Below, in pieces: positions 1 to 64,000 of a stretch of 64,000 nt of DNA. Origin of the DNA: Pseudodesulfovibrio sp. S3 (GTDB lineage: Bacteria; Desulfobacterota; Desulfovibrionia; Desulfovibrionales; Desulfovibrionaceae); assembly GCF_004025585.1 (NCBI RefSeq), contig NZ_QTZO01000001.1, forward strand, positions 310,001 to 374,000, given 5' to 3'. Numbering within the stretch: position 1 is the first letter of the stretch; every line of letters begins with the position of its first letter. Under the pieces are notes generated by a model. It did not search any database. It was not told the origin of the DNA and was given only the letters and a program-made list of their open reading frames with translations. Made by a program: the position numbers and the translations under genes.

Positions 1-4
1 CAAG

Positions 5-37
5 GGCTTGCCATATGGTTGGCAGGCCTTTTTCGTG
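5..37 (+). terminator. rho-independent terminator of a gene upstream of the window
   Basis: A 9-bp stem (GGCTTGCCA paired with TGGCAGGCC, one G-U pair) with a 5-base loop is followed by five T residues. It probably ends a gene that lies left of the window; no coding sequence for it is visible here. Confidence 0.6.
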
Positions 38-50
38 GCCGTTTGTGGGG

Positions 51-97
51 AAAAAGTAGCCCCGCCCTCTTGTGGAAGAGCGGGGTTCCTTTTTCAG
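51..97. terminator. bidirectional terminator
   Basis: The stem CCCCG..CTCTT / AAGAGCGGGG (2-base bulge) is flanked by A-rich sequence on the left and a T run on the right, so it can stop transcripts from both sides. On the minus strand it lies just after the stop codon of the small gene at 116-406. Confidence 0.6.
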
Positions 98-115
98 GGC
101 GTCATTCCCAGGGGT

Positions 116-406
116 TCAAATGATTGAGTCGACGACCACGCCTTTGGCGTGAGCGCCGAGTACGTTGGTCTGGAAGTCATAACTTTGGGCCATGCCGGTC
201 TTGTCCGATGACGAAGAGCCGGGATTCATGTAGTCCAAGGTTTTTGAAACGAGCGAGGCTTCGGCGGATACTTTGTCCACCGGAGCGTAGCTCGAGCCGC
301 TGCCGGAATCGTTCATGTAGTCCAGGGTCTCGGAAACCACGGCTGCGCCGAATGTCTGCTGATCAAAGGGCGTGTAGCCTCCGAGACCGTCGATTGCCAT
401 GGTCAT
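116..406 (-). CDS. small hypothetical protein with an internal repeat
   Basis: A 96-residue protein that I cannot assign to a family. The start at 406 is chosen because GGGAGGG lies about 7 bases upstream; the frame extends to 508 but without a comparable ribosome binding site. It contains two near-identical segments, VVSETLDYMN (about residues 23-32) and LVSKTLDYMN (52-61), separated by a Ser/Gly-rich linker, and a hydrophilic C-terminal part. There is no signal peptide or membrane segment. It is transcribed toward the bidirectional terminator at 51-97 and appears monocistronic. That it is a real gene is supported by the strong binding site and the repeat; the function is unknown. Confidence 0.55.
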   Translation of the reverse strand: MTMAIDGLGGYTPFDQQTFGAAVVSETLDYMNDSGSGSSYAPVDKVSAEASLVSKTLDYMNPGSSSSDKTGMAQSYDFQTNVLGAHAKGVVVDSII

Positions 407-545
407 ATGTGGTACCCTCCCTGGCCGTAGGCCGGAAATAACGCTTGTCTGCCATATCGGCAGTTTGCTCGATATCTTTAGGGCGGATTGACGAAAAATG
501 TTGGCCAATGAATACGGTACAGTGTATCGGGAGATGGGAGGCTCT

Positions 546-734
546 ATGGAAATTGAGATCGGTTGGTTTATTGTTGCCGTGATTATTTCCGTCGGTATCG
601 GCGCTCTGCTGTACAGGCGTCAGAAGCCGGCACTGTCCGTTCCGTACCTGTTGGTGGTCGTGATTGGGACACTTTTTGCGGTCTACTATATACTCAATGT
701 GCTTTTCGGCACCGGCAGGACAGGCTGGCCTTGA
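546..734 (+). CDS. small membrane protein, function unknown
   Basis: A 62-residue protein with two hydrophobic helices, about residues 6-22 (WFIVAVIISVGIGALLY) and 33-50, joined by a short basic loop (RRQK). The start at 546 has GGGAGG 5 bases upstream; the open frame continues upstream to 498 without a better site. It is divergent from the 116-406 gene. No family recognised; a two-helix inner-membrane protein is the most that can be said. Confidence 0.55.
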   Translation: MEIEIGWFIVAVIISVGIGALLYRRQKPALSVPYLLVVVIGTLFAVYYILNVLFGTGRTGWP

Positions 735-753
735 TGGCCGGAAGGGTGGAATA

Positions 754-849
754 ATGGATCAATTGAGCATGATGGTGGCTGCGGCGGCAGTTGGAGTCGG
801 CGTGGCCGCGTTCCTGATCTGGAAATTGCGGAGCCGCTGTGTGCCGTGA
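754..849 (+). CDS. possible 31-residue membrane peptide
   Basis: The short frame starts MDQLSMMVAAA and is one hydrophobic helix ending in KLRSR. A purine-rich stretch (GGAAGGGTGGA) lies just upstream. It is followed in the same frame, after a TGA stop, by a second short hydrophobic segment that resembles it (856-918). No family known. It could be a genuine small protein or the remnant of a longer one. Confidence 0.3.
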   Translation: MDQLSMMVAAAAVGVGVAAFLIWKLRSRCVP

Positions 850-855
850 CTCCTC

Positions 856-918
856 ATGTATGCGGCTGTCGGCGCAGGCGTCGCCGCATTCTTTTTCCTG
901 AAATATCTCTTCGGTTAG
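856..918 (+). CDS. possible 20-residue hydrophobic peptide in frame after a TGA
   Basis: The sequence begins MYAAVGAGVAAFFFLKY and resembles the preceding peptide (AAAVGVGVAAFLIWKL). It is in the same frame as 754-849, separated by TGA and two codons, and has no clear ribosome binding site of its own. It overlaps the 3' end of mazG on the other strand by 4 bases. Translation is uncertain. Confidence 0.15.
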   Translation: MYAAVGAGVAAFFFLKYLFG

Positions 919-1721
919 GATTCGTCCCAGTTCTTCACTTCATCCCAGAGGCTGTTCATTTCTTCCAGACTGAGTTCGGACATGGTGAGGCGGCGCATTT
1001 CAGCCAGTTCTTCCATTTTGCCGAACCGTCCGAGAAATTTCTGGTTGGCGAAGTCCAGTGCGGCATTGGCCTTGATACCCTTGCGCCGTCCCAGTTCCAC
1101 CAAGGTGAAAAGGTAGTCGCCGAATTCCCTTTCCGATTCTTCCTGGTTGCCTGAATCCAGGGCTTCCTGCCATTCCTGCCATTCTTCCTTGAGCTGGTTC
1201 TCCACAGCCTCGTCCGAATCCCAGGTGAATGCATTGCGGGCGGCCTTGGAGTTGATGCGGTAGGCCTTGAGCAGGGGAGGGAGACCGGTTGGGAGGGAAT
1301 CGAACATACCCTTTTTGCCGGTCATTGCGTTCTCTGCGCGCTTGGTGCGCTCCCAGTTGTCCCAGAGCTCACTGATGTTCTTGAAATTCTTGTTGCCGAA
1401 GACATGGGGGTGTCGGCGGATCATCTTGGCTGCACTGTAATTGATGGAATCTTCCAGGGTATGCGCGCCGTCCCGCTCATAGAGGGTGGCCACGAACAGG
1501 AGGATGAACATGACGTCGCCCAACTCTTCCATGGCCTCGCGGGTGTCGCCCGACCTGATGCCCTCGATGAGTTCGAAGGCCTCCTCGATCAGGTAGTCGC
1601 ACATGGAGCGGGGGGTCTGTTCCTGGTCCCAGGGGCAGCCGTCGGGCGCGATCAGGGCGTCGATGACTGCGAGAAGTTCTTTCATGGCCCGGGCAGGGGC
1701 GTCATATCTCTTTTCGCCCAT
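915..1721 (-). CDS. mazG: MazG nucleoside triphosphate pyrophosphohydrolase
   Basis: This enzyme hydrolyses (d)NTPs to NMP and pyrophosphate, a house-cleaning activity that can also lower alarmone pools. The 268-residue chain has the usual double MazG architecture. The N-terminal domain carries GCPWDQEQT (28-36), EEAFE (46-50) and EELGD (65-69), the metal-binding acidic pairs; the second domain repeats the pattern around EEWQEW and EREFGDY. Length matches the family (about 260-270). Start at 1721 is preceded by GGAGGATATT. It lies 41 bases downstream of the cvpA-like gene on the same strand and is probably cotranscribed with it. Confidence 0.93.
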   Translation of the reverse strand: MGEKRYDAPARAMKELLAVIDALIAPDGCPWDQEQTPRSMCDYLIEEAFELIEGIRSGDTREAMEELGDVMFILLFVATLYERDGAHTLEDSINYSAAKMIRRHPHVFGNKNFKNISELWDNWERTKRAENAMTGKKGMFDSLPTGLPPLLKAYRINSKAARNAFTWDSDEAVENQLKEEWQEWQEALDSGNQEESEREFGDYLFTLVELGRRKGIKANAALDFANQKFLGRFGKMEELAEMRRLTMSELSLEEMNSLWDEVKNWDES

Positions 1722-1762
1722 GGCGAATATCCTCCGAAGGTGTGTTGAGACGATTTGGGGAG

Positions 1763-2293
1763 TTACTCTGCCGAATCATTGCCTTTGATGCCCAATACGC
1801 TCTTGGCGGAATTAAGGGCTTCTTCGGGGGAAGGCAGGTCGACATATTCTCCCATTTTGTTGACCATGTGCTGTGCCTGGGGCGCAATGGCCGATTCGGT
1901 GAGGATATCCGAGCGCGGAGCGAATGTCTGGAGGAACATCAGGCCCACCAGGCAGATGAGCACCCCTTCGATCAAGCCGAAAATGCCGCCGGCAGTCCTG
2001 TCGATCCATCCGAGCAGGCTGATTTCCAATGCGGACTTGAGCAGCTTGATCAGCAGCCAGATCACGATGAGGGTGCCGAAGAAAATGAGTGAATAGGAGA
2101 GCGCGCTGACCGTGATCTCGCTGTCGATGTACATTTTGACGTGCGGAGCGATCAGGTGATTGAAATTGGAGGCCAGGAAAATGGCCAGCACTACTGCGAT
2201 CAGGGAGAGAACTTCCTGAATCAGGCCGCGGAAAAAACCACGCAAGAGAAACAAAATGAGTATGCATATGAGAATGATATCCAGAAAATTCAT
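1763..2293 (-). CDS. cvpA: CvpA family inner-membrane protein
   Basis: A 176-residue protein with four predicted transmembrane helices and the N-terminal pattern MNFLDIILICILI...RGFFRGLIQEV typical of the CvpA/colicin V production family. The open frame continues upstream to 2581, but 2293 is chosen because homologues begin at MNFLD and AAGGAC lies upstream. CvpA proteins sit in the inner membrane and have been linked to colicin V secretion and envelope homeostasis; the exact role is unclear. The C-terminal 30 residues are hydrophilic and cytoplasmic or periplasmic. It precedes mazG by 41 bases in an apparent operon and is divergent from the rfbC-like gene. Confidence 0.85.
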   Translation of the reverse strand: MNFLDIILICILILFLLRGFFRGLIQEVLSLIAVVLAIFLASNFNHLIAPHVKMYIDSEITVSALSYSLIFFGTLIVIWLLIKLLKSALEISLLGWIDRTAGGIFGLIEGVLICLVGLMFLQTFAPRSDILTESAIAPQAQHMVNKMGEYVDLPSPEEALNSAKSVLGIKGNDSAE

Positions 2294-2485
2294 ACAAATG
2301 CGTCCTTGAATTGCTGAAGTGTGTTCCCAAACAAAGGACCTAGCAAACTGCCGGACAAATGTGAACAAGGAAGCGTGTTTTATTTTTGATGCCGTGATGG
2401 AAACAATTGGCTGGGCTTGTGCCCATGGCTGATCTCGGCTACATGGAAGCCAGTCACGTGTCACTACACACAAATGGAGAAGCGG

Positions 2486-3055
2486 ATGCAGGTCCACGAG
2501 ACAGAATTTCCCGGCCTCCTTGTTCTGGTCCCCAAAGTGTTCCAGGATGAGCGAGGTTTTTTCCTGGAAAGTTATAATCATCAGTTATTCAAGAATATTG
2601 GAATAGACTGCGATTTCGTGCAGGACAATCATGCCTATTCAAGGGATATCGGCGTCCTGCGCGGATTCCATTTCCAGGTGCCGCCTGCGGCCCAGGCCAA
2701 GCTGGTATGGGTGACGCGCGGCGCGGTCCTTGACGTTGTCGTGGATCTGCGCAAGGGGTCGCCGACCTATGGAAAGTGGCAGCACGTCATCCTGAGTTCC
2801 GCCAACTTCAAACGCATGTTCATTCCCCGGGGATTCGGTCACGGTTATGTCACCATCATGCCTGACACCGAGTTTCAATACAAGGTGGACGCCCCCTATT
2901 CCCCCGAGCACGAGGGGGGCATCATCTGGAATGATCCTGATATTGGCATGGAATGGGAAAGCGGTCTGGACGGCCGGGCGCCCATACTGTCCGAAAAGGA
3001 CAGGCGGTTGCCGAGGCTTGCCGATTTCGATTCCCCCTTCACCTACGAGGATTAA
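2486..3055 (+). CDS. rfbC: dTDP-4-dehydrorhamnose 3,5-epimerase
   Basis: RfbC/RmlC is a cupin-fold enzyme that epimerises dTDP-4-keto-6-deoxyglucose in dTDP-L-rhamnose synthesis for cell-surface polysaccharide. The 189-residue protein has family features in order: FPGLLVLVPKVFQDERG near the N terminus, the catalytic-histidine motif VLRGFHFQ (H62), VVVDLR, FIPRGFGHGY and the C-terminal IIWNDPDIGMEW. Start at 2486 has GGAGA about 5 bases upstream; an ATG at 2474 is possible. Only 5 bases separate its stop from manC, so the two are cotranscribed. No other rhamnose genes (rfbA, B, D) lie in the window. Confidence 0.9.
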   Translation: MQVHETEFPGLLVLVPKVFQDERGFFLESYNHQLFKNIGIDCDFVQDNHAYSRDIGVLRGFHFQVPPAAQAKLVWVTRGAVLDVVVDLRKGSPTYGKWQHVILSSANFKRMFIPRGFGHGYVTIMPDTEFQYKVDAPYSPEHEGGIIWNDPDIGMEWESGLDGRAPILSEKDRRLPRLADFDSPFTYED

Positions 3056-3060
3056 TACAT

Positions 3061-4491
3061 ATGAATGATACCGGTTCGGTCAAAGAAAGTTTTTCCCAAG
3101 ACTGTCACGCCATCATCCTGGCGGGCGGTTCCGGCACAAGATTGTGGCCGCTTTCCCGTAACCTCCTCCCCAAACAGCTTCTGGTCCTGGGCGGCGAAAC
3201 CACATTGCTGCAGCAGACCGTGACCCGTGTGCTCGAGGCATTCGATCCTTCGCGCGTCTGGGTTGTGACCAACGAAGAGCATGTCTTCGAAGTGCGCAAG
3301 CAGGTGGCTTCCATAGACGAGGCCTTGGAACGGCAGGTCTTGGCCGAGCCCTTGGGCAGGAACACCCTGCCCGCAATCATGCTGGGGCTGGACAAGGTGG
3401 TGGAGGCCGATCCCAAGGCTCTGGCCGCGGTTTTTCCGTCCGATCATCTCATTCGCAACGGCCAGGCCTGGGTGTCGGATCTCATGCGTGCTTCACTCCT
3501 GGCCGCAGACAAGCAGTTCGTGACATTCGGCGTGGAGCCGGACAAGCCCGAAACCGGGTACGGTTACATAGCCTTGGGCAAAGATCTGGGGCAGGGCGCA
3601 TACCGGGTGGAAGGCTTCGTGGAAAAGCCGGATTTCGCCACTGCACAAAGGTTTGTTCGTGAAGGCTCCCACCTTTGGAACAGCGGCATGTTCCTGTTTT
3701 CCGCCAAGCATTTCCTGACTCAGGTTGCCCGTTGCGAGCCGGTCCTGTGGGACTGGTGGATGTCGCGGGATGAAACGCCCCTGGTACAGGGGTATAGGGA
3801 TATTCCCAATATTTCAGTTGACTACGGTGTGGTTGAAAAGATCGACAACATTGCGGTGATCCGGGCAGGTTTTGCCTGGGACGACCTTGGAAGCTGGGAG
3901 GCCATGTACCGCGTGGGCGACAAGGATGAAAACGGCAACGTCATCCAGGGCGATGTCCTGGCCATGAACTGCCGTAATTCCCTGCTCATCAGCGAAGGGG
4001 GCAAACTGGCCGTGTCGGGATTGTCCGACATGATCATGGTGCAGACTCGCGATGCCACTCTGTCCTGTCCCATGGACCAGGTCCAGTCCGTGCGCGACGT
4101 GGTGGCCGCCCTCAAGGCCCAAGGAAGTCAGCTCGTGGAAAGTCATTCCACCGTGTACCGGCCCTGGGGCAACTACACCGTCTTGGAGGAGGGGCCGCAG
4201 TACAAGATCAAGCGTATCCAGGTTAATCCCGGCGCCCGTCTGAGTTCCCAGATGCACCATCACCGCAGCGAACACTGGGTGGTGGTGGACGGCACGGCCG
4301 AAGTTGAGGTGGATAATACGCCGGTGATATTGGTCGAGAATCAGTCCGTGGACATCCCCAAGGCGTCCCAGCATCGTCTGGCCAATCCCGGAAAAGTACC
4401 CTTGAATATTATCGAGATTCAGAGCGGCCCGTATCTGGAGGAGGATGATATCGTTAGATTTGAGGATGTGTACGGGCGTGTGAAGAAATAA
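3061..4491 (+). CDS. manC: mannose-1-phosphate guanylyltransferase / mannose-6-phosphate isomerase
   Basis: A bifunctional type II enzyme of 476 residues. The N-terminal nucleotidyltransferase domain has the signature AIILAGGSGTRLWPLSR (about residues 14-30) and FVEKP; it makes GDP-mannose from mannose-1-phosphate and GTP. The C-terminal cupin domain (YRPWGNY, then MHHHRSEHWVVVDG) is the phosphomannose isomerase with the metal-binding histidines. Length agrees with the AlgA/CpsB family (about 470-480). Start at 3061 follows GAGGA; the frame extends upstream into the rfbC stop region without a better site. It is coupled to rfbC, so both serve surface polysaccharide precursor supply. Confidence 0.93.
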   Translation: MNDTGSVKESFSQDCHAIILAGGSGTRLWPLSRNLLPKQLLVLGGETTLLQQTVTRVLEAFDPSRVWVVTNEEHVFEVRKQVASIDEALERQVLAEPLGRNTLPAIMLGLDKVVEADPKALAAVFPSDHLIRNGQAWVSDLMRASLLAADKQFVTFGVEPDKPETGYGYIALGKDLGQGAYRVEGFVEKPDFATAQRFVREGSHLWNSGMFLFSAKHFLTQVARCEPVLWDWWMSRDETPLVQGYRDIPNISVDYGVVEKIDNIAVIRAGFAWDDLGSWEAMYRVGDKDENGNVIQGDVLAMNCRNSLLISEGGKLAVSGLSDMIMVQTRDATLSCPMDQVQSVRDVVAALKAQGSQLVESHSTVYRPWGNYTVLEEGPQYKIKRIQVNPGARLSSQMHHHRSEHWVVVDGTAEVEVDNTPVILVENQSVDIPKASQHRLANPGKVPLNIIEIQSGPYLEEDDIVRFEDVYGRVKK

Positions 4492-4518
4492 AGTTCCTGT
4501 GTGATTGTTTGCGGATTA

Positions 4519-4626
4519 CCAATTGGAATATATATAGTTTTCCAAGTAAAAGAGATCGTGAAAATTTTCATATTCTCTTGACACCAAAACGATTGGTGCT
4601 TTATGGGAACGTAGTTCAATTGGTGT
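4519..4626 (+). promoter_or_regulatory. candidate qrc promoter with repeated CCAA/TTGG operator-like motifs
   Basis: In front of qrcA there is TTGACA (4578-4583), a 17-base spacer and a weak TTATGG (4601-4606). Overlapping the spacer is a perfect inverted repeat CACCAA-N5-TTGGTG (4582-4598). Related half sites occur upstream as CCAATTGG (4519-4526) and downstream as CAATTGGTG (4618-4626). The arrangement suggests a regulator binding site; no known regulator is assigned. Confidence 0.4.
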
Positions 4627-4663
4627 GATTTTCACATTAACTTTAGAGTGATGGGGCGAGGTT

Positions 4664-5413
4664 ATGGAGGAGAGAAAAGCATCGAAACGGTGTGGAGGGG
4701 TGTTTCCCTTTATCATCGGCTTTCTGGCCACTTGCGTTTTGGGGTGGGCTGTAATCCCCGGCATGTTCTTCTGTGAAGAGGAGCAGCCTGTCTGGTTCAG
4801 CCATGCCATCCACGTAGACGGCCAAGGAATGGATTGCGAAAGCTGTCACTATTTCCGGGACGACGGCTCTTATGCCGGTTTCCCGACCAACGAAGTGTGC
4901 GCCGAGTGTCATGCGGTCGATCCTGAAGAGGCAATGGAAGCCATTGCCGAAGCCGGTATCGATCCGTCGGACTACGAAGCCATCATGAAAGCCGAGATCG
5001 AAGCCATCGAAGACAATCTGGCTTCCTCGGAAGACAACACGAAGCAGGCTGAACGCGAGTACGTGGTCAAGTACCTGATCCAGGGCAAGGAAGTTCCCTG
5101 GCTGAACTATCAGTATCAGCCGGATAACGTCTACTTCTCTCATGCTGCTCACAAGGATCTCAGTATCGCAGAGCTGGCCGGGATGAAGAAGGAGTTGTCC
5201 AGCGTGGTCGACTCTGCAGTGTTCGAGGGCGAAGCTCCTGAGCAGAACTGCAACCTGTGTCATATGAAGGACATTCAGCTGAACGATGTGCCTCCGGCAT
5301 TCCAGCGGAACATCCTTTCCGGCTACAGCAAGATGACCATGAAGATGTGGAAGTGCGAACGGTGTCACGCCCTCAAGGGCCAGCCTAACGCCTGCTACAC
5401 CTGCCATAAGTAA
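4664..5413 (+). CDS. qrcA: QrcA, membrane-anchored multiheme cytochrome c of the menaquinone reductase complex
   Basis: This is the heme subunit of Qrc, which takes electrons from periplasmic type I cytochrome c3 and passes them to menaquinone. The 249-residue protein has one N-terminal membrane helix (about 12-32) with the rest periplasmic. Five canonical CxxCH motifs are visible: CESCH (58-62), CAECH (79-83), CNLCH (196-200), CERCH (231-235) and CYTCH (244-248). QrcA of Desulfovibrio vulgaris is described as hexaheme, so one site is not obvious here. FSHAIH and FSHAAH provide likely axial histidines. A long Glu/Ala-rich segment (about 86-130) separates motifs 2 and 3. It is the first gene of qrcABCD, 13 bases before qrcB. 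Confidence 0.9.
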   Translation: MEERKASKRCGGVFPFIIGFLATCVLGWAVIPGMFFCEEEQPVWFSHAIHVDGQGMDCESCHYFRDDGSYAGFPTNEVCAECHAVDPEEAMEAIAEAGIDPSDYEAIMKAEIEAIEDNLASSEDNTKQAEREYVVKYLIQGKEVPWLNYQYQPDNVYFSHAAHKDLSIAELAGMKKELSSVVDSAVFEGEAPEQNCNLCHMKDIQLNDVPPAFQRNILSGYSKMTMKMWKCERCHALKGQPNACYTCHK

Positions 5414-5426
5414 AGGGGTACTGAGA

Positions 5427-7373
5427 ATGAGCGTAGCACGCAGAGCTTTTATTCAGATGAGTGTGGGCGCCACCGTCGGTATCCTTTTTACACCGACGGT
5501 CTGGACCGCCCTTGATGATGTGTCCATTTGGACTCAGAACTGGCCCTGGATCCCCAAGTTGAAATACGGGGAAGTCAAAGGGATGCCGACTGTGTCCAAG
5601 ATGTGTGAGTCCGGTTGTGCCGTGAAGGTTCGCACCGTTGCCGGTGAAGCCTTCGGTGTCGAGGGCAACCTCGAGAATCCGCTTTCCGGCGGTGGTGTCT
5701 GTCCCCTGTGCGCCAATGGCGTCCAGGTCAAGAACAGCCCGACCCGGATCAAGGCTCCCATGTTGAACGGTGAGGAAATCACCTGGGAAAAAGCCAAGGA
5801 AGTCGTGGCCGAGAAACTGGAAGCCGCCGGCAGCAAGGTCGCTGTCATCTCCGGCGATCAGAACGGCACTGTCAACGAGGTTTTTTCCGCACTGCTTACC
5901 GATAAGGGAAGCGATGCCTTCTATGTCATGCCCTGCGACATGCAGGCTGCCGACAAGGCATGGAACGGCCTGATGGGCGGTTCCGGTCAGATCGGTTACG
6001 ATCTGGAAGGTGCTGACGTAGTCCTGCTGGCCGGTGCCGACGCCCTGGAATCCTGGGGTCCGACGGTTGCCAACCTCAAGGCTTTCGCTGCCAATGAATC
6101 CGGCAAATTCCTGTTTGCCGGTCCCATGCAGACCAAAACTGCCGCAGTCGCCGACAAGTGGGTGCCGGTCCCGGCAGAAGGCATGGCCGCCTTTGTCCTG
6201 GGCATCACCTATTACGTCCTGCAGGCAGGCAATACCGTGGAAGTGGCTGATTTCGATCAGTTCAAGGCCATGGTCATGAATGACTACAGCCCGGCCAAGG
6301 TCGAGGCCGCCACCGGCGTCAAAGCCGATCAGATGGCTGCCATTGCAAAGCAGTTGCTGACCGCTTCCAACCCCGTGGTTGTTCCCGGTGGTTCCGTTGC
6401 AGCTCACGGCGCAGCCTTTGCCCTGAACCTGCTGCTCGGCGGTGCCATGAAGGCTCTGCCCGAGTTTGGTAAGGCCGTTGCTTCCTCCATGAGCCGCTCC
6501 GAGATGCTCAAGGCGGATATCCTGAAAGGCGTCGACACCGAGTTGCTGTTCGTCTACGAAGCCAATCCCGCCTATGCCTTGCCCGAGAAGGTCAAGGCCG
6601 GTTTCACAGTGGCCTTTGATACTGTCCATAACGAGACCACCGCTACCGCAGATTTGGTTCTGCCTACCCTGCACGGGTACGAGCGGTTCGACGACCTGGT
6701 CAGCCCCTATGGTGTGGGTGCAGCTACCTACGCCCTTGGCGCACCGGTTTCCAAGCCGTCCGTCAATGCGGGTTGTGCAGCCACCTTCATGCTCGGTCTG
6801 GCCGATCTCGGCTTCGAGACCTTCGAGGATGTCCTGGGCGCCAAGGTTGACGCCGTCGGTGCCGACATGGCCGGTTTGATCGAAGGTGCGGCATTCGTGG
6901 TCGACGGGGAAACCCCTGTTGCGACGAGTTTCGCCGCCAGTGTGCTGGGCAAGGCTGCCGTTCCCGTCAAGGGAACCGGGGCCGTGGGACTCGCTCCTTA
7001 TACCCTGCTCAACATCGGTACCGCCAATCAGGCCACCACACCCAACGCTCCTTGCACCATCAGCAACAATCAGCTTGTAGGCGACTACATGGTTGTCATG
7101 ATGGCTTCGGCCACGGCCAAGCAGTTGGGCGTGACCGTTGGCTCCAAGGTGAAGCTCTCCGGTGGAAAGGGCGAATGCGAAGCCCTGGTACAGATATTCG
7201 AAGGCGTCCTGCCCGGCGTCGTGGCTGCCCCTCTGGGCCTGGGTCACACTGTCGGCGACGAGTTCTCGAAGGGCAAGGGCGATAATGTCTACAAGATCCT
7301 CACGGTGAGCTCAGAGGCTGCCGCTGGCGCCTCCACTTGGGCCGGTTCCACTGTGAATGTCGCCAAAATCTAG
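5427..7373 (+). CDS. qrcB: QrcB, molybdopterin-oxidoreductase-like subunit of Qrc
   Basis: A 648-residue periplasmic subunit of the Qrc complex, related to the large subunits of the CISM family but in Qrc not carrying molybdenum. The N terminus is a Tat signal: ARRAFIQ followed by a hydrophobic stretch and no strong cleavage site. Downstream, C60, C64 and C92 fit the last three cysteines of the usual C-x2-C-x3-C-x27-C cluster motif, while the first position (57) is Ser; C95 is additional. The remainder follows the molybdopterin-binding fold (PTRIKAPM, MPCDM, LPTLHGYERFDD, a C-terminal domain starting near CTISNNQLVGDYMVV). It is cotranscribed with qrcA and qrcC (11 bases). Confidence 0.9.
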   Translation: MSVARRAFIQMSVGATVGILFTPTVWTALDDVSIWTQNWPWIPKLKYGEVKGMPTVSKMCESGCAVKVRTVAGEAFGVEGNLENPLSGGGVCPLCANGVQVKNSPTRIKAPMLNGEEITWEKAKEVVAEKLEAAGSKVAVISGDQNGTVNEVFSALLTDKGSDAFYVMPCDMQAADKAWNGLMGGSGQIGYDLEGADVVLLAGADALESWGPTVANLKAFAANESGKFLFAGPMQTKTAAVADKWVPVPAEGMAAFVLGITYYVLQAGNTVEVADFDQFKAMVMNDYSPAKVEAATGVKADQMAAIAKQLLTASNPVVVPGGSVAAHGAAFALNLLLGGAMKALPEFGKAVASSMSRSEMLKADILKGVDTELLFVYEANPAYALPEKVKAGFTVAFDTVHNETTATADLVLPTLHGYERFDDLVSPYGVGAATYALGAPVSKPSVNAGCAATFMLGLADLGFETFEDVLGAKVDAVGADMAGLIEGAAFVVDGETPVATSFAASVLGKAAVPVKGTGAVGLAPYTLLNIGTANQATTPNAPCTISNNQLVGDYMVVMMASATAKQLGVTVGSKVKLSGGKGECEALVQIFEGVLPGVVAAPLGLGHTVGDEFSKGKGDNVYKILTVSSEAAAGASTWAGSTVNVAKI

Positions 7374-7384
7374 GGGGAACCGAC

Positions 7385-8194
7385 ATGCAAACAAAAGAAT
7401 TCAAAATCAAGTGGGGCATGGTCATTGATATTGACAAATGCACCGGCTGCGGGGCCTGTATGGTCGGCTGTCAGGTGGAGAACAATATCGCTCCCATGAC
7501 CAAAAAGGACCCCTATAACTACGTTCAGGCCTTGACCAAGGATCGCGACGACGCCTCCAACAAGCTCAAGACTCTGACTTGGATGACCGTTTACGAATTG
7601 TCCAACGGCCAGGCTTTCCCGGAGCACGAGACTGCCTATCTGCCCAGGCCCTGTATGCAGTGCGGCAACCCCGCGTGTGTGCCGGTCTGCCCGGTTATTG
7701 CCACGGACAAGAACGAAGAGGGCGGCATCGTCTCTCAGATCTACCCCCGTTGTATCGGTTGTAGATACTGTATGGCTGCCTGTCCCTACCATGCACGCTA
7801 CTTCAACTGGTGGGATCCGCTCTGGCCGGAAGGCATGGACAAGGGCCTCAGCCCTGCCGTGTCCGTTCGTCCCCGCGGCGTGGTCGAGAAGTGCAACTTC
7901 TGCCATTCCCGCTACCTGGATGCCAAGGACAAGGCCCGTATGGACGGTGAAGATCCGATGAACCTGGCAGACGGCGCATACAACACCGCCTGTGCAGACA
8001 TCTGTCCGACCAAGGCCATCACTTTTGGTGATCTGAACAATCCCGAACACGCGGTGCACGATCTCGCCAAGAGCCCGCATGCATTCCGTCTGCTCGAGAA
8101 ACTCGGTCTGGCCCCGCAGGTCTACTACATGTCCGAGCGTGAATGGGTCCGCAAGCAGGGTGACAACTACAACGCCGGTGGCGGCGGACACTAG
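7385..8194 (+). CDS. qrcC: QrcC, periplasmic iron-sulfur subunit of Qrc
   Basis: A 269-residue ferredoxin-like subunit that transfers electrons between the catalytic or heme subunits and the membrane subunit. Cysteine groups visible: CTGCGACMVGC (19-29), CMQCGNPACVPVCP, CIGCRYCMAACP, CNFCH and CADICP, consistent with several cubane clusters, possibly one of lower nuclearity. There is no signal peptide, so export as a complex with the Tat-targeted QrcB is likely (inference). The ATG at 7385, behind GGGGG, is chosen over an earlier in-frame start at 7337 that overlaps qrcB. Only 11 bases separate it from qrcD. Confidence 0.92.
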   Translation: MQTKEFKIKWGMVIDIDKCTGCGACMVGCQVENNIAPMTKKDPYNYVQALTKDRDDASNKLKTLTWMTVYELSNGQAFPEHETAYLPRPCMQCGNPACVPVCPVIATDKNEEGGIVSQIYPRCIGCRYCMAACPYHARYFNWWDPLWPEGMDKGLSPAVSVRPRGVVEKCNFCHSRYLDAKDKARMDGEDPMNLADGAYNTACADICPTKAITFGDLNNPEHAVHDLAKSPHAFRLLEKLGLAPQVYYMSEREWVRKQGDNYNAGGGGH

Positions 8195-8205
8195 GAGGCT
8201 GAACA

Positions 8206-9432
8206 ATGGATAGCAAACTCTTCCCGGAAGGGGTGCAGCGGTGCTCGTTCGGCAAGTTCCTGATCTGGACAGCCGTGATCCTGGGATTCTTTACCTGGGG
8301 TCTCTACGCAGCCGTGCTCGTGCTCTATAACGGAATCGGTACCACCGGCCTGGACAACTACTTCGGGTTCGGTGCCTGGATTACCTTTGACCTTGCCGTG
8401 ATCGCACTCGGCGCCGGTGCATTCTTCACCGGTCTGCTCAAGTACATCCTCAAGATCAAACAACTTGAAAAGATTATCAATCTGACCGTTGTGGTCGGTT
8501 TTATCTGTTACTCCGGCGCCATGCTGGTGTTGACGCTCGACATCGGGCAGCCGGGCCGTGCATGGTTCGGTTACTGGCATCCGAACGTTCACTCCATGCT
8601 GACAGAAGTTATCTTCTGCATCACCTGTTACTGCACCGTCCTGATCATCGAGTTCGTCCCGCTGGTCCTGGAGCAGAAGCAGTTGAACAAGATTCCCTTC
8701 ATTCACGCGCTCGCCCACAACATGCATGTCAACATGGCCCTGTTCGCTGGTATAGGTGCGTTTCTGTCCACCTTCCACCAGGGTTCTCTTGGCGGCATGT
8801 ACGGCGTTCTGATCGGCCGTCCTTTCGCTTTCCGCGAAGGGTTCTTCATCTGGCCCTGGACCTTCTTCCTGTTCGTGCTCTCGGCTGTCGGCTCCGGCCC
8901 GGTATTCACCGTTCTGGTCGCCACCTTCATGGAGAAGCTCACCGGAAAGAAATTGGTCGACTTCAAGACCAAGGCCCTTATGGGCAAGATCGCCGGCACC
9001 ATGCTGTGCGTCTACATGTTCTTCAAGATCCTCGACACCTGGGCATGGGCCACCGGCTATCTGCCTTCTGTCGGGCTGACCTTTGACGACATGTTCTATG
9101 GTCTGGTGTACGGCAAGTGGCTGATGTTCTCCGAGATCGTCCTGTGTGGTGTTGTCCCGGCGATCATGCTGATCGTCCCGGCCATCCGCAATCGTCCGGG
9201 GCTGCTTTATACCGCAGCCATTCTGGACTGCATCGGTGTATCTCTGAACCGCTACATCTTTACGGTTCAGACCATTGCCTTCCCGGCCATGCCGTTTGAC
9301 TCCTGGCAGGTTTACGTCCCCAACTGGGTGGAATATGCCTCGTCCATCATGATCATCGCGTACGGCTTCCTGGTGCTGAGTCTGGTGTATCGTTACCTGC
9401 CCTTGTTCCCGCAGGAACGTGAATTGAACTAG
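8206..9432 (+). CDS. qrcD: QrcD, NrfD-like membrane subunit of Qrc
   Basis: A 408-residue integral membrane protein with about ten hydrophobic helices, of the NrfD/PsrC family. In Qrc it holds the menaquinone-binding site and links quinone reduction to charge movement. Family features include the YWHPNVHSMLTEVIFCITCY segment and a final helix with LVLSLVYRYLP. Start at 8206 follows GGAGG. It is the last gene of qrcABCD and is followed by a strong terminator, so the operon is a closed four-gene unit. Confidence 0.92.
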   Translation: MDSKLFPEGVQRCSFGKFLIWTAVILGFFTWGLYAAVLVLYNGIGTTGLDNYFGFGAWITFDLAVIALGAGAFFTGLLKYILKIKQLEKIINLTVVVGFICYSGAMLVLTLDIGQPGRAWFGYWHPNVHSMLTEVIFCITCYCTVLIIEFVPLVLEQKQLNKIPFIHALAHNMHVNMALFAGIGAFLSTFHQGSLGGMYGVLIGRPFAFREGFFIWPWTFFLFVLSAVGSGPVFTVLVATFMEKLTGKKLVDFKTKALMGKIAGTMLCVYMFFKILDTWAWATGYLPSVGLTFDDMFYGLVYGKWLMFSEIVLCGVVPAIMLIVPAIRNRPGLLYTAAILDCIGVSLNRYIFTVQTIAFPAMPFDSWQVYVPNWVEYASSIMIIAYGFLVLSLVYRYLPLFPQERELN

Positions 9433-9454
9433 TCTCCACAACCCCATCACAATC

Positions 9455-9485
9455 AAAGGCCTGCTTTCGAGCAGGCCTTTTTTTG
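9455..9485 (+). terminator. terminator of the qrcABCD operon
   Basis: AAAGGCCTGCT and AGCAGGCCTTT pair around a TTCG tetraloop and are followed by a run of seven T. It lies 22 bases after the qrcD stop. Confidence 0.9.
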
Positions 9486-9626
9486 TTGGTAAAGGGCCGT
9501 GGTTTTGCAAACCCTCAGCTTGTCGAGGCTTCGTATCAACCTGTGCCCGTAACTGTAAAATGTCCCCCGAATTACGCTCTAAGGTGTTCATGATTCCAAC
9601 TGTCGTGATATTTAATACTTGAGGCT

Positions 9627-9657
9627 TTGCAGGAAACGGGTAAGTTTGATATATAAT
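9627..9657 (+). promoter_or_regulatory. candidate sigma-70-type promoter for the TAXI receptor gene
   Basis: TTGCAG (9627-9632), 17 bases, TATATA (9650-9655, or TATAAT at 9652-9657 with 19 bases). It lies in the otherwise empty 358-base gap after qrcD and about 135 bases before the start at 9791. Beyond the qrc terminator and this element I see nothing else in the gap. Confidence 0.35.
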
Positions 9658-9790
9658 TTTGATAAGTCAATTCGGGTCAAATGGTTATGCCCCTCGTTGA
9701 AGGGCCTGAAGAGTTTGCAGGAAGTGTCTTTTTTAGCGGCATACGGGGGGCTGGTTTTCTCTGGATCGTGTCATGTTTCCGGAAGGCAAG

Positions 9791-10858
9791 ATGAAAAGTT
9801 ATTATCAGTTGGTTGCTGTCCTTATTGCGTGTTTCGTGTTGTCCCTTTCTCTGTTTGCATGCAGCGATGATCCGGAGGGCGAGAACACGGAAATTCCAGT
9901 TGCATTGAAACAGGGGAACACTGAAACGACAATGGCTGCAGCCCCCCCCGTCAAACCTATGAAATCCACTTTGGTGACTATCGGAACCGGTGGCATCACC
10001 GGGGTTTACTATCCGACAGGCGGGGGCATAGCCAATATTGTGAACAAGAAGCGGGAAGTCTATGGTCTCTCGGTTACGGTAGAATCCACCGGTGGCTCTG
10101 TGTTCAATATCAATGCTGTTTTGGCAGGGGATCTGGAATTCGGCATTGTGCAGTCCGACCGCCAGTTCCAGGCCGTCAACGGTCTTGCGGAATGGGAAAA
10201 TGGAGGCCCTCGGGCAAAGCTCCGTGCCGTCTTTTCATTGTATCCGGAAACAGTGACTCTGGTCGCCGGAGCAGATTCCGGCATCAATACCATTGCAGAC
10301 CTCAAAGGCAAGACAGTGAATATCGGTAACCCCGGTTCGGGACAGTATCAGAATTCCATTGATGCCCTGGAAGCCGTGGGCCTGCACCTCGACGATATTA
10401 ACGGTACCAATTTTAAGGCTACAGCTGCTCCCGGTCTTTTGCAAAGCGGGAGCATAGATGCTCTGTTTTATACGGTGGGTCATCCATCCAAAGCCATTGG
10501 GGAGGTTTGCCAGGGGCCTCGCAAAGTCAATATCGTGTCCATCACAGGAGTGGATTCCCTCTTTGCCAAATACCCATTTTATGCCCCGTCCATTATTCCC
10601 ATGCGGTATTACCCTGATGCCCTCAACAGCGGTGCCGATGTAATGAGTTTTGGCGTGAAAGCCACCCTGATTACCTCTGCCGATATTCCTGATGACGTCG
10701 TGTATGTGGTCACCAGAGAGGTTTTTGAGAATTTTGATGAGTTCAAGAAACTGCATCCGGCTTTTTCCGAACTGACTAAAAAAAGCATGTTGCGAGGACT
10801 GTCCGCGCCCATTCATCCCGGAGCAATGAGGTATTACAGGGAAGTTGGGTTGAAATAG
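9791..10858 (+). CDS. TAXI-family TRAP transporter solute receptor, lipoprotein
   Basis: A 355-residue periplasmic binding protein of the TAXI (TRAP-associated extracytoplasmic immunogenic) type. The N terminus is a signal with a lipobox-like LFAC (Cys at about 23), followed by a Pro/Lys-rich linker. The family signature TIGTGGITGVYYPTGGGIAN begins the mature domain; other markers are STGGSVFNI, GIVQSD, GNPGSGQ and the C-terminal PIHPGAMRYYREVG. The start at 9791 is chosen because GGAAGG precedes it. TAXI receptors normally work with a fused DctQM permease; none lies nearby, so the partner must be elsewhere or absent. Ligand unknown (often acidic amino acids or organic acids). Confidence 0.85.
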   Translation: MKSYYQLVAVLIACFVLSLSLFACSDDPEGENTEIPVALKQGNTETTMAAAPPVKPMKSTLVTIGTGGITGVYYPTGGGIANIVNKKREVYGLSVTVESTGGSVFNINAVLAGDLEFGIVQSDRQFQAVNGLAEWENGGPRAKLRAVFSLYPETVTLVAGADSGINTIADLKGKTVNIGNPGSGQYQNSIDALEAVGLHLDDINGTNFKATAAPGLLQSGSIDALFYTVGHPSKAIGEVCQGPRKVNIVSITGVDSLFAKYPFYAPSIIPMRYYPDALNSGADVMSFGVKATLITSADIPDDVVYVVTREVFENFDEFKKLHPAFSELTKKSMLRGLSAPIHPGAMRYYREVGLK

Positions 10859-11017
10859 TTTTTTTGCATGATTCTTAGAATTATATCCGGGTGGTTGTCG
10901 GTGCATCCATCTGTCTGGTTCCATGGCATTGGTCTGAAATGCTTTGAGGATTCGAATTTTCTTCATGCCTTGCGCAGCCATTGTCTACATTTTTGTCGGT
11001 ATCAATCTGAATAGTAT

Positions 11018-11033
11018 ACGTTTTTGTAAACGT
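11018..11033. promoter_or_regulatory. inverted repeat ACGTTT-N4-AAACGT
   Basis: A perfect 6-bp inverted repeat with a 4-base centre in the 342-base gap between the TAXI gene and the ABC transporter operon, about 40 bases upstream of the candidate -35 box. It could be an operator. No regulator is assigned and nothing else notable is seen in this part of the gap. Confidence 0.25.
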
Positions 11034-11071
11034 TTTAGGGGGATGACAGGAACGTATTCTCGGCGGGCACC

Positions 11072-11100
11072 TTGACTTTGTTTCATTTTCGGGCAATATT
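11072..11100 (+). promoter_or_regulatory. candidate promoter of the first amino acid ABC operon
   Basis: TTGACT (11072-11077), a 17-base spacer and AATATT (11095-11100) lie 100 bases before the ATPase gene start. Five of six and four of six bases match sigma-70 consensus. Confidence 0.4.
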
Positions 11101-11200
11101 TATGGTCTGTGTTTGAAGTCCTGCCGGTTTGTCTGAATGCACAGCCGATTGCAGGATTTTACAATTCCTTTTCCATATTTACGTCTGGAGACACCTTCAA

Positions 11201-11929
11201 ATGGCAATGATAGAAGTGCAGAAGCTGCACAAATGGTATGGCGATTTTCACGTTCTTCAAGGAATAACCGAATCCGTAAACAAAGGCGAAGTGTTGGTAA
11301 TCTGCGGCCCTTCCGGTTCGGGTAAGTCCACTTTCATTCGTTGTATCAATCGGCTTGAGGAGTATCAGAAGGGGAATATCCTTTTTGACGGCAAGGATAT
11401 CCAGGACAAGGACGTTAATATTAACGACCTGCGGGCCGAAATTGGTATCGTTTTCCAACAATTCAATCTTTATCCGCATCTGACTGTTCTGAAAAATGTC
11501 ACCCTGGCCCCGATCAAGGTCAAGAATATGCCGAAAGATGAGGCCGAGGCCGTTGCTTTGACTCTGCTTGAGCGCGTTGGCATCCATGATCAGGCGCACA
11601 AATATCCCGCAGAGCTTTCCGGTGGTCAGCAACAGCGCGTCGCCATAGCCCGTTCCCTGGCCATGAAGCCGAAGGTCATGCTGTTTGACGAGCCCACTTC
11701 GGCCTTGGACCCGGAGATGATCAACGAGGTTCTTAACGTCATGAAGGACCTGGCACGCGAAGGCATGACCATGCTCTGCGTCACCCATGAGATGGGTTTT
11801 GCTCGTGAAGTCTGCGACCGAGTCCTGTTCATGGACGGCGGCGTGGTGGTTGAACAGGCTCCGCCGGATGAATTCTTCAAGAACCCGCAAAATGAGCGTA
11901 CAAAGAACTTCCTCAAGGAAATTCTTTAA
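11201..11929 (+). CDS. glnQ: polar amino acid ABC transporter ATP-binding protein (GlnQ type)
   Basis: The 242-residue ATPase that powers uptake of a polar amino acid. Walker A is GPSGSGKST (36-44), the signature is [15 protein letters not shown], Walker B is [15 protein letters not shown], and the H-loop is CVTHEMGFA. Length fits the GlnQ/HisP/ArtP family. ATG 11201 has TGGAG upstream; a second ATG at 11207 is possible. It is followed by its binding protein (38 bases) and two permease genes, giving a complete ABC system. The substrate cannot be told from the ATPase. It is a close paralogue of the ATPase at 39078-39806. Confidence 0.93.
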
Positions 11930-11967
11930 GTGGTATGTTATTGTAATCTCAAGAGAGGAGAGGATTT

Positions 11968-12774
11968 ATGAAACGTTTGGTTATCGTCCTGGCACTGCTG
12001 CTGTCCTTTATGTTTGCAGCATCCGTGGCCACCGCCGGCAAGATTGAAGATGTGAAAGCAAAGGGTGTTCTGGTCTGTGGAGTCAAAGACTCTGTTTACC
12101 TGTTCGGTTTTATCGATCCCGAGACCAAGGAACTGGCCGGTTTCGACATTGATATTTGCAAATACATCGCTGACAAGCTTGGCGTGAAAGCAGAATTTCA
12201 GACTGTTACATCCAAGAACCGCATTCCCATGCTGACACAGGGTTCGGTCGACCTTCTGGCCGCCACCATGACGCACAAATTCTCCCGTGACGAGCAGATC
12301 GACTTTTCCATTACCTATTTCATGGACGGTCAGAAGCTCCTGGTAGAAAAGGGTTCCGGCATCGCTTCCGCTGCCGATCTGGCCAACAAGAAAGTCGGTA
12401 CCGTCAAGGGATCCACTTCTGAAAAGAATATAAAGGCTGCTCAGCCTGCCGCTCAGGTCATCTCCTACGATGAATACCCGCAGGCCTTCATGGCCCTGAA
12501 GCAGGGCAAGGTCAAGGCTGTGACCACTGACTCCGGCATCCTGGCAGGTTTGAAGGCCAGCGACGACAATCCCGATAATTGGGAAATCGTTGGTGATTTC
12601 ATTGCTTCCGAGCCTTACGGCTTGGGCGTACCCCAGGACGATTCCGCTTTCCGTGATTTCGTCAACAAGTCCCTGAACGAAATGTGGTTGGACGGCACCT
12701 ACCAAAAGCTGTTCAAGAAATGGATGGGTTACGATCTGCCCGCAGGTTGGCAGATTGAGCTTTGGCCCATGTAA
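11968..12774 (+). CDS. periplasmic amino acid binding protein (SBP family 3)
   Basis: A 268-residue solute-binding protein. The N-terminal signal peptide (MKRLVIVLALLLSFMFA...) ends near ATAG. The mature protein has family-3 features: GVLVCGVKDS, FGFIDPETKELAGFDIDIC, KNRIPMLTQGSVDLLAATMT, and GSTSEKNIK. It captures an amino acid such as glutamine, glutamate or aspartate and delivers it to the permeases encoded next. A strong SD (AGAGGAGAGG) precedes the start. A stable hairpin without a T tract follows the stop, as after the paralogous gene at 38180-39004. Confidence 0.92.
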   Translation: MKRLVIVLALLLSFMFAASVATAGKIEDVKAKGVLVCGVKDSVYLFGFIDPETKELAGFDIDICKYIADKLGVKAEFQTVTSKNRIPMLTQGSVDLLAATMTHKFSRDEQIDFSITYFMDGQKLLVEKGSGIASAADLANKKVGTVKGSTSEKNIKAAQPAAQVISYDEYPQAFMALKQGKVKAVTTDSGILAGLKASDDNPDNWEIVGDFIASEPYGLGVPQDDSAFRDFVNKSLNEMWLDGTYQKLFKKWMGYDLPAGWQIELWPM

Positions 12775-12793
12775 TACGGATATAGTCTGAATC

Positions 12794-12820
12794 ACCGGGA
12801 GCGCATGAGCGCTCCCGGTT
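12794..12820 (+). other. intercistronic hairpin after the binding-protein gene
   Basis: ACCGGGAGCGC and GCGCTCCCGGT pair perfectly around ATGA. No T run follows, so it is more likely an mRNA-stabilising or attenuating element that raises binding-protein output relative to the permeases than a full terminator. Confidence 0.65.
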
Positions 12821-12853
12821 CTCCGATTATCACATCAACATACGGATTGTATT

Positions 12854-13621
12854 TTGGATTATAATTTTCAATGGGCTAAAATGTTCACAGGTGAGCCCGC
12901 TTTATGGATGTGGGAAGGGTTTGTCACCACGATGCAGATATCGGTGACTTCGTTGTTCTGTGCAATGATTTTGGGCATCATCATCTGTGTATTACGGCTG
13001 ACTCCATTCAAGGTTTTTCAGTGGTTCAGTATTGTTTTCATAGAATTTTTCAGGAATACGCCGCTGCTCGTCCAAATTTTTTTCTGGTATAATGCGGCCC
13101 ATTTCGTCATCCCCGCCGGTATCAATCAGTGGATGAACGACCTTTATTACTGGTTCCCCGGTTCCTTTTCCCTGTTCGGTCATGAATACGTCGGTGAGTG
13201 GATGCTTTTCAATGTGGAGCTTTTCACCGGCATCATCGCTCTGACCGTGTACACCTCGGCCTTCATCGCCGAAGAAATCCGGGCAGGTATTTTCTCCATT
13301 CCCAAGAATCAGCTGGAGGCGTCTCGCGCTTCCGGGCTTTCGTTTTTACAGGGATACCGCTTTGTCATCTTGCCCCAGGCCCTGCGCATCGTCATACCGC
13401 CGCTTATCTCCCAGGCGTTGAACCTGATCAAGAACTCGTCGCTGGTCATGGTCTTGGGTGTTACCGACATCATGTATCAGGCCAGCCAGGTCGAATCGTA
13501 TCATGCCATGCCGTTTGAGGCCTTTACCGTTGCACTGCTGATCTACCTGGCCATTTCCCTGGTCGTTTCGTTCTGCATCACCATGTACAACAAGCACTTC
13601 ATGATCCAGGTCATGTACTAG
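12854..13621 (+). CDS. polar amino acid ABC transporter permease
   Basis: A 255-residue inner-membrane permease of the HisM/GlnP type. The conserved FRNTPLLVQIFFWYN segment and the EAA loop (EASRASGLSFLQGYRFVILPQALR) that contacts the ATPase are present; about five to six helices are visible. The likely start is TTG 12854, giving MDYNFQWAKMF; the first ATG is at 12881. It is followed after 10 bases by a second permease gene, and the two probably form the heterodimeric channel. Confidence 0.9.
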   Translation: MDYNFQWAKMFTGEPALWMWEGFVTTMQISVTSLFCAMILGIIICVLRLTPFKVFQWFSIVFIEFFRNTPLLVQIFFWYNAAHFVIPAGINQWMNDLYYWFPGSFSLFGHEYVGEWMLFNVELFTGIIALTVYTSAFIAEEIRAGIFSIPKNQLEASRASGLSFLQGYRFVILPQALRIVIPPLISQALNLIKNSSLVMVLGVTDIMYQASQVESYHAMPFEAFTVALLIYLAISLVVSFCITMYNKHFMIQVMY

Positions 13622-13631
13622 GAGAAGGAAG

Positions 13632-14348
13632 ATGCATTGGGATATACCTGCACATGATTTCACGTATTTCCTTTACGGGAATACTGTCGTTGATTTTACC
13701 TTTCCCTTTATCCACAATCCGGAAGGGCTTGTAGCCAGCGTCATTCTGGCAATTTTCGGCATTTTCGGTGCGTTCTGGATCGGTCTGGCCGCTGGTCTCA
13801 TGCGCTTGTCCAGGAGACGGTGGGTCAAGCTGCCTGCCGTTGCCTATATTGAAATGATTCGCGGCATGCCGTTGTTGCTGCTCATTTTCTGGTTTTACTA
13901 CATGGCGCCGGTGGTTACCGGGCAGACCATGCCCGCTTTCACCACCACCATGTTCTGCTTCATGGTGTTTACCGGAGCATACGTGGGTGAGATTGTCCGC
14001 GCCGGTGTCCTTGCTCTGCCCAAGGGGCAGATGGAGGCAGCCAGAAGCACGGGGTTGTCGAATGTTCAGGCAATGCAGTTGGTTATTCTGCCACAGGCCT
14101 TGAGGAACATGATTCCCTCTTTTGTGAATCAGTTCGTTTCCCTGACAAAGGATACTTCTCTTGCGGCCATTCTCGGCGTCATCGAGCTGACCAGAACTGG
14201 TGTTCAAGTGGATAACCGGGAGATGGTCGCATCCTTTGAAGTTTGGATCACGATTGCTGCTTTGTATTTCACTATTTGCTATGTGTTGACCTCTTACAGC
14301 CGTAGGCTTGAGGCTCAATTGTCCCGCTACCAGGCCAGAGACAGGTAG
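13632..14348 (+). CDS. polar amino acid ABC transporter permease
   Basis: A 238-residue permease, partner of the previous gene. It has the typical EMIRGMPLLLLIFWFYY stretch, the EAA loop EAARSTGLSNVQAMQLVILP and a C-terminal YSRRLEAQL. Start at 13632 follows GGAGAAGGAAG. It is the last gene of the transporter operon, ended by the terminator at 14391-14440. In the second ABC operon (36.3-39.8 kb) the equivalent two permeases are fused in one chain. Confidence 0.92.
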   Translation: MHWDIPAHDFTYFLYGNTVVDFTFPFIHNPEGLVASVILAIFGIFGAFWIGLAAGLMRLSRRRWVKLPAVAYIEMIRGMPLLLLIFWFYYMAPVVTGQTMPAFTTTMFCFMVFTGAYVGEIVRAGVLALPKGQMEAARSTGLSNVQAMQLVILPQALRNMIPSFVNQFVSLTKDTSLAAILGVIELTRTGVQVDNREMVASFEVWITIAALYFTICYVLTSYSRRLEAQLSRYQARDR

Positions 14349-14390
14349 TGTAAAGGGCGTCCGGCCTCGAAAAACGGTAAGACGTGTACC

Positions 14391-14440
14391 GAAGCGGTCC
14401 GTGAAATGGTTGAAATCTGTTCCGGACCGTTTCTTTTTTT
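14391..14440 (+). terminator. terminator of the first amino acid ABC operon
   Basis: GAAGCGGTCCG and CGGACCGTTTC pair with a 21-base loop and are followed by seven T. Confidence 0.75.
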
Positions 14441-14491
14441 GAGAAAAACAAGATCATAAAAATATGAAAATCGTACCGAGAGGGCAGCGTT

Positions 14492-15130
14492 TTGAATGAA
14501 ATAACCTTTCAGAATTTCATGAAACCGGAAGATATTGAGACCGAATCGTTTCGCATTATCGATTCAGAAGTGCCTGAGCCGCGTAAATTTACAGGCGCAG
14601 CGTGGACTATCGTACGCCGGATGATCCATACCACGGCCGATTTCGAGCTGCTTGACCTTGTCCGCATCCATGAAAAAGCAGTGGACTCCGGCATCAAGGC
14701 GCTGCAAAGCGGGGCGGTCATTGTTTCGGATACGGAAATGGCCAAGCGCGGAATGCCGGTCCGGCGGCTAGATCCCCTGGGGTGTGTTGTCCATTGCCTG
14801 ATGAATGACGAACGCGTCGCGGCAAGGGCTGCGGCTGAAGGTGTCACGCGGGCTAAAGCGGCTGTTGACGTGGCCGTGGCCCGGTTGAATCCGGACATTT
14901 GGGTAGTGGGAAATGCGCCAACAGCGCTCATTCGGCTCGTGGAACATCTGGATATGGGGGCTAAAAAACCCGCGTTGATTATTGGCATGCCTGTTGGCTT
15001 TGTGAACGCAGCCGAGTCCAAGGCACTGCTCATGAGTCGAGATGTTCCCTATATTTCCATTGAGGGCAGGAAGGGCGGAAGTGCTTTGGCTGCATCGGTT
15101 GTCAACGCACTGGCTGTTTTGGCTGTTTGA
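14492..15130 (+). CDS. cbiC: cobalt-precorrin-8 / precorrin-8X methylmutase
   Basis: CbiC/CobH moves a methyl group from C-11 to C-12 to form hydrogenobyrinic or cobyrinic acid in cobalamin synthesis. The 212-residue protein matches the family in length and order: IVRRMIHTTADFELLDLV near residue 43 (the active-site His), SGAVIVSDTEMAKRG, NAPTALIRL, and the C-terminal IIGMPVGFVNAAESK and EGRKGGSALAASVVNAL. The likely start is TTG 14492 with GAGAGGG upstream. It stands alone between two terminators with no other cobalamin genes in the window. Confidence 0.9.
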   Translation: MNEITFQNFMKPEDIETESFRIIDSEVPEPRKFTGAAWTIVRRMIHTTADFELLDLVRIHEKAVDSGIKALQSGAVIVSDTEMAKRGMPVRRLDPLGCVVHCLMNDERVAARAAAEGVTRAKAAVDVAVARLNPDIWVVGNAPTALIRLVEHLDMGAKKPALIIGMPVGFVNAAESKALLMSRDVPYISIEGRKGGSALAASVVNALAVLAV

Positions 15131-15153
15131 TTTTACAATTTTACAATGCGAAT

Positions 15154-15200
15154 AATGCGCTCGAAAGAATTTCTTTCGAGCGCATTTTGTGTTTTTTTAC
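15154..15200 (+). terminator. terminator after cbiC
   Basis: GCGCTCGAAAGAA and TTCTTTCGAGCGC form a perfect stem, followed by TTTTGTGTTTTTTT. Confidence 0.88.
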
Positions 15201-15366
15201 TTTCGGTTTTTGAAAGTTGAAAATGAATTTTTCAAAAACGTTGGACACGCTGAAAAATCCTGTTAGGAATTCAGGTGAGTATCACATGTAGCGGATGCTT
15301 TAACTGATGGGTTTGTGTGTTTTCAGGCTTGAAGCCTAATTGAATATCTCAGCGCTGGAAGGAGCT

Positions 15367-15654
15367 ATGCCCAGAAAAAACAAAGGCAAGAACAAGGTGA
15401 CCATCTATCCTGATTGGTGCAAGGGGTGCGGTATTTGTGTCGCATTCTGCCCGAGCAAGGTGCTCGTAATGAGTCCTGAAGGAAAGGCGGTTGTGGAGCG
15501 GGAAGCGGATTGTATACGGTGCGGATTCTGTGAATTGCACTGTCCTGATTTCGCCATAGTGGTCTGTGACAAGGAATTCGACAAGGCAACCGAGCTTGTC
15601 AAATTCGAGGACGTCGAGACGGAGAAAAAGAAAGCAACCGGGAAGGGGGCTTAG
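15367..15654 (+). CDS. korD: 2-oxoacid:ferredoxin oxidoreductase, ferredoxin (delta) subunit
   Basis: A 95-residue protein with two ferredoxin motifs: CKGCGICVAFCP and CIRCGFCELHCP, ligating two [4Fe-4S] clusters. It is basic at the N terminus and Lys/Glu-rich at the C terminus. It feeds electrons from the TPP-containing subunits to external ferredoxin. The ATG at 15367 behind AAGGAGCT is preferred over a TTG at 15340. First gene of a four-gene unit in the order delta, alpha, beta, gamma with gaps of 6, 4 and 0 bases. Confidence 0.9.
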   Translation: MPRKNKGKNKVTIYPDWCKGCGICVAFCPSKVLVMSPEGKAVVEREADCIRCGFCELHCPDFAIVVCDKEFDKATELVKFEDVETEKKKATGKGA

Positions 15655-15660
15655 TACATC

Positions 15661-16806
15661 ATGCCCAGACGCAAGAAACGCACGGAAATATTCGCGCTCG
15701 GCAACGAGGCCGTTGCCGAAGGCGCGTTGTTGGCCGGGTGCACGTTTTACGGCGGGTATCCCATCACCCCGTCCACTGAGGTTATGGAGATCATGGCCAA
15801 TCGCCTGCCTAAAACCGAAGGCGGCGTGTTCATTCAGCTCGAAGACGAAATCGCCAGCATGGGCGCCGTGATCGGGGCCTCCCTGGCCGGGCGCAAGGCC
15901 ATGACCGCCACCAGTGGTCCCGGTTTTTCGCTCATGCAGGAAAACCTCGGTTATGCCATCATGGCCGAGACGCCCATGGTGCTGGTCAATGTCATGCGCG
16001 GCGGGCCGTCCACCGGATTGCCCACATGTCCTGCGCAGGGCGACGTGCAGCAGGCCCGATGGGGTACCCATGGCGACCATCCCATAATTGTTTTGTCCGC
16101 TTCCAATGTTCAGGAGTGCCTGGACATGACCATCACTGCCTTCAATATGGCCGAGAAGTATAGAACTCCGGTCATTCTGCTTCTGGACGAGGTTACGTCC
16201 CATACCCGTGAAAAGATCGAATTGCCCAATCCGGGCGAGTTCGAGGTCTTTTCACGGACGGTTCCGAGTATGCCGCCGGAATGGTACAAGCCTTATGAAG
16301 AAACCGTGCGCGGGGTGCCGCCCATGCCGCCCGTGGGCTCGGGCTATCGCTTTCATGTCACGGGCCTGACCCATGACCGCAACGGGTTTCCCACCCAGCG
16401 CCCCGAAGAAGTGGTGGAACTCATGGACCGTATTCATCGCAAGATCGATCAGTTCTTCTATGATATCCAATTGGTGGAAGAGATTCAGACAGAGGATGCA
16501 GAAATTTGTGTCATCGCTTACGGCTGCGTGGCCCGTTCCGCCGAACTGGCTGTGCACCAGGCCCGTCAGAATGGCGTCAAGGCCGGGCTGCTCAAGCTGA
16601 AAACCTTGTTCCCGTATCCCCGCAGGCATACCGAAAAGGTATTGGCTCACGCCAAGACGTTGATAGTGCCGGAAATGAACATGGGGCAGATGTCCCGCGA
16701 GGTGAAACGCGTGACCATGGGTAATGCCGCAGTCAGGACCATCAATCGCGTGGACGGCCAGATCGTCACTCCCTCGGAAATCCTCAAGGTCATCATGCAG
16801 GGGTAG
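15661..16806 (+). CDS. korA: 2-oxoglutarate:ferredoxin oxidoreductase-type alpha subunit
   Basis: The 381-residue pyrimidine-domain subunit of a CoA-acylating 2-oxoacid oxidoreductase (2-oxoacid + CoA + oxidised ferredoxin to acyl-CoA + CO2 + reduced ferredoxin). Family motifs: GGYPITPSTEVMEIM, QLEDEIASMGAVIGAS, ATSGPGFSLM and the C-terminal VPEMNMGQMSREV. Subunit composition (separate alpha, beta, gamma, delta) and the KorA-type YPITPSTE sequence favour 2-oxoglutarate or branched-chain 2-ketoacid over pyruvate, but the substrate is not proven. Confidence 0.9.
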   Translation: MPRRKKRTEIFALGNEAVAEGALLAGCTFYGGYPITPSTEVMEIMANRLPKTEGGVFIQLEDEIASMGAVIGASLAGRKAMTATSGPGFSLMQENLGYAIMAETPMVLVNVMRGGPSTGLPTCPAQGDVQQARWGTHGDHPIIVLSASNVQECLDMTITAFNMAEKYRTPVILLLDEVTSHTREKIELPNPGEFEVFSRTVPSMPPEWYKPYEETVRGVPPMPPVGSGYRFHVTGLTHDRNGFPTQRPEEVVELMDRIHRKIDQFFYDIQLVEEIQTEDAEICVIAYGCVARSAELAVHQARQNGVKAGLLKLKTLFPYPRRHTEKVLAHAKTLIVPEMNMGQMSREVKRVTMGNAAVRTINRVDGQIVTPSEILKVIMQG

Positions 16807-16810
16807 CGAC

Positions 16811-17662
16811 ATGAGCAAAATCACCGGAAACGAAATAATTCATCAATATCTGAGGCACAACAAGAAGTTTCCTCATGTGCTGTGCGCCGGATGTGGTCAC
16901 GGCATCGTGTTGGGAACTCTTATCCGTTCGATTCATTCTCTGGGGATTCCCAAGGACGATGTGGTCGTGGTGGCGGGCATAGGCTGTTCGGGGCGTCTGG
17001 CTGTATATGTGGACTTCAATACGGTCCATACCACCCACGGCCGCGCATTGACTTTTGCCACGGGCATCAAGATGGCCAATCCCAAGCTCAATGTTATCGC
17101 ACTCATGGGCGACGGCGATGCTTTGTCCATAGGCGGCAATCATCTGATCCATGCGGCCCGCCGCAACATCGGGGTCACCGCCTTGGTCCTGAACAACAAT
17201 ATCTATGGCATGACAGGCGGTCAGAGTTCTCCGGCAACGCCCGAGGGCTCTGTCACCATGACCAACCCCTACGGTCAGCTTGATCGCAGTTTCGACACAG
17301 TTGAGCTTGCCAAGGGTGCAGGGGCCAACTATGTGGCCCGCGGCACGGTCTTCCATGTCAACAGGCTGGAGAAGATCATGACCGAGGCAATCGGTCGCCC
17401 CGGATTCAGTCTGGTGGAGGCCATAACGCCGTGTCATACCCAGTTCGGACGCAAGAACAAGTACAAGAGCTCCGTGGACATGTATAAGTGGCTGAAGTCA
17501 ACGGCCATGTCTGTGGACCGTTACAATGAGCTTCCCGAGGAAAAACGCGGGGACCGTCTGCCCATCGGGGTATTTGTGGATCGGGATCGCCCCGGATTCG
17601 AGGAAGTGTACTATGCCATGCAGGCAGACTTCCTCAAGCCGACCGTAAAGGGGGGTAAGTAG
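16811..17662 (+). CDS. korB: 2-oxoacid:ferredoxin oxidoreductase beta (TPP-binding) subunit
   Basis: The 283-residue thiamine-diphosphate subunit. It contains CAGCGHGIVLG near the N terminus, GIGCSGRLAVY, the TPP-binding GDGDALSIGGNH...NNNIYGMTGG segment, and CHTQFGRKN. ATG 16811 is chosen; the open frame upstream overlaps korA. It is translationally coupled to korC, which begins at the base after its stop codon. Confidence 0.91.
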   Translation: MSKITGNEIIHQYLRHNKKFPHVLCAGCGHGIVLGTLIRSIHSLGIPKDDVVVVAGIGCSGRLAVYVDFNTVHTTHGRALTFATGIKMANPKLNVIALMGDGDALSIGGNHLIHAARRNIGVTALVLNNNIYGMTGGQSSPATPEGSVTMTNPYGQLDRSFDTVELAKGAGANYVARGTVFHVNRLEKIMTEAIGRPGFSLVEAITPCHTQFGRKNKYKSSVDMYKWLKSTAMSVDRYNELPEEKRGDRLPIGVFVDRDRPGFEEVYYAMQADFLKPTVKGGK

Positions 17663-18268
17663 ATGAAAGCCCAACAGGAACTCGATCGTTTCGAGATACG
17701 CTTTTCCGGTCTGGGTGGTCAGGGTATCATCACCCTGGGCAAGATCATGGGGCAGGGCCTGGCATTGGGCCATGGCTACAATGTTACCCAGACACAGAGC
17801 TACGGCCCTGAGGCGCGCGGCGGCTCCAGCAAGTGCGATCTGGTCATCAGTTCCCACTCCATCAGTTACCCCAAGGCTGAGAATCTGGATCTGCTGGTGG
17901 CCCTTTCTCAGGAGGCGTGCAATGCCTATTTCCCGTATCTGAAACCGGGAGGGGTGCTGGTGCTTGAATCCGATCTGGTCAAGCAGCCGCCCACCAACCA
18001 GTTTCTCGGGTTGCCGTTCACCAGCCTTGCCAAAGACAAGGTGGGCATTGCCCAGGCCATGAATACCGTGGTTTTGGGGGCGCTCTCCTTTTTGCTTCCC
18101 TTCATGAATCAGGGGACCATGCGCAAAAGCCTGGAGTCGGTACTGCCGCCCAAGATCCGGACCGTCAATACCAAGGCTTTCAACCTCGGTCATCGGATGG
18201 CAAAAAAGGAATGGGGTGATGACGCCGGCGATGTCTGGCATGACGGCGACGTCAAAATCCTCAGATAA
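17663..18268 (+). CDS. korC: 2-oxoacid:ferredoxin oxidoreductase gamma subunit
   Basis: The 201-residue gamma subunit, binding CoA and closing the active site. It starts with FEIRFSGLGGQGIITLGKIM and has the QTQSYGPEARGGSSKCDLVI motif of the POR gamma family. Its start abuts the korB stop with AAGGGGGGTAAG as binding site. A strong bidirectional terminator follows. The kor operon gives reduced ferredoxin and acyl-CoA under anaerobic conditions. Confidence 0.92.
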   Translation: MKAQQELDRFEIRFSGLGGQGIITLGKIMGQGLALGHGYNVTQTQSYGPEARGGSSKCDLVISSHSISYPKAENLDLLVALSQEACNAYFPYLKPGGVLVLESDLVKQPPTNQFLGLPFTSLAKDKVGIAQAMNTVVLGALSFLLPFMNQGTMRKSLESVLPPKIRTVNTKAFNLGHRMAKKEWGDDAGDVWHDGDVKILR

Positions 18269-18288
18269 CCTCAGTTGGTTGAATAATA

Positions 18289-18323
18289 AAACGGGGTGCC
18301 GGTTGTCCGGCACCCCGTTTTTG
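18289..18323. terminator. bidirectional terminator between korC and the FlgO-like gene
   Basis: AACGGGGTGCCGG and CCGGCACCCCGTT pair around TTGT, with T-rich sequence on both outer sides (TTTTTG on plus; TTTTATTATTC on minus), so it serves two convergent genes. Confidence 0.92.
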
Positions 18324-18337
18324 CTTTATGGGTCGGG

Positions 18338-19003
18338 TTATTCGAAGGAGGTTTTGACGCTGGGGGTCAGTCCTTCATCCTTTTTGAGTTGGGGGAGCAT
18401 CTGGCGGACATTGTCGCTGATGGGCAGGACCCAGTCGTTGGCCGAGACCACTGCCGAGTCCACCAGCCTGACAACCTTTGCGGACACGTAGACGTAGTTG
18501 TCCCCGATGACATAGGTTCCTGTAAGCATTCCTGATCTGGGCGGTAGTTCTTTTTTGGCTCCGGCAAGGCCGCCGGTTTTCCGGTAGTCCGCAGCCGTTG
18601 TACCGCCCCCGTAGAGGAGGTCGGTTGCGCCGGGTTCACCTTCGGTGATGAGCATGCCGCGCTGTACTAGACGGTCAGCCACCTGTTGGGACATGACGGA
18701 ACCGAATATGGATGTGTCGCCGGGGTCGTTCTGGTTTGTGAAACGCTTGACGTATATGGCGGATTGATTGGTCAGTTCCGCTTTCGCCACATTGGAATAG
18801 AGAACATCGGCTGCCCGATGGTTGAGTTCGATGATGGGTATTTCTTCGAGGTCATGGTAGGCGCGGGCGGTTGGTGCGGTGTCGAACACGTAATTGAATG
18901 TATCTGATGTAGCATCCTTGCTGTCTTCCCACATGCGGTTGCCGCACCCCTGCGTAAACAGAAGGGTGACTGCCATCAGGATACTCAACGCCGTTTTATT
19001 CAT
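18338..19003 (-). CDS. FlgO-like outer-membrane lipoprotein
   Basis: A 221-residue protein with a lipoprotein signal ending in the lipobox TQGC (Cys about 20), followed by residues that match the FlgO domain: VLYSNVAKAELTNQSAIYVKRF, SIFGSVMSQQVADRLVQRGM, GGGTTAADYRKTGG, GTYVIGDNYVYVSAKVV. FlgO proteins are outer-membrane lipoproteins linked to flagellar function in Vibrio; similar proteins also occur outside flagellar loci. The start at 19003 gives a proper signal peptide; the frame continues to 19036. It shares a terminator with korC and lies 80 bases downstream of the phosphorylase gene. Confidence 0.78.
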   Translation of the reverse strand: MNKTALSILMAVTLLFTQGCGNRMWEDSKDATSDTFNYVFDTAPTARAYHDLEEIPIIELNHRAADVLYSNVAKAELTNQSAIYVKRFTNQNDPGDTSIFGSVMSQQVADRLVQRGMLITEGEPGATDLLYGGGTTAADYRKTGGLAGAKKELPPRSGMLTGTYVIGDNYVYVSAKVVRLVDSAVVSANDWVLPISDNVRQMLPQLKKDEGLTPSVKTSFE

Positions 19004-19083
19004 GTACTGCCGTCCCGGTGTCGCGATTGAAATCATACGTCGAATCGTGAGCGAATACGCTCATGAGATTCTTCGGTCGTTTT

Positions 19084-19908
19084 TCAGATTTCCTTTAGGA
19101 TTGCACGAATAAGTTTTGTCATGGCTGCCGAGGACTTTTCGGCCTGGGCGATGACGTGATCAAGAGAGGCCTCCTCCATGCAGTCCGGGAGGTTCTTGTT
19201 GGTCAGGCAGGAGATGCCCAGGATTCGGATGCCCATATGGTGGGCGGCAATGGCTTCCATGCAGGTGGACATGCCGATGGCGTCTGCGCCCATGGCTCGG
19301 TACATGCGGGTTTCTGCAGGGGTTTCCATGTTCGGTCCCATGATTTGCATGAAGACGCCGCGCTCAAGACGTATGCCCAATTCCAGGGCTTTGTCCACGG
19401 CAAGACGGCGCAAGGCGGGATCATACACGGCGCACATGTCCGGGAAGCGGTCTCCCCAGGCATCATTGTTCTCGCCGCGAAGCGGGGTGGTTCCCGTCAG
19501 GTTGATGTGGTCTTCGATGAGCATGGGGGAACCCGTCTCGAATGACGGATTCAGCGCGCCCACCGCATTGGTCAGGATGAGTGTCTTTATGCCGAGTTCT
19601 CCCAGGACGCGGATGTTGTGGGTCGCTTCCCGGGCCGTGAAGCCTTCGTAGAGGTGGAAACGGCCTTCAAGGGCAAGCACCGGCACTCCGTCGATGGTTC
19701 CGGAGATCAGCCGCCCGGCATGGCTCTTGACGGTGGATACGGGGAACTGGTCGATCTCCCTGTAGGGGAGGTAGGTCGGGGTTGCTATTGCTGCGGTCAA
19801 ACCGCCTAGACCGGTGCCTGTAACGAAAGCGACAGTATCATCTTGAATTATGCCTAGCTTTTCATGTATGTATGCGGCAGAATGTTGTATCTTTTTATGG
19901 TATTCCAT
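19084..19908 (-). CDS. punA: purine nucleoside phosphorylase
   Basis: A 274-residue trimeric-type phosphorylase that splits inosine or guanosine with phosphate to the base and ribose-1-phosphate. Motifs: VTGTGLGGL (phosphate loop), KSHAGRLISG, ALEGRFHLYEGF, TNAVGALN, GVFMQIMGPNMETPAE and GADAIGMSTCMEAIAA. The start at 19908 has AAAGGA upstream; an in-frame ATG at 19929 has none. A methylthioadenosine phosphorylase specificity cannot be fully excluded, but the ETPAE and NxxG patterns favour PNP. Confidence 0.9.
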   Translation of the reverse strand: MEYHKKIQHSAAYIHEKLGIIQDDTVAFVTGTGLGGLTAAIATPTYLPYREIDQFPVSTVKSHAGRLISGTIDGVPVLALEGRFHLYEGFTAREATHNIRVLGELGIKTLILTNAVGALNPSFETGSPMLIEDHINLTGTTPLRGENNDAWGDRFPDMCAVYDPALRRLAVDKALELGIRLERGVFMQIMGPNMETPAETRMYRAMGADAIGMSTCMEAIAAHHMGIRILGISCLTNKNLPDCMEEASLDHVIAQAEKSSAAMTKLIRAILKEI

Positions 19909-19998
19909 GCTGGTTCCTTTGGTTTGCACATGCAGTTGGGCAGGAAGAACTCTTTTTAGCTAACGGACCGAACAGACAATTAAGGATAGGCTCGCTTT

Positions 19999-20751
19999 AT
20001 GGATATCGTGACTCTACTTGGTCTTGCTGTCGGGTTGTCGCTCATAATCGGTGCGATTATCATCGGTGGAGCTGTTGATGTCTTTATCAATGTTCCCGGT
20101 ATGATGATCGTTGTCGGCGGCACCCTTGCCTCCATAATGGTGGCCTTCCCTTTCGAAGAAGTTATACAGGCGTTCACAGCGGCATTCAAGATGTTCGTGA
20201 GCAGAAAGAGCAAGGTCCGCGACGTGGTCAACATCATGGTCAAGGTCGCCGAGATCAGCCGCCGGGAAGGACTCGTTGCCTTGGAAAATGTTCAGACTGA
20301 AAACATGGTCCTCAAGAAGTCCTGCCAGCTCATCGCAGATAACGCCGACCCGGACCTCATTCGTTCCACACTGTCCATCGAGATCAATTCCATGCGCCGA
20401 CGTCATCAGGTGGGGCAGGATGTATTCAAGCGGCTGGCCTCCCTGGCTCCGGCCTTCGGGATGATGGGAACACTCATAGGGCTTGTCCAGATGCTTTCCC
20501 AGCTTGATGATCCCAAATCCATTGGGCCGGCTATGGCCGTAGCGCTGCTGACCACTTTTTACGGGTCGGCCATGTCCACACTCATTTTCATTCCCATGGC
20601 CGCGAAGCTCAAAGCCCGCACCCTGCAGGAGCAGTTGAACCTGGAGGTCATTTTCGAAGGAGCCAAGTCCATCCTGGAGAACAACAACCCCAGGCTTGTC
20701 TATGAAAAACTGTCATCCTTCCTGGCCCCGGCAGATAGGGAGACGCGCTGA
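19999..20751 (+). CDS. motA: flagellar motor stator protein MotA
   Basis: A 250-residue stator subunit with four membrane helices (about 1-22, 32-50, 150-170, 180-200) and a cytoplasmic loop carrying the rotor-contacting charged residues. Signature sequences: MDIVTLLGLAVGL, VPGMMIVVGGT, LASLAPAFGMMGTLIGLVQML and GPAMAVALLTTFYGS. With MotB it conducts ions to drive the flagellum. AAGGATAGG precedes the start. It overlaps the motB start by one base (TGATG), indicating translational coupling. Confidence 0.93.
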   Translation: MDIVTLLGLAVGLSLIIGAIIIGGAVDVFINVPGMMIVVGGTLASIMVAFPFEEVIQAFTAAFKMFVSRKSKVRDVVNIMVKVAEISRREGLVALENVQTENMVLKKSCQLIADNADPDLIRSTLSIEINSMRRRHQVGQDVFKRLASLAPAFGMMGTLIGLVQMLSQLDDPKSIGPAMAVALLTTFYGSAMSTLIFIPMAAKLKARTLQEQLNLEVIFEGAKSILENNNPRLVYEKLSSFLAPADRETR

Positions 20752-21494
20752 TGAGTGATTATGATGATACGTCATTGAATATAATTGAAGAAGACGAGGC
20801 CGAGGGCGGCGAGTGGTTGACGACATTTGCCGATCTTTCCATGCTGCTTCTTGTCTTTTTCGTGCTGCTCTATTCCATGTCCACCTTGGATACACAGAAG
20901 TTTTCCGATACCTTTTCTTCGGTTACCAAGGCATTGCAAGGGAAAATGGATAAGATCTCCACCAGCAAGATCACCCGTGAAGAGGCTGGTGTGCTCATCG
21001 ACCAGGCGTTGATGCGCCGACAGATCATCGAATCCCAGCGCAAGGTCTATGCCGAGGTCAAGACCCTTCAAACCAAGAAGGGAGTGGAAGGACTGGTCAG
21101 CGCCAATTTCGAAGACGGTGTCATCACCATACGTGTACCCGGGGACGTCATGTTCCCATCCGGTCAGGTCGATCTCACGCCCCAGGGAGTGATTTTGGTG
21201 ACGGCCCTCAAGGATTTTTTCATTCAACACAAGGACCAGAATATCAAGATCGTCGGGTATACCGACAATGTCCGTCCCAGTTCGAAATCAAGGTTCAAGG
21301 ACAATTGGGAGGTGTCGGCCCTGCGCGCAGTCAATGTGCTGCGCGAATTGCTTAAGATGGGGCTTGAATCCACCCGGTTGACGGCTACGGGGTTGGCTTA
21401 TCTCAATCCTCTCTATCCGAACACCTCGGAAGAGTATCGGGCCAAGAACCGGAGGGTTGAGTTCGTGCTTGAAAAACGGGTTTCAGGGAAGTAG
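20751..21494 (+). CDS. motB: flagellar motor stator protein MotB
   Basis: A 247-residue stator subunit. After a short cytoplasmic tail, WLTTFADLSMLLLVFFVLLYS carries the ion-conducting Asp (the D in FADLSML). The periplasmic part ends in an OmpA-type peptidoglycan-binding domain (IVGYTDNVRP, NWEVSALRAVNVLREL, NRRVEFVL). Next to motA and followed after 36 bases by a PilZ-domain gene, which may tune motor activity through c-di-GMP. Confidence 0.93.
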   Translation: MSDYDDTSLNIIEEDEAEGGEWLTTFADLSMLLLVFFVLLYSMSTLDTQKFSDTFSSVTKALQGKMDKISTSKITREEAGVLIDQALMRRQIIESQRKVYAEVKTLQTKKGVEGLVSANFEDGVITIRVPGDVMFPSGQVDLTPQGVILVTALKDFFIQHKDQNIKIVGYTDNVRPSSKSRFKDNWEVSALRAVNVLRELLKMGLESTRLTATGLAYLNPLYPNTSEEYRAKNRRVEFVLEKRVSGK

Positions 21495-21530
21495 GTTTTT
21501 CTGGGGTTTCATTGTATTTTGGGGGGAAGA

Positions 21531-21911
21531 ATGGACTTTGAGATAAACATACCCGATGAAGACGAAAAGCTGCGTAAGGCCTTTCGCACCAAGGTTCCCG
21601 GTTTGACCGTCCGTTTCCCGGCACTCAATCGTGTCTTGGAGGTCATGGATTTGAGCGCCACAGGGTTTGCCGTGCTTGATTCGGAAAAGGGTTTCAAGGA
21701 AAAACAGTCCCTTGAAGTGGAACTCTTGATCAAGAACAAATTGTTCATAAGCGGCGTCACCGCCATTATCATGCGCGTACTCGATAACGGCATCGTCGGC
21801 ATGAATTTCGTCGATCTTGATCGCAATAAGCAGATCAAGCTCGACAAGCTGGTTCTTGAGGTTCAGAAACGACTCATCGCTCTGCGCAAGAAGAAACGCG
21901 AGCAAGGCTGA
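21531..21911 (+). CDS. PilZ domain protein
   Basis: A 126-residue protein with the c-di-GMP-binding PilZ pattern: basic N-terminal stretch with arginines (RKAFRTKVPGLTVRF) and DLSATGFAV (D-x-S-x-x-G). The C terminus is Lys/Arg-rich and probably helical. The ATG at 21531 behind GGGGGGAAG is preferred to a TTG at 21519. It lies between motB and the carboxylase genes, 2 bases before the next start. A role as c-di-GMP effector acting on the adjacent motor is an inference from position. Confidence 0.82.
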   Translation: MDFEINIPDEDEKLRKAFRTKVPGLTVRFPALNRVLEVMDLSATGFAVLDSEKGFKEKQSLEVELLIKNKLFISGVTAIIMRVLDNGIVGMNFVDLDRNKQIKLDKLVLEVQKRLIALRKKKREQG

Positions 21912-21913
21912 CC

Positions 21914-23341
21914 GTGAATTTCAAAAACATCGACCGCCATAAGGTCCTTATTGCCAACCGAGGTGAAATCGCCATGCGGGTCATGGGCGCATGTCAGCGT
22001 CTGGACCTGGATTTCGTTTGCGTCTGTACGCCAGAGGATCGGACTTCCGGCCATGTGAAGCTTGCCCGTGAACTGGCGGGAAAAGAAGCGGTCTACACAA
22101 TCACCTCGTATATTGATGCCAACGAGCTGTTTTCCGTGGCCGATGCCAGTGGCGCTACGGCCGTGCATCCCGGATACGGTTTTTTCGCCGAGGATTTTCG
22201 GTTTGCCAGGCGGGTGGTGCGTCGGGATCGGCCCATGGTGTTCATAGGGCCGTCCTGGTGGGTCATCCGTGACTTGGGAGACAAGATCAATACCAAGCGT
22301 ATCGCCCGTTCTCTGGGCGTCCCGACCGTGCCGGGGTCGGACAGGCCCGTGTACAGTGAGCTTGAGGCCGATGAGATTGCCTCCAGCCTGTTCGAGTTTC
22401 AGGCCAGCCAGGGCATTGTGGACGGCGTGGTCATGGTCAAAGCCTCGGCCGGCGGCGGCGGGATGGGGATCGAGGAGGTCGGGGATTTCAATGAGTTCCG
22501 GTCCGTGTTCAGGCGGATTCGCAACTATGCCAAACGGAATTTTGGCGATGAGGGTGTACTCATCGAGCAGCGCATTTTCGATTTCAACCACCTGGAAGTG
22601 CAGGTGGTTTCCGAACGGAAAGGCAAGAATCATGTCCACTTCGGCACACGGAATTGTTCGGTGCAGTCTTCGGGTAAACAAAAGCGCATCGAGGTGGCAC
22701 CGGGTTTCACGCCGGACGTGGTCCCGTATACCTTTGACGCAGGTCGGGTCCTGACCGAAATTACCGAACACTCGCTGGCCATGGCTCGCGAGTCGGGTTA
22801 CGACAACGTGGGCACCTGGGAGTGGATCATTACACCCAAAGGCGAGCCGTTTCTCATGGAGGTCAACACGCGAATTCAGGTTGAAAACGGGGTCTCGGCA
22901 GTTATCTCTAGGGTAAAGGACAAGCCCGTGGATATCCTCACCGAGCAGATTCGTCTGGCCCTGGGGGCACCGCTGGGCTACGGACAGGCTGATATCGATT
23001 TTCACGGGGTGGGCATCGAGTACCGCATCGTGGCCGAGAATACGGCCAATCGGTTTACGCCGTGCGCCGGACGGATTACCCGGTTCGACTGGCCCGAGAG
23101 GGACTGGCTTGATGTGTACACGCATGTGCCCCTGGACTGCGAATATGAAATTCCCATGGAGTTTGATCCGAACCTTGCCCTGGCCATCATATGGGGATGC
23201 GACCTGGCCGAGGCCAAGGCGCGCGGGCTGGAGTTCCTCGATGCGTTGGTCCTGGAGGGAAACGTATGTGGCAATGCAGAAGTGTTCTATACCAACATCC
23301 AGTATCTGAAAGCAAAAACCGGTAGACTTCTGGAGTTCTGA
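21914..23341 (+). CDS. divergent biotin carboxylase-like protein (AccC family)
   Basis: A 475-residue ATP-grasp protein of the biotin carboxylase family. Recognisable parts are KVLIANRGEIAMRVM (N-terminal), VHPGYGFFAED, the glycine-rich KASAGGGGMGIEEV loop and NTRIQVEN (about residues 317-324). Two signatures differ from canonical AccC: the QRRHQK region is QSSGKQK (about 250-256), and NTRIQVEH has N in place of H. GTG 21914 is the start. The next genes encode the carboxyltransferase and a biotinyl-domain protein, so the set forms an acyl-CoA carboxylase; acetyl-CoA is the likely but unproven substrate. Confidence 0.83.
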   Translation: MNFKNIDRHKVLIANRGEIAMRVMGACQRLDLDFVCVCTPEDRTSGHVKLARELAGKEAVYTITSYIDANELFSVADASGATAVHPGYGFFAEDFRFARRVVRRDRPMVFIGPSWWVIRDLGDKINTKRIARSLGVPTVPGSDRPVYSELEADEIASSLFEFQASQGIVDGVVMVKASAGGGGMGIEEVGDFNEFRSVFRRIRNYAKRNFGDEGVLIEQRIFDFNHLEVQVVSERKGKNHVHFGTRNCSVQSSGKQKRIEVAPGFTPDVVPYTFDAGRVLTEITEHSLAMARESGYDNVGTWEWIITPKGEPFLMEVNTRIQVENGVSAVISRVKDKPVDILTEQIRLALGAPLGYGQADIDFHGVGIEYRIVAENTANRFTPCAGRITRFDWPERDWLDVYTHVPLDCEYEIPMEFDPNLALAIIWGCDLAEAKARGLEFLDALVLEGNVCGNAEVFYTNIQYLKAKTGRLLEF

Positions 23342-23343
23342 TC

Positions 23344-25611
23344 ATGGATAGAGAAAGAAGAATCCAGAGTATCAAGGACCGTTTGAATTATATTCAAGAC
23401 ATCTTCGGGAATCGGGAAGATGAGTCAATCCGCCTGCTTTCAGCCAAGTTCGGTGAATTGTTGGAGCGACATCAGAGCCTTCCGGCCGGCGTCAAAGCCG
23501 ACGAGCTTTCCCGGATAGCGGACCTGTTCGATTTCTCCGAGCGTAAGCTCGACACCACGCTTACCCCCATGGATCGGGTGCGCATAGTGCGTCATCCCCA
23601 GCGCGTGTGTCTCAAGGATATCCTGGAGAACGTCTACGATAATTACACCGAGATCGGTGGCCGGGGCGAGTACAACATCGACCCGAGTATGCTGATAGCA
23701 AGAGCAGTGTTTTCCCGACGCGTGGGCGGCAAGGTCATCAATCAGATGGTCATGGTCATCGGACAGGAAAAAGGACACGGGGAGGCTTTCCGCAACGGAG
23801 GGTCGGTTAAGCCCTGGGGCAATGCCAAGGCCCTGCATTACATGAAAGTGGCTGAGACCGAGAATATCCCGGTTCACGCCTTTGTGTTCACTCCGGGAGC
23901 CTATCCCGTGGAGGACTGGCCCGGTGCCGCTCAGCAGATTGCGAGGAATCTCTATGAGTTGGCTGCGCTTCGCGTGCCGGTCATTTCCGTTTTTTCCGAG
24001 GGCGGTTCAGGGGGAGCCGAGGCTATCGGTCTGGCGGATCGTCGAATCATGCTCTCTCATGGCTATTATTCCGTGATTTCTCCCGAGGGTGCAGCGGCCA
24101 TTGAAGCCGGTTTGCGGGGCGGAACCAGGGCCACGCCTGAGCTGATCGAAAAATGTGCCCGCCTGCTGTGCATCACGGCCGAAGACAATCTTCGCAACGG
24201 GTATGTGGATCGGGTGCTTCAGGAACCTCCGCTGGGCGCGCGACCCCATCATTATGATTTTTTCAATGAATTGCGGCGGGAATTGATCCAGGCCACCAAT
24301 GAAGCGGTGAGCGAGGTCAAGCCCATGAAGCTGTATCGGGCCATGGCCGTTCGTGCCAGCAAGACCGATGACGCCGAATCCATCTATATGCGGTGGAATC
24401 TATCCAAGTCCGGTCTCAACCGGTTGGTGGAGATGCGCCAGCGCAAGTTCCGGGCAATGAGCCGTCATGCCCGTCTGGATGGTACCGGCATAATCAGCCG
24501 GGCTGTAGCGGCCACCAAGGGAAGCATCTGGGCCACCCATTCATTTTTGCGTTACGATCTGCTGGGGCGGCAAAAAAAGCGGTTGAATGCCGTGTTTGAA
24601 GATCTCGGAGCCGAGGCCCATCTGGTGCGTCACAAGCTGCTTATGCCGATCAAGCGGGCCGTGGATAAGCTTCTGCCCGGCAACGGTGCCGGACAGATAA
24701 GAGGGGGCGAGGAAGTTCTGGACAAGTTGACCCGGCTTTCCTGTCCCGAGGACGGGGCGTGCCTGGGGGGCAGCGAATGGGCCTGGACCAGTCCACGCAG
24801 TCAGGAGGACCGGACCATAACCTGTCCCAATGTACGAACTCAACACTGCCCGGACCTATGGGTGCCGGATCTGTTCGGCGACTTTGCGGGAGTATGTCCC
24901 TCTTGCGGGCATCATTTCCCCATGGAATACCGCTGGTATTTGAAAAATGTCTTTGATTACTATGAATCCAAGGAATTCAACCAGCAGCTTGAATCCATCA
25001 ATCCCCTTGGCTATGAAAAATTCGATCTCAAGTTGGACAAGGCCAAGGAGCAGACTGGCCTGAAATCCGCTTGCATCACCTTTGAGACATCCATTGAAGA
25101 AGTGGACACGGTGGTGGCGGTTCTGTGCGCCCCGTTCAGGGGCGGCAGTGTCGGGGCTGCCGAGGGTGAAAAGTTCATACGGGCGGCGGAGCGGGCGACT
25201 CGCAAGCGTCAGCCGTTCATCGCATACGTTCACGGCACCGCAGGCATCCGCATTCAGGAGGGCGTCAACGGCGTTATCCAGATGCCGCGTTGCACCATTG
25301 CCGTGCGTCGGTATATTGATGCTGGCGGCCTCTACCTGGTGCTCTACGACACCAATTCCTATGCCGGTCCAGTGGCCAGTTTTCTTGGCTGTTCCCCTTA
25401 TCAATTCGCGGTGCAGTCCTCCAATATCGGGTTCGCAGGGCCGGGGGTCATCACCGAGACCACGGGGATCACTGTCGCACCGGATTATCACAGGGCGTAT
25501 CACGCGCTGTCCCGCGGTCATATCCATGGCATATGGGATCGACGGGAGGTCAAGAAGAACCTTCACCAATCTCTCTTGACCATGGGTGGGCGCAACCTTT
25601 ACTATCGTTAA
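23344..25611 (+). CDS. fused carboxyltransferase (AccA-like then AccD-like)
   Basis: A 755-residue protein that joins both halves of an acetyl-CoA carboxylase carboxyltransferase. The N-terminal half has AccA features (EKGHGEAFRNGGSVKP and FSEGGSGGAEAIGLADRR, then YYSVISPEGAAAI). The C-terminal half has AccD features: a cysteine-rich zinc-ribbon area (about 472-521, TCPN, HCPD, VCPSCGHHFPM) and FRGGSVGAAEGEKFIRA then RIQEGVNGVIQM. In most bacteria these are separate genes, and the order AccA-AccD is reversed relative to many fusions. It starts 2 bases after the biotin carboxylase-like gene and precedes the biotinyl-domain gene. Confidence 0.85.
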   Translation: MDRERRIQSIKDRLNYIQDIFGNREDESIRLLSAKFGELLERHQSLPAGVKADELSRIADLFDFSERKLDTTLTPMDRVRIVRHPQRVCLKDILENVYDNYTEIGGRGEYNIDPSMLIARAVFSRRVGGKVINQMVMVIGQEKGHGEAFRNGGSVKPWGNAKALHYMKVAETENIPVHAFVFTPGAYPVEDWPGAAQQIARNLYELAALRVPVISVFSEGGSGGAEAIGLADRRIMLSHGYYSVISPEGAAAIEAGLRGGTRATPELIEKCARLLCITAEDNLRNGYVDRVLQEPPLGARPHHYDFFNELRRELIQATNEAVSEVKPMKLYRAMAVRASKTDDAESIYMRWNLSKSGLNRLVEMRQRKFRAMSRHARLDGTGIISRAVAATKGSIWATHSFLRYDLLGRQKKRLNAVFEDLGAEAHLVRHKLLMPIKRAVDKLLPGNGAGQIRGGEEVLDKLTRLSCPEDGACLGGSEWAWTSPRSQEDRTITCPNVRTQHCPDLWVPDLFGDFAGVCPSCGHHFPMEYRWYLKNVFDYYESKEFNQQLESINPLGYEKFDLKLDKAKEQTGLKSACITFETSIEEVDTVVAVLCAPFRGGSVGAAEGEKFIRAAERATRKRQPFIAYVHGTAGIRIQEGVNGVIQMPRCTIAVRRYIDAGGLYLVLYDTNSYAGPVASFLGCSPYQFAVQSSNIGFAGPGVITETTGITVAPDYHRAYHALSRGHIHGIWDRREVKKNLHQSLLTMGGRNLYYR

Positions 25612-25635
25612 CTAATGCGATACATCCAGCGCGTC

Positions 25636-25652
25636 CCGTGTTTTAAACACGG
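25636..25652. promoter_or_regulatory. perfect palindrome CCGTGTTT-T-AAACACGG
   Basis: Two 8-base arms around one base, followed by ATAAAAAAG, in the 70-base gap before the biotinyl-domain gene. It may be an operator or a short intercistronic hairpin; without a T tract on the plus strand it is not a good terminator. Confidence 0.35.
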
Positions 25653-25681
25653 ATAAAAAAGATGATAATAGAGGAAATTTA

Positions 25682-26332
25682 GTGCTTAATATTAAAGGTT
25701 TGCTTGATAAGGTCAAGGCGTCTCCCTATCGCGAGATCGTGGTCGAGGCTCCCCATACCGGTGTAGTCGAATTTGCCGAGTTGAAGCAGGGCGACAAGGT
25801 GCGCGGCCCTGGTGGGGATTTCAAGGAAAAGCCCGGCACCCTGTTGGTCAATCTCACCCGCGAGAAGAACAGGAAGCCCATCGTCGCCCCTGAAAAGGGT
25901 GTGATCGAGGCCCTGCATCTGCAGCACGAAGGCCGTTTTGTGGAAGCGGGTGAACCCTTGGTGACCATCAAGCATTACATGACCCGCAAGGAAGTCATTG
26001 AGTTGATCCTTCGGGAGGCCTTGTTCCTGTTCCGGGCTCCTGAGCGGGCAAAATATTATTTTGTCCCTGAAGTGGATCAGAAACTCAAGGTCTCGGGCAA
26101 ACGTTCGGTCAAGGTCCATGATGGCATGGAATTCCTGATCGTATCCCGCATGAAAAGGGAGACCCCCCTGGTCTACTCCGGGCCTGAGGGCATCATCTAT
26201 TCCGTGTATTTCGGTCGCGGTGACAATGTCGACGAGGGACAACCTCTCATCGGCGTCTGTCCCGAAGACCAGCTTACCGTCATTCAGGATGTGGTCGCCC
26301 GTATCCAGAGCGAGTGGGAAGAAGAGGCGTAA
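25682..26332 (+). CDS. biotin/lipoyl-attachment-domain protein with non-canonical acceptor motif
   Basis: A 216-residue protein whose first 100 residues follow the biotinyl-domain pattern (GVVEFAELKQGDKV, then VAPEKGVIEALHLQHEGRFV and AGEPLVTI). Aligning by eye on the conserved AP-x-x-G segment puts K62 at the biotinyl-lysine position, but the surrounding sequence is REKNRK rather than AMKM. The C-terminal half (about 105-216) contains another region ending in VYFGRGDNVDEGQPLIGVCP. It follows the carboxyltransferase gene and would be the carrier subunit. Start is GTG 25682 with GAGGAAATTT upstream. Whether it is biotinylated is open. Confidence 0.78.
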   Translation: MLNIKGLLDKVKASPYREIVVEAPHTGVVEFAELKQGDKVRGPGGDFKEKPGTLLVNLTREKNRKPIVAPEKGVIEALHLQHEGRFVEAGEPLVTIKHYMTRKEVIELILREALFLFRAPERAKYYFVPEVDQKLKVSGKRSVKVHDGMEFLIVSRMKRETPLVYSGPEGIIYSVYFGRGDNVDEGQPLIGVCPEDQLTVIQDVVARIQSEWEEEA

Positions 26333-26359
26333 CCGACTTCAAGACCAAAGGGGAATCAC

Positions 26360-26701
26360 ATGGGCAGACTGCTGCAAGTTCGGGTTTCTGCGTGGACATT
26401 CAGTGAGGATGAGGTCGAAAAGAAGTGGCCTTCCCTGTGGAATCTGGTCTGGGAGGACAGCAGTGTCATCCCCAAGAAAGGCGTGCTCGAACTGGCCGCA
26501 GCGGTGTTTGATGCTGTCCGGGCGGGGCTTATTCCCGATGATCAGGCCAAGGCATTGAAGGAACAGGCCGACAAGGTCGATGATCTGCGCCTGGCCGTTG
26601 AAAAGGCCCTTGCCGACTGGAAGCCTGCCGAGGCGGACAAGCTAATCTACGCATTGGAAGACACCCTTGATGTGTTGGAAGACATTGCAGAGAAATTTTG
26701 A
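26360..26701 (+). CDS. hypothetical protein
   Basis: A 113-residue soluble protein that I do not recognise. It is helix-prone with many Trp in the first third (AWTFSEDEVEKKWPSLWNLVW) and a charged second half with heptad-like Leu/Ala spacing (about 60-113). No signal peptide or membrane segment. AAGGGGAATC precedes the start. It lies 27 bases after the biotinyl-domain gene and 43 before ssb, so it may belong to the carboxylase operon. Confidence 0.7.
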   Translation: MGRLLQVRVSAWTFSEDEVEKKWPSLWNLVWEDSSVIPKKGVLELAAAVFDAVRAGLIPDDQAKALKEQADKVDDLRLAVEKALADWKPAEADKLIYALEDTLDVLEDIAEKF

Positions 26702-26744
26702 TACTGATTTTTCATACGAAATATAGAAGGCAAGGAGTTTTGAA

Positions 26745-27290
26745 ATGGCTGGCAGCATGAATAAAGTGATTCTCATCGGCAGGTTGGGGCGTGATCCCGA
26801 GATGTCCTATACCCCAAACGGCCAGGCCCGTTGCAAGTTTTCCATCGCGACGGATGAGGGATATCGCGACAGGCAGACCGGTCAGAAGGTCGAGAAGACT
26901 GAGTGGCACAATATCGTTGCCTGGCGTCAGACAGCGGAATTTTGCGGCAACTATTTGGCCAAGGGACGTCTGGTTATGGTCGAGGGCAAATTGCAGACCC
27001 GCAAGTGGCAGGACCAAAGCACCGGGCAGGACCGCTATATGACCGAAATCGTGGCTGACAACGTCCAGGGACTGGATCGTTCTCCGGACGGCCCGCAGGC
27101 CGGTCAGCAGCAGGGCGGCTACCAGCAGCAGGGCGGCGGGTATCAGCAGAACAATGCTCCGCAGCAAGGTCGTCCCCAGGGCGGTTACCAGCAGCCGCAG
27201 GGACAACCCCAGCCGCCGCAACAGGAAGACGAGGATCTCGGTCCCGCTTTCCCGTCCGAGGCGAGCGGCATGGATGACGTGCCTTTCTAG
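26745..27290 (+). CDS. ssb: single-stranded DNA-binding protein
   Basis: A 181-residue SSB. The N-terminal OB fold is typical ([44 protein letters not shown]). The linker is long and Gln/Gly-rich with repeated GGYQQ units (about 118-155), and the conserved acidic tip ends in DDVPF, which recruits partner proteins. AAGGAG precedes the start. It protects single-stranded DNA in replication and repair. Confidence 0.95.
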
Positions 27291-27310
27291 GGCAGAATGA
27301 ATTTGGTGTG

Positions 27311-27346
27311 AAAAAGGGCGAGTCCACAACGGATTCGCCCTTTTTT
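27311..27346. terminator. bidirectional terminator after ssb
   Basis: AAGGGCGAGTCC and GGATTCGCCCTT pair (one G-U) around ACAAC, with TTTTTT on the plus side and a TTTTTC tract on the minus side. It ends directly at the stop codon of the convergent membrane protein gene. Confidence 0.88.
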
Positions 27347-27347
27347 G

Positions 27348-28232
27348 TTACGCTTTTTTGCGCGTGTATTTCGAATTGCTGGAATAGAAGGTGTTGTAAA
27401 CCAAGGTAAGGATACAGGCGAAGAGTGCCGAGCCGATGCCGATGAGCACGTTGTAGTAAGGCGGAGCGGTCAGGGCCAGCCGGATGAGCAGGGTGGCCAG
27501 GGCGAACCCGGAGTTGCGGAAAATCGCCCGGAATTCCGGCAGGAACCGTTGGGCGATGAGCACCAGCAGGATGTCGCTGAATATCAGGACCGTGTAGAAA
27601 CTCTGGAAGAAATGGAAGGGCTGTCCGCCCTGAAGGAAGATCAGGCTGTTTTTCAACCCCATGCCGATGAATATGCCGAGCATGACCAGGGCCACGACTT
27701 TTTTGGCCGCCACGAATTTGAAGAGGGTCGGGCCGCCCTTGAGGGTTTCGTCCAGTTTCTGCCGGAGCAGGGTGTAGACACCAAGCAGGGCAAAGATGAT
27801 CACTGCGCCGCCGCCGTCGGCTATGATGATCCAGAGTTCCTGTTCATGGCCGCTGACGCTGATCGGTTCCGGGAAGTCGGCCAATGCCTTGAAAGCACTC
27901 CTGAGTAAGATCAGGGCCAGGATTTCAAACTGTTTGCCCACGGCCTTGGAAATGGAGCAGGGCAGGGTGAAGATCAGGCTGACGACCTCTAAAACCAGGA
28001 CCAGCGTAAAGGCCAGGTTAATGGCCATGTAGTGACTGGTGGGTATCAAGTCTCCCACCGGGCCTGCGATCCAGCCTTGGCGTTTTATTTCAATCGCTCC
28101 GAGGGTCAGGGCGAAAACGACCACCAGGAAGCCAGCCACCGTCCGCTGTGTGGAATCTTTTTCCCAAAAAAAATGCAGCGGATCAAAGGCAAAGGTCGCC
28201 CAGTCATAAAGTGTGTTCATGGGATGTTTCAT
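27348..28232 (-). CDS. multi-spanning membrane protein, function unknown
   Basis: A 294-residue integral membrane protein with about eight hydrophobic helices and few conserved motifs that I can name. The start at 28232 has AGAGG close upstream; an alternative ATG at 28220 and an upstream frame to 28262 exist. The C terminus is basic (KYTRKKA). It is convergent with ssb and downstream of the SNF2 helicase gene (gap about 108 bases). No function is proposed. Confidence 0.7.
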   Translation of the reverse strand: MKHPMNTLYDWATFAFDPLHFFWEKDSTQRTVAGFLVVVFALTLGAIEIKRQGWIAGPVGDLIPTSHYMAINLAFTLVLVLEVVSLIFTLPCSISKAVGKQFEILALILLRSAFKALADFPEPISVSGHEQELWIIIADGGGAVIIFALLGVYTLLRQKLDETLKGGPTLFKFVAAKKVVALVMLGIFIGMGLKNSLIFLQGGQPFHFFQSFYTVLIFSDILLVLIAQRFLPEFRAIFRNSGFALATLLIRLALTAPPYYNVLIGIGSALFACILTLVYNTFYSSNSKYTRKKA

Positions 28233-28340
28233 GGAGCCTCTGCATCTAGAGTGATCAGTCAAATCTTCATGGGACAGTCAAGACGATCTATCAGGAGTAC
28301 GTATATGAGTAAATAGGAATGTTTACTATATTCTCGACCG

Positions 28341-31300
28341 CTATATATCGAACAGCATTTCCAGATCGTCGCGAGTCAGGCTCTTGAGTGCGGATTGTCC
28401 GGGTATGATCGCTTCGGCAACGCCCTTCTTCTGCTCCTGGAGCTTGAGGATGCGTTCTTCGACAGTGTTCTGGCAGATCATCTTGTAAGCGAAGACCTGA
28501 CGTTTCTGTCCGATGCGGTGGGTACGGTCAGTGGCCTGGTTTTCCACGGCCGGGTTCCACCACGGGTCGTAGTGGATGACGTAGTCCGCGCTGGTCAGGT
28601 TCAGGCCGGTGCCGCCCGCCTTGAGGGAGATCAGGAAGATGGGAATGTCCGGGCTGTCGTTGAAGCGGTCCACCTGTTCAAAGCGGTCCTTGGAGGAGCC
28701 GTCCAGATAGGTGAAAGGAATCTCGCGTATCTGCAACCAGTTGCGGATGACGTGGAGCATCTGGACGAACTGGGAGAAGACGAGCACCTTGTGGCCGCCC
28801 TCGATGATGTCCGTCACCAGATCCTTGAATGCGTCGAATTTTCCGGACGGCAGGTTGGTGCTGAAGCCGGGCATATCCAGTTTGAGCAGACGCGGATGGC
28901 AGCAGATCTGCCTGAGTTTGAGCAGGGCGTCCAGAATGGACATCTGGCTCTTGGCCATGCCTTTCTCGTCCACGTCCCTGAGAACCTGATCCTTGAGCTT
29001 CTTGGCCAGGGCCGTGTACAGCTCGCGCTGTTCATCCACCAGTTCGCAATAGTGGGTGGTTTCGATCTTGGGCGGCAGATCCTTGGCTACTTCAGCCTTG
29101 GTGCGGCGCAGAATGAAAGGTTTTACGCGGGTGCGCAGATAGTCCAGGGTTTCTTCGTCGCCATCCTTGATGGGTTTGACGATGCCGCGCTGGAAGGAAT
29201 GCTGGGATCCAAGGAAGCCGGGCATGAGAAATTCAAACAGGGACCACAACTCGAACAGGTTGTTCTCGATGGGCGTACCCGACAGACAGAGGCGCAGCCC
29301 TGCATCGAGTTTGCGTACGGAGCGAGCCGTAATCGTGTTGGGGTTCTTGATGTTTTGTGCTTCGTCCAGGATGACGGTGGCGTAATCGAATTTGAGCAGT
29401 TCATCCAGATCCCGCCGCAGCAGGGCGTAGGTGGTGATGACCAGGTGGGAGCCTTTGATGTGCTGGAACAGCCCTTCGCGCTTGGCTCCGTAAATGGTCA
29501 GCCGTTTCAAGGTCGGGACGAATTTCTGCGCTTCGCGTTCCCAGTTGGGCAATACCGATGTGGGCACGATGATCAGGTTCGGGCCGTCGATACCTCTATC
29601 CACCAGGGACTGGATGTAGGACAGCGTTTGGATGGTCTTGCCCAGTCCCATTTCATCGGCCAGAATGCCGCCGAAACCATATTCGCGAAGGAAATTGAGG
29701 TAGCTCAGCCCCTGAACCTGGTAGGGCCGCAGGGTGGCCTGCAAGGCCTTGGGCTGCTCAATGATCTTGATCTGATCGAAGTTGTTGATCTTTTCCTTGA
29801 GTTTGACAAAAAACTCATCGGTCTGGGCCTGCGGCAGATCTTCAAGGATTTTTTCGAGCACCGGGGCCTCGAACTGGTTGAACTGCTGCTTGGGGGGCTT
29901 TTCCGGGTCAAACCCGAGGGCCTTGAGCTTGTGGCCCAGCTTGTTGAGCCAGGATTCAGGCAGACTGGTGTAGGAACCGTCCTTGAGTTGGACATACCTT
30001 TTGCCCTTGGTCCACGCTTCCCATATGAGTTCGATGGGGACGCGTTGGTCGTCGTATTCCACGGACAGTTCGAGGTTGAACCACTTTTCCTCTTCGTCGG
30101 TCTCCACTTCGGCCACCACAATGGGCTGCGTGGTGCGCACCTTGTAGCGGGTCAGGTTCTGCTCGCCGAAGACGCGATAGGCTTCCACGAGTTGCGGGTA
30201 GTAATCGAGTAGAAAATTGATGGCCTCTTCCTGCTCCATGAACCAGATGTGATTGTTTCTGGCCTGGAAATTCATGTCCTGCAACTCGGCGAACAATTGC
30301 GCTTCTTCGTCCTGGGCGCGGCGGATGAGATAGGACTTGCCGCCGTCGTGATAACTGCCCGTCTGCAGGTCCGGGTTCGGGCCGGGCATGATGAATTCGC
30401 CGTGCTCATTGGTGTAGATGTTCTGGATCTTGAGCACCAGCAGGCTGCCTTCTTCGTCCAGGTAGAGCTTGGGATCGTACTCGGCATCCTGGAAGATGGG
30501 GCCGACTCGCTCCAGGAAATCCTCTTGTCCGTAGAGGTCGGATACGGGAATCTGGGTCCAGACGCGGTCCAGGAACTCGGAAACGTCGGCATGCGGTACA
30601 ATGGGCTTTTTCTCGACCATGCCCTGGACGAGCTTGGGGTCGAGTCCGGTCTGCACGGGGTAGAACGAGTTTTTGTAGTAGACCCACAGCGGCAGCCTTC
30701 CGTAGAAATAAATCTCTTCCTCATCTGTGATGGGGAAGGGCATTTTGTCCTCTCGGGCCAGCAGGATGTCGAAGGCCAGACCGTCCTCGCTCAAGGAGGG
30801 TGAGAGCTTCAGTTGCATGGTCTTGGACTCGATGGATACGGGCTGATCTGTTTCGCGCAGGTACAGGTAGTACTCGCCCTTGATCGCCCTGAAAAACCAG
30901 GAGTGGAGACCGGCCGGGATTTCAACCTTGTGGCCCCAGTAGTCGAGAAAATGGCCGATCTGTTCGGCTACGCCCGGCAGGGCCGGGGAGGTGTCTGACC
31001 AGTCCGGATTCTCGACGATCTGGGCCAGTGTGATTTCATTCTGGACCTGGGAGATACCGGATTTGTTCTGGCGGGCTCGGAAGAAGGCTACCTGGAGCCG
31101 GCCGAGTTCGGGATAAATTCTGTATATGATATAGTGGCGTCCCGATTCCGGCTCCAGTTCGGTGGCGAAGAAGGGGCGAAAGGTTTGCCGCCAATCCGTG
31201 CGCGGAATGGGCATTTCACCGCCGGATTCGGTGTCCAGCGACTTCAGGAGTTTGACCGCCGTGGCGGCCACATGCCGACAGACCCCGGAGAAGGAGTCCG

Positions 31301-31550
31301 GGCAGTTGCAGTAGTAATTAATGGTTTTTTCGGTCAGGTTCAGGCCGATTTCCGAAGTATAGTTCTGGAATTCATCGCCATGCACCTGTCCGTCGATGTC
31401 CCAATACTGATCTCGTTTTTTGAGGTCCAGTTTGGTCACACCTTTATCGGCAACAATTCCATGCGCGCTTTCCAGGATATAATCCGGGATGCTGTCGCCG
31501 ATGAATTTTTGCAGTATGGATTTGACTATCTGTTCTTCGCCGTTGCTCAT
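28341..31550 (-). CDS. SWIM zinc finger, SNF2-family helicase
   Basis: A 1,069-residue DEAD/DEAH-type ATPase of the bacterial SNF2 family. An N-terminal SWIM finger is visible: C81-x-C83-x7-C91-x-H93. After a long central region (roughly 100-600) come the helicase motifs: DEMGLGKT (Walker A, about 634-641), DEAQ (about 728), LSGTPIENNLFELWS, VFSQFVQML, DGSS and DRTHRIGQKRQVFAYKM (motif VI). These proteins move along double-stranded nucleic acid; the cellular role is not established, and some relatives occur in defence loci. No defence partner gene is adjacent. Confidence 0.92.
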   Translation of the reverse strand: MSNGEEQIVKSILQKFIGDSIPDYILESAHGIVADKGVTKLDLKKRDQYWDIDGQVHGDEFQNYTSEIGLNLTEKTINYYCNCPDSFSGVCRHVAATAVKLLKSLDTESGGEMPIPRTDWRQTFRPFFATELEPESGRHYIIYRIYPELGRLQVAFFRARQNKSGISQVQNEITLAQIVENPDWSDTSPALPGVAEQIGHFLDYWGHKVEIPAGLHSWFFRAIKGEYYLYLRETDQPVSIESKTMQLKLSPSLSEDGLAFDILLAREDKMPFPITDEEEIYFYGRLPLWVYYKNSFYPVQTGLDPKLVQGMVEKKPIVPHADVSEFLDRVWTQIPVSDLYGQEDFLERVGPIFQDAEYDPKLYLDEEGSLLVLKIQNIYTNEHGEFIMPGPNPDLQTGSYHDGGKSYLIRRAQDEEAQLFAELQDMNFQARNNHIWFMEQEEAINFLLDYYPQLVEAYRVFGEQNLTRYKVRTTQPIVVAEVETDEEEKWFNLELSVEYDDQRVPIELIWEAWTKGKRYVQLKDGSYTSLPESWLNKLGHKLKALGFDPEKPPKQQFNQFEAPVLEKILEDLPQAQTDEFFVKLKEKINNFDQIKIIEQPKALQATLRPYQVQGLSYLNFLREYGFGGILADEMGLGKTIQTLSYIQSLVDRGIDGPNLIIVPTSVLPNWEREAQKFVPTLKRLTIYGAKREGLFQHIKGSHLVITTYALLRRDLDELLKFDYATVILDEAQNIKNPNTITARSVRKLDAGLRLCLSGTPIENNLFELWSLFEFLMPGFLGSQHSFQRGIVKPIKDGDEETLDYLRTRVKPFILRRTKAEVAKDLPPKIETTHYCELVDEQRELYTALAKKLKDQVLRDVDEKGMAKSQMSILDALLKLRQICCHPRLLKLDMPGFSTNLPSGKFDAFKDLVTDIIEGGHKVLVFSQFVQMLHVIRNWLQIREIPFTYLDGSSKDRFEQVDRFNDSPDIPIFLISLKAGGTGLNLTSADYVIHYDPWWNPAVENQATDRTHRIGQKRQVFAYKMICQNTVEERILKLQEQKKGVAEAIIPGQSALKSLTRDDLEMLFDI

Positions 31551-31748
31551 TCAGGGGACTCTTCCGTTCACTTGTCGATGAAATAGAACAGAACTTCTTA
31601 CATATATATGGGACAATGGGCAAGTCGCATTTGTTTCCCTTATGTCGGTATGGATGCTTGGCTTTTCATATCCGTTGGTCCATACTGAACCCAGCATGCA
31701 ATGCTCCTTTAAATATATGGTCCAACCAACTTACTTTTGCAAGAGAAA

Positions 31749-33386
31749 ATGAGAGTTATCAATCTATTCGCCGTTACGTTGTGTCTGATATTGCTCTCAG
31801 GGTGTTCAGACGGGAGTGGTCCGGCCACGCCGGTTGCTCCGGTCAATCCGGAGAGTATTCCCGCCGTGCCCGAGCATGGAGGCACGCTGGTCCAGCCCAT
31901 GCTTGGTGAGCCGAGCAATTTGATCCCTCCCCTGTCCTCGGACAGCGCCTCGTTTACCATCTGCAGTCAGATTTACGTCAGCCTGCTCAAGTACGACAAG
32001 GACATCAACCTCATTCCCTATGCCGCAGAATCCTACGAGGTCCTGAACGACGGCAAGCTGCTTCGGTTCAAGGTACGGGAGGACATATACTGGACAGACG
32101 GTGTCCAGCTTACGGCCGAGGATGTGGAGTTCACCTACAAGCTGATGATCGACCCGAAAACGCCTACGGCTTATGCGGGCAATTTCAAGCTGGTGAAGAC
32201 GTTTCGCCGTACTGGAAAATTTACTTTTGAAGTGGAGTATGACCAGCCTTTTGCCAATGCCTTGATCACTTGGGCCATGAACATCCTGCCAAAACATGCG
32301 CTTGAGAATGAAGATTTGCTCGACACCAAATACAGCCGCGAACCACTGGGTGCCGGGCCATATAAACTCAAGGAATGGGTGACCGGCAGCCAGATCACCC
32401 TTGAGGCCAACGAAAGTTTTTTTGAGGGCAAGCCCTACATCGACCGGATTGTCTACCGTATGATTCCGGATATGGGAACCCAGTTCCTGGAGCTCAAGGC
32501 GGGCAGTCTCGACACTATGGCGCTGGATCCGTTGCAGTACCTCTACCAGACCTCCGGGCCGGGCTGGGACGGGAGTTTCAACAAGTTCAAGTTCTTGGCC
32601 TTTGGTTACTCTTTTCTCGGTTTCAATTTTAAGCACCCGTTTTTTCAGGATGTTCGCGTTCGTAAAGCCATTGACTACGCTATTGACCGTCGGGAATTGG
32701 TCAAGGGGGTGCTGTACGGCCTGGGTGAGGCGGCAAACGGGCCGTACAAGCCGGGAACGTGGCAGTATAATGCCACCATCAGGCCGCGAGAATTCAATCA
32801 GGAAAAGGCCAGGCAACTTCTTGCCGAGGCGGGCTGGATCGATTCTGATGGCGATGGTTGGCTCGACAAGGATGGTAAGTCCTTTGCTTTTTCCATCATC
32901 ACCAATCAGGGCAATACCCAGCGCATCAAGACCGGGGTGATCATTCAGCAACGGCTGAAGGATATCGGCATAAAGGTTGAGTTGAGGACCGTGGAATGGG
33001 CGGCTTTTCTCAAGGAATTCGTGGACAAAGGACGTTATGATGCCTTGATTTTGGGATGGAATATTTTACAAGACCCAGATATCTATAATGTTTGGCATTC
33101 CTCCAAGGCGGTTGACGGCGGCCTTAACATAATTAAGTATATTAATCCCGAATTGGATGCGTTGTTGGAGCGCGGTAGGCACATGGTGGTGCAGGAGGAA
33201 CGCAAGCCCGTATATGATGAAATACAGCAGATTCTCTACGACGAAGTGCCTTATTGTTTCCTCTACATTCCCATGTCTCTGCCCATAGTTCAGGCACGTG
33301 TGCAAAATATCAAGGCGGCCCCGGCCGGAATATCCTATAATTCAGAAAAGTGGTGGATACCACGGACGTTGCAGCGGCAACCTTAA
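31749..33386 (+). CDS. peptide/oligopeptide-binding lipoprotein (SBP family 5)
   Basis: A 545-residue periplasmic solute-binding protein with a lipoprotein signal (LILLSGC, Cys 19). Family-5 features: NLIPPLSSDSAS, LRFKVREDIYWTDGVQLTAEDV, EPLGAGPYKLKEW, RKAIDYAIDRRELVKGVLYGLG, and the C-terminal YDEIQQILYDEVPYCFLYIP. It would deliver peptides (or nickel or other ligands in some relatives) to a Dpp/Opp-type ABC importer, but no permease or ATPase gene is nearby. ATG 31749 is preferred over TTG 31737. The stop lies 17 bases before relA, so the two may be cotranscribed. Confidence 0.88.
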   Translation: MRVINLFAVTLCLILLSGCSDGSGPATPVAPVNPESIPAVPEHGGTLVQPMLGEPSNLIPPLSSDSASFTICSQIYVSLLKYDKDINLIPYAAESYEVLNDGKLLRFKVREDIYWTDGVQLTAEDVEFTYKLMIDPKTPTAYAGNFKLVKTFRRTGKFTFEVEYDQPFANALITWAMNILPKHALENEDLLDTKYSREPLGAGPYKLKEWVTGSQITLEANESFFEGKPYIDRIVYRMIPDMGTQFLELKAGSLDTMALDPLQYLYQTSGPGWDGSFNKFKFLAFGYSFLGFNFKHPFFQDVRVRKAIDYAIDRRELVKGVLYGLGEAANGPYKPGTWQYNATIRPREFNQEKARQLLAEAGWIDSDGDGWLDKDGKSFAFSIITNQGNTQRIKTGVIIQQRLKDIGIKVELRTVEWAAFLKEFVDKGRYDALILGWNILQDPDIYNVWHSSKAVDGGLNIIKYINPELDALLERGRHMVVQEERKPVYDEIQQILYDEVPYCFLYIPMSLPIVQARVQNIKAAPAGISYNSEKWWIPRTLQRQP

Positions 33387-33403
33387 AGAGAGAACGGACT
33401 TAT

Positions 33404-35614
33404 ATGATTCGCATCAATGAGATCACCGACAAGGTGGCGTCATATATCGACAACCCCGATCTGGATCTGATTCAGCGGGCGTATGTCTTTTCCGCCCAGG
33501 CCCATGACGGCGTGGTTCGGCGGTCCGGGGAGCCGTATATTTCCCACCCCATGAATGTGGCCTATCTTCTTGCGGACATGCAGCTTGACGAGGCCACGGT
33601 GGCTGCAGGGCTTTTGCATGACACCGTGGAGGATACCGATACCTCCGTTGACGAGATCGAAGAGCTGTTCGGGGCCGATGTGGCCGATATCGTGGACGGG
33701 GTGACCAAGATCAGCAAGATGGATTTCGAGTCCAAGGCCGTGCAGCAGGCGGAGAACATCCGCAAGCTCATACTGGCCATGGCCGAGGATATCCGTGTGC
33801 TCATGGTCAAGTTGGCCGACAGGCTCCACAATATGCGCACGCTGGAATATATGAAGCCGGTCAAGCAGCGGCTCATTGCCCAGGAAACGCAGGATATCTA
33901 TGCTCCCCTGGCCAACCGGCTGGGTCTGCATCGGGTCAAGACCGAGCTGGAAGATCTTTGTCTGCGGTATCTGAAACCGGACGTTTTCGATCAACTTTCT
34001 GAAGCCGTATCCGAACACCGGGCAGCCGGTGAGCCGTATATCGAGAAGGTCATTGGGCTTATCAACGAGATGTTCAAGAAGAACCGGATAAAGGGCCGGG
34101 TCTTCGGGCGCACCAAACACCTGCATTCCATCCATGTGAAGATGGAACAGCAGGAATTGACCTTCGATGAGATATTCGACCTGATAGCATTTCGCATCGT
34201 TTTGAAATCCTTGAAGGACTGCTATGCTGTGCTGGGCCTTATTCATGCGGCCTGGCGGCCCGTTCCCGGTCGGTTCAAGGACTATATTTCCATTCCCAAG
34301 GCGAACATGTACCAGTCGCTTCACTCCACGGTCATAGGCCCGGACGGTGAGCGTATCGAATTCCAGATTCGTACTGAAGAGATGCATCAGATCGCAGAAA
34401 ACGGTGTGGCCGCCCACTGGCAGTACAAGGAAGTGGGTAAGGGGGCCAAGCGAGGCAAGACAGCGGGCAGACGCGATGCCGAACGGTATTCCTGGCTCAA
34501 ACAGATCATGGATTGGCAGCGGGAACTGTCTGATCCGCGTGAATTCATGTCCTCTCTGCGGCTGGAGATGTTTCAGGAAGAGGTTTACGTATTCACGCCC
34601 AACGGTGACATCAAGGAATTGCCCGAAGGCGCCACGCCTGTGGACTTTGCCTATGCCATCCATTCCGAGGTCGGGGACAAATGCGCTGGTGCCAAGGTCA
34701 ATGGCCGTATCGTGCCTCTCCATTCCACGCTCAAGAACGGTGATTCCGTTGAGGTCATCACGGACAAGAACCGGGTGCCCAGTCGGGACTGGCTCAAGTT
34801 CGTCAAGACCGCCAAGGCCCGCACCCGGATCAAGCATTATATCCGTACCGTTGAGATGGAGCGTGCCATCAGTCTGGCCAAGGACATGCTGGAGAAGGAA
34901 GGGCGTCGGGTCGGCATCAACGTTCAGAAGGCCCTCAAGGACAGGGACTTCCTGCAACTGGCCGCAGAGTTCAACTGTGGGAGTGTGGATGAACTCCTGG
35001 CCCAGATAGGTTTTTCCCGGTTCACGCCGCGCAAGGTGCTCAAGCGGTTCTATGCCCTCATGCATCCCGGCGAAGCCTTGGACGAGCGCAAGATCAAGGA
35101 CAAGGCGGAAGCCGAGGCCCGTTCAGAAGCCGAAGCGGAATCGGCTGCCGGGACCAGCGCCAAGAAGAAGCCCAAGACAGAAGGGCTGCAAATTTCCGGC
35201 GTTGACAATGTGCTTGTCCGTTTTGCCAGTTGCTGCAATCCCCTGCCGGGTGAGCCCATTCTGGGATATATCACCCGTGGCCGCGGCGTTACCGTACATC
35301 GTATCGATTGCCCCAACATCTCCAATTTTGAAGATGAGCGTCTCATTCAGGTAAACTGGGAAGGGGTCGAGGAGAAACCGTATCCGGCCAAAGTCAAGAT
35401 CAAGTGTCTGAACAAGCCGGGGATGCTCGGCAAGATATGCTCCATGTTGGCCGAAATGGAAGTCAATATCGACCACGGCAACTTCGAGTCCAAGGTGGAC
35501 GGCACCTCTATCTTGAATTTTACCGTGGAGGTCACGGATCTCAACCAGCTTTATTCGGCCCTGGCCGAGGTGAAAAAGCTCAAGGCGGTCAAGGAAGCCC
35601 TGCGCGTTTCCTAG
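33404..35614 (+). CDS. relA: bifunctional (p)ppGpp synthetase/hydrolase RelA/SpoT
   Basis: A 736-residue stringent-response enzyme. The N-terminal HD hydrolase domain keeps its metal ligands (H48, H72-D73, E76-D77), the synthetase domain follows (GRTKHLHSIHVKM and YQSLHSTVIGPDG), then TGS (VYVFTPNGDIKELPEGATP) and a C-terminal ACT domain (INWEG-type to VEVTDLNQL). A Glu/Ala-rich linker with KKKPKTEG lies before the C-terminal regulatory part. As HD residues are intact, both synthesis and hydrolysis of the alarmone are expected. ATG 33404 is chosen; a start at 33350 lies inside the preceding gene. Confidence 0.95.
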   Translation: MIRINEITDKVASYIDNPDLDLIQRAYVFSAQAHDGVVRRSGEPYISHPMNVAYLLADMQLDEATVAAGLLHDTVEDTDTSVDEIEELFGADVADIVDGVTKISKMDFESKAVQQAENIRKLILAMAEDIRVLMVKLADRLHNMRTLEYMKPVKQRLIAQETQDIYAPLANRLGLHRVKTELEDLCLRYLKPDVFDQLSEAVSEHRAAGEPYIEKVIGLINEMFKKNRIKGRVFGRTKHLHSIHVKMEQQELTFDEIFDLIAFRIVLKSLKDCYAVLGLIHAAWRPVPGRFKDYISIPKANMYQSLHSTVIGPDGERIEFQIRTEEMHQIAENGVAAHWQYKEVGKGAKRGKTAGRRDAERYSWLKQIMDWQRELSDPREFMSSLRLEMFQEEVYVFTPNGDIKELPEGATPVDFAYAIHSEVGDKCAGAKVNGRIVPLHSTLKNGDSVEVITDKNRVPSRDWLKFVKTAKARTRIKHYIRTVEMERAISLAKDMLEKEGRRVGINVQKALKDRDFLQLAAEFNCGSVDELLAQIGFSRFTPRKVLKRFYALMHPGEALDERKIKDKAEAEARSEAEAESAAGTSAKKKPKTEGLQISGVDNVLVRFASCCNPLPGEPILGYITRGRGVTVHRIDCPNISNFEDERLIQVNWEGVEEKPYPAKVKIKCLNKPGMLGKICSMLAEMEVNIDHGNFESKVDGTSILNFTVEVTDLNQLYSALAEVKKLKAVKEALRVS

Positions 35615-35638
35615 ATCGGTCATGTCGGCATATTCCCC

Positions 35639-35673
35639 TGAAAGCCCCGCAAATGAGCGGGGCTTTCGTTTTT
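35639..35673 (+). terminator. terminator after relA
   Basis: GAAAGCCCCGC and GCGGGGCTTTC pair with a 6-base loop, followed by GTTTTT. Confidence 0.85.
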
Positions 35674-35701
35674 GGGGGGTAGGATGGCGAGGGAATAGGT
35701 T

Positions 35702-36094
35702 CTACTTGGGGTGGCAGGATCCGCAACTTACCGGAACAGGCTTGCCATTCTTCTTCACTATCTTGTGGCAGCCGAGGCAGCTGTTTTCCGTCTTCTTGGA
35801 ATGGAAAGCAGTGTAGAATGCCCTGGCGTCCTTCTTTCCGGGTTGATCGTGACAGCCGGAAGTGGAGCATTGCTTGATGTCGCTCGTGCCGTCCCAGGTG
35901 TGGTGACAGGTGACACATTCGACCTTGGCTGCGTCGTGCTTCGCGTGGGAGAAAGTGACGTGTGTCTTGGTGGCAGCGATACCGTCCGGCGGTCCGAGCT
36001 TCAGTTCGCCCGGTGCCTTGGGTGCGGCCGCGGCCAGACTGGCGCCCAGGAGCAGGGTGCAGATTGTCAGGGTGATGGTGGTGAAGCGGTGCAT
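35702..36094 (-). CDS. periplasmic tetraheme cytochrome c3
   Basis: A 130-residue class III cytochrome, the periplasmic electron shuttle between hydrogenases or formate dehydrogenases and membrane complexes such as Qrc. A Sec signal ends near AAAA|PKAPG. Heme motifs: CVTCH (60-64), CSTSGCH (76-82, CxxxxCH type), CLGCH (106-110) and CGSCH (124-128); histidines in FSHAKH provide axial ligands. Arrangement matches type I cytochrome c3, although heme 4 has the short CxxCH spacing rather than CxxxxCH. GGAGG precedes the start. Single gene between relA and the second ABC operon. Confidence 0.92.
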   Translation of the reverse strand: MHRFTTITLTICTLLLGASLAAAAPKAPGELKLGPPDGIAATKTHVTFSHAKHDAAKVECVTCHHTWDGTSDIKQCSTSGCHDQPGKKDARAFYTAFHSKKTENSCLGCHKIVKKNGKPVPVSCGSCHPK

Positions 36095-36289
36095 ACAAAC
36101 CTCCAGCGGTTGTTGTTCAGGTATGCACTGACTGTCGCAATGATCGTGCCGAATGTATTCTGTTGAAATGATGGTGTTTTATGTGTGACTTGTTATTGGC
36201 GTGTACCGTTTTTGCGCACGGGTGCGCGCAGTTGCCCTGACTCAAGGAATAGAAGCGGTTGTCGGGTGGGCCTCACATCCCATCGGAGA

Positions 36290-36320
36290 CAAAAAAGGGG
36301 AAGCGGTGTGCTTCCCCTTG
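36290..36320 (-). terminator. terminator of the second amino acid ABC operon
   Basis: On the minus strand AAGGGGAAGC and GCTTCCCCTT form the stem, followed by TTTTTTG. It lies 23 bases after the fused permease stop. Confidence 0.85.
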
Positions 36321-36342
36321 AGTGATTCAATTGTTCCGTACG

Positions 36343-38106
36343 TTACATTTCGATGCGTACGGTTTCCGGGCTGAGTTTCCGTTCCAGTCGTTTGGCATAG
36401 AGCGACAGGACGTAACTGCATACGAAGTAGAGCACCAGGACCGTGGTGTAGATTTCGAACGGGTGGATCATGATCCGGTTGTTGATGGCATAGGCCGCTC
36501 GGGTCAGGTCCATGTAGCCGATGATGTATACCAGGGAGGTGTCCTTGAAGGCCGCGATGAACATGCCGACCAGGGCGGGCAGCATTTGCTTGAGCGCCTG
36601 TGGCAGGACGATCTTGCGCATGGTCTGGAAGTAGCTCAGTCCCGATGCCTTGGCTGCCTCCACCTGTCCGGGCGGGATATTCTGGATGCCGCCGCGTATG
36701 GTCTCGGCGATATAGGCTCCGAAGAAGAAGGTCAGGGCGATGGTGCCGGCCCAGAAGGGGTGGAGCTGGAGTTTGAGGACGAAATCCAGGATGACCTGGT
36801 AGAACCAGAACAGGACCAGGATGAGCGGAATGCCTCGCACCAGTTCGATATACAGGGTGCAGGGAATGCGGATGGCATGGCTTCTTGCCGTGCGTCCCAT
36901 GCCGACGATCAACCCGATGATGAAGCTGCCCGTGATGGACATGACGGCCATGAACAGCGAGCCGGACAGGCCGCCGAGGCCGTAAAAGAACTCGGTGGAT
37001 TCTCCGTGGGGGAAGCGCCAGATGAGCAGGGCGGGCAGGTTGGCCCAGATGACCTCGTAGTTGAAGCCCATGAGTCCCTTGAAGAGCATGTAGAGCAGAT
37101 AGCCCAGAACGGCCACGAACAGGACTTTGGCCCCTATGGTGACGGCTTTGACCGAGGACTTGATCAGTCGGGTGATCGGCGAGACGGTCTTTTTGTCCGG
37201 GGAGCGGCGGAAATGCCACAAGACATATTCCAGCCCCCGGCCCACGATATCCATGGGGATGAATAGGACGTCGGCGATCTTTCGCAACGTGGTGGTCGTG
37301 TCCTGGGGCATTATTATGAGTCGTTCGTTGATGATGTTCATGATCCAGGCGATGATCAGCGAAAGCAAAAGGTAGATCATCGTGGCTGCGATGATGGATT
37401 CGAAGGTGCGGTAGGTCAGAGACAGCACTTCCTGCATGGCCCAGAAAAGTTCGGTTACGCCGATGGTCATGGCCAGCGACGTGTTCTTCATGTTGTTGAG
37501 GAATTCACTGCCAAGGGGCGGGATGATCTCGCGGAAGGCCAGGGGCAGTATGATCTTGCGCAGTGTCTGGGGGAAGCTCAGGCCCGAGGAGTAGGAAGCC
37601 TCCAACAGCCCTTTGGGAATGGACTGGATGCCTGCACGGATGATTTCGGCCATGAACGCGCCGGTAAAGATGCCGCAACCGATGGTGGCGCACCAGAATT
37701 CGAAATCCATTTCAAAGAGCTTGAAGCGGAGTTCCTCCGGGAAGGCGTAGGGCAGGGCGAAGTTCCAGAAAAAAAGTTGGATGAGGAGCGGGGTGTTCCG
37801 GAACAGTTCCACATAGCAGGTGGCGACCCAGTATACCGGCTTGAAACTGGACAGCCGGGCCAGACCGAAGAGGGTGCCCATGATCAGTGCAATGGCGGCC
37901 GAGTAGAGCGTGATGGTCAGGGTTGTGTTGAGGCCGTTGACAATGAGGTGGCCCATGTGTCCGTATTGGCCTTCAACGAAGAAGACGGCCCAGTCGAAAT
38001 TGTATTTGAATTCGAAAATGAAGGTGAAATAATAGGCAACCAGGCTGGCCATGGACAGCAGGCTGAGGTTCTGGACCCAGGCTTTTTCGAAATACCGTTT
38101 AAACAT
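36343..38106 (-). CDS. fused double permease of a polar amino acid ABC transporter
   Basis: A 587-residue membrane protein with two complete permease domains in one chain. Domain 1 (about 1-265) has ELFRNTPLLIQLFFWNF and the EAA loop EASYSSGLSFPQTLRKIILP; domain 2 (about 350-587) has IELVRGIPLILVLFWFY and EAAKASGLSYFQTMRKIVLP. A linker of about 80 residues with a basic stretch lies between. Usually the two permeases are separate genes that form a heterodimer, as in the first operon of this window. With the binding protein and ATPase upstream it makes a full importer. Confidence 0.9.
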   Translation of the reverse strand: MFKRYFEKAWVQNLSLLSMASLVAYYFTFIFEFKYNFDWAVFFVEGQYGHMGHLIVNGLNTTLTITLYSAAIALIMGTLFGLARLSSFKPVYWVATCYVELFRNTPLLIQLFFWNFALPYAFPEELRFKLFEMDFEFWCATIGCGIFTGAFMAEIIRAGIQSIPKGLLEASYSSGLSFPQTLRKIILPLAFREIIPPLGSEFLNNMKNTSLAMTIGVTELFWAMQEVLSLTYRTFESIIAATMIYLLLSLIIAWIMNIINERLIIMPQDTTTTLRKIADVLFIPMDIVGRGLEYVLWHFRRSPDKKTVSPITRLIKSSVKAVTIGAKVLFVAVLGYLLYMLFKGLMGFNYEVIWANLPALLIWRFPHGESTEFFYGLGGLSGSLFMAVMSITGSFIIGLIVGMGRTARSHAIRIPCTLYIELVRGIPLILVLFWFYQVILDFVLKLQLHPFWAGTIALTFFFGAYIAETIRGGIQNIPPGQVEAAKASGLSYFQTMRKIVLPQALKQMLPALVGMFIAAFKDTSLVYIIGYMDLTRAAYAINNRIMIHPFEIYTTVLVLYFVCSYVLSLYAKRLERKLSPETVRIEM

Positions 38107-38127
38107 CGTGCTCTTTTTATGGAAGAA

Positions 38128-38154
38128 GGTCCCGGAGTGAAATGCTCCGGGACC
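38128..38154 (-). other. intercistronic hairpin after the binding-protein gene
   Basis: Two perfect 10-base arms (GGTCCCGGAG / CTCCGGGACC) with a 7-base loop lie between the binding-protein stop and the permease start. On the minus strand an A/T-rich segment follows but no clean T tract. It matches in position the hairpin of the first ABC operon and probably adjusts relative expression. Confidence 0.65.
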
Positions 38155-38179
38155 CGTTATCAGGCTTTAAGCTCGCAGC

Positions 38180-39004
38180 TTAGGGCCACATTTCGATCTT
38201 GGAAGTCATGGGGAAGGGGTAGGCGGAATCAGGACCGAACCACTTGTTGTAGATGGTCATGTAAGTGCCGTCTTTCCACATATCCTGAATGGTGAAGTTG
38301 ATGGCGTCGCGCCATGCGGAATCGTCCTGGGGCAGGCCGATGCCGTAAGGCTCATCAGAGATGAATTCGCCGACCAGTTCGAACTGACCGGGAACCTTGG
38401 CGGCGTAACCGAGCAGGATGGTGGAGTCTGTGGTGATGGCCTGTACGCGACCGGAGCGCAGGGCCTCGAACATGGCAACTTCACCGTCGTAGCCGGTGAC
38501 CTTGGGGTCGGCGTTGCCGAGTCCCTTCAGGTATTCGGTGGCGTTGACGATGGAGGTGGTGCCCTGCATGGAGCCGACCTTCATGGAAGCCAGATCCTTG
38601 ATGTCCTTGACGGTGCCTTTCTTGGCCAGGAACTTCTGGCCGTCGAAGAAGTAGGTGATGGAGAAGTCGATCTTTTCGTCACGTACGCGCTTGTGGGTCA
38701 TGTTCGACAGGACCATGTCGACCTTGGGCGGGTTGGTCTGCACGAAGGAAATGCGGGTGTTGTTGTTCACAACGGTCTTTTCCAGTGTTGCACCAAGACG
38801 TTTGGCGATCTCGGTGGCCATGTCGACGTCGAAGCCGACCCATTCGTTCTTGTCGTCGATGAAACCGAAGGGAATGCCCTGGTTGGTGATGCCGGCCTTG
38901 AGGACCTTGGTGGACATGACGCGATCGTAGGTGGGACCTGCGAAAGCCACGGATGCGGCCATGACCAGCAGTGCGGCCAGAGCAGTGATTTTGAGAACTC
39001 TCAT
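38180..39004 (-). CDS. periplasmic amino acid binding protein (SBP family 3)
   Basis: A 274-residue solute receptor. A Sec signal (MRVLKITALAALLVMAA...) ends near AFAG. Family-3 features: GITNQGIPFGFIDDKNEWVG, MVLSNMTHKRVRDEKIDFSI, GSMQGTTSIVNATEYL and SDEPYGIGLPQDD. It is related to the binding protein at 11968-12774 but clearly distinct. It lies between the ATPase and fused permease genes, and presumably binds a polar amino acid. Confidence 0.92.
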   Translation of the reverse strand: MRVLKITALAALLVMAASVAFAGPTYDRVMSTKVLKAGITNQGIPFGFIDDKNEWVGFDVDMATEIAKRLGATLEKTVVNNNTRISFVQTNPPKVDMVLSNMTHKRVRDEKIDFSITYFFDGQKFLAKKGTVKDIKDLASMKVGSMQGTTSIVNATEYLKGLGNADPKVTGYDGEVAMFEALRSGRVQAITTDSTILLGYAAKVPGQFELVGEFISDEPYGIGLPQDDSAWRDAINFTIQDMWKDGTYMTIYNKWFGPDSAYPFPMTSKIEMWP

Positions 39005-39034
39005 TTACCTCTCCTGATAGTTGAGTCCGTATGA

Positions 39035-39068
39035 AAAAGCCCCTGGCGGACACCGTGTCCGGCAAGGG
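39035..39068 (-). other. possible attenuating hairpin between ATPase and binding-protein genes
   Basis: On the minus strand CCCTTGCCGGACA pairs imperfectly with TGTCCGCCAGGGG (loop CGG) and is followed by CTTTTTC. It could act as a partial terminator inside the operon. Confidence 0.4.
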
Positions 39069-39077
39069 CGAAAATCC

Positions 39078-39806
39078 TTAGTGGCTGAGAATCTTGCTGA
39101 GGAAGTCCTTGGTCCGATCCGATTGCGGATTGTGGAAGAATTCCTCGGGCGTGTTCTCTTCGACGAGATAGCCGTCGTCCATGAAGATGACCCGGTCCGC
39201 AACTTCGCGGGCAAAGCCCATTTCGTGCGTGACGCAGATCATGGTCATGCCCTCGCGGGCCAAGGATTTCATGACGTCCAGAACCTCGTTGATCATTTCC
39301 GGGTCAAGGGCGGAAGTGGGTTCGTCGAAGAGCATGATCTTTGGCTGCATGGCCAGGCCGCGGGCAATGGCCACGCGCTGCTGCTGTCCGCCCGAGAGCT
39401 GTGAAGGATACGCGCCGGCCTTGTCCGGGATATCCACCTTTTTGAGCAGCTCCATGCCAATGGATGTGGCGTCCCCACGGCTCATGCCGCGAACCAGGGT
39501 CGGGGCCAGGGTGATGTTTTCCATGACCGTCATGTGCGGGTAGAGATTGAATTGTTGGAACACGAAACCCACCTCGGCACGAAGCAGGGTCATGTTGGTG
39601 CGGGGATCGGAGACGTTCATGCCGTCTACGACAATGTCGCCTTCCTGAATCGGTTCCAGCCTGTTGATACATCGGATCATGGTGGATTTTCCGGAGCCGG
39701 AGGGACCGCACACGACCACGACTTCACCCTTGGTGATGTCGAGATTGATATTCTTGAGAACCTGAAAGTCCCCATACCATTTGTTGACGCCTTTGAAAGA
39801 AATCAC
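39078..39806 (-). CDS. glnQ: polar amino acid ABC transporter ATP-binding protein (GlnQ type)
   Basis: A 242-residue ATPase paralogous to the one at 11201-11929. Walker A is GPSGSGKST, signature [15 protein letters not shown], Walker [17 protein letters not shown]-loop CVTHEMGFA. Start is GTG 39806 with GGAG 8 bases upstream. It heads an operon ATPase - binding protein - fused permease. Gene order is the same as in the first ABC operon. Confidence 0.93.
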
Positions 39807-39847
39807 TGTGAACTCCGGGAATAGAAATGGGCAAAAAACAAGAGATA

Positions 39848-39876
39848 TTTATAACTGAAACAGGTGGGAAAAGCAA
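39848..39876 (-). promoter_or_regulatory. candidate promoter of the second ABC operon
   Basis: On the minus strand TTGCTT (39876-39871), a 17-base spacer and TATAAA (39853-39848) lie about 42 bases upstream of the ATPase start. The -10 element is good and the -35 is poor. Confidence 0.4.
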
Positions 39877-39971
39877 TCGTTATTCAGGTTGAGAGCATTG
39901 CTACAGAAGCTTGTTCTGCTTTGCAGCTCCTGGCGGGTACGGTCGCGTTAATTCATATCTTTTGGATAATG

Positions 39972-41333
39972 TTAACATTCCGTGAAGCTTACCGCCAACC
40001 CTGCAAGGGAAGTTTCCTTGTATTTTTGCGACATGTCCCGGCCGGTCTGGGCCATGGCCCTGATGGCCTTGTCCAGGTCCACTTTCTGATAGGATTCATC
40101 CAGGGTGGAGGCGATGAGGTAGGCATTGAAGGCTTTGACCGCTCCCATGGCATTGCGCTCGATGCAGGGAATCTGGACGAATCCGCCCACAGGGTCGCAG
40201 GTCAGGCCCAGGTGGTGTTCCAGAGCGATTTCGGCGGCGTTCTCGGTGATCTGAAAACGGTAGCCGCGGGCATAGGCAAGCAGGGCAGCGGCCATGGTCG
40301 AAGCCACTCCCACTTCTCCCTGGCATCCAACTTCCGCACCGGAAATGGAGGCGTTGTGCTTACACAGAAAACCGATGGCGCAGGCGGCCAGGAGACCTTC
40401 GCGGAGTTCGGTTTGCAGGGCTCCCATGTGTCGTTTCAGCATGAAGACGATGGCCGGGATGACGCCTGCGGCTCCGCAGGTGGGGGCCGTGACCACGCAA
40501 TGGCCGGCTGCGTTTTCTTCGGAGGCGGCCAGGGCGTATGCGTTCAGGGCCTTGAGAAAACCCGGCCCTTGGAAGTATTCCTGCTTTGCGCGGTTGTACA
40601 AAATGGCTGCTTTGCGTTGCAGGCCGATGGGGCCGGGCAGCACCCCGTTGCTTTGAATTCCCTGTTCCACGGCTTGTTCCATGACGGCGATGATGTGATC
40701 CATTCCATCATTGACTTCATCTTCGGTCGCTTTGGTGATGGCTAATTCGTTTGCCATGACAAGTTCGTGGAGGCGGATGGAGTTCTGGCGCAGGTGCGCC
40801 TTCAGTTCAGCCATGGTGTTGTATGGATAGACAGGGTCGCCGCAGATTGGTTCGTGCCAGCCTTCCCAGCGCAGGAATCCGCCGCCTACTGAATAGTAGA
40901 TGCGCTCCAGAAGCACGTTCTGCCCGGACTTGAGCCGAAAGATCATGGCATTGGGGTGGGCGTAATCGTGCTGGACAGCATCCATGATGATGTCGCCCGG
41001 CGCATAGGACAGACACTTGCCGCCCAAGTCCAGCTCAAATGCCTTCCCCTTATCCATGAACTGTTCCAGCGTGTCGGACCGGCAGGTGTCGGGTTGGGAA
41101 CCGAGCAGGCCGGACAGGATGGCACGCGGGGTGCCGTGTCCTTCACCCGTGGCGGACAGGGAGCCGAACAGTCTGATTTCAAGGGCGTCGGCGCTCTGGC
41201 GGTCTTTGTCCGGCAGTTCTCGGATCATGTTCATGAAATCGAACCCGGCTTTCATCGGACCGATGGTGTGGGAACTGGACGGACCAGGGCCGACCTTGAG
41301 CAGTTCGAACAGGGAAGTGGTGATGGGGGTCAT
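39972..41333 (-). CDS. sdaA: L-serine ammonia-lyase (iron-sulfur type, single chain)
   Basis: This enzyme deaminates L-serine to pyruvate and ammonia using a [4Fe-4S] cluster. The 453-residue protein carries both beta (N-terminal) and alpha (C-terminal) regions in one chain. Motifs: [16 protein letters not shown] (9-27 area), [48 protein letters not shown] and [18 protein letters not shown], where the cysteines in the last three ligate the cluster. Length fits SdaA/SdaB. It is transcribed toward the ABC ATPase gene's upstream region and is monocistronic. It may use serine imported by one of the amino acid transporters (speculation). Confidence 0.94.
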
Positions 41334-41529
41334 GGTTCTTCATTTCCTTATGGTATTTGTTGGCAGTAATCATACAGTAAGTGCCGATTGAGGAGAAGCC
41401 TTTTTAATGCCGTGCCCCCTGCAAAGGGACTCTGGATGGAACGGAAATTGTATTCTACCCTATTCGGGGACCATGTTTTTGACAGTCGGGTCATATGTTG
41501 ACCAAAGATAGTAAGGAAAAGATCACCAC

Positions 41530-43158
41530 GTGAAGGATTATCTCTCCATCGGGACAATCGGGCATAACCATCTGCTGTCGGCTGCGCAAAAGGCGTTTCA
41601 ATTGGCCGGAAATGCAGGTGCGCCTGATGATGCGGCTTCCCTTGTTTCCACCGGGGCCAGTCTTTTTGGCATGGCTTGGGCTGAGTTTCCACTTAATGTT
41701 CCCCTTGCTGCCGAGCTTGTTCGCCTTTCTGAAATGTTCTCCTGCGATGCGCTCACGGAGAAGGGAGTACAACTCGCCCGAAGGCTGGTTCGAACCAATG
41801 CGGTTGAAGGTCCTGTTCAACCCGGTTTGCTGTTTGGACAGGGGGATTATGATGGCATGAGTCTGTTCTTTGAGGCCAACACGGATGCGCGAGCATTGGT
41901 GCCCATGGTCGGGCAGGCGTATCAATTCCAGGGGGTGCTCTCCAACTGGGACTGGCTTGAGGAGTATCTCAAAAAGATAGTGGCTCCGCTAGATCCAGAG
42001 ATAGCCCAGCTGTTGATGGGTGATGTTTATCTGGCTGGGGGCAGGTACGCCTCGGCGGTATCGGTTCTGGAGGAACTGGTCAGGCTCTACGGCATCCGGG
42101 GGTGGGGTTTGCGGCTGGCCGCAGCTCACGCCTTGGCCGGTGAAACCACGCGAAGTTTGGAATTGCTCAAGGCCATCCTGACGGATTTCCCCATGCACAC
42201 TTCCGCTCTGCTGTATATGGACAGCTTGGCGTTTCCTGTTCAGCGGTCTGCCCGGTTGCAGGGGAAGTGCGTGGTCAGTATTTATTCTTACAATAAAGCC
42301 GAAGAGCTTGCCCGGACCCTTGACAGTGTTCTGGCTTCGGATCTGGGAAGTGGCGTGGGTGATATTTCTGTCCGCGTCCTGATCAACGGGAGCGGTGACG
42401 ATAGTCTGGCCGTGGCAGAAAGGGCGCAAGCCCGGTTTGGCGGCGTCATGGACGTGGTGGCCCTGCCTGTCAATGTGGGCGCACCGGCGGCTCGGAACTG
42501 GCTGCTCGACAGTGCAGTACGCGACGGTGCCAGATGGATCGTCTATCTTGATGACGACGTGCTGGTGCCTTCGGATTGGCTGTATGGGTTTGCCGCGGGC
42601 GTGGAGTCATTCCCTGACGCAGGCGTATGGGGTTGCCGGGTGGGCGATGCCAGTTCGCAGAGTCTGACTCAGCATGGTGACGGGTTTCTTCTCGGCCGGG
42701 AGGATGCGGCCCGCACGCAGCAGAGCCTCGTCCTTCAGGAACCCTGTGTCGAGTGCTTGATGCCGTCGCTCCTGTCTTACCGCAGGTACGCTGCCTCCGT
42801 GACCGGATGCTGCCACCTGTTCGAGGTGGAGAGTCTCGTCCAAAGCAAGGGGTTTGATATTCTTTTTTCGCCCAGCCAGTTTGACGACCTTGATCTGGAC
42901 CTGAGACGACTGGTTCAGGGTAAACCTGCCGCCTACCTGGGTGACGTTCATATCGTGCATCTGCGGGAGTCCAGCCATTTTCAGCAACTTTCGGATGGGG
43001 CTGTCATGCGGAGCGAAGCGCATCGGCATATCCTGGAAGAGCGGCATGTTTCCCGGCTGGATGCATTGCTCAATGTGCAGTCGGCCCTTGTCGAGGCGGA
43101 TCTTGATGTCAGGCGTGCTCGCCTCCGTGAGGCTGGATTGTTGCCCGTCGGCCCGTAG
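41530..43158 (+). CDS. glycosyltransferase family 2 protein with helical N-terminal region
   Basis: A 542-residue protein. The first half (about 1-235) is helix-rich and TPR-like (for example GDVYLAGGRYASAVSVLEEL followed by HALAGETTRSLELLKAIL). The second half is a GT-A fold: VVSIYSYNKAEELARTLDSV at its start, then NVGAPAARNWLL and the metal-binding IVYLDDDVLVPSDW. It probably adds sugars to a surface polymer or protein; the acceptor is unknown. GTG 41530 is the start, with AAGGA 12 bases upstream. It stands alone between sdaA (divergent) and a response regulator (convergent). Confidence 0.8.
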   Translation: MKDYLSIGTIGHNHLLSAAQKAFQLAGNAGAPDDAASLVSTGASLFGMAWAEFPLNVPLAAELVRLSEMFSCDALTEKGVQLARRLVRTNAVEGPVQPGLLFGQGDYDGMSLFFEANTDARALVPMVGQAYQFQGVLSNWDWLEEYLKKIVAPLDPEIAQLLMGDVYLAGGRYASAVSVLEELVRLYGIRGWGLRLAAAHALAGETTRSLELLKAILTDFPMHTSALLYMDSLAFPVQRSARLQGKCVVSIYSYNKAEELARTLDSVLASDLGSGVGDISVRVLINGSGDDSLAVAERAQARFGGVMDVVALPVNVGAPAARNWLLDSAVRDGARWIVYLDDDVLVPSDWLYGFAAGVESFPDAGVWGCRVGDASSQSLTQHGDGFLLGREDAARTQQSLVLQEPCVECLMPSLLSYRRYAASVTGCCHLFEVESLVQSKGFDILFSPSQFDDLDLDLRRLVQGKPAAYLGDVHIVHLRESSHFQQLSDGAVMRSEAHRHILEERHVSRLDALLNVQSALVEADLDVRRARLREAGLLPVGP

Positions 43159-43226
43159 CTGTCCCCAGCAGGGTATCAAAGTCCTGCCGGAATCACGGGT
43201 ATCACCTCTGATGCCCGTTGGTTGTT

Positions 43227-43616
43227 TCAAGAATGCGGCTTTGTCCCGGCCATATTCCTGATTTTTTCCCAGAGTCGATCCAGGGGGACAGGTTTGTGGA
43301 GGTAGTCAAAAGCTCCTGCCTTCATGGCTTGCATGGCCTTGGACATGTCTCCACCCCCGGTCAGAAGGATAACCCCTACCCCACCGAAGTTCCTGCGGAT
43401 GATCTTGAGCGTTTCCAGCCCGTTCAGGTCAGGCATGTTCATATCCAGCAGGACCACGTCCATTGGATCTGTTTCCAGTATTTCGTATGCATCCACTGCG
43501 TTCGACGCCGTATTTACCGATGCCCCCAGGCGGCGCAATCGCCTGGAAAGGGCAAGGGCGAAATCGGCTTCATCATCTACAATCAGGACGCGTATGGAAG
43601 TCTGCACGATATTCAC
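43227..43616 (-). CDS. single-domain response regulator
   Basis: A 129-residue receiver domain with no output domain. The acidic pair is D14-D15, the phosphoryl acceptor D58 (VVLLDMNMPDLNG), then LLTGGG and the conserved lysine in LHKPVP. It is on the strand opposite to the kinase that starts 560 bases away, and resembles the three single-domain regulators at 45.9-47.1 kb. It probably relays phosphate or acts by protein contact. Confidence 0.88.
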   Translation of the reverse strand: MNIVQTSIRVLIVDDEADFALALSRRLRRLGASVNTASNAVDAYEILETDPMDVVLLDMNMPDLNGLETLKIIRRNFGGVGVILLTGGGDMSKAMQAMKAGAFDYLHKPVPLDRLWEKIRNMAGTKPHS

Positions 43617-44177
43617 TCCGGTTTCAGCCGGGACAATACAATGACCATGCCAGTGACGTGTGGACCGTATGGTGTTCGATACTTTTTTATCCAGTTGAAG
43701 CTTTCAGAATATATCTGTTTATAGAGCATGTTATGGTGTGATGGTTCTGTTTTAACCAATGGGGTCTTCTTGTTTTATTTTTTGATTGATCAGGAGAAAC
43801 AAGCGGGTATGCATTTAGATGGGGCATAACGCCCCACTCTGTGCTAAGGTGTCATCGAAAGCTTCCCCTTCACAGGGGCTCCGGGTGGATATTGCCCAGG
43901 TGGTACATTTTGTATCGACGGGGCAAAATGTACCACTATGTGGCTGAGAACAGCCCCTATGGTGTTTTTTGCTTGAGGTGGGGGGAGTGTGTTTGACCAG
44001 GGTTCGGAGTGGGTTTTTGTAAAAAAGTAATTATTTCAATGCTAAGTGCGTGGGTAAAATCAACCGGATATTTGATGGCGGTAGGAGTTGATGGCACGCT
44101 GTTTGCTCATGATGGATATCGACAGGGGAGAATTGTATCAGGCGATAGGGTTACTGCGGTCACAATGAGAACATGCC
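43617..44177. other. 561-base intergenic region between divergent signalling genes
   Basis: No convincing coding sequence is visible. It contains a small hairpin TGGGGC-N5-GCCCCA (43820-43836), a second CCCCT-N4-AGGGG, and a perfect 13-base inverted repeat (separate entry). The size and structure fit a shared regulatory region for the response regulator on the minus strand and the kinase operon on the plus strand. Confidence 0.5.
43900..43936. promoter_or_regulatory. perfect 13-bp inverted repeat, candidate regulator binding site
   Basis: GTGGTACATTTTG (43900-43912) and CAAAATGTACCAC (43924-43936) are exact reverse complements separated by 11 bases. The centres of the arms are about 24 bases apart, roughly two helical turns. 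This is what an enhancer-type site for a dimeric activator could look like; the NtrC-type regulator at 50752 is one candidate. No T tract follows, so a terminator is unlikely. Confidence 0.6.
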
Positions 44178-45893
44178 ATGCATCTCGAGAAGAAATCACC
44201 ATATGAAAAGCTGTCACGCAACATCGCGCTGACCGTGATAACGGTGTCCATCGCTCCACTCATACTCCTGGGCAGTGTCATCTTTGATCAGTTCCGTTCG
44301 ATATACAGGGAAAAGGTTTATGCCCATCTGGCAGAGGTCGTTGACAAGCACGCCCACAATATCAATACATTTCTTCAAGACAAGCTTGCCGAGGTCCAGT
44401 ACGTCAGCCGGACCTTTACCTTTGATCAGCTCAGTTCTCCCGTGTTTCTGGATAAGACGTTGAAGAAGATGCAGCAGCAGTACGGGCGCATTTTTGTCGA
44501 CCTTGGGGTCGTGGATGAAGAAGGTGTTCAAGTTGCCTATGCCGGTCCCTTCAATCTGCTTGGAGCGGACTACTCCAAGGCGGAGTGGTTCCTCAATTCA
44601 CAGGGGGCCAATGCCGGTATCAGCGACGTCTTCGAGGGGCTGCGTCAATCTCCTCATTTTATTATTTCCATAAACAACGGTCCTCTTGGAAGCAGGTGGA
44701 CGTTAAGGGCCACAATCGATTTTCTCGCCTTCAGTTATTTGGTGCAGAACATCCGAATCGGTGAGACCGGTTTTGCATACATCCGGAACAGCCGCGGGGT
44801 ATACCAGACCCGGCCCAAGGATGAAGTAAATCAGGATCTCGAATTGACGCCGCACCGGGAACTGAAGCACGAGGTTTCCCTTGTCGGGGTTTCTATATAC
44901 GAATCAATCGACGATGCCGGCGACAGGTATGTGACGGTTTCCGCTCCCATCAAGGGCGGGGAATGGGAGTTGGTCTATCAGCAAAAGACTTCGGACGTCT
45001 TTTCTGCCATGAACCGCACGGAGCTGGTGACGCTGGCCATATTCCTTCTTGGGGGATTGGGGATCGTGGTCATGGCGGTCGTCATTTCCCGCAAGCTGGT
45101 GGTCCGCTGTCAGATCGCCGATCAGGAGTCGGAGATGATGACCAGGCAGATGGTGGAGACCGGCAAGCTGGCTGCTATCGGTGAATTGGCCGCCGGTATT
45201 GCTCACGAGATTAATAATCCTGTGGCCATCATGATAGAGGAAGCGGGTTGGGTCAGCGATCTTCTTGAGGATGAAGGCTCGGATATGCCTTCTTCCAATG
45301 AGATCAATCGTGCCTTGGCGCAGGTGGCGAATCAGGGCCGCCGTTGCAAGGATATCACGCACAAGCTGCTCAGTTTCGCACGCCAGACCGATCCGCGGGT
45401 GACAGCAGTTGCCTTGCAGCCGCTTATTCGTGAGGTGGTTGATCTTTCCATGCAGCAGGCACGATTTGCACAGGTGGATTTTTCCCTCAAGTTGGCAGAG
45501 AACATCCCTTCCATTCGCGCATCAGCCACCGAGTTGCAGCAGGTTTTGCTCAATCTCATAACCAACGCCATTCAGGCCATGGAGCCGGAAGGCGGAATCC
45601 TGACCATTTCTTGCGGCATGAAGGAAGACCATGCCGTGATCAAGGTCGCGGACACCGGTCCCGGCATTCCGGCCGCCAATCTGAATCGAATTTTTGATCC
45701 GTTCTTCACTACCAAGCCTGTGGGCAAGGGGAGCGGTCTGGGGCTGTCCATTTGTTATGGAATAATTCATCAGATGGGCGGGGAGATAGACGTGGAAAGC
45801 ACCGTTGGCAAGGGGACCCGTTTTACCCTCCGGCTCCCTTTGTCGTTAGCGCCGAAGCAACGTGAAAACCAACAGGAGAATCACCATGACTGA
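44178..45893 (+). CDS. sensor histidine kinase with periplasmic Cache-type domain
   Basis: A 571-residue membrane kinase. Helix 1 (about 15-36) and helix 2 (about 280-300) bracket a periplasmic dCache-like domain of about 240 residues ([36 protein letters not shown]). The cytoplasmic part has the H box [13 protein letters not shown] (H343), N box [12 protein letters not shown], and G boxes ([18 protein letters not shown]). No HAMP domain is evident. The C-terminal eight codons overlap the next gene, a response regulator. The ligand sensed is unknown; Cache domains usually bind small molecules such as organic or amino acids. Confidence 0.9.
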
Positions 45894-46317
45894 TGCCGTT
45901 GTTCTGATAGTAGATGATGAGGTGGGGTTTGTGGAAACCATGTCCAAGCGGTTGGAGAAGCGCAACATGGTCGTCTACCAGGCCTTCGACGGAGACGGAG
46001 CCATGAATCAGCTTGCTGCGCATTCAGACATCCAGGTCGTGATTCTGGACATGAAGATGCCCGGCAAGGACGGGATCGTCGTCCTGCAGGAGATCAAGGA
46101 AACCTATCCCCTGGTGGAGGTCATCATGCTGACCGGTCATGCAACTGTTCCCTCGGCCGTGGAAGGCATGCAGCACGGCGCGTTCGATTACCTGATGAAG
46201 CCGTGCAGTTTTGACGAGCTGAATCAGAAGATTCGGGAAGCCCGCTCGCTCAAGGAGGAGCATGACGAAGAGGTGGTTGAGGCCAGGATCAATGACATAT
46301 CCGGTCGTATGGCGTAA
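45886..46317 (+). CDS. single-domain response regulator
   Basis: A 143-residue receiver protein with acceptor D55 (VVILDMKMPGKDG), MLTGHA and the conserved lysine in DYLMKPC. A 20-residue charged tail follows. ATG 45886 behind CAGGAGAA overlaps the kinase gene by 8 bases, indicating it is the kinase's cognate partner. No output domain. Confidence 0.9.
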   Translation: MTDAVVLIVDDEVGFVETMSKRLEKRNMVVYQAFDGDGAMNQLAAHSDIQVVILDMKMPGKDGIVVLQEIKETYPLVEVIMLTGHATVPSAVEGMQHGAFDYLMKPCSFDELNQKIREARSLKEEHDEEVVEARINDISGRMA

Positions 46318-46362
46318 GGTGCGGGTAAAAACGTGTGCGGGACATTGGCCGGAGACCGGAGC

Positions 46363-46731
46363 GTGAAGCTGCTTATCGTTGATGATGAGACAGGGTTTGC
46401 CGAAGTCTTGTGCAAGCGCATGAGAAGACGGGGGGTGGATGCTACTCCGGCTTCAAACGGCGAGGAAGCTGTGCGCCTGCTTCGCCGAAACGAGTATGAT
46501 CTGGCCATCGTGGACCTCAAGCTTCAGGGGATGGACGGTGTTGAAATCCTGAAGGTTTTTAAACTGATGGCGCCGGATATGCCAGTGCTCATGCTCACGG
46601 GGCATGGGAGTGTAGAGGCTCGTGACGAGTGTATCAAGCTCGGTGCAGCCGGGTATTTGTCCAAGCCTTTTGACTTTGAAAAACTGTATGGCAAGGCATT
46701 GCGCCTGGGTGCAGGGAGTGTGTCCTCATGA
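46363..46731 (+). CDS. single-domain response regulator
   Basis: A 122-residue receiver domain with acidic D7-D8, acceptor D51 (LAIVDLKLQGMDG), MLTGHGS and lysine in LSKPFDF. GTG 46363 with GGAG 8 bases upstream is chosen; GTG 46333 would add 10 residues. It overlaps the following regulator by four bases (ATGA), so the three regulators are one coupled unit. Confidence 0.86.
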   Translation: MKLLIVDDETGFAEVLCKRMRRRGVDATPASNGEEAVRLLRRNEYDLAIVDLKLQGMDGVEILKVFKLMAPDMPVLMLTGHGSVEARDECIKLGAAGYLSKPFDFEKLYGKALRLGAGSVSS

Positions 46732-47111
46732 GTGATATCAGAGTGCTGCTCATCGACGATGAGGTCGATTATATCACGACCTTGGCCAAGCGTCTCGACC
46801 GCAGGGGACTCTCAATATCCCTGGCAGGCGGAGGGGGGCAGGCTCTTGAGCTTATGGCGCGGGAAACGTTCGATGTGGTTCTGCTTGATATCAAGATGGC
46901 CGGTATGGATGGAATCAAGACGTTAAGCGAGATCAAACAGCGGCACCCTCAGGTGGAGGTGATCATGCTTACCGGTCACGCCAACACGAATCTTGTCATT
47001 TCGAGCTTGGCCATGGGGGCTTACGATTATCTGATGAAACCGGTGGACGTGGATGCCCTGATCCTCAAGATCGAGGACGCGGCAGCAAGGAAAAAAAGCA
47101 ATCTGGAGTGA
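46728..47111 (+). CDS. single-domain response regulator
   Basis: A 127-residue receiver domain with acceptor D54 (VVLLDIKMAGMDG), MLTGHAN and lysine in DYLMKPVD. It is the third consecutive stand-alone receiver in the operon and is closest in pattern to the regulator at 45886. The TauE/SafE gene starts 62 bases downstream. Confidence 0.88.
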   Translation: MSDIRVLLIDDEVDYITTLAKRLDRRGLSISLAGGGGQALELMARETFDVVLLDIKMAGMDGIKTLSEIKQRHPQVEVIMLTGHANTNLVISSLAMGAYDYLMKPVDVDALILKIEDAAARKKSNLE

Positions 47112-47173
47112 TGGGGCGCAGCGCCAAGGCTTCGGATGGGCATAAACCAAACAAGAGGAAGCGAGGAATAGTT

Positions 47174-48448
47174 ATGCGTTTTTTTAATCAGTGGGGAAGG
47201 TTCATGTTGGCGGGGGCCGGTGCTCTCGCTCAATGGGAAATCGAAAATGCCAAGTCCATAACGAGTAGCCGAAAGAAGCTTATAATCATTGGATTGATGA
47301 TCATTCCCATCATTTTGGGAGGTATTGCCTTTGCCGATGAGCTTGGCCCTGTCCTGCCGCAGTTGCTGGGCGGGAAGAAGGCCTACAGTCCCGCCTTCTA
47401 CAGCATGGGCATCTTTTTCGTGTCCATTGCCATCGGCGTGGGCGCCGGTCTGATCACCGGTTGCATCGGTGCCGGAGGCGGATTCATCATTGCTCCGGCC
47501 CTCATGTCAGCAGGGATCAAGGGCATCCTGGCGGTCGGTACCGATCTGTTTCACATCTTTGCCAAGGCGATCATGGGAAGCGTTATTCACCGCAAGCTCG
47601 GCAACGTATCAGTGCCGCTGGCAGCGGTCTTCCTCGTGGGTGCCATTATCGGGGCCACGGCAGGCGGTCTCATCAACCGTATCCTGTATGAGATCAACCC
47701 CGTGCTCAGCGATGCTTTCATCACCTCGGTCTATTCCTTCATGCTCGGCTTCCTCGGCTTCTATGCCCTGACTGACTTCCTGCGTTCCCGCAAGACGGCC
47801 AGCGGCGGCGGGGCACATGGCGGAGAGGGTGTGGAGCTCGGCGCCATGTCCCGGAGTCTGCAGGATGTCAACTTCCCGCCCATGGTCAAGTTCGATCAGG
47901 ATCTGGTTCCCGGCGGACGGAGCATCTCCTGGATTTTCCTGGTTCTGTCCGGTGCGCTTGTCGGACTGGCCGCAGGCATCATGGGTGTGGGGGGCGGCTT
48001 CCTGACCTTCCCGATCTTCGTCTATGTTCTGGGCGTGTCGTCCATGACCACCGTTGGGACCGACATCTTTCAGATCGTGTTTACGGCGGGTTTTGCCTCC
48101 ATCACCCAGTACGCCATCTACGGCTTCATCTTCTATACCCTGGCCATGGGGATGCTCATCGGTTCTTTGCTGGGTATTCAGATTGGGGCGTTGGTTACCA
48201 AGGTCGTACCCGGCATCACCATCCGTGGCTTCTATGCCATGGCGGTCCTGGCCGGTTTCATGAACCGTATCTTCGCCCTGCCGGGCAAGCTTGCCGAAAT
48301 GGACATCATTTCCATGTCGCCTGGAGTTGGCAGCGTGCTTAACAGCATTGGTATCTGGGCATTTTTCATCGTAATCGGCGGGTTTTCCGTCTGGGTCATC
48401 GGGACGTTCCTGATGAACATATCCGCGCTCAAGAGAAAGGAGGCATAG
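47174..48448 (+). CDS. TauE/SafE family membrane exporter
   Basis: A 424-residue inner-membrane protein of the TauE/SafE (sulfite/sulfonate/organo-anion) family. The two homologous halves each carry the glycine-rich signature: GCIGAGGGFIIAPAL and GIMGVGGGFLTFPIF. An N-terminal helix at about 36-54 precedes the core, and a hydrophilic loop of about 60 residues (with GGGAHGGEG) joins the halves. The start at 47174 (MRFFNQW) follows GAGGAATAG; the frame extends upstream to 47108. It is embedded among two-component genes; export of sulfite, a sulfonate or another small anion is plausible. Confidence 0.88.
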   Translation: MRFFNQWGRFMLAGAGALAQWEIENAKSITSSRKKLIIIGLMIIPIILGGIAFADELGPVLPQLLGGKKAYSPAFYSMGIFFVSIAIGVGAGLITGCIGAGGGFIIAPALMSAGIKGILAVGTDLFHIFAKAIMGSVIHRKLGNVSVPLAAVFLVGAIIGATAGGLINRILYEINPVLSDAFITSVYSFMLGFLGFYALTDFLRSRKTASGGGAHGGEGVELGAMSRSLQDVNFPPMVKFDQDLVPGGRSISWIFLVLSGALVGLAAGIMGVGGGFLTFPIFVYVLGVSSMTTVGTDIFQIVFTAGFASITQYAIYGFIFYTLAMGMLIGSLLGIQIGALVTKVVPGITIRGFYAMAVLAGFMNRIFALPGKLAEMDIISMSPGVGSVLNSIGIWAFFIVIGGFSVWVIGTFLMNISALKRKEA

Positions 48449-48452
48449 GGTC

Positions 48453-49139
48453 ATGATTTATAACAAGAAGGAATTCTATTTGGGAGTATCCCTCCTGTCG
48501 GTGTTCTTCCTGGTGTTGTTCTTCATGTTCCAGCCACTGTTTGATGGACACAACGCCATGCAGTACCTGGATAATCTGTACAACTCCATTTCCAAGGGAT
48601 CGGTTAACTATGCTCCCCAACTCAAGGCGGAGACCGATGCTTTCAATGACAAGAACGTGGATTTCAAGTTGACCTACGGAACCGAAGCCCAAGCGCAGCA
48701 ATCCCAATTGCTGTTCGAGAAGGCTGGCAGCAACGCGGTTGCCGATGGCAAGGTCTTGCAGGTTTCGGGTTCGCTGGGTGCCATTTTGGCCGCCAGCCTG
48801 GTCGATGCCGAGGCCATGTATCATAATGACGCGAAGGCCATAGAAGACAGGTACGGGCTTGATGCCCGCCGGGCCGTCTTCAATTGGTGGACCAGCATGA
48901 AGCTCATGGACAAGGTGCTGACGACGCAGGGAGAGTTCAAGGCCGCCAAGATAATAGGTGTTGTCCAGGCCAAGGCCGTGGAAGCCGCCTACAACTACTT
49001 CAAGGTGGAGCCGGTGCACATCATGGACAAGATCGGATTGGTGATCTTCTCCCTTGCTTTCTACGTGTTCTATACCTTGTGGTACGGCTTCGCCATTCTC
49101 TTCATCTTTGAAGGATGGGGACTCAGGCTCAGTCATTAG
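48453..49139 (+). CDS. membrane-anchored protein of unknown function next to the exporter
   Basis: A 228-residue protein with one hydrophobic helix near each end (about 9-28 and 195-222) and a mainly helical periplasmic or extracytoplasmic segment between (VNYAPQLKAETDAFNDKN and so on). I know no family name for it. It starts 4 bases after the exporter stop behind AAAGGAGG, so it is probably an accessory subunit of that exporter. Confidence 0.75.
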   Translation: MIYNKKEFYLGVSLLSVFFLVLFFMFQPLFDGHNAMQYLDNLYNSISKGSVNYAPQLKAETDAFNDKNVDFKLTYGTEAQAQQSQLLFEKAGSNAVADGKVLQVSGSLGAILAASLVDAEAMYHNDAKAIEDRYGLDARRAVFNWWTSMKLMDKVLTTQGEFKAAKIIGVVQAKAVEAAYNYFKVEPVHIMDKIGLVIFSLAFYVFYTLWYGFAILFIFEGWGLRLSH

Positions 49140-49167
49140 TTTTAATTGCATACCAACCTTAGCCCTA

Positions 49168-49203
49168 GCATGGCCCGGCAGCAGTCTGCCTGCCGGGCCA
49201 TGC
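49168..49203 (+). terminator. strong hairpin closing the exporter operon
   Basis: GCATGGCCCGGCAG and CTGCCGGGCCATGC form a perfect 14-bp stem with an 8-base loop, 29 bases after the stop codon. No T tract follows, so it may be a weak terminator or a 3'-end stabiliser. Confidence 0.55.
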
Positions 49204-49270
49204 GTCCTGATGATGAAACGATTTACTTGCATTGGAACTAACTGTATTTTCTCCCGATGAGGAAGTCTGC

Positions 49271-50755
49271 ATGAACCTCCAGAATTATTACGACGCCGTC
49301 ATGGAGTTGAGCCACGGGATAGTGGTGACGCTCGATTACGATGGAGGAATCATTCACGGCAATACCGAACTCGAAACCCTGTCCGGCTACAGGATTGAGG
49401 AGCTGGCAGGGAAGGATTGGTTTGAGGTCTTCATATTCAAGGATGAACGTGCTGTCGCCCGGCGTGCCATTTTTGAAAGCGCACACGGACAGGGGATGTC
49501 CGCCTTTGCCGGGAGAATTCGGGCCAAGGATGGTGACACAGTCTACGTCAACTGGAATCTGAAGCCGTTGGCTGATTCCAATGGCAAATTCGTCAGCCTG
49601 CTGTGTGTCGGGCAGGACGTGACGGATTTGGTCCTGCGAGAAAAAGGGCTTTTGCGGGAGCGGTTTACCCTTATTGAACGTAACAAGGAATTGAGTTGCC
49701 TGTATGCCATCAGTCAGCTCATGGGCGATGTCAATGAGGACCTTGGAGTGCCGTTGAGCAAAGTCGTGAATCTGTTGCCCTCCGCTTTCCAGAATCCTGA
49801 AATGACCCGTGTGAAGCTTCGGCTGGGACATCGGAAGTGGGAAACCCCGGGCTATGAGGATACGGAGTTCATGCTTCGATCCGATTTGATGGTGAACATG
49901 GAGAAGCGGGGCTCTCTGAGCGTTGCTGTCAGTGAGGATGCCTTTCGTCCCGGATTCATTGAGGACGAGAGAGATCTGTTCGCCACGGTGGTGCAGCAGG
50001 TGGTGGTGCTGATTTCCAAGAAGGAAACGCGTATGGCCAAACTGGAGCTGGAGCGGCAACTCCGGCAATCCGATCGGCTGGCCAAGATCGGGCAGTTTTC
50101 CGCAGGGGTGGCGCATGAGATCAATGAGCCGTTGGCTAATATCCTCGGATTTGCCGAGCTGGCTCTTCAGACTCCGAACCTGTCCGAACAATTGGTTACC
50201 GATCTCAACAATATTGTTGACTCCTCGTTGCATGCTCGCGAAATAATTCGGAAGTTGATGTTCTTCGGCCGACAGCTTCCGCCGCAACCGACCCTTATAG
50301 ATTTTAACGATACCGTTGAGCAGGCATTGCGCATTACTGAATCCGGAGCCATGCGCGGCGATATCGAACTGGTGCGGGAGTATGACACATCCTTGCCGAA
50401 GCTGTTGGCGGACCCGCAGCACATAAAGCAGGTGGTGGTCAATCTGGTGGTGAATTCCATCCAGGCCATGGGCGAGGGCGGAAGGGTGACCATCCGTACC
50501 ATGAGCCACCAGAATGACGCGTATCTCATTATTGAAGACAATGGGCCGGGCATGACACCGGACGTGCTCAAGATGATTTTCACGCCTTTTTTCACCACTA
50601 AGGACGTCGACAAGGGATCAGGCCTCGGATTGTCCGTGATCCACGGCATAGTCAAAGCCCACGGTGGCGTTATTCAGGTGGAAAGTGCACCGGGACAGGG
50701 GACAAGGGTGGAAGTGGCCTTTCCCTGCCCGCAGCAGTGCAAGGGGGATGAATGA
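49271..50755 (+). CDS. PAS-domain histidine kinase (soluble)
   Basis: A 494-residue cytoplasmic kinase. The N-terminal PAS domain (about 10-125; GIVVTLDYDGGIIHGN, FVSLLCVGQDVTD) is followed by a second, possibly GAF-like region (about 150-245), then the H box FSAGVAHEINEPLANIL (H282), N box VVNLVVNSIQAMGEGG and G boxes (EDNGPGM, GSGLGLSV). No membrane segment. The start at 49271 has GAGGAAG upstream. It overlaps the NtrC-type gene by four bases and is its probable partner. Confidence 0.88.
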   Translation: MNLQNYYDAVMELSHGIVVTLDYDGGIIHGNTELETLSGYRIEELAGKDWFEVFIFKDERAVARRAIFESAHGQGMSAFAGRIRAKDGDTVYVNWNLKPLADSNGKFVSLLCVGQDVTDLVLREKGLLRERFTLIERNKELSCLYAISQLMGDVNEDLGVPLSKVVNLLPSAFQNPEMTRVKLRLGHRKWETPGYEDTEFMLRSDLMVNMEKRGSLSVAVSEDAFRPGFIEDERDLFATVVQQVVVLISKKETRMAKLELERQLRQSDRLAKIGQFSAGVAHEINEPLANILGFAELALQTPNLSEQLVTDLNNIVDSSLHAREIIRKLMFFGRQLPPQPTLIDFNDTVEQALRITESGAMRGDIELVREYDTSLPKLLADPQHIKQVVVNLVVNSIQAMGEGGRVTIRTMSHQNDAYLIIEDNGPGMTPDVLKMIFTPFFTTKDVDKGSGLGLSVIHGIVKAHGGVIQVESAPGQGTRVEVAFPCPQQCKGDE

Positions 50756-52101
50756 TGAGTGGTGCTATCCGTATCCTTGCCGTGGACGACAGCAAGTCCA
50801 CCCTGGAGGTGCTCAAGCGAAACCTTCAACCCGCGGGCTACGAGGTCTTTACCTGCAATCGGGTGGATGAGGCCCTGGCCTTGTTGGAGGATCTGACCAT
50901 AGACCTGGTCATCACCGACTATCGGATGCCTGTGTCTTCGGGGTTGGATCTCATCAAGCACGTACGGGCCAACCTTCCTGATGTGGAAATAATGATGATC
51001 ACCGGCTATCCTTCCATCCCCGGAGCCGTGGAAGCCATCAAGGACGGGGCAGGGGAGTACTTGGCCAAACCGTTCACCACGGAGGAGCTGCTGTCCTCGG
51101 TGAATCGCATTGTGGAGCGTTTGCAGAGAAGGCGCGTGCTTGCATCGGCAGACACCCCGCCACATAATTTCGGCATCATCGGCACCTCTCCGGAGATGGA
51201 GCATGTCTTTCAGCGGATCAGCAAGGCTTCGGCTACTGACGCCAATGTCCTGATCAGTGGCGAGTCCGGTACGGGCAAGGAGTTGGTGGCTCGGGCAGTG
51301 CACTACAACAGTGACCGCCGGACCGCTTCATTCGTGCCGGTCAACTGCACGGCCATTCCGGACAGCCTGGTGGAGAGCGAGCTTTTCGGGCACGTCAAGG
51401 GTGCCTTTACCGGCGCCAAGGAGTCCCGGGCCGGGTTTTTCGAGGCAGCCAACGGAGGTTCCATCTTCCTGGACGAAATCGGTGACACCAGTCCCAGTAT
51501 GCAGGCCAAACTGCTCAGGGTCATCCAGTCCAAGGAGTTCTGCAAGGTTGGGTCCAGCATAGTGAAGACCGTGGATGTGCGCATCCTGGCGGCAACTCAC
51601 AAGGACCTGCGCCGCATGGTGGATGAAGGGACCTTCCGCGAGGACCTTTACTACCGCATCAATGTGGTGGACATTAAGGTTCCGCCTTTGTACGAACGCG
51701 GTGACGACATGTTCGTGCTCATCAACCACTTTTTGGCGCAGTTCTCCAAGGTCATGCACCGGACACCGCCGAGTCTTACGGATGAAGCCCTGCAGGCGCT
51801 ACGGAGGCACGACTGGCCCGGCAACGTCCGAGAGCTGGAGAATCTCATTCAGCGGCTGGTCGTCATCGTGGATCATGACCCCATCGAAATCACGGACCTG
51901 CCCGAGACCATGCGGTTCAGTTTGCCCAGGGAGGGGAGCGTCAACCGTACGCTCGATGAAGTGGAATTCGAACATATCAAGAATGTTCTGGTCATGACCG
52001 GGGACAACAAGAGCCGTGCTGCAGAAGTCCTTGGCATCAATCGAAAGACGCTCAGGGAAAAGCTCAAGCGAATGGAGTTGCTCAAGCATCCCGGAGATTA
52101 G
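50752..52101 (+). CDS. NtrC-family sigma-54-dependent response regulator
   Basis: A 449-residue three-domain activator. The receiver has acceptor D56 (VITDYRMP); the AAA+ domain has Walker A GESGTGKE, GAFTGA (sigma-54 contact, about 217-222), and GNVRELENLIQ; the C-terminal Fis-type HTH ends with RAAEVLGINRKTLREKLKRM. It should activate sigma-54 promoters when phosphorylated by the kinase encoded just upstream (4-base overlap). Targets are not known; the inverted repeat at 43900-43936 is a candidate binding site. Confidence 0.95.
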   Translation: MMSGAIRILAVDDSKSTLEVLKRNLQPAGYEVFTCNRVDEALALLEDLTIDLVITDYRMPVSSGLDLIKHVRANLPDVEIMMITGYPSIPGAVEAIKDGAGEYLAKPFTTEELLSSVNRIVERLQRRRVLASADTPPHNFGIIGTSPEMEHVFQRISKASATDANVLISGESGTGKELVARAVHYNSDRRTASFVPVNCTAIPDSLVESELFGHVKGAFTGAKESRAGFFEAANGGSIFLDEIGDTSPSMQAKLLRVIQSKEFCKVGSSIVKTVDVRILAATHKDLRRMVDEGTFREDLYYRINVVDIKVPPLYERGDDMFVLINHFLAQFSKVMHRTPPSLTDEALQALRRHDWPGNVRELENLIQRLVVIVDHDPIEITDLPETMRFSLPREGSVNRTLDEVEFEHIKNVLVMTGDNKSRAAEVLGINRKTLREKLKRMELLKHPGD

Positions 52102-52278
52102 CCATGCCAGTCTTGCCGGTGTGTTTCCGGCAATGGTTCCGGCGTATCCGATGAATCGGGATCAGTATGACACTTGAGGCTTGACCCGTCTCTGTGAGTG
52201 TGAGAAAGGGCGGTGCAACGTTGACCTGCTTGTCAATACGGGTATGGTTGCATTCTCGGACACTCAACAAGGCGTACC

Positions 52279-53328
52279 ATGTCTTTCATCAGGGAACATT
52301 TCATTAACGGGCACGTGCGGCACGGCCTTAAGGTCGGGCTGGCCAGTGTACTGGCGTATTATTTGTCCGGGTTTGTGGGGCTTCCCTACGCTTATTGGGC
52401 GGTCATCACCACCGTTATCGTCATGCAGATGCACGTGGCGGACTCAATCAATATGTGCCTGTATCGCTTTACCGGCACGGCCATTGGCGCGGTCATAGGC
52501 ATACTGCTCATTCTGATCTTTCCGCCCACGCCCGGCGCCACCATGCTCGGCCTTTTTGTCGGAGCCGGAGTTTGCGCCTATCTGACACGCTACAATGAGC
52601 GATTCCGCATGGCGGCCATCACTGTGGCCATCGTGTTTCTGACCAGTCTGGACGCGGAGAATCGTATCGAGTTCACCCTGTTCAGGGTGGTGGAGATCGG
52701 TGTTGGCGTACTCTGCGCGTTCGTCGTCTCGGTTGTTGTCTTGCCGAGTCGCGCCGGGGCGGTTCTGCGCGGGAAGCTGAGGGATCAGTATGAGGAACTG
52801 GCCACTCACTATACCATACTCATGGACAACTTTCTCAAGCGGCAAAAAAAGACGGACCCGGACCTGTTTTTTGATCTGGCGGTAGAGGCCCAGAAGAATC
52901 GTGAGATGTTTCATAAGGTGTTTGTCACGGAAAGTCGTTTCTTCAGGGACGACGTGAGGTTGCTCTCCCTGCAGGTGACCGTGCTTCAGTCCGTGCTCGA
53001 GCGGCTTCAATCCATGCCCATCCTGTTGAACGACGTGGAGGGTGATGGGTTTGACATTATCATGGCCCCTGAGCTTACCAGATTGGCCAAGGCCACTTCC
53101 GAGGCCTTGCGGGCCATTGGTCAGGGTGTTCCGCACGACACCCACGAGCTGGCTGCGGCTGTGGACGTCATTGAAAACCGTTTCATCGAGCTGCGAAGCC
53201 AGGGGGTGACCGGACGTTTCTCTGCCCGCCGTCTTTTTCAGGTGCTCAGTTTTATCAACACCTCCCAACACCTTGGCGAATACGTTCTCGGCGTGCTCAA
53301 CAAACCGGAGATGGCCCAATTGAAATAG
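52279..53328 (+). CDS. FUSC/aromatic acid exporter-type membrane protein
   Basis: A 349-residue protein with about six N-terminal helices (HGLKVGLASVLAYYLSGFVG, YWAVITTVIVMQ, TGTAIGAVIGILLILIF, and so on to about residue 160) followed by a soluble helical C-terminal domain of about 190 residues. The pattern and the YWAVITTVIVMQ segment match FUSC-type (YccS/AaeB-like) proteins implicated in efflux. Monocistronic, with its own terminator. Confidence 0.8.
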   Translation: MSFIREHFINGHVRHGLKVGLASVLAYYLSGFVGLPYAYWAVITTVIVMQMHVADSINMCLYRFTGTAIGAVIGILLILIFPPTPGATMLGLFVGAGVCAYLTRYNERFRMAAITVAIVFLTSLDAENRIEFTLFRVVEIGVGVLCAFVVSVVVLPSRAGAVLRGKLRDQYEELATHYTILMDNFLKRQKKTDPDLFFDLAVEAQKNREMFHKVFVTESRFFRDDVRLLSLQVTVLQSVLERLQSMPILLNDVEGDGFDIIMAPELTRLAKATSEALRAIGQGVPHDTHELAAAVDVIENRFIELRSQGVTGRFSARRLFQVLSFINTSQHLGEYVLGVLNKPEMAQLK

Positions 53329-53351
53329 GTGGATTGAGCTTTGGTGCACAG

Positions 53352-53389
53352 AGGATTCACGGTGAATTGCCGCGAATCCTTTTTTTTGT
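53352..53389 (+). terminator. terminator after the FUSC-type gene
   Basis: AGGATTC and GAATCCT, with inner CGG/CCG pairs, form a stem followed by eight T. Confidence 0.85.
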
Positions 53390-53572
53390 TCATGGTGTTT
53401 GATTATGAAATTAAGAAATGACTCAATTGTTCCTTTATTTTTATTGGATGAATAAAGATTTACCCTAATCAGGTTGACATGAAGCCATGCCCGTAAGAAA
53501 TAGGAGGGTGAGGGAAGGGCTGTTGGGCAAGTTGAGAGTCATATTTTTTTAATCGAGTGGAGGAGAAATTCG

Positions 53573-54688
53573 ATGGTTCATTCTCGTTTCAGACTATTCC
53601 TGCTGTTATTTCTTTTCAGCACAGTGTTGTTGGTCGGCTCGGTCGCCTCATATGCGTGCACCGGAATGCGCGTCATTGCAAAGGACGGCTCGGTGGTGTG
53701 GGTTCGTTCCATGGAATTCGGCACTTCAACCAAATCCGATATCATGATCGTGCCGCGAGGCATGGCATGGACTTCCTCGGCCCCCGACGGGAAAAAAGGC
53801 ATGCAGTGGACCAATAAATATGCCTTCGTCGGTCCCAACGGATTTGCAATGGAGAGTCCCCTTGAGGGCATGAACGAGAAGGGCCTGTACGTTGGCGGTT
53901 TTTGGATGGCGGCAGGGGAGTCGGAGTATCCCAAGATCAAGCCTGCCGATTATTCCCAGACAATATCCCAGGCTGACTTTGGAGCCTGGCTCCTGGGCAA
54001 TTGTGCCTCGGTGGCTGAAGTGAAGGAAAGGGTCCCCCAATTGAAGCTGACCGGAGTTGAGGTTGAGTTTCTTCATATGTCCCCGCTCGTCCACTGGTCC
54101 GTGGTGGATGCGAGCGGCAAGGCCGTTGTTATCGAGTCCATAGGCGGGGTGATTACGGTTTCGGAAAATCCTGTGGGCGTTTTCACCAATGCCCCGTCGT
54201 TCGGTTGGCATCTGAACCACCTGCGCATGTATATAAATTTGCGTCCGGACAATGTGCAGCCCTTCAAGCTCGGTGATTACAAGATCACGCCGTTGGGGCA
54301 GGGAACGGGGCTGCTCGGGTTGCCCGGCGACCAGACTCCGCCTTCACGGTTTGTGCGGGCTGCTTTCTATGCCAACACTGCGCTTCAACCCGAGGATGCG
54401 GATGGCTCCGTGACTCTGGGCATGAACCTGATCGCCAACTTCTCCATCCCCAAGGGACTGTCCAGCGGGATCGGCGGCGACGGGAAACAGGAATTCGACT
54501 ATACGCAGTGGACCACTGTATACGATTTCAACAGAAAAGCCCTGTACTTCCGGACTTATGATGATCAGGACTACAAGAAGGTCAGCTTTGACAAGCTGCC
54601 GTTGGACGGGAAGAAATTGCTCTTCATCCCCATGTGGAATGTGAAGCCGACGTACGCAGATGTGAGCGGACAGGCAAAGACGCACTAA
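53573..54688 (+). CDS. secreted choloylglycine hydrolase / penicillin V acylase family enzyme
   Basis: A 371-residue N-terminal-nucleophile amidohydrolase (C-N bond, linear amides). A Sec signal ends near SYA, exposing the catalytic Cys29 (ACTGMRV). The conserved Arg is R45 (16 residues after Cys), while the Asp usually three residues later is E48 in RSMEFG, as I recall in Gram-negative members. Other family features: MNEKGLYVGGFW, VIESIGG and VFTNAPSF. The substrate may be an acyl-homoserine lactone, penicillin V-type or bile-salt-like amide. Strong GGAGGAG precedes the start. Confidence 0.86.
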   Translation: MVHSRFRLFLLLFLFSTVLLVGSVASYACTGMRVIAKDGSVVWVRSMEFGTSTKSDIMIVPRGMAWTSSAPDGKKGMQWTNKYAFVGPNGFAMESPLEGMNEKGLYVGGFWMAAGESEYPKIKPADYSQTISQADFGAWLLGNCASVAEVKERVPQLKLTGVEVEFLHMSPLVHWSVVDASGKAVVIESIGGVITVSENPVGVFTNAPSFGWHLNHLRMYINLRPDNVQPFKLGDYKITPLGQGTGLLGLPGDQTPPSRFVRAAFYANTALQPEDADGSVTLGMNLIANFSIPKGLSSGIGGDGKQEFDYTQWTTVYDFNRKALYFRTYDDQDYKKVSFDKLPLDGKKLLFIPMWNVKPTYADVSGQAKTH

Positions 54689-54738
54689 AGAGGCGGGGTT
54701 TGTATCCCCTGTGTCTCCTTGGACGACATAATCAGGAA

Positions 54739-54774
54739 AAGGACTTGCGGAGAGTGACCGCAAGTCCTTTTTTC
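54739..54774. terminator. bidirectional terminator
   Basis: AAGGACTTGCGG and CCGCAAGTCCTT pair around AGAGTGA and are followed by TTTTT on the plus strand and TTTTCC on the minus strand. It serves the hydrolase gene and the convergent speA gene. Confidence 0.88.
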
Positions 54775-54843
54775 TGGCCGGGATGAGAAGGGGTGCCCCA
54801 TGCTGGCAGGCGAAGGAGTCGACTGGGTTTGGATGTCTCCGGT

Positions 54844-56757
54844 TTATCTTTCCAGGTAGGTGTAGCCCTGCAGGCCGCTTTTGTATGCCTGGAGGATTTC
54901 CCGTCTCTGTGCCGGAGTTATCCGGCCTTGGCGCACACTGTTTTCAGCCGTTTCCCGGAAGCGGGTCAGCAGGGCTTTGGTGTCGTATTCCACATAGGAA
55001 AGGACATCTTCCACAGTGTCGCCTTCCAATTCGCCGACAAAATCGAATTTACCGTTCTCGCCTATCCTGACAGTGACGACATTGGTGTCACCGAGCAGGT
55101 TGTGCAGGTCGCCGAGTGTTTCCTGGTATGCCCCGACAAGGAAAGCGCCAAGGTGGTATTCTTCAGAATTCTTCAATGGATGCAGAGGCATTGTTCGTTT
55201 GACGCCCTGTCGGTCGATGAACCGGTCGATCTTGCCGTCGCAGTCGCAGGTGATGTCGGCCAGGAATCCCTCGCGGGTCGGTGCTTCGCCGAGCCTGTGT
55301 ACCGGCATGATCGGGAAGAGCTGTCCGATGGCCCATGCGTCGGGCAAAGATTGGAACACACTGAAATTGCAGTAGTAAATGTCGGAAAGTGTTTGAATGA
55401 CGCCCTCAAGCTCTTGGGGGATAGTGGGCAGGTCCCTGGCGATTGTCGCGATGCGCTGGATGGTTTGCCAGAATACGTTTTCCCCCAGAGCGCGTTCCCG
55501 AAAGGATATATTGCCTTGATTGAAGGCCTGACGGACTTCATCCCGGTAGTAGAGGATGTCGTTGTAGCAGGTTTGGACATTGCGCAGATTCAAGGACTGC
55601 ATTGTTTCGTGAAGGTGCAGGATGTGAATATAGGTATCTTGAGGCAGTTCTTTTGGAAGCGGCTCCGGTACGAAGCGGGCGGTATCCAGTACATTGAAGA
55701 GCAGTATGGAATAGTACGCGACCAGTGCCCGACCCGATTCGGTGATGATGGTCGGATGCGGCACACCCTGTTCGTCGAGTACGGTCATGACGCCTTCGAC
55801 CACATCGACACAGTATTCATCTACTGAATAGTTGCGGCTGCTCATGAAGTTGGTCTTTGTGCCGTCGTAATCTACGGCAAGACCACCGCCGAGGTCGAGG
55901 TAGCGCATTCCGGCGCCTTCTGCCACCAAGCCTGCATAGACTCGGCTTGCTTCGGCCACACCGCTACGGATTTCGCGGATGTTGGGAATCTGCGAGCCCA
56001 GGTGGTAATGAAGCAGTTGCAGACAATCGAGCATCCCGGCTTCCTTGAGGCTGTCGATGCTGTCGATGACCTGCGCTGCATTGAGGCCGAAGATGGAACG
56101 GTCGCCGCCGGAATCGGCCCAAAGGCCGTTGGCCTGTGTGGAGAGCTTGACGCGAACGCCAAGATTGGGCTTGACCCCAAGCGCCTTGGAGCGTTCGACA
56201 ATGAGTGGTAGTTCACCAGGCATTTCGATTACCAGTACGCAATTGAAACCCAGTTGGGTCGCGTGCAGGGCCAGGTTGATGAATTCCTCATCCTTGTACC
56301 CGTTGCATACGAGTACAGCCTCATTATCGTTGAGCATGCCCATGGCCGCAATGAGCTCGGCCTTGCTGCCGGCTTCCAATCCGTGGTGGTACTTCTTGCC
56401 ATGACGGGTCACGGCCTCCACCACCTGTTGTTGCTGGTTGACCTTGATGGGATATGCGCCAAGATACGATCCTTGGTAGTCAAGGTTCTTTATGGCTGCA
56501 ATGAAGCTGTTGTTGAGCAGGGAAATCTGTGTTTCGAGGAGGTTTTCGATGCGGAGAAGTACGGGCATGTCGAGGCCCCGCGCCTGAATGCCCGCGATTA
56601 TTTCAGGAATGCTGACCGCGTTTCCGAAGTTGCCTGGCGCAGCGGTTACCTGAAGATCACCGGACTCGGAAATGCCGAAGAAACCGGCACCCCAATCCCG
56701 AACGCCATAGAGTTCCGTGGATCGTTCAACGGTCCATCTTTCCAAGGGTGGGGTCAT
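54844..56757 (-). CDS. speA: biosynthetic arginine decarboxylase
   Basis: A 637-residue PLP enzyme converting L-arginine to agmatine for putrescine and spermidine synthesis. Family features: RSTELYGVRDWGAGFFG at the N terminus, the PLP lysine in AYPIKVNQQQ, LGSQIPNI, GGGLAVDYDG and SGRALVAY. Length fits biosynthetic SpeA (about 630-660). The start at 56757 follows GGAGGATATTTGA. Monocistronic. Confidence 0.95.
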   Translation of the reverse strand: MTPPLERWTVERSTELYGVRDWGAGFFGISESGDLQVTAAPGNFGNAVSIPEIIAGIQARGLDMPVLLRIENLLETQISLLNNSFIAAIKNLDYQGSYLGAYPIKVNQQQQVVEAVTRHGKKYHHGLEAGSKAELIAAMGMLNDNEAVLVCNGYKDEEFINLALHATQLGFNCVLVIEMPGELPLIVERSKALGVKPNLGVRVKLSTQANGLWADSGGDRSIFGLNAAQVIDSIDSLKEAGMLDCLQLLHYHLGSQIPNIREIRSGVAEASRVYAGLVAEGAGMRYLDLGGGLAVDYDGTKTNFMSSRNYSVDEYCVDVVEGVMTVLDEQGVPHPTIITESGRALVAYYSILLFNVLDTARFVPEPLPKELPQDTYIHILHLHETMQSLNLRNVQTCYNDILYYRDEVRQAFNQGNISFRERALGENVFWQTIQRIATIARDLPTIPQELEGVIQTLSDIYYCNFSVFQSLPDAWAIGQLFPIMPVHRLGEAPTREGFLADITCDCDGKIDRFIDRQGVKRTMPLHPLKNSEEYHLGAFLVGAYQETLGDLHNLLGDTNVVTVRIGENGKFDFVGELEGDTVEDVLSYVEYDTKALLTRFRETAENSVRQGRITPAQRREILQAYKSGLQGYTYLER

Positions 56758-56970
56758 TCAAATATCCTCCAGCCGAATTAGGATTTGGGAAAAAACGGTT
56801 TTTTGCATCAGCTGTTTCTGATTCTCAAACATGAAAGCGGGAGTTATGAGCGGGGTGGTCAAAAGTCAATACAAATGTACGTGCGTCTGCATATGCGGTG
56901 CGTATCAGAAGAGTCCTACCTCACTGGCAGTCTGGCGGCATGCCCATCTCAAGGCGGTGTGCAGGTGCTG

Positions 56971-57009
56971 GAAAAGAAAAGGGTTTATGGAGTGATTCCA
57001 TAAACCCTT
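56971..57009 (-). terminator. terminator, probably the original one of tRNA-Pro
   Basis: AAGGGTTTATGG and CCATAAACCCTT form a 12-bp stem with a 7-base loop; on the minus strand it is followed by TTCTTTTC. It lies just past the left direct repeat, where the tRNA 3' end would have been before insertion. Confidence 0.65.
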
Positions 57010-57013
57010 GATT

Positions 57014-57064
57014 TATCTGGTCGGGATGAGAGGATTTGAACCTCCGGTCTCTGCGTCCCGAACG
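57014..57064 (-). repeat. left copy of the 51-bp direct repeat (attachment site)
   Basis: Identical over 51 bases to 57961-58011, which covers the 3' 47 bases of the intact tRNA-Pro plus four flanking bases. This copy keeps the T arm and acceptor end of the tRNA but diverges directly after the anticodon loop (CCCGAACG then GGATGG). Confidence 0.85.
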
Positions 57065-57196
57065 GGATGGATTACGTTGTATCCTTTGTAGTCACTGTAT
57101 TTATTTTTGTATGTCACATGAAAAATACCCGTAAAATGGGTCTAAAATGTAACAAGAAATGTGACAGTATCAAGTCGTACTGTTTTGTTCTATTGA

Positions 57197-57715
57197 TTAG
57201 ACTTTTAGCCTTTTTTTTACTGTGGCTCGGTAATCAATGAAGGCTGCTTTGAATGCATCTGCGAGTATGTCGCTTTTGGGCATTACTTCTTGTTCGAACC
57301 TGACCCTTTCTCGATCCCGATCAAAGACCCCCTCCATCGTTGCGGGGTCAATAGACTGATCATCGTTACGGGTGGGTAGTCCCTCTATGGCATAGTAGCT
57401 TAGTAATTCATCGGTTGCTTTCAGTAGCTGCGTTTTTTTGTTCTCGATAATATCAAAAAGGAATTTGTTAGATGCTTTCGGTGCCTCTGAGAGATAGTGA
57501 TAAAAATTATTTCTAGCCTGACCAATATGGTAGCTTGAGCGTGCGCCTCCGTAGATTGCTCTCATAGTATTTTCGTCGGCTATGGCATCAAGCGTATGAA
57601 ATACCCTGATATCATGTTCAGTAGTGAGGTTTTTACTGTCGATATACCGCTTCGACAGGAATCCTAGGCCAAAAGTCAAAATTGGAATTCCTATGTCCTT
57701 AATTAGTTCCCACAT
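57197..57715 (-). CDS. hypothetical membrane-anchored protein carried by the tRNA-Pro element
   Basis: A 172-residue protein of unknown family. It begins with a short hydrophobic segment (DIGIPILTFGLGFLSKRY, about 7-24), followed by a soluble, charged, helix-rich region ending in TVKKRLKV. Codon use is more AT-rich than in the flanking genes. Only a weak ribosome binding site (AAGAGAT) precedes the ATG at 57715. It is the only substantial gene of the element, and thus probable cargo. No function is proposed. Confidence 0.6.
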   Translation of the reverse strand: MWELIKDIGIPILTFGLGFLSKRYIDSKNLTTEHDIRVFHTLDAIADENTMRAIYGGARSSYHIGQARNNFYHYLSEAPKASNKFLFDIIENKKTQLLKATDELLSYYAIEGLPTRNDDQSIDPATMEGVFDRDRERVRFEQEVMPKSDILADAFKAAFIDYRATVKKRLKV

Positions 57716-57801
57716 GGCAATCTCTTGGTACGGGGTTAGGACTTATAGTGGCAAGGGCTGTAGACTGATATTTAAGTATATCTTTTTATCAGAGCAATCA
57801 A

Positions 57802-57831
57802 TGAACGCACGAGGAGCAATCTATGCGTTCA
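57802..57831. repeat. inverted repeat TGAACGCA-N14-TGCGTTCA inside the element
   Basis: Two perfect 8-base arms upstream of the element's gene, in the 249-base gap before the tRNA. It may be a promoter-region operator or recombinase arm site. A 49-codon frame overlaps it but also runs through the terminator and is not counted as a gene. Confidence 0.3.
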
Positions 57832-57920
57832 GAGCGCAAAGCATATCGTTGATATTATGTCAGAATCTTGGCTTTTTTTTGATTTGGCGTTGGAAAAATG
57901 TGACAAATTATGTGATGAAC

Positions 57921-57956
57921 AGAAAAAGGCACTTACGAAAACTTCCGTAAGTGCCT
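57921..57956 (-). terminator. terminator of tRNA-Pro supplied by the element
   Basis: AGGCACTTACG and CGTAAGTGCCT form an 11-bp stem with an 8-base loop; on the minus strand it is followed by TTTTTCT. It lies 9 bases after the tRNA 3' end. Confidence 0.8.
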
Positions 57957-57960
57957 GTAA

Positions 57961-58011
57961 TATCTGGTCGGGATGAGAGGATTTGAACCTCCGGTCTCTG
58001 CGTCCCGAACG
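57961..58011 (-). repeat. right copy of the 51-bp direct repeat (inside intact tRNA-Pro)
   Basis: Exact match to 57014-57064. It covers the tRNA from the anticodon stem-loop to the CCA end plus 4 bases beyond. Confidence 0.85.
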
Positions 58012-58041
58012 CAGCGCTCTACCAGACTGAGCCACATCCCG
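57965..58041 (-). tRNA. tRNA-Pro (anticodon CGG)
   Basis: A complete 77-base cloverleaf on the minus strand with CCA encoded. Acceptor CGGGATG pairs with CATCCCG; the anticodon stem CTGCG/CGCAG holds loop TTCGGGA, anticodon CGG, reading CCG proline codons; the T arm contains GGTTCAAATCC. It is the integration site of the element to its left. Confidence 0.95.
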
Positions 58042-58276
58042 ATTGCGTGAGAGGGATGTTTAGTCCACAGGTTTCAAAAAGGCAAGGTAAAAATGCAACT
58101 TGGAGCCAAGGTTGTGGACAAAGGAATTAAAGATGCCTAAAGTCAGAATTTGAATGAATAAAAAAAGGTAGTCATGGCAGTCCGTAGGGATGTTTGCTGC
58201 AAAATGCAATCCCGGATTGGTTTGAGGACGTCGCCTGCTGATTGTCTGCCGGCATTAGCTCTAAGGAGAGTTGTTT

Positions 58277-59326
58277 GTGATTAAAGTGCTCGTCGTTGAT
58301 GATTCCGCCTTCATGCGCAAGGCCATCAGCACCATGCTCGACAAGGACCCCTCCATCGTTGTGGTGGGTGTTGCTCGTGACGGCCAGGAAGGGCTGAACA
58401 TGGTGCGCGAGCTTGATCCCGATGTCGTGACAATGGATATCGAAATGCCGAAAATGGACGGTTTGACCGCCCTTCGGCATATTATGATGGAGTCTCCCAG
58501 GCCTGTACTCATGGTCAGTTCTCTGACCACAGAGGGGGCCCAGTCCACGCTGAAGGCCATGGAGCTCGGGGCTGTTGATTTCATCCCCAAGCAATTATCC
58601 AAAGTATCTTTGGATATTATCAAGATCGAGAAGGATCTGATCGAAAAGGTCAAAGCCGTTGCCGCGCGCAAGATGCGGCATGTGGTGGCCCGAACTGCGG
58701 TCCGCCCCAAACTTAAACCGGCTGCACCTTTCGCGCGTCCGACCGGTCGACCTCTACGGGATGTTGTCGTCATTGGCGTGTCCACGGGGGGACCTCCGGT
58801 GGTGCAGAAGATTTTGTCTTCGCTTCCTGCCGATTTCCCGGCCGGTATCGTTATCGCCCAACATATGCCTGCCGCATTTACTGGTCCTTTTGCCGCGCGT
58901 CTGGACAGTGTCAGCAATATCAAGGTCAAGGAGGCCGAGACCGGTGACGTGCTCAAGGCCGGACACGCCTTTGTGGCTCCTGGCGGAAGGCATGTGATCC
59001 TTGACCAGAAAATCAGTCGTATCGATTTGATCGTTTCCGAAGAGCCTCGGGAAGCCTTGTACAAACCTTCAGCCAATGTGCTCATCAGTTCTGCAGCGGA
59101 AGCCGTGGGACGTCGGGGGCTCGGTGTGATCCTGACCGGCATGGGCAACGATGGATGTGAAGGAATACGTGATCTCAAGGCTAAAGGGGGCCGTGCCCTG
59201 GCCCAGAGTGATTCCACCTGCGTGGTGTACGGTATGCCCAAGGCCGTTGTTGACGAGAACCTTGTCGATGAGGTTGTTGATCTTGACGATATGGCCGAGT
59301 CCATCATCGCGAATTTATTCAAGTAG
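58277..59326 (+). CDS. cheB: chemotaxis response regulator protein-glutamate methylesterase CheB
   Basis: A 349-residue protein that demethylates and deamidates chemoreceptors. The receiver domain has D9-type acidic residues and acceptor D54 (VTMDIEMPKMDG). The methylesterase domain carries the catalytic Ser in GVSTGGPP, His in AQHMP and Asp in GMGNDG. GTG 58277 has AAGGAGAG at proper distance; TTG 58271 is too close to it. First gene of the chemosensory cluster with cheR, cheY and cheA. Confidence 0.94.
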   Translation: MIKVLVVDDSAFMRKAISTMLDKDPSIVVVGVARDGQEGLNMVRELDPDVVTMDIEMPKMDGLTALRHIMMESPRPVLMVSSLTTEGAQSTLKAMELGAVDFIPKQLSKVSLDIIKIEKDLIEKVKAVAARKMRHVVARTAVRPKLKPAAPFARPTGRPLRDVVVIGVSTGGPPVVQKILSSLPADFPAGIVIAQHMPAAFTGPFAARLDSVSNIKVKEAETGDVLKAGHAFVAPGGRHVILDQKISRIDLIVSEEPREALYKPSANVLISSAAEAVGRRGLGVILTGMGNDGCEGIRDLKAKGGRALAQSDSTCVVYGMPKAVVDENLVDEVVDLDDMAESIIANLFK

Positions 59327-59373
59327 AAAACAAACAAGGATCCATGAATCCACATAGTGGGAGGGCTGACGAA

Positions 59374-61311
59374 ATGGCGGATTGCACCGAGTATCTGGCG
59401 CTGCTGGGTAGCGACAACAAGGAAGTTGTGCGGGAGAGCGCGTTTCGAGCCGGCGAGGATAATTGTGTGGAGGCGGTACCCAAGCTGGCTGAATTGCTCA
59501 AGACCAACCATCTGGGCATTCAGGAAGCGGTTGACAGTTCCTTGCGCAAGATCGGCGGCAAGGAGACCGTGCAGGCCGTCATTCCGCTCCTGCGTTCCGA
59601 TGAGGCTCCCGTGCGTAACCTGTCCATGGATATCCTGCGTGAGGTTGGGAATCAGGACATGGCCTCCCTGATACATCTGACTCAGGATGAAGACACGGAT
59701 ATCCGCATTTTTGTCGCCGACATACTTGGTTCCACCAATAGCATCCTGGCGGTCAAGCCCCTGTGTGACGCCCTGCTCAAGGATCCGGAGGTCAACGTCC
59801 GATATCAAGCCGCCGTCAGTCTGGGCGAATTGGGCATGGAAGACGCCACCCCATGTCTGAACAAGGCCATCGATGACGAGGAATGGGTCCAGTATTCCGT
59901 CATCGAGGCATTGACCAAGATCGGCCATGCCAGTTCCGTGGATGCGTTGGTCAAGGCCCTGGATGGAGCCTCGGATTTGGTGGCGTCCATGATTATCGAT
60001 TCACTGGGGGAAATGGGCAACGTCAAGGCCGTGACCATGTTGCTCAAACGTATGTCCGACTCCCCGACTGCACTGCGCAACAAGATCGCCAAGGCCATAG
60101 TCAAGATTCTTGGCGGCAAGTCCCTGACCCTGTTGAGCGACGACGAGCGCGAGCGGTTCAAGCTCTATCTGCTGGTTGCTCTTCAGGACGAGGATGTGGA
60201 GATTCAGGACGCTGCCATTCAGGGACTGGCTTATCTGGGCGGCGAAGAGGCTTCGAGAGGTATTCTGCAGATTGCCGGTGCCCTGGATCAGGATCGGGAT
60301 CAGGAGCGGCTGCAGTCGATCATAACCTTCCTGGCGCAGATAGGTCTGACCGAGGCCCTCAAGGTCGGCTTGCTCGGCGAGAATCAGGATGTTGCAAGGG
60401 TCACCGTGCAGACGCTTTCCCAGATCAGTCCCAAGGGGGTTGAGGAGAACAGGAAGGTCTGCGATATCCTCATGGGTGCTTTTTGGAAGGCCGGGTTGCC
60501 TGTGCAGCGGCAGATAGTCAGTGTTGTGGCTGCTCATGGGTTCGAGCAGGCCAAGGACTTTTTTGTCAAAATATTGAATGAACACGACGACGGCACCGTG
60601 TTGAAGAGCGCTGTCTATCTTTTGGGAGAACAGCTTCGGCTGGCAGAAGTTGCTGGCAGGATTTTTCCGCTTTTGGAGCACCCATACGATGACGTTAAGG
60701 AAGCTGCCCTTGATGCCTGCATTGCCATCGGCGGGGCTGAGGTCATGGCACGTTTTCGTGATATGTTCGACAGCCCGGACCCCATATCCCGGCTCATGTC
60801 CACCTATGCCCTCGGCAAGCTCGCCCCCGTGGAGAATCTGGACATACTGAAACAGGCGGTCGAGGATGAGTTGTCGGATATTCGCAAGGTTGCAGTGGAG
60901 GCCCTGGCGTCTGTTGAAGGGCATGACGATATCTGGCGGCCCCTGGTGCTGCATCGTCTTTCCGACGAGAGCAAGGATGTGCGCCTGACGGTCATTGAGA
61001 TCATGGGACAGCATTATGACGACGATATGGTTCCGCATCTTATTGATGCCTTGAGCGACGATGATGACTGGGTCAAAATCAGGGCCATGGATGCCTTGGG
61101 AGAACACTCCACGCCTCAGGCTGTGTCGCTTATGATTGATATGCTGAATAATTCCAACCGGTTTGTCGTTATGAAGGCCATTGAGGCCTTGGGCAATATC
61201 GGTGGTGGAGAGGCCTTTGCGGCGCTGTTGGAAGTCACCAACAGCGATGAGTATGAGTTGGTGAGCGCGGCCGAGGAAGCTATCGCCAAGATACAGGACT
61301 CACAGGAGTAG
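59374..61311 (+). CDS. HEAT-repeat protein in the chemosensory cluster
   Basis: A 645-residue protein built almost wholly of HEAT repeats of about 31 residues, recognisable by repeated patterns such as VRYQAAVSLGELG, VQYSVIEALTKIG, VKIRAMDALGEH and VVMKAIEALGNIGG. Such solenoids bind other proteins. There is no signal peptide or membrane segment. ATG 59374 with GGGAGGG 9 bases upstream is chosen; ATG 59344 is possible. It lies between cheB (47 bases) and cheR (9 bases), so it is probably a scaffold or adaptor of this signalling system (inference). Confidence 0.85.
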   Translation: MADCTEYLALLGSDNKEVVRESAFRAGEDNCVEAVPKLAELLKTNHLGIQEAVDSSLRKIGGKETVQAVIPLLRSDEAPVRNLSMDILREVGNQDMASLIHLTQDEDTDIRIFVADILGSTNSILAVKPLCDALLKDPEVNVRYQAAVSLGELGMEDATPCLNKAIDDEEWVQYSVIEALTKIGHASSVDALVKALDGASDLVASMIIDSLGEMGNVKAVTMLLKRMSDSPTALRNKIAKAIVKILGGKSLTLLSDDERERFKLYLLVALQDEDVEIQDAAIQGLAYLGGEEASRGILQIAGALDQDRDQERLQSIITFLAQIGLTEALKVGLLGENQDVARVTVQTLSQISPKGVEENRKVCDILMGAFWKAGLPVQRQIVSVVAAHGFEQAKDFFVKILNEHDDGTVLKSAVYLLGEQLRLAEVAGRIFPLLEHPYDDVKEAALDACIAIGGAEVMARFRDMFDSPDPISRLMSTYALGKLAPVENLDILKQAVEDELSDIRKVAVEALASVEGHDDIWRPLVLHRLSDESKDVRLTVIEIMGQHYDDDMVPHLIDALSDDDDWVKIRAMDALGEHSTPQAVSLMIDMLNNSNRFVVMKAIEALGNIGGGEAFAALLEVTNSDEYELVSAAEEAIAKIQDSQE

Positions 61312-61320
61312 GCGCTCTTA

Positions 61321-62196
61321 ATGTCATCCCTTTTTTCCAAAACCATAACCCTTGGCAAAGATCTGAGGATAACGGATCTGGAGTTTTCCCATCTGCGGGA
61401 CTTCATCTATGCAGAATGTGGAATCTATATTGCGGATAATCGCAAGTATCTGTTGGAAAATCGTCTTGGGAATCGACTCAAGAAACTGAATCTGAAAAAT
61501 TTTGACGAGTATTACAACCTGCTTCGGTTCGATGTGGGCAAGGCTCAGGAGATGAAGAAGTTGTTCGAGGTCATCACGACCAATGAAACCAGCTTCTATC
61601 GCAATCCGCCGCAGCTCAGTGTTTTTCAGAATGAGGTGTTGACCGAAGTGTTCGCCTTCTGTCGCAAGCAGGGACGGAAGTTGCGCATCTGGTCTGCCGG
61701 ATGTTCAACGGGCGAAGAACCGTACACCATTTCCATGATCATTCATGAGATGCTCAAGGCCGAGGTCGCTTCGTGGGATATTCGGATTACGGCCAACGAT
61801 CTGTCCGATCGAGTGTTGGAGTCCGCCCGAAAGGGGATTTATAATGACTATACTCTCAGGACGACTCCTCCAGATATCGTAGCGCGGTATTTTGTCATGG
61901 ACAATGGACAGAACAAGATCAAGCAGGAAGTCAAAAGGCTGGTGAGTTTTGGGCAGATTAATCTGAGGGATCGAGTACAGGTAAAACGGGTAGAGCGATC
62001 GCAGGTGATTTTTTGCCGAAATGTCATAATTTATTTTGATGATGAGATGAAGAAGCGGGTTATCAACGCATTTTACGACAATTTGCTGCCGGGCGGTTAC
62101 CTGATTATCGGGCATTCCGAATCGTTGCATAACATCACGCGTGCGTTCAAACCCATTCACTATCCTGGCGCTATAATTTACAAGAAGGAAGAGTAG
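61321..62196 (+). CDS. cheR: chemotaxis protein methyltransferase CheR
   Basis: A 291-residue S-adenosylmethionine-dependent methyltransferase acting on receptor glutamates. N-terminal helical domain (about 17-90), then TNETSFYRNP, the SAM-binding WSAGCSTGEEPYTISM, NDLS and the IFCRNVIIYFD motif. It opposes CheB in adaptation. It begins 9 bases after the HEAT-repeat gene. Confidence 0.95.
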   Translation: MSSLFSKTITLGKDLRITDLEFSHLRDFIYAECGIYIADNRKYLLENRLGNRLKKLNLKNFDEYYNLLRFDVGKAQEMKKLFEVITTNETSFYRNPPQLSVFQNEVLTEVFAFCRKQGRKLRIWSAGCSTGEEPYTISMIIHEMLKAEVASWDIRITANDLSDRVLESARKGIYNDYTLRTTPPDIVARYFVMDNGQNKIKQEVKRLVSFGQINLRDRVQVKRVERSQVIFCRNVIIYFDDEMKKRVINAFYDNLLPGGYLIIGHSESLHNITRAFKPIHYPGAIIYKKEE

Positions 62197-62255
62197 GGTA
62201 TGCACTTAATCGGATTTGATAAAGTGACCCGGATTATGTTATTCAAGGGGGAAGT

Positions 62256-62624
62256 ATGCCTAAACATATTCTGATTGTGGACGATTCGAAGACTGTCCGG
62301 AACCTTGTGGCCTTCATCATGAAAAAGGAAGGGTTCAAGGTGACGACCGCTGAAGACGGTTTGGACGGCCTGGAAAAGCTGTACAGTCTCGGTGCAGTCG
62401 ATTTGATCGTTTCAGATGTCAATATGCCTCGCATGGACGGCTTGACTTTTATTAAAACTGTCAGGGAACAAGCGGCGTATCGGGATATTCCTATCGTGGT
62501 TCTTTCTACCGAGGGCCAGGATAAGGATGTTCAGACCGGGCTTACAGTGGGCGCGAACCTCTACATGGTAAAACCTGCTCAACCAGAGAAATTGGTGAGA
62601 AACGTCAAAATGTTGCTGGGGTAA
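62256..62624 (+). CDS. cheY: CheY-like response regulator
   Basis: A 122-residue receiver domain with D9-D10, acceptor D54 (IVSDVNMPRMDG), VVLSTEGQ and the lysine in MVKPAQP. It is of the single-domain CheY type found next to CheA. AAGGGGGAAG precedes the ATG. In this cluster it is probably phosphorylated by the CheA encoded next. Confidence 0.92.
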   Translation: MPKHILIVDDSKTVRNLVAFIMKKEGFKVTTAEDGLDGLEKLYSLGAVDLIVSDVNMPRMDGLTFIKTVREQAAYRDIPIVVLSTEGQDKDVQTGLTVGANLYMVKPAQPEKLVRNVKMLLG

Positions 62625-62711
62625 CGCCTTATATAATCGGTGGAAATCCAACCGACGCGGCGGGAAACGGCTTTTGAATCATAACGCTGTCCCGCAGCCA
62701 GAGGGAACTTG

Positions 62712-64000
62712 ATGAACCAGGACTTTCTCGATCCGGAAATCTTATCCGACTTTTTTGTCGAAGCGAAAGAGCATTTGGAGACCATCGAGCCCAACTTGTT
62801 GGAGCTTGAGAAGAGCCCTGACAACCTTGGTCTTCTCAATGAAATCTTCAGGCCCATGCATTCCCTGAAAGGGGCATCTGGCTTTCTTGGGCTGAACAAG
62901 ATCAATGGCTTGGCGCATAAGGCAGAAAACATACTTGATGAGTTGCGCCAGGGGTCCATGCGCGTCACTGCGGCTATCATGGATCTGATCCTTTCGGCCA
63001 CTGACGCCCTGCGGACCATGGTTGACAATCTGGAGACCAGCGGTGTCGAGGGTCATGTCGACACTGCGCCCATTATTGCTCAGATCGAGCTGGCCCTTGC
63101 AGGCCAGTTGCCTGACGTAGAAGATGCTCCGCCGGTTGTGGAGGCCGCTTCAGCCCCTGTGTCTGCGCCGGTTGTTGAACCGGTCGCTATGGTCGAGCCA
63201 GCGCACAAGGAACCGGATCCTGTTCTTGAGGAGGCGGTTTCCGTTGAAGAGCCTGTGACCGAAGCGTTCAATCCGCAACCGGATCCCGATTTCGACGCCA
63301 CCCCGTATGGTCTGACCACGGTCGGGGAGGGGCATCTGGCAGATTTTCTTGAGGAAGCCCAGGAGATCATTGAAAATTTGAACCGTTGTCTGTTGGCCCT
63401 GGAAGGCGATCATGACGGCAATGATGAATTGATTAATGACACATTCAGGTATTTCCATAACCTGAAGGGCAATAGCGGAATCATCGGCTTCAAGGAACTC
63501 AATTCTCTGACCCATGAGGCTGAGACGCTGCTCAACAAGGTCCGAAAGGGCGAGATAGCTTCGAGTCAGGGTTTGATAGACCTTTTGCTGGCCGCTGTGG
63601 ATTTAATCGAGGCATTGGTTTCCAAAGTGGATGTGGAGACCAGCAAGATTGAGCCTCTGGATACCAGTATCATGGTGCAGGTATTGCAACGGGTAACCGA
63701 GGACGGCAATGTGGACGCTGTCAATGGTATTGTCAGCGATGCCAAGAACGGGGAGGCCAGGGTGGAATCTCAGGCTCCAGTCCAGGCCGAGTCCCAGGCT
63801 TCCATTCCAGAAATTCAGGCAGCCGATACCGTTGTCGCTGAACCTGAAGTCGCTGCGAGCGCCGAGTATGATTCCGAGGATGTCGCTCTGTTCGTGCAGA
63901 CCATCAATCAGCAGTTTGAGGCTGTCGTGGTGGCCTTTGACATGCTCAAGGAGGATTCCGGGCAGAAGGATATCATCGACGGGTTGTTCAGAACGTTTCA
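62712..64000 (+). CDS. cheA: chemotaxis histidine kinase CheA (N-terminal part, runs off the window)
   Basis: The visible 429 residues are phosphotransfer (Hpt) domains and linkers; kinase and coupling domains would follow beyond the window edge. Hpt 1 has the phosphoacceptor H50 in RPMHSLKGASGFLGL, Hpt 2 has H249 in YFHNLKGNSGIIGF, and a further region starting near residue 389 (DVALFVQTINQQFEAVVVAF) looks like the start of another Hpt-like domain. Pro/Glu/Ala-rich linkers separate them. The ATG at 62712 has GAGGGAAC upstream. CheA receives receptor signals and phosphorylates CheY and CheB. Confidence 0.9.
   Translation, partial: MNQDFLDPEILSDFFVEAKEHLETIEPNLLELEKSPDNLGLLNEIFRPMHSLKGASGFLGLNKINGLAHKAENILDELRQGSMRVTAAIMDLILSATDALRTMVDNLETSGVEGHVDTAPIIAQIELALAGQLPDVEDAPPVVEAASAPVSAPVVEPVAMVEPAHKEPDPVLEEAVSVEEPVTEAFNPQPDPDFDATPYGLTTVGEGHLADFLEEAQEIIENLNRCLLALEGDHDGNDELINDTFRYFHNLKGNSGIIGFKELNSLTHEAETLLNKVRKGEIASSQGLIDLLLAAVDLIEALVSKVDVETSKIEPLDTSIMVQVLQRVTEDGNVDAVNGIVSDAKNGEARVESQAPVQAESQASIPEIQAADTVVAEPEVAASAEYDSEDVALFVQTINQQFEAVVVAFDMLKEDSGQKDIIDGLFRTF

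Follow-up and report, generated by a model that had tools for sequence, protein, structure and literature searches.

A 947-bp single-gene unit with TGTCACA ends at tRNA-Pro(CGG) of Pseudodesulfovibrio sp. S3, a probable non-autonomous mobile element

The window, that is, the whole 64,000-nucleotide stretch of the Pseudodesulfovibrio sp. S3 genome (G000) analyzed here, contains a 947-bp AT-rich segment at the tRNA-Pro(CGG) gene that, as judged by sequence comparison, is an inserted mobile unit rather than what decay has left of an island. The unit is probably a non-autonomous, trans-mobilized element of about 0.95 kb that belongs to a small family of single-gene tRNA units ending in TGTCACA words. 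The window unit, its spread and a sister unit in the genome G002 are well supported; a further sister in G020 is less so.

A unit inserted in tRNA-Pro(CGG)

The original prediction described a one-kilobase element in tRNA-Pro bounded by perfect 51-bp direct repeats, and this description holds. The target gene (57965..58041, minus strand), identified as tRNA-Pro(CGG) by both ARAGORN and Rfam (RF00005), is restored by the unit. The tRNA-proximal copy of the core repeat (57961..58011, minus strand) is identical to the distal copy (57014..57064, minus strand), which lies 947 bp away and represents the displaced 3' half of the tRNA; the repeat begins at tRNA position 31, adjoining the anticodon loop, and takes in the encoded CCA and 4 bp more. 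A separate terminator-like hairpin lies beyond each copy, namely one supplied by the unit to the restored tRNA (57927..57956, minus strand) and the displaced original terminator (56979..57009, minus strand). The predicted local drop in GC content is real as well (0.41-0.44 over the unit vs 0.51-0.58 in the adjoining coding DNA, measured in 500-bp windows) and is not the sole one, values of 0.44-0.50 being found also near 53000-53750 and 61000-62750.

The unit carries one gene and no integrase, as had been proposed: the sole long open reading frame encodes a 172-aa protein (57197..57715, minus strand), and all other frames of 25 or more codons are too short to encode an integrase. No packaging gene was detected in the unit, and its DNA has zero matches in phage and plasmid records. 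The 172-aa protein could not be assigned to a family in Pfam, PADLOC, NCBIfam or the PDB, its matches in PHROGs are at chance level (E >= 0.1), and no homologs were found in phage, plasmid or viral records. Its N-terminal stretch is hydrophobic by eye, and the AlphaFold model is helical and of low confidence (pLDDT 44). The protein is present in 2 of 98 genomes, those of the window and of G033, and a survey of 288 genomes of the family adds only one weak partial match, in G294. The gene is under purifying selection, the ratio dN/dS between the two copies being about 0.065 (dN 0.0075, dS 0.115). We infer that it may be a defence or exclusion gene. The upstream part of the unit (57716..57926, no strand assigned) is non-coding.

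The genomic context of tRNA-Pro was compared across 30 loci of the genus, the one in the window included. The cheB gene is located upstream of the tRNA in all 29 other loci, as it is in the window, and speA was detected nearby in only one of these (G013), within a flank of about 1.5 kb, or less on short contigs. The G013 locus, with the order cheB, tRNA-Pro, about 0.3 kb, speA, provides the empty version of the site that the original prediction called for. Of the 18 genomes for which longer stretches were compared, three showed speA, namely G013, G007 (about 3.8 kb away) and G027 (about 10.8 kb away). A half-tRNA copy is present on the contig of the tRNA-Pro gene, at a distance of 0.5 to 84 kb, in at least 16 of 36 genomes of the genus (the window genome included; several are drafts). 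The tRNA-Pro(CGG) site is an insertion hotspot.

The contents of this hotspot are varied. In G020 (L046, L047), a single tRNA-Pro is followed by a four-segment tandem array in which, among the matches listed, only the first segment has an integrase. In G005 (L043:7891-8506), a tRNA-Leu(TAA) gene is located in a 0.54-kb segment that extends from tRNA-Pro to a partial half copy and whose tandem GTCCCC words are confined to the proximal side. The purT gene is enclosed by half-tRNA-Pro copies in each of two species (L050:3094-8182 in G028 and L048:13342-16188 in G025), in segments with mismatched ends; the G028 stretch also contains a DUF1611 and alanine-racemase-like pair between such copies.

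The copy of the unit in a second species

In G033, a unit with identical boundaries is present at the same tRNA-Pro. The two units are 92.7% identical in DNA over 1046 aligned positions (cores included), and the 172-aa ORF is 97.1% identical, compared with 75.5% for the flanking speA (dN 0.137, dS 1.32). Given that the dS of the ORF is about one-tenth that of speA, the split between the two copies is far more recent than that of the flanking genes. This difference makes it barely credible that an ancestral arrangement was simply retained in two species; the presence of the protein in only two of the 288 family genomes (apart from the weak match in G294) and the empty site in G013 argue against it as well. 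An ancestral arrangement in relatives was the outcome that the original prediction had named as its refutation; one further species does have the arrangement, but not as an ancestral state.

Just beyond the distal repeat, the identity between the two genomes drops to 0.35-0.43 when calculated per 100 columns. Together with the empty site in G013 and the arm-like sites at both ends, this drop supports the predicted site-specific integration. Recent transfer by homologous recombination in flanking DNA, through transformation or generalized transduction and without a site-specific step, could account for any single event; it is nevertheless very unlikely here because the drop at the distal repeat and the 75.5% identity of speA leave no flanking tract on the speA side, the side to which the comparison applies, the cheB side being separated by a 51-kb island.

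A compact unit with both ends, found in two species at a divergence far below that of the flank, must have moved once it was already small, unless the same deletion occurred twice. Passage of the 947-bp unit between species in its small form therefore appears to be a better fit to the sequences than a single decay.

The unit in G033 sits on the speA side of the 51-kb tRNA-Pro island (G033:C5:36222-87256), which encodes an integrase, ketoacyl synthases, an MMPL protein, an amine oxidase, a radical SAM protein and a caspase-WD40 protein. The domains listed after the integrase were identified with Pfam in 10 proteins; a search of 10 proteins against PHROGs, with 7 proteins common to both sets, yielded no structural family, the matches being to a DnaB-like helicase, a transposase and a family of unknown function, so that we classify this neighbor as an island and not as a prophage. 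The adjacency of the two raises the alternative that the unit was a passenger at the end of a bigger tandem array, excised and transferred as one composite, with the partner subsequently lost in the window genome. Co-transfer in tandem is known for cis-mobilizable elements, or CIMEs (PMC5704250), and a composite origin would overlap with trans-mobilization of the unit, so that the two do not exclude each other. We nevertheless regard it as doubtful, if a little less so than the other alternatives, because the neighbor ends in a different word, TTATCC, which would give the composite mixed outer ends, and because the window unit stands alone. By virtue of the same end word, the 51-kb island is not an obvious mobilizer of the unit.

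End words, sister units and the search for a helper

Many units at this tRNA share a common layout, in which a short word is present as two direct copies about 12 bp apart just outside the tRNA terminator and is repeated at the far end. In the window unit, the tRNA-proximal end has an intact TGTCACA (57899..57905, minus strand), a likely arm-type site, and a second site (57911..57917, minus strand) that reads CATCACA in the window and TGTCACA in both G033 and G002. At the distal end, there is a direct TGTCACA (57160..57166, minus strand; TGTCACA in G033 and CGTCACA in G002), a second direct site (57148..57154, minus strand) that reads TGTTACA in the window and TGTCACA in the other two, and a site in the inverted orientation (57112..57118, plus strand). 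Thus, the word is found at both ends along with the inverted distal copy typical of the family, with two of the five sites mutated, one proximal and one distal, whereas all five are intact in G033; the window copy may be stuck in place.

A test for an exact 6-letter word common to both ends was applied to 26 units at tRNA-Pro, the set not including units in G003, G009 and G018, whose ends are split between contigs or fall on truncated ones. Ten of the 12 integrase-bearing units pass this test, and in the two that fail (G034 s2 and G032 s1) the words are degenerate by eye. Of the 14 other units, only the window unit, its copy in G033 and the G002 unit pass, the window unit via TCACAT rather than the full TGTCACA. 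In a control set of 650 mismatched end pairs, 65 score 2 or more, a count that may include pairs drawn from within one word family. The words differ among islands at this one tRNA (TTATCC, GGTTAC, GTAATA, TTGCTA, CGGCAC and TGTCAC). TTGCTA is the word of five of the 10 integrase-bearing islands that pass, and no inverted copy is present in these five. The distal end of the TGTCACA units, where direct copies are accompanied by a single inverted one, has the arrangement of five islands with integrases of a clade represented in G033, G022, G010, G017 and G024, whose members are 38-95% identical to the integrase of G033.

In viral contigs, the tandem TGTCACA word was found at nine loci, about five of them distinct, and a tyrosine integrase gene lies 100-250 bp from it in five of the nine (three of the five distinct ones); in L187, the tandem word falls within a reading frame and looks like a chance occurrence. 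The distal pattern has an integrase within 600 bp at none of its 44 loci in viral contigs, even with a wider profile, and, for this reason, is weak evidence when taken alone. From the layout and the proximal association, the TGTCACA words of the window unit appear to be integrase arm sites.

The same ends accompany other cargo. In G002, a 2.5-kb TGTCACA unit has as its sole long gene a 621-aa reverse transcriptase that, by profile matches, is an Ec67-like RT-Toprim retron reverse transcriptase of a known class (PADLOC RT-Toprim_I-C, 1.1e-136; NCBIfam retron_Ec67_fus, 392 bits, under the cutoff of 450). A search of this locus (L042) against Rfam for an upstream msr-msd RNA matched only the tRNA. 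The G002 and window units are 86% identical over 64 bp adjoining the proximal arm, so that this end of the upstream non-coding part is partly common to the two. Two tandem GGTCACAT copies (L042:2975-2995) lie beyond the distal core of this G002 unit and may represent the left end of a further unit, now lost. In G020, the tandem array is closed by an eroded 1.4-kb unit that has TGTCACA at each end and a single gene, for whose 307-aa product no family was found above chance in three libraries. This unit was assigned to the family by eye, and it looks like a fossil because it has a single proximal copy, fails the word test (score 0) and has eroded cores. No integrase was detected among the listed ORFs of the four TGTCACA units (those of the window, G033, G002 and G020).

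Several other segments were considered as sisters and rejected because their ends are mismatched: G025 s2, G028 s1 and s2, G032 s2, G034 s1 and G035 s2, as well as G020 s2 and s3, G005 and G024 s2. The rejected segments are either integrase-less or undecided in this respect, the larger ones having been judged from the matches listed and a local integrase profile; this profile missed the L186 integrase, which was found by Pfam.

The original prediction left two options, the decayed end of an island or a very small satellite mobilized in trans. The former would correspond to a classical CIME, a larger TGTCACA island that lost its integrase along with most of its genes and became a fossil moving, at most, in cis. 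Such decay does seem to occur at this tRNA, given the deletion-like segments with mismatched ends (G025 s2, G028 s1 and s2, G034 s1 and G035 s2), and both the two mutated sites in the window and the erosion of the G020 sister would fit it, as would the precedent of the Dehalococcoides ssrA islands, 15 of 31 of which have no integration module (PMC3146451). We consider it unlikely all the same, because a compact two-ended unit is shared by two species at a divergence far below that of the flank and because three different cargoes accompany the TGTCACA ends. The G033 copy and the sister units favor the satellite option; its mobilization in trans is what we infer from them.

An integrase-bearing element with TGTCACA ends at tRNA-Pro was not found in family genomes, named genomes or viral contigs. 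The proximal pattern, with one mismatch allowed, matched two of 288 family genomes (G002 and G033, both units integrase-less). The distal pattern, GTCACATT-gap-CATGTGACA, matched three of 285, namely the G000, G002 and G020 units, all at tRNA-Pro. The arm or arm-plus-core pattern matched three of 288, namely the G000 and G002 units and an unrelated match in G105. Of the four known units, the distal pattern misses that of G033 by one base, and the proximal pattern misses those of G000 and G020, so a helper of diverged sequence could escape these searches. Among named genomes, 64 stretches were recovered, and a filter for an adjacent GGTTC left four; in two of these (L093 and L119), by eye, an intact tRNA-Pro seems to follow a chance match. 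The window genome itself has at least 13 tyrosine recombinase matches, and its integrases resemble the candidate clade only weakly (best score 119 bits vs 678 for G033). Relatives of this clade were found at five loci in viral contigs, along with 99 weak matches in phage records.

In the mechanism that we propose, a tyrosine integrase encoded elsewhere would recognize the TGTCACA sites at both ends of the unit, presumably acting in trans, and would excise the non-autonomous unit of about 0.95 kb as a circle. The circle would then insert in the anticodon-loop region of a tRNA-Pro(CGG) gene, the 3' half and terminator supplied by the unit restoring the tRNA. Lacking any evident means of passing from cell to cell, the circle might, by analogy, be carried by a phage or another helper; there is a precedent in a larger, integrase-bearing island carried by a jumbo phage (PMC12595487).

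Relationship to known elements and implications

In its formal definition, a CIME is flanked by attL and attR, lacks integration and transfer genes, and occurs in tandem with integrase-bearing elements; CIMEs are described as decay products moved in cis (PMC5704250). The 947-bp unit retains attL and attR, has no integration or transfer genes and thus falls under this definition, but it differs from the CIMEs described in that source in having a single gene, a size below 1 kb and cognate words at both ends, in occurring in an identical small form in two species, and in being solitary in the window. The closest precedent are the Dehalococcoides ssrA islands, which are likewise arranged in tandem at one tmRNA gene and of which nearly half are recombinase-less; unlike the unit, these islands rely on a serine recombinase, and the 15 recombinase-less ones carry 38 rdhA and other genes (PMC3146451). 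No arm-site family of single-gene units is described in the available portion of that report.

MITEs and CALINs, discussed as 'hitchers' (PMC11389934), resemble the unit in that they retain recognition sites and use an enzyme supplied in trans. However, MITEs use transposases and carry no gene, and CALIN cassettes use attC sites and the integron integrase, whereas the unit has one gene and would depend on a presumed tRNA-directed tyrosine integrase. The I55 element is a partial parallel, with insertion in tmRNA, direct repeats, defence cargo and transfer with a jumbo-phage helper, but elements of this type encode their own integrase, and the smallest is put at less than 20 kb (PMC12595487). 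PICMI and P4-like satellites can be grouped with I55 as tRNA or tmRNA islands that carry defence genes. In the openly accessible literature covered, we found no description of single-gene, integrase-less tRNA units. The published description of Islander states that candidates are filtered for an integrase gene (PMC4383910), and accordingly integrase-less units fall outside its reach; mapping tools with such a requirement would miss them.

More tentatively, it is possible by analogy that the TGTCACA units form a stable lineage of single-gene, attP-ended 'tRNA cassettes' with an arm-site identity of their own, which swap a single cargo gene, often one for phage defence, and parasitize the integrases of visiting phages and islands, so that no autonomous member would be needed in the host lineage.

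The differing end words of islands at one tRNA provide a natural set for mapping the arm specificity of integrases. If the proposed account is correct, tRNA-directed tyrosine integrases would have minimal parasites of their own, like those of transposases and integron integrases, and such parasites could spread single genes, anti-phage retrons included, between species.
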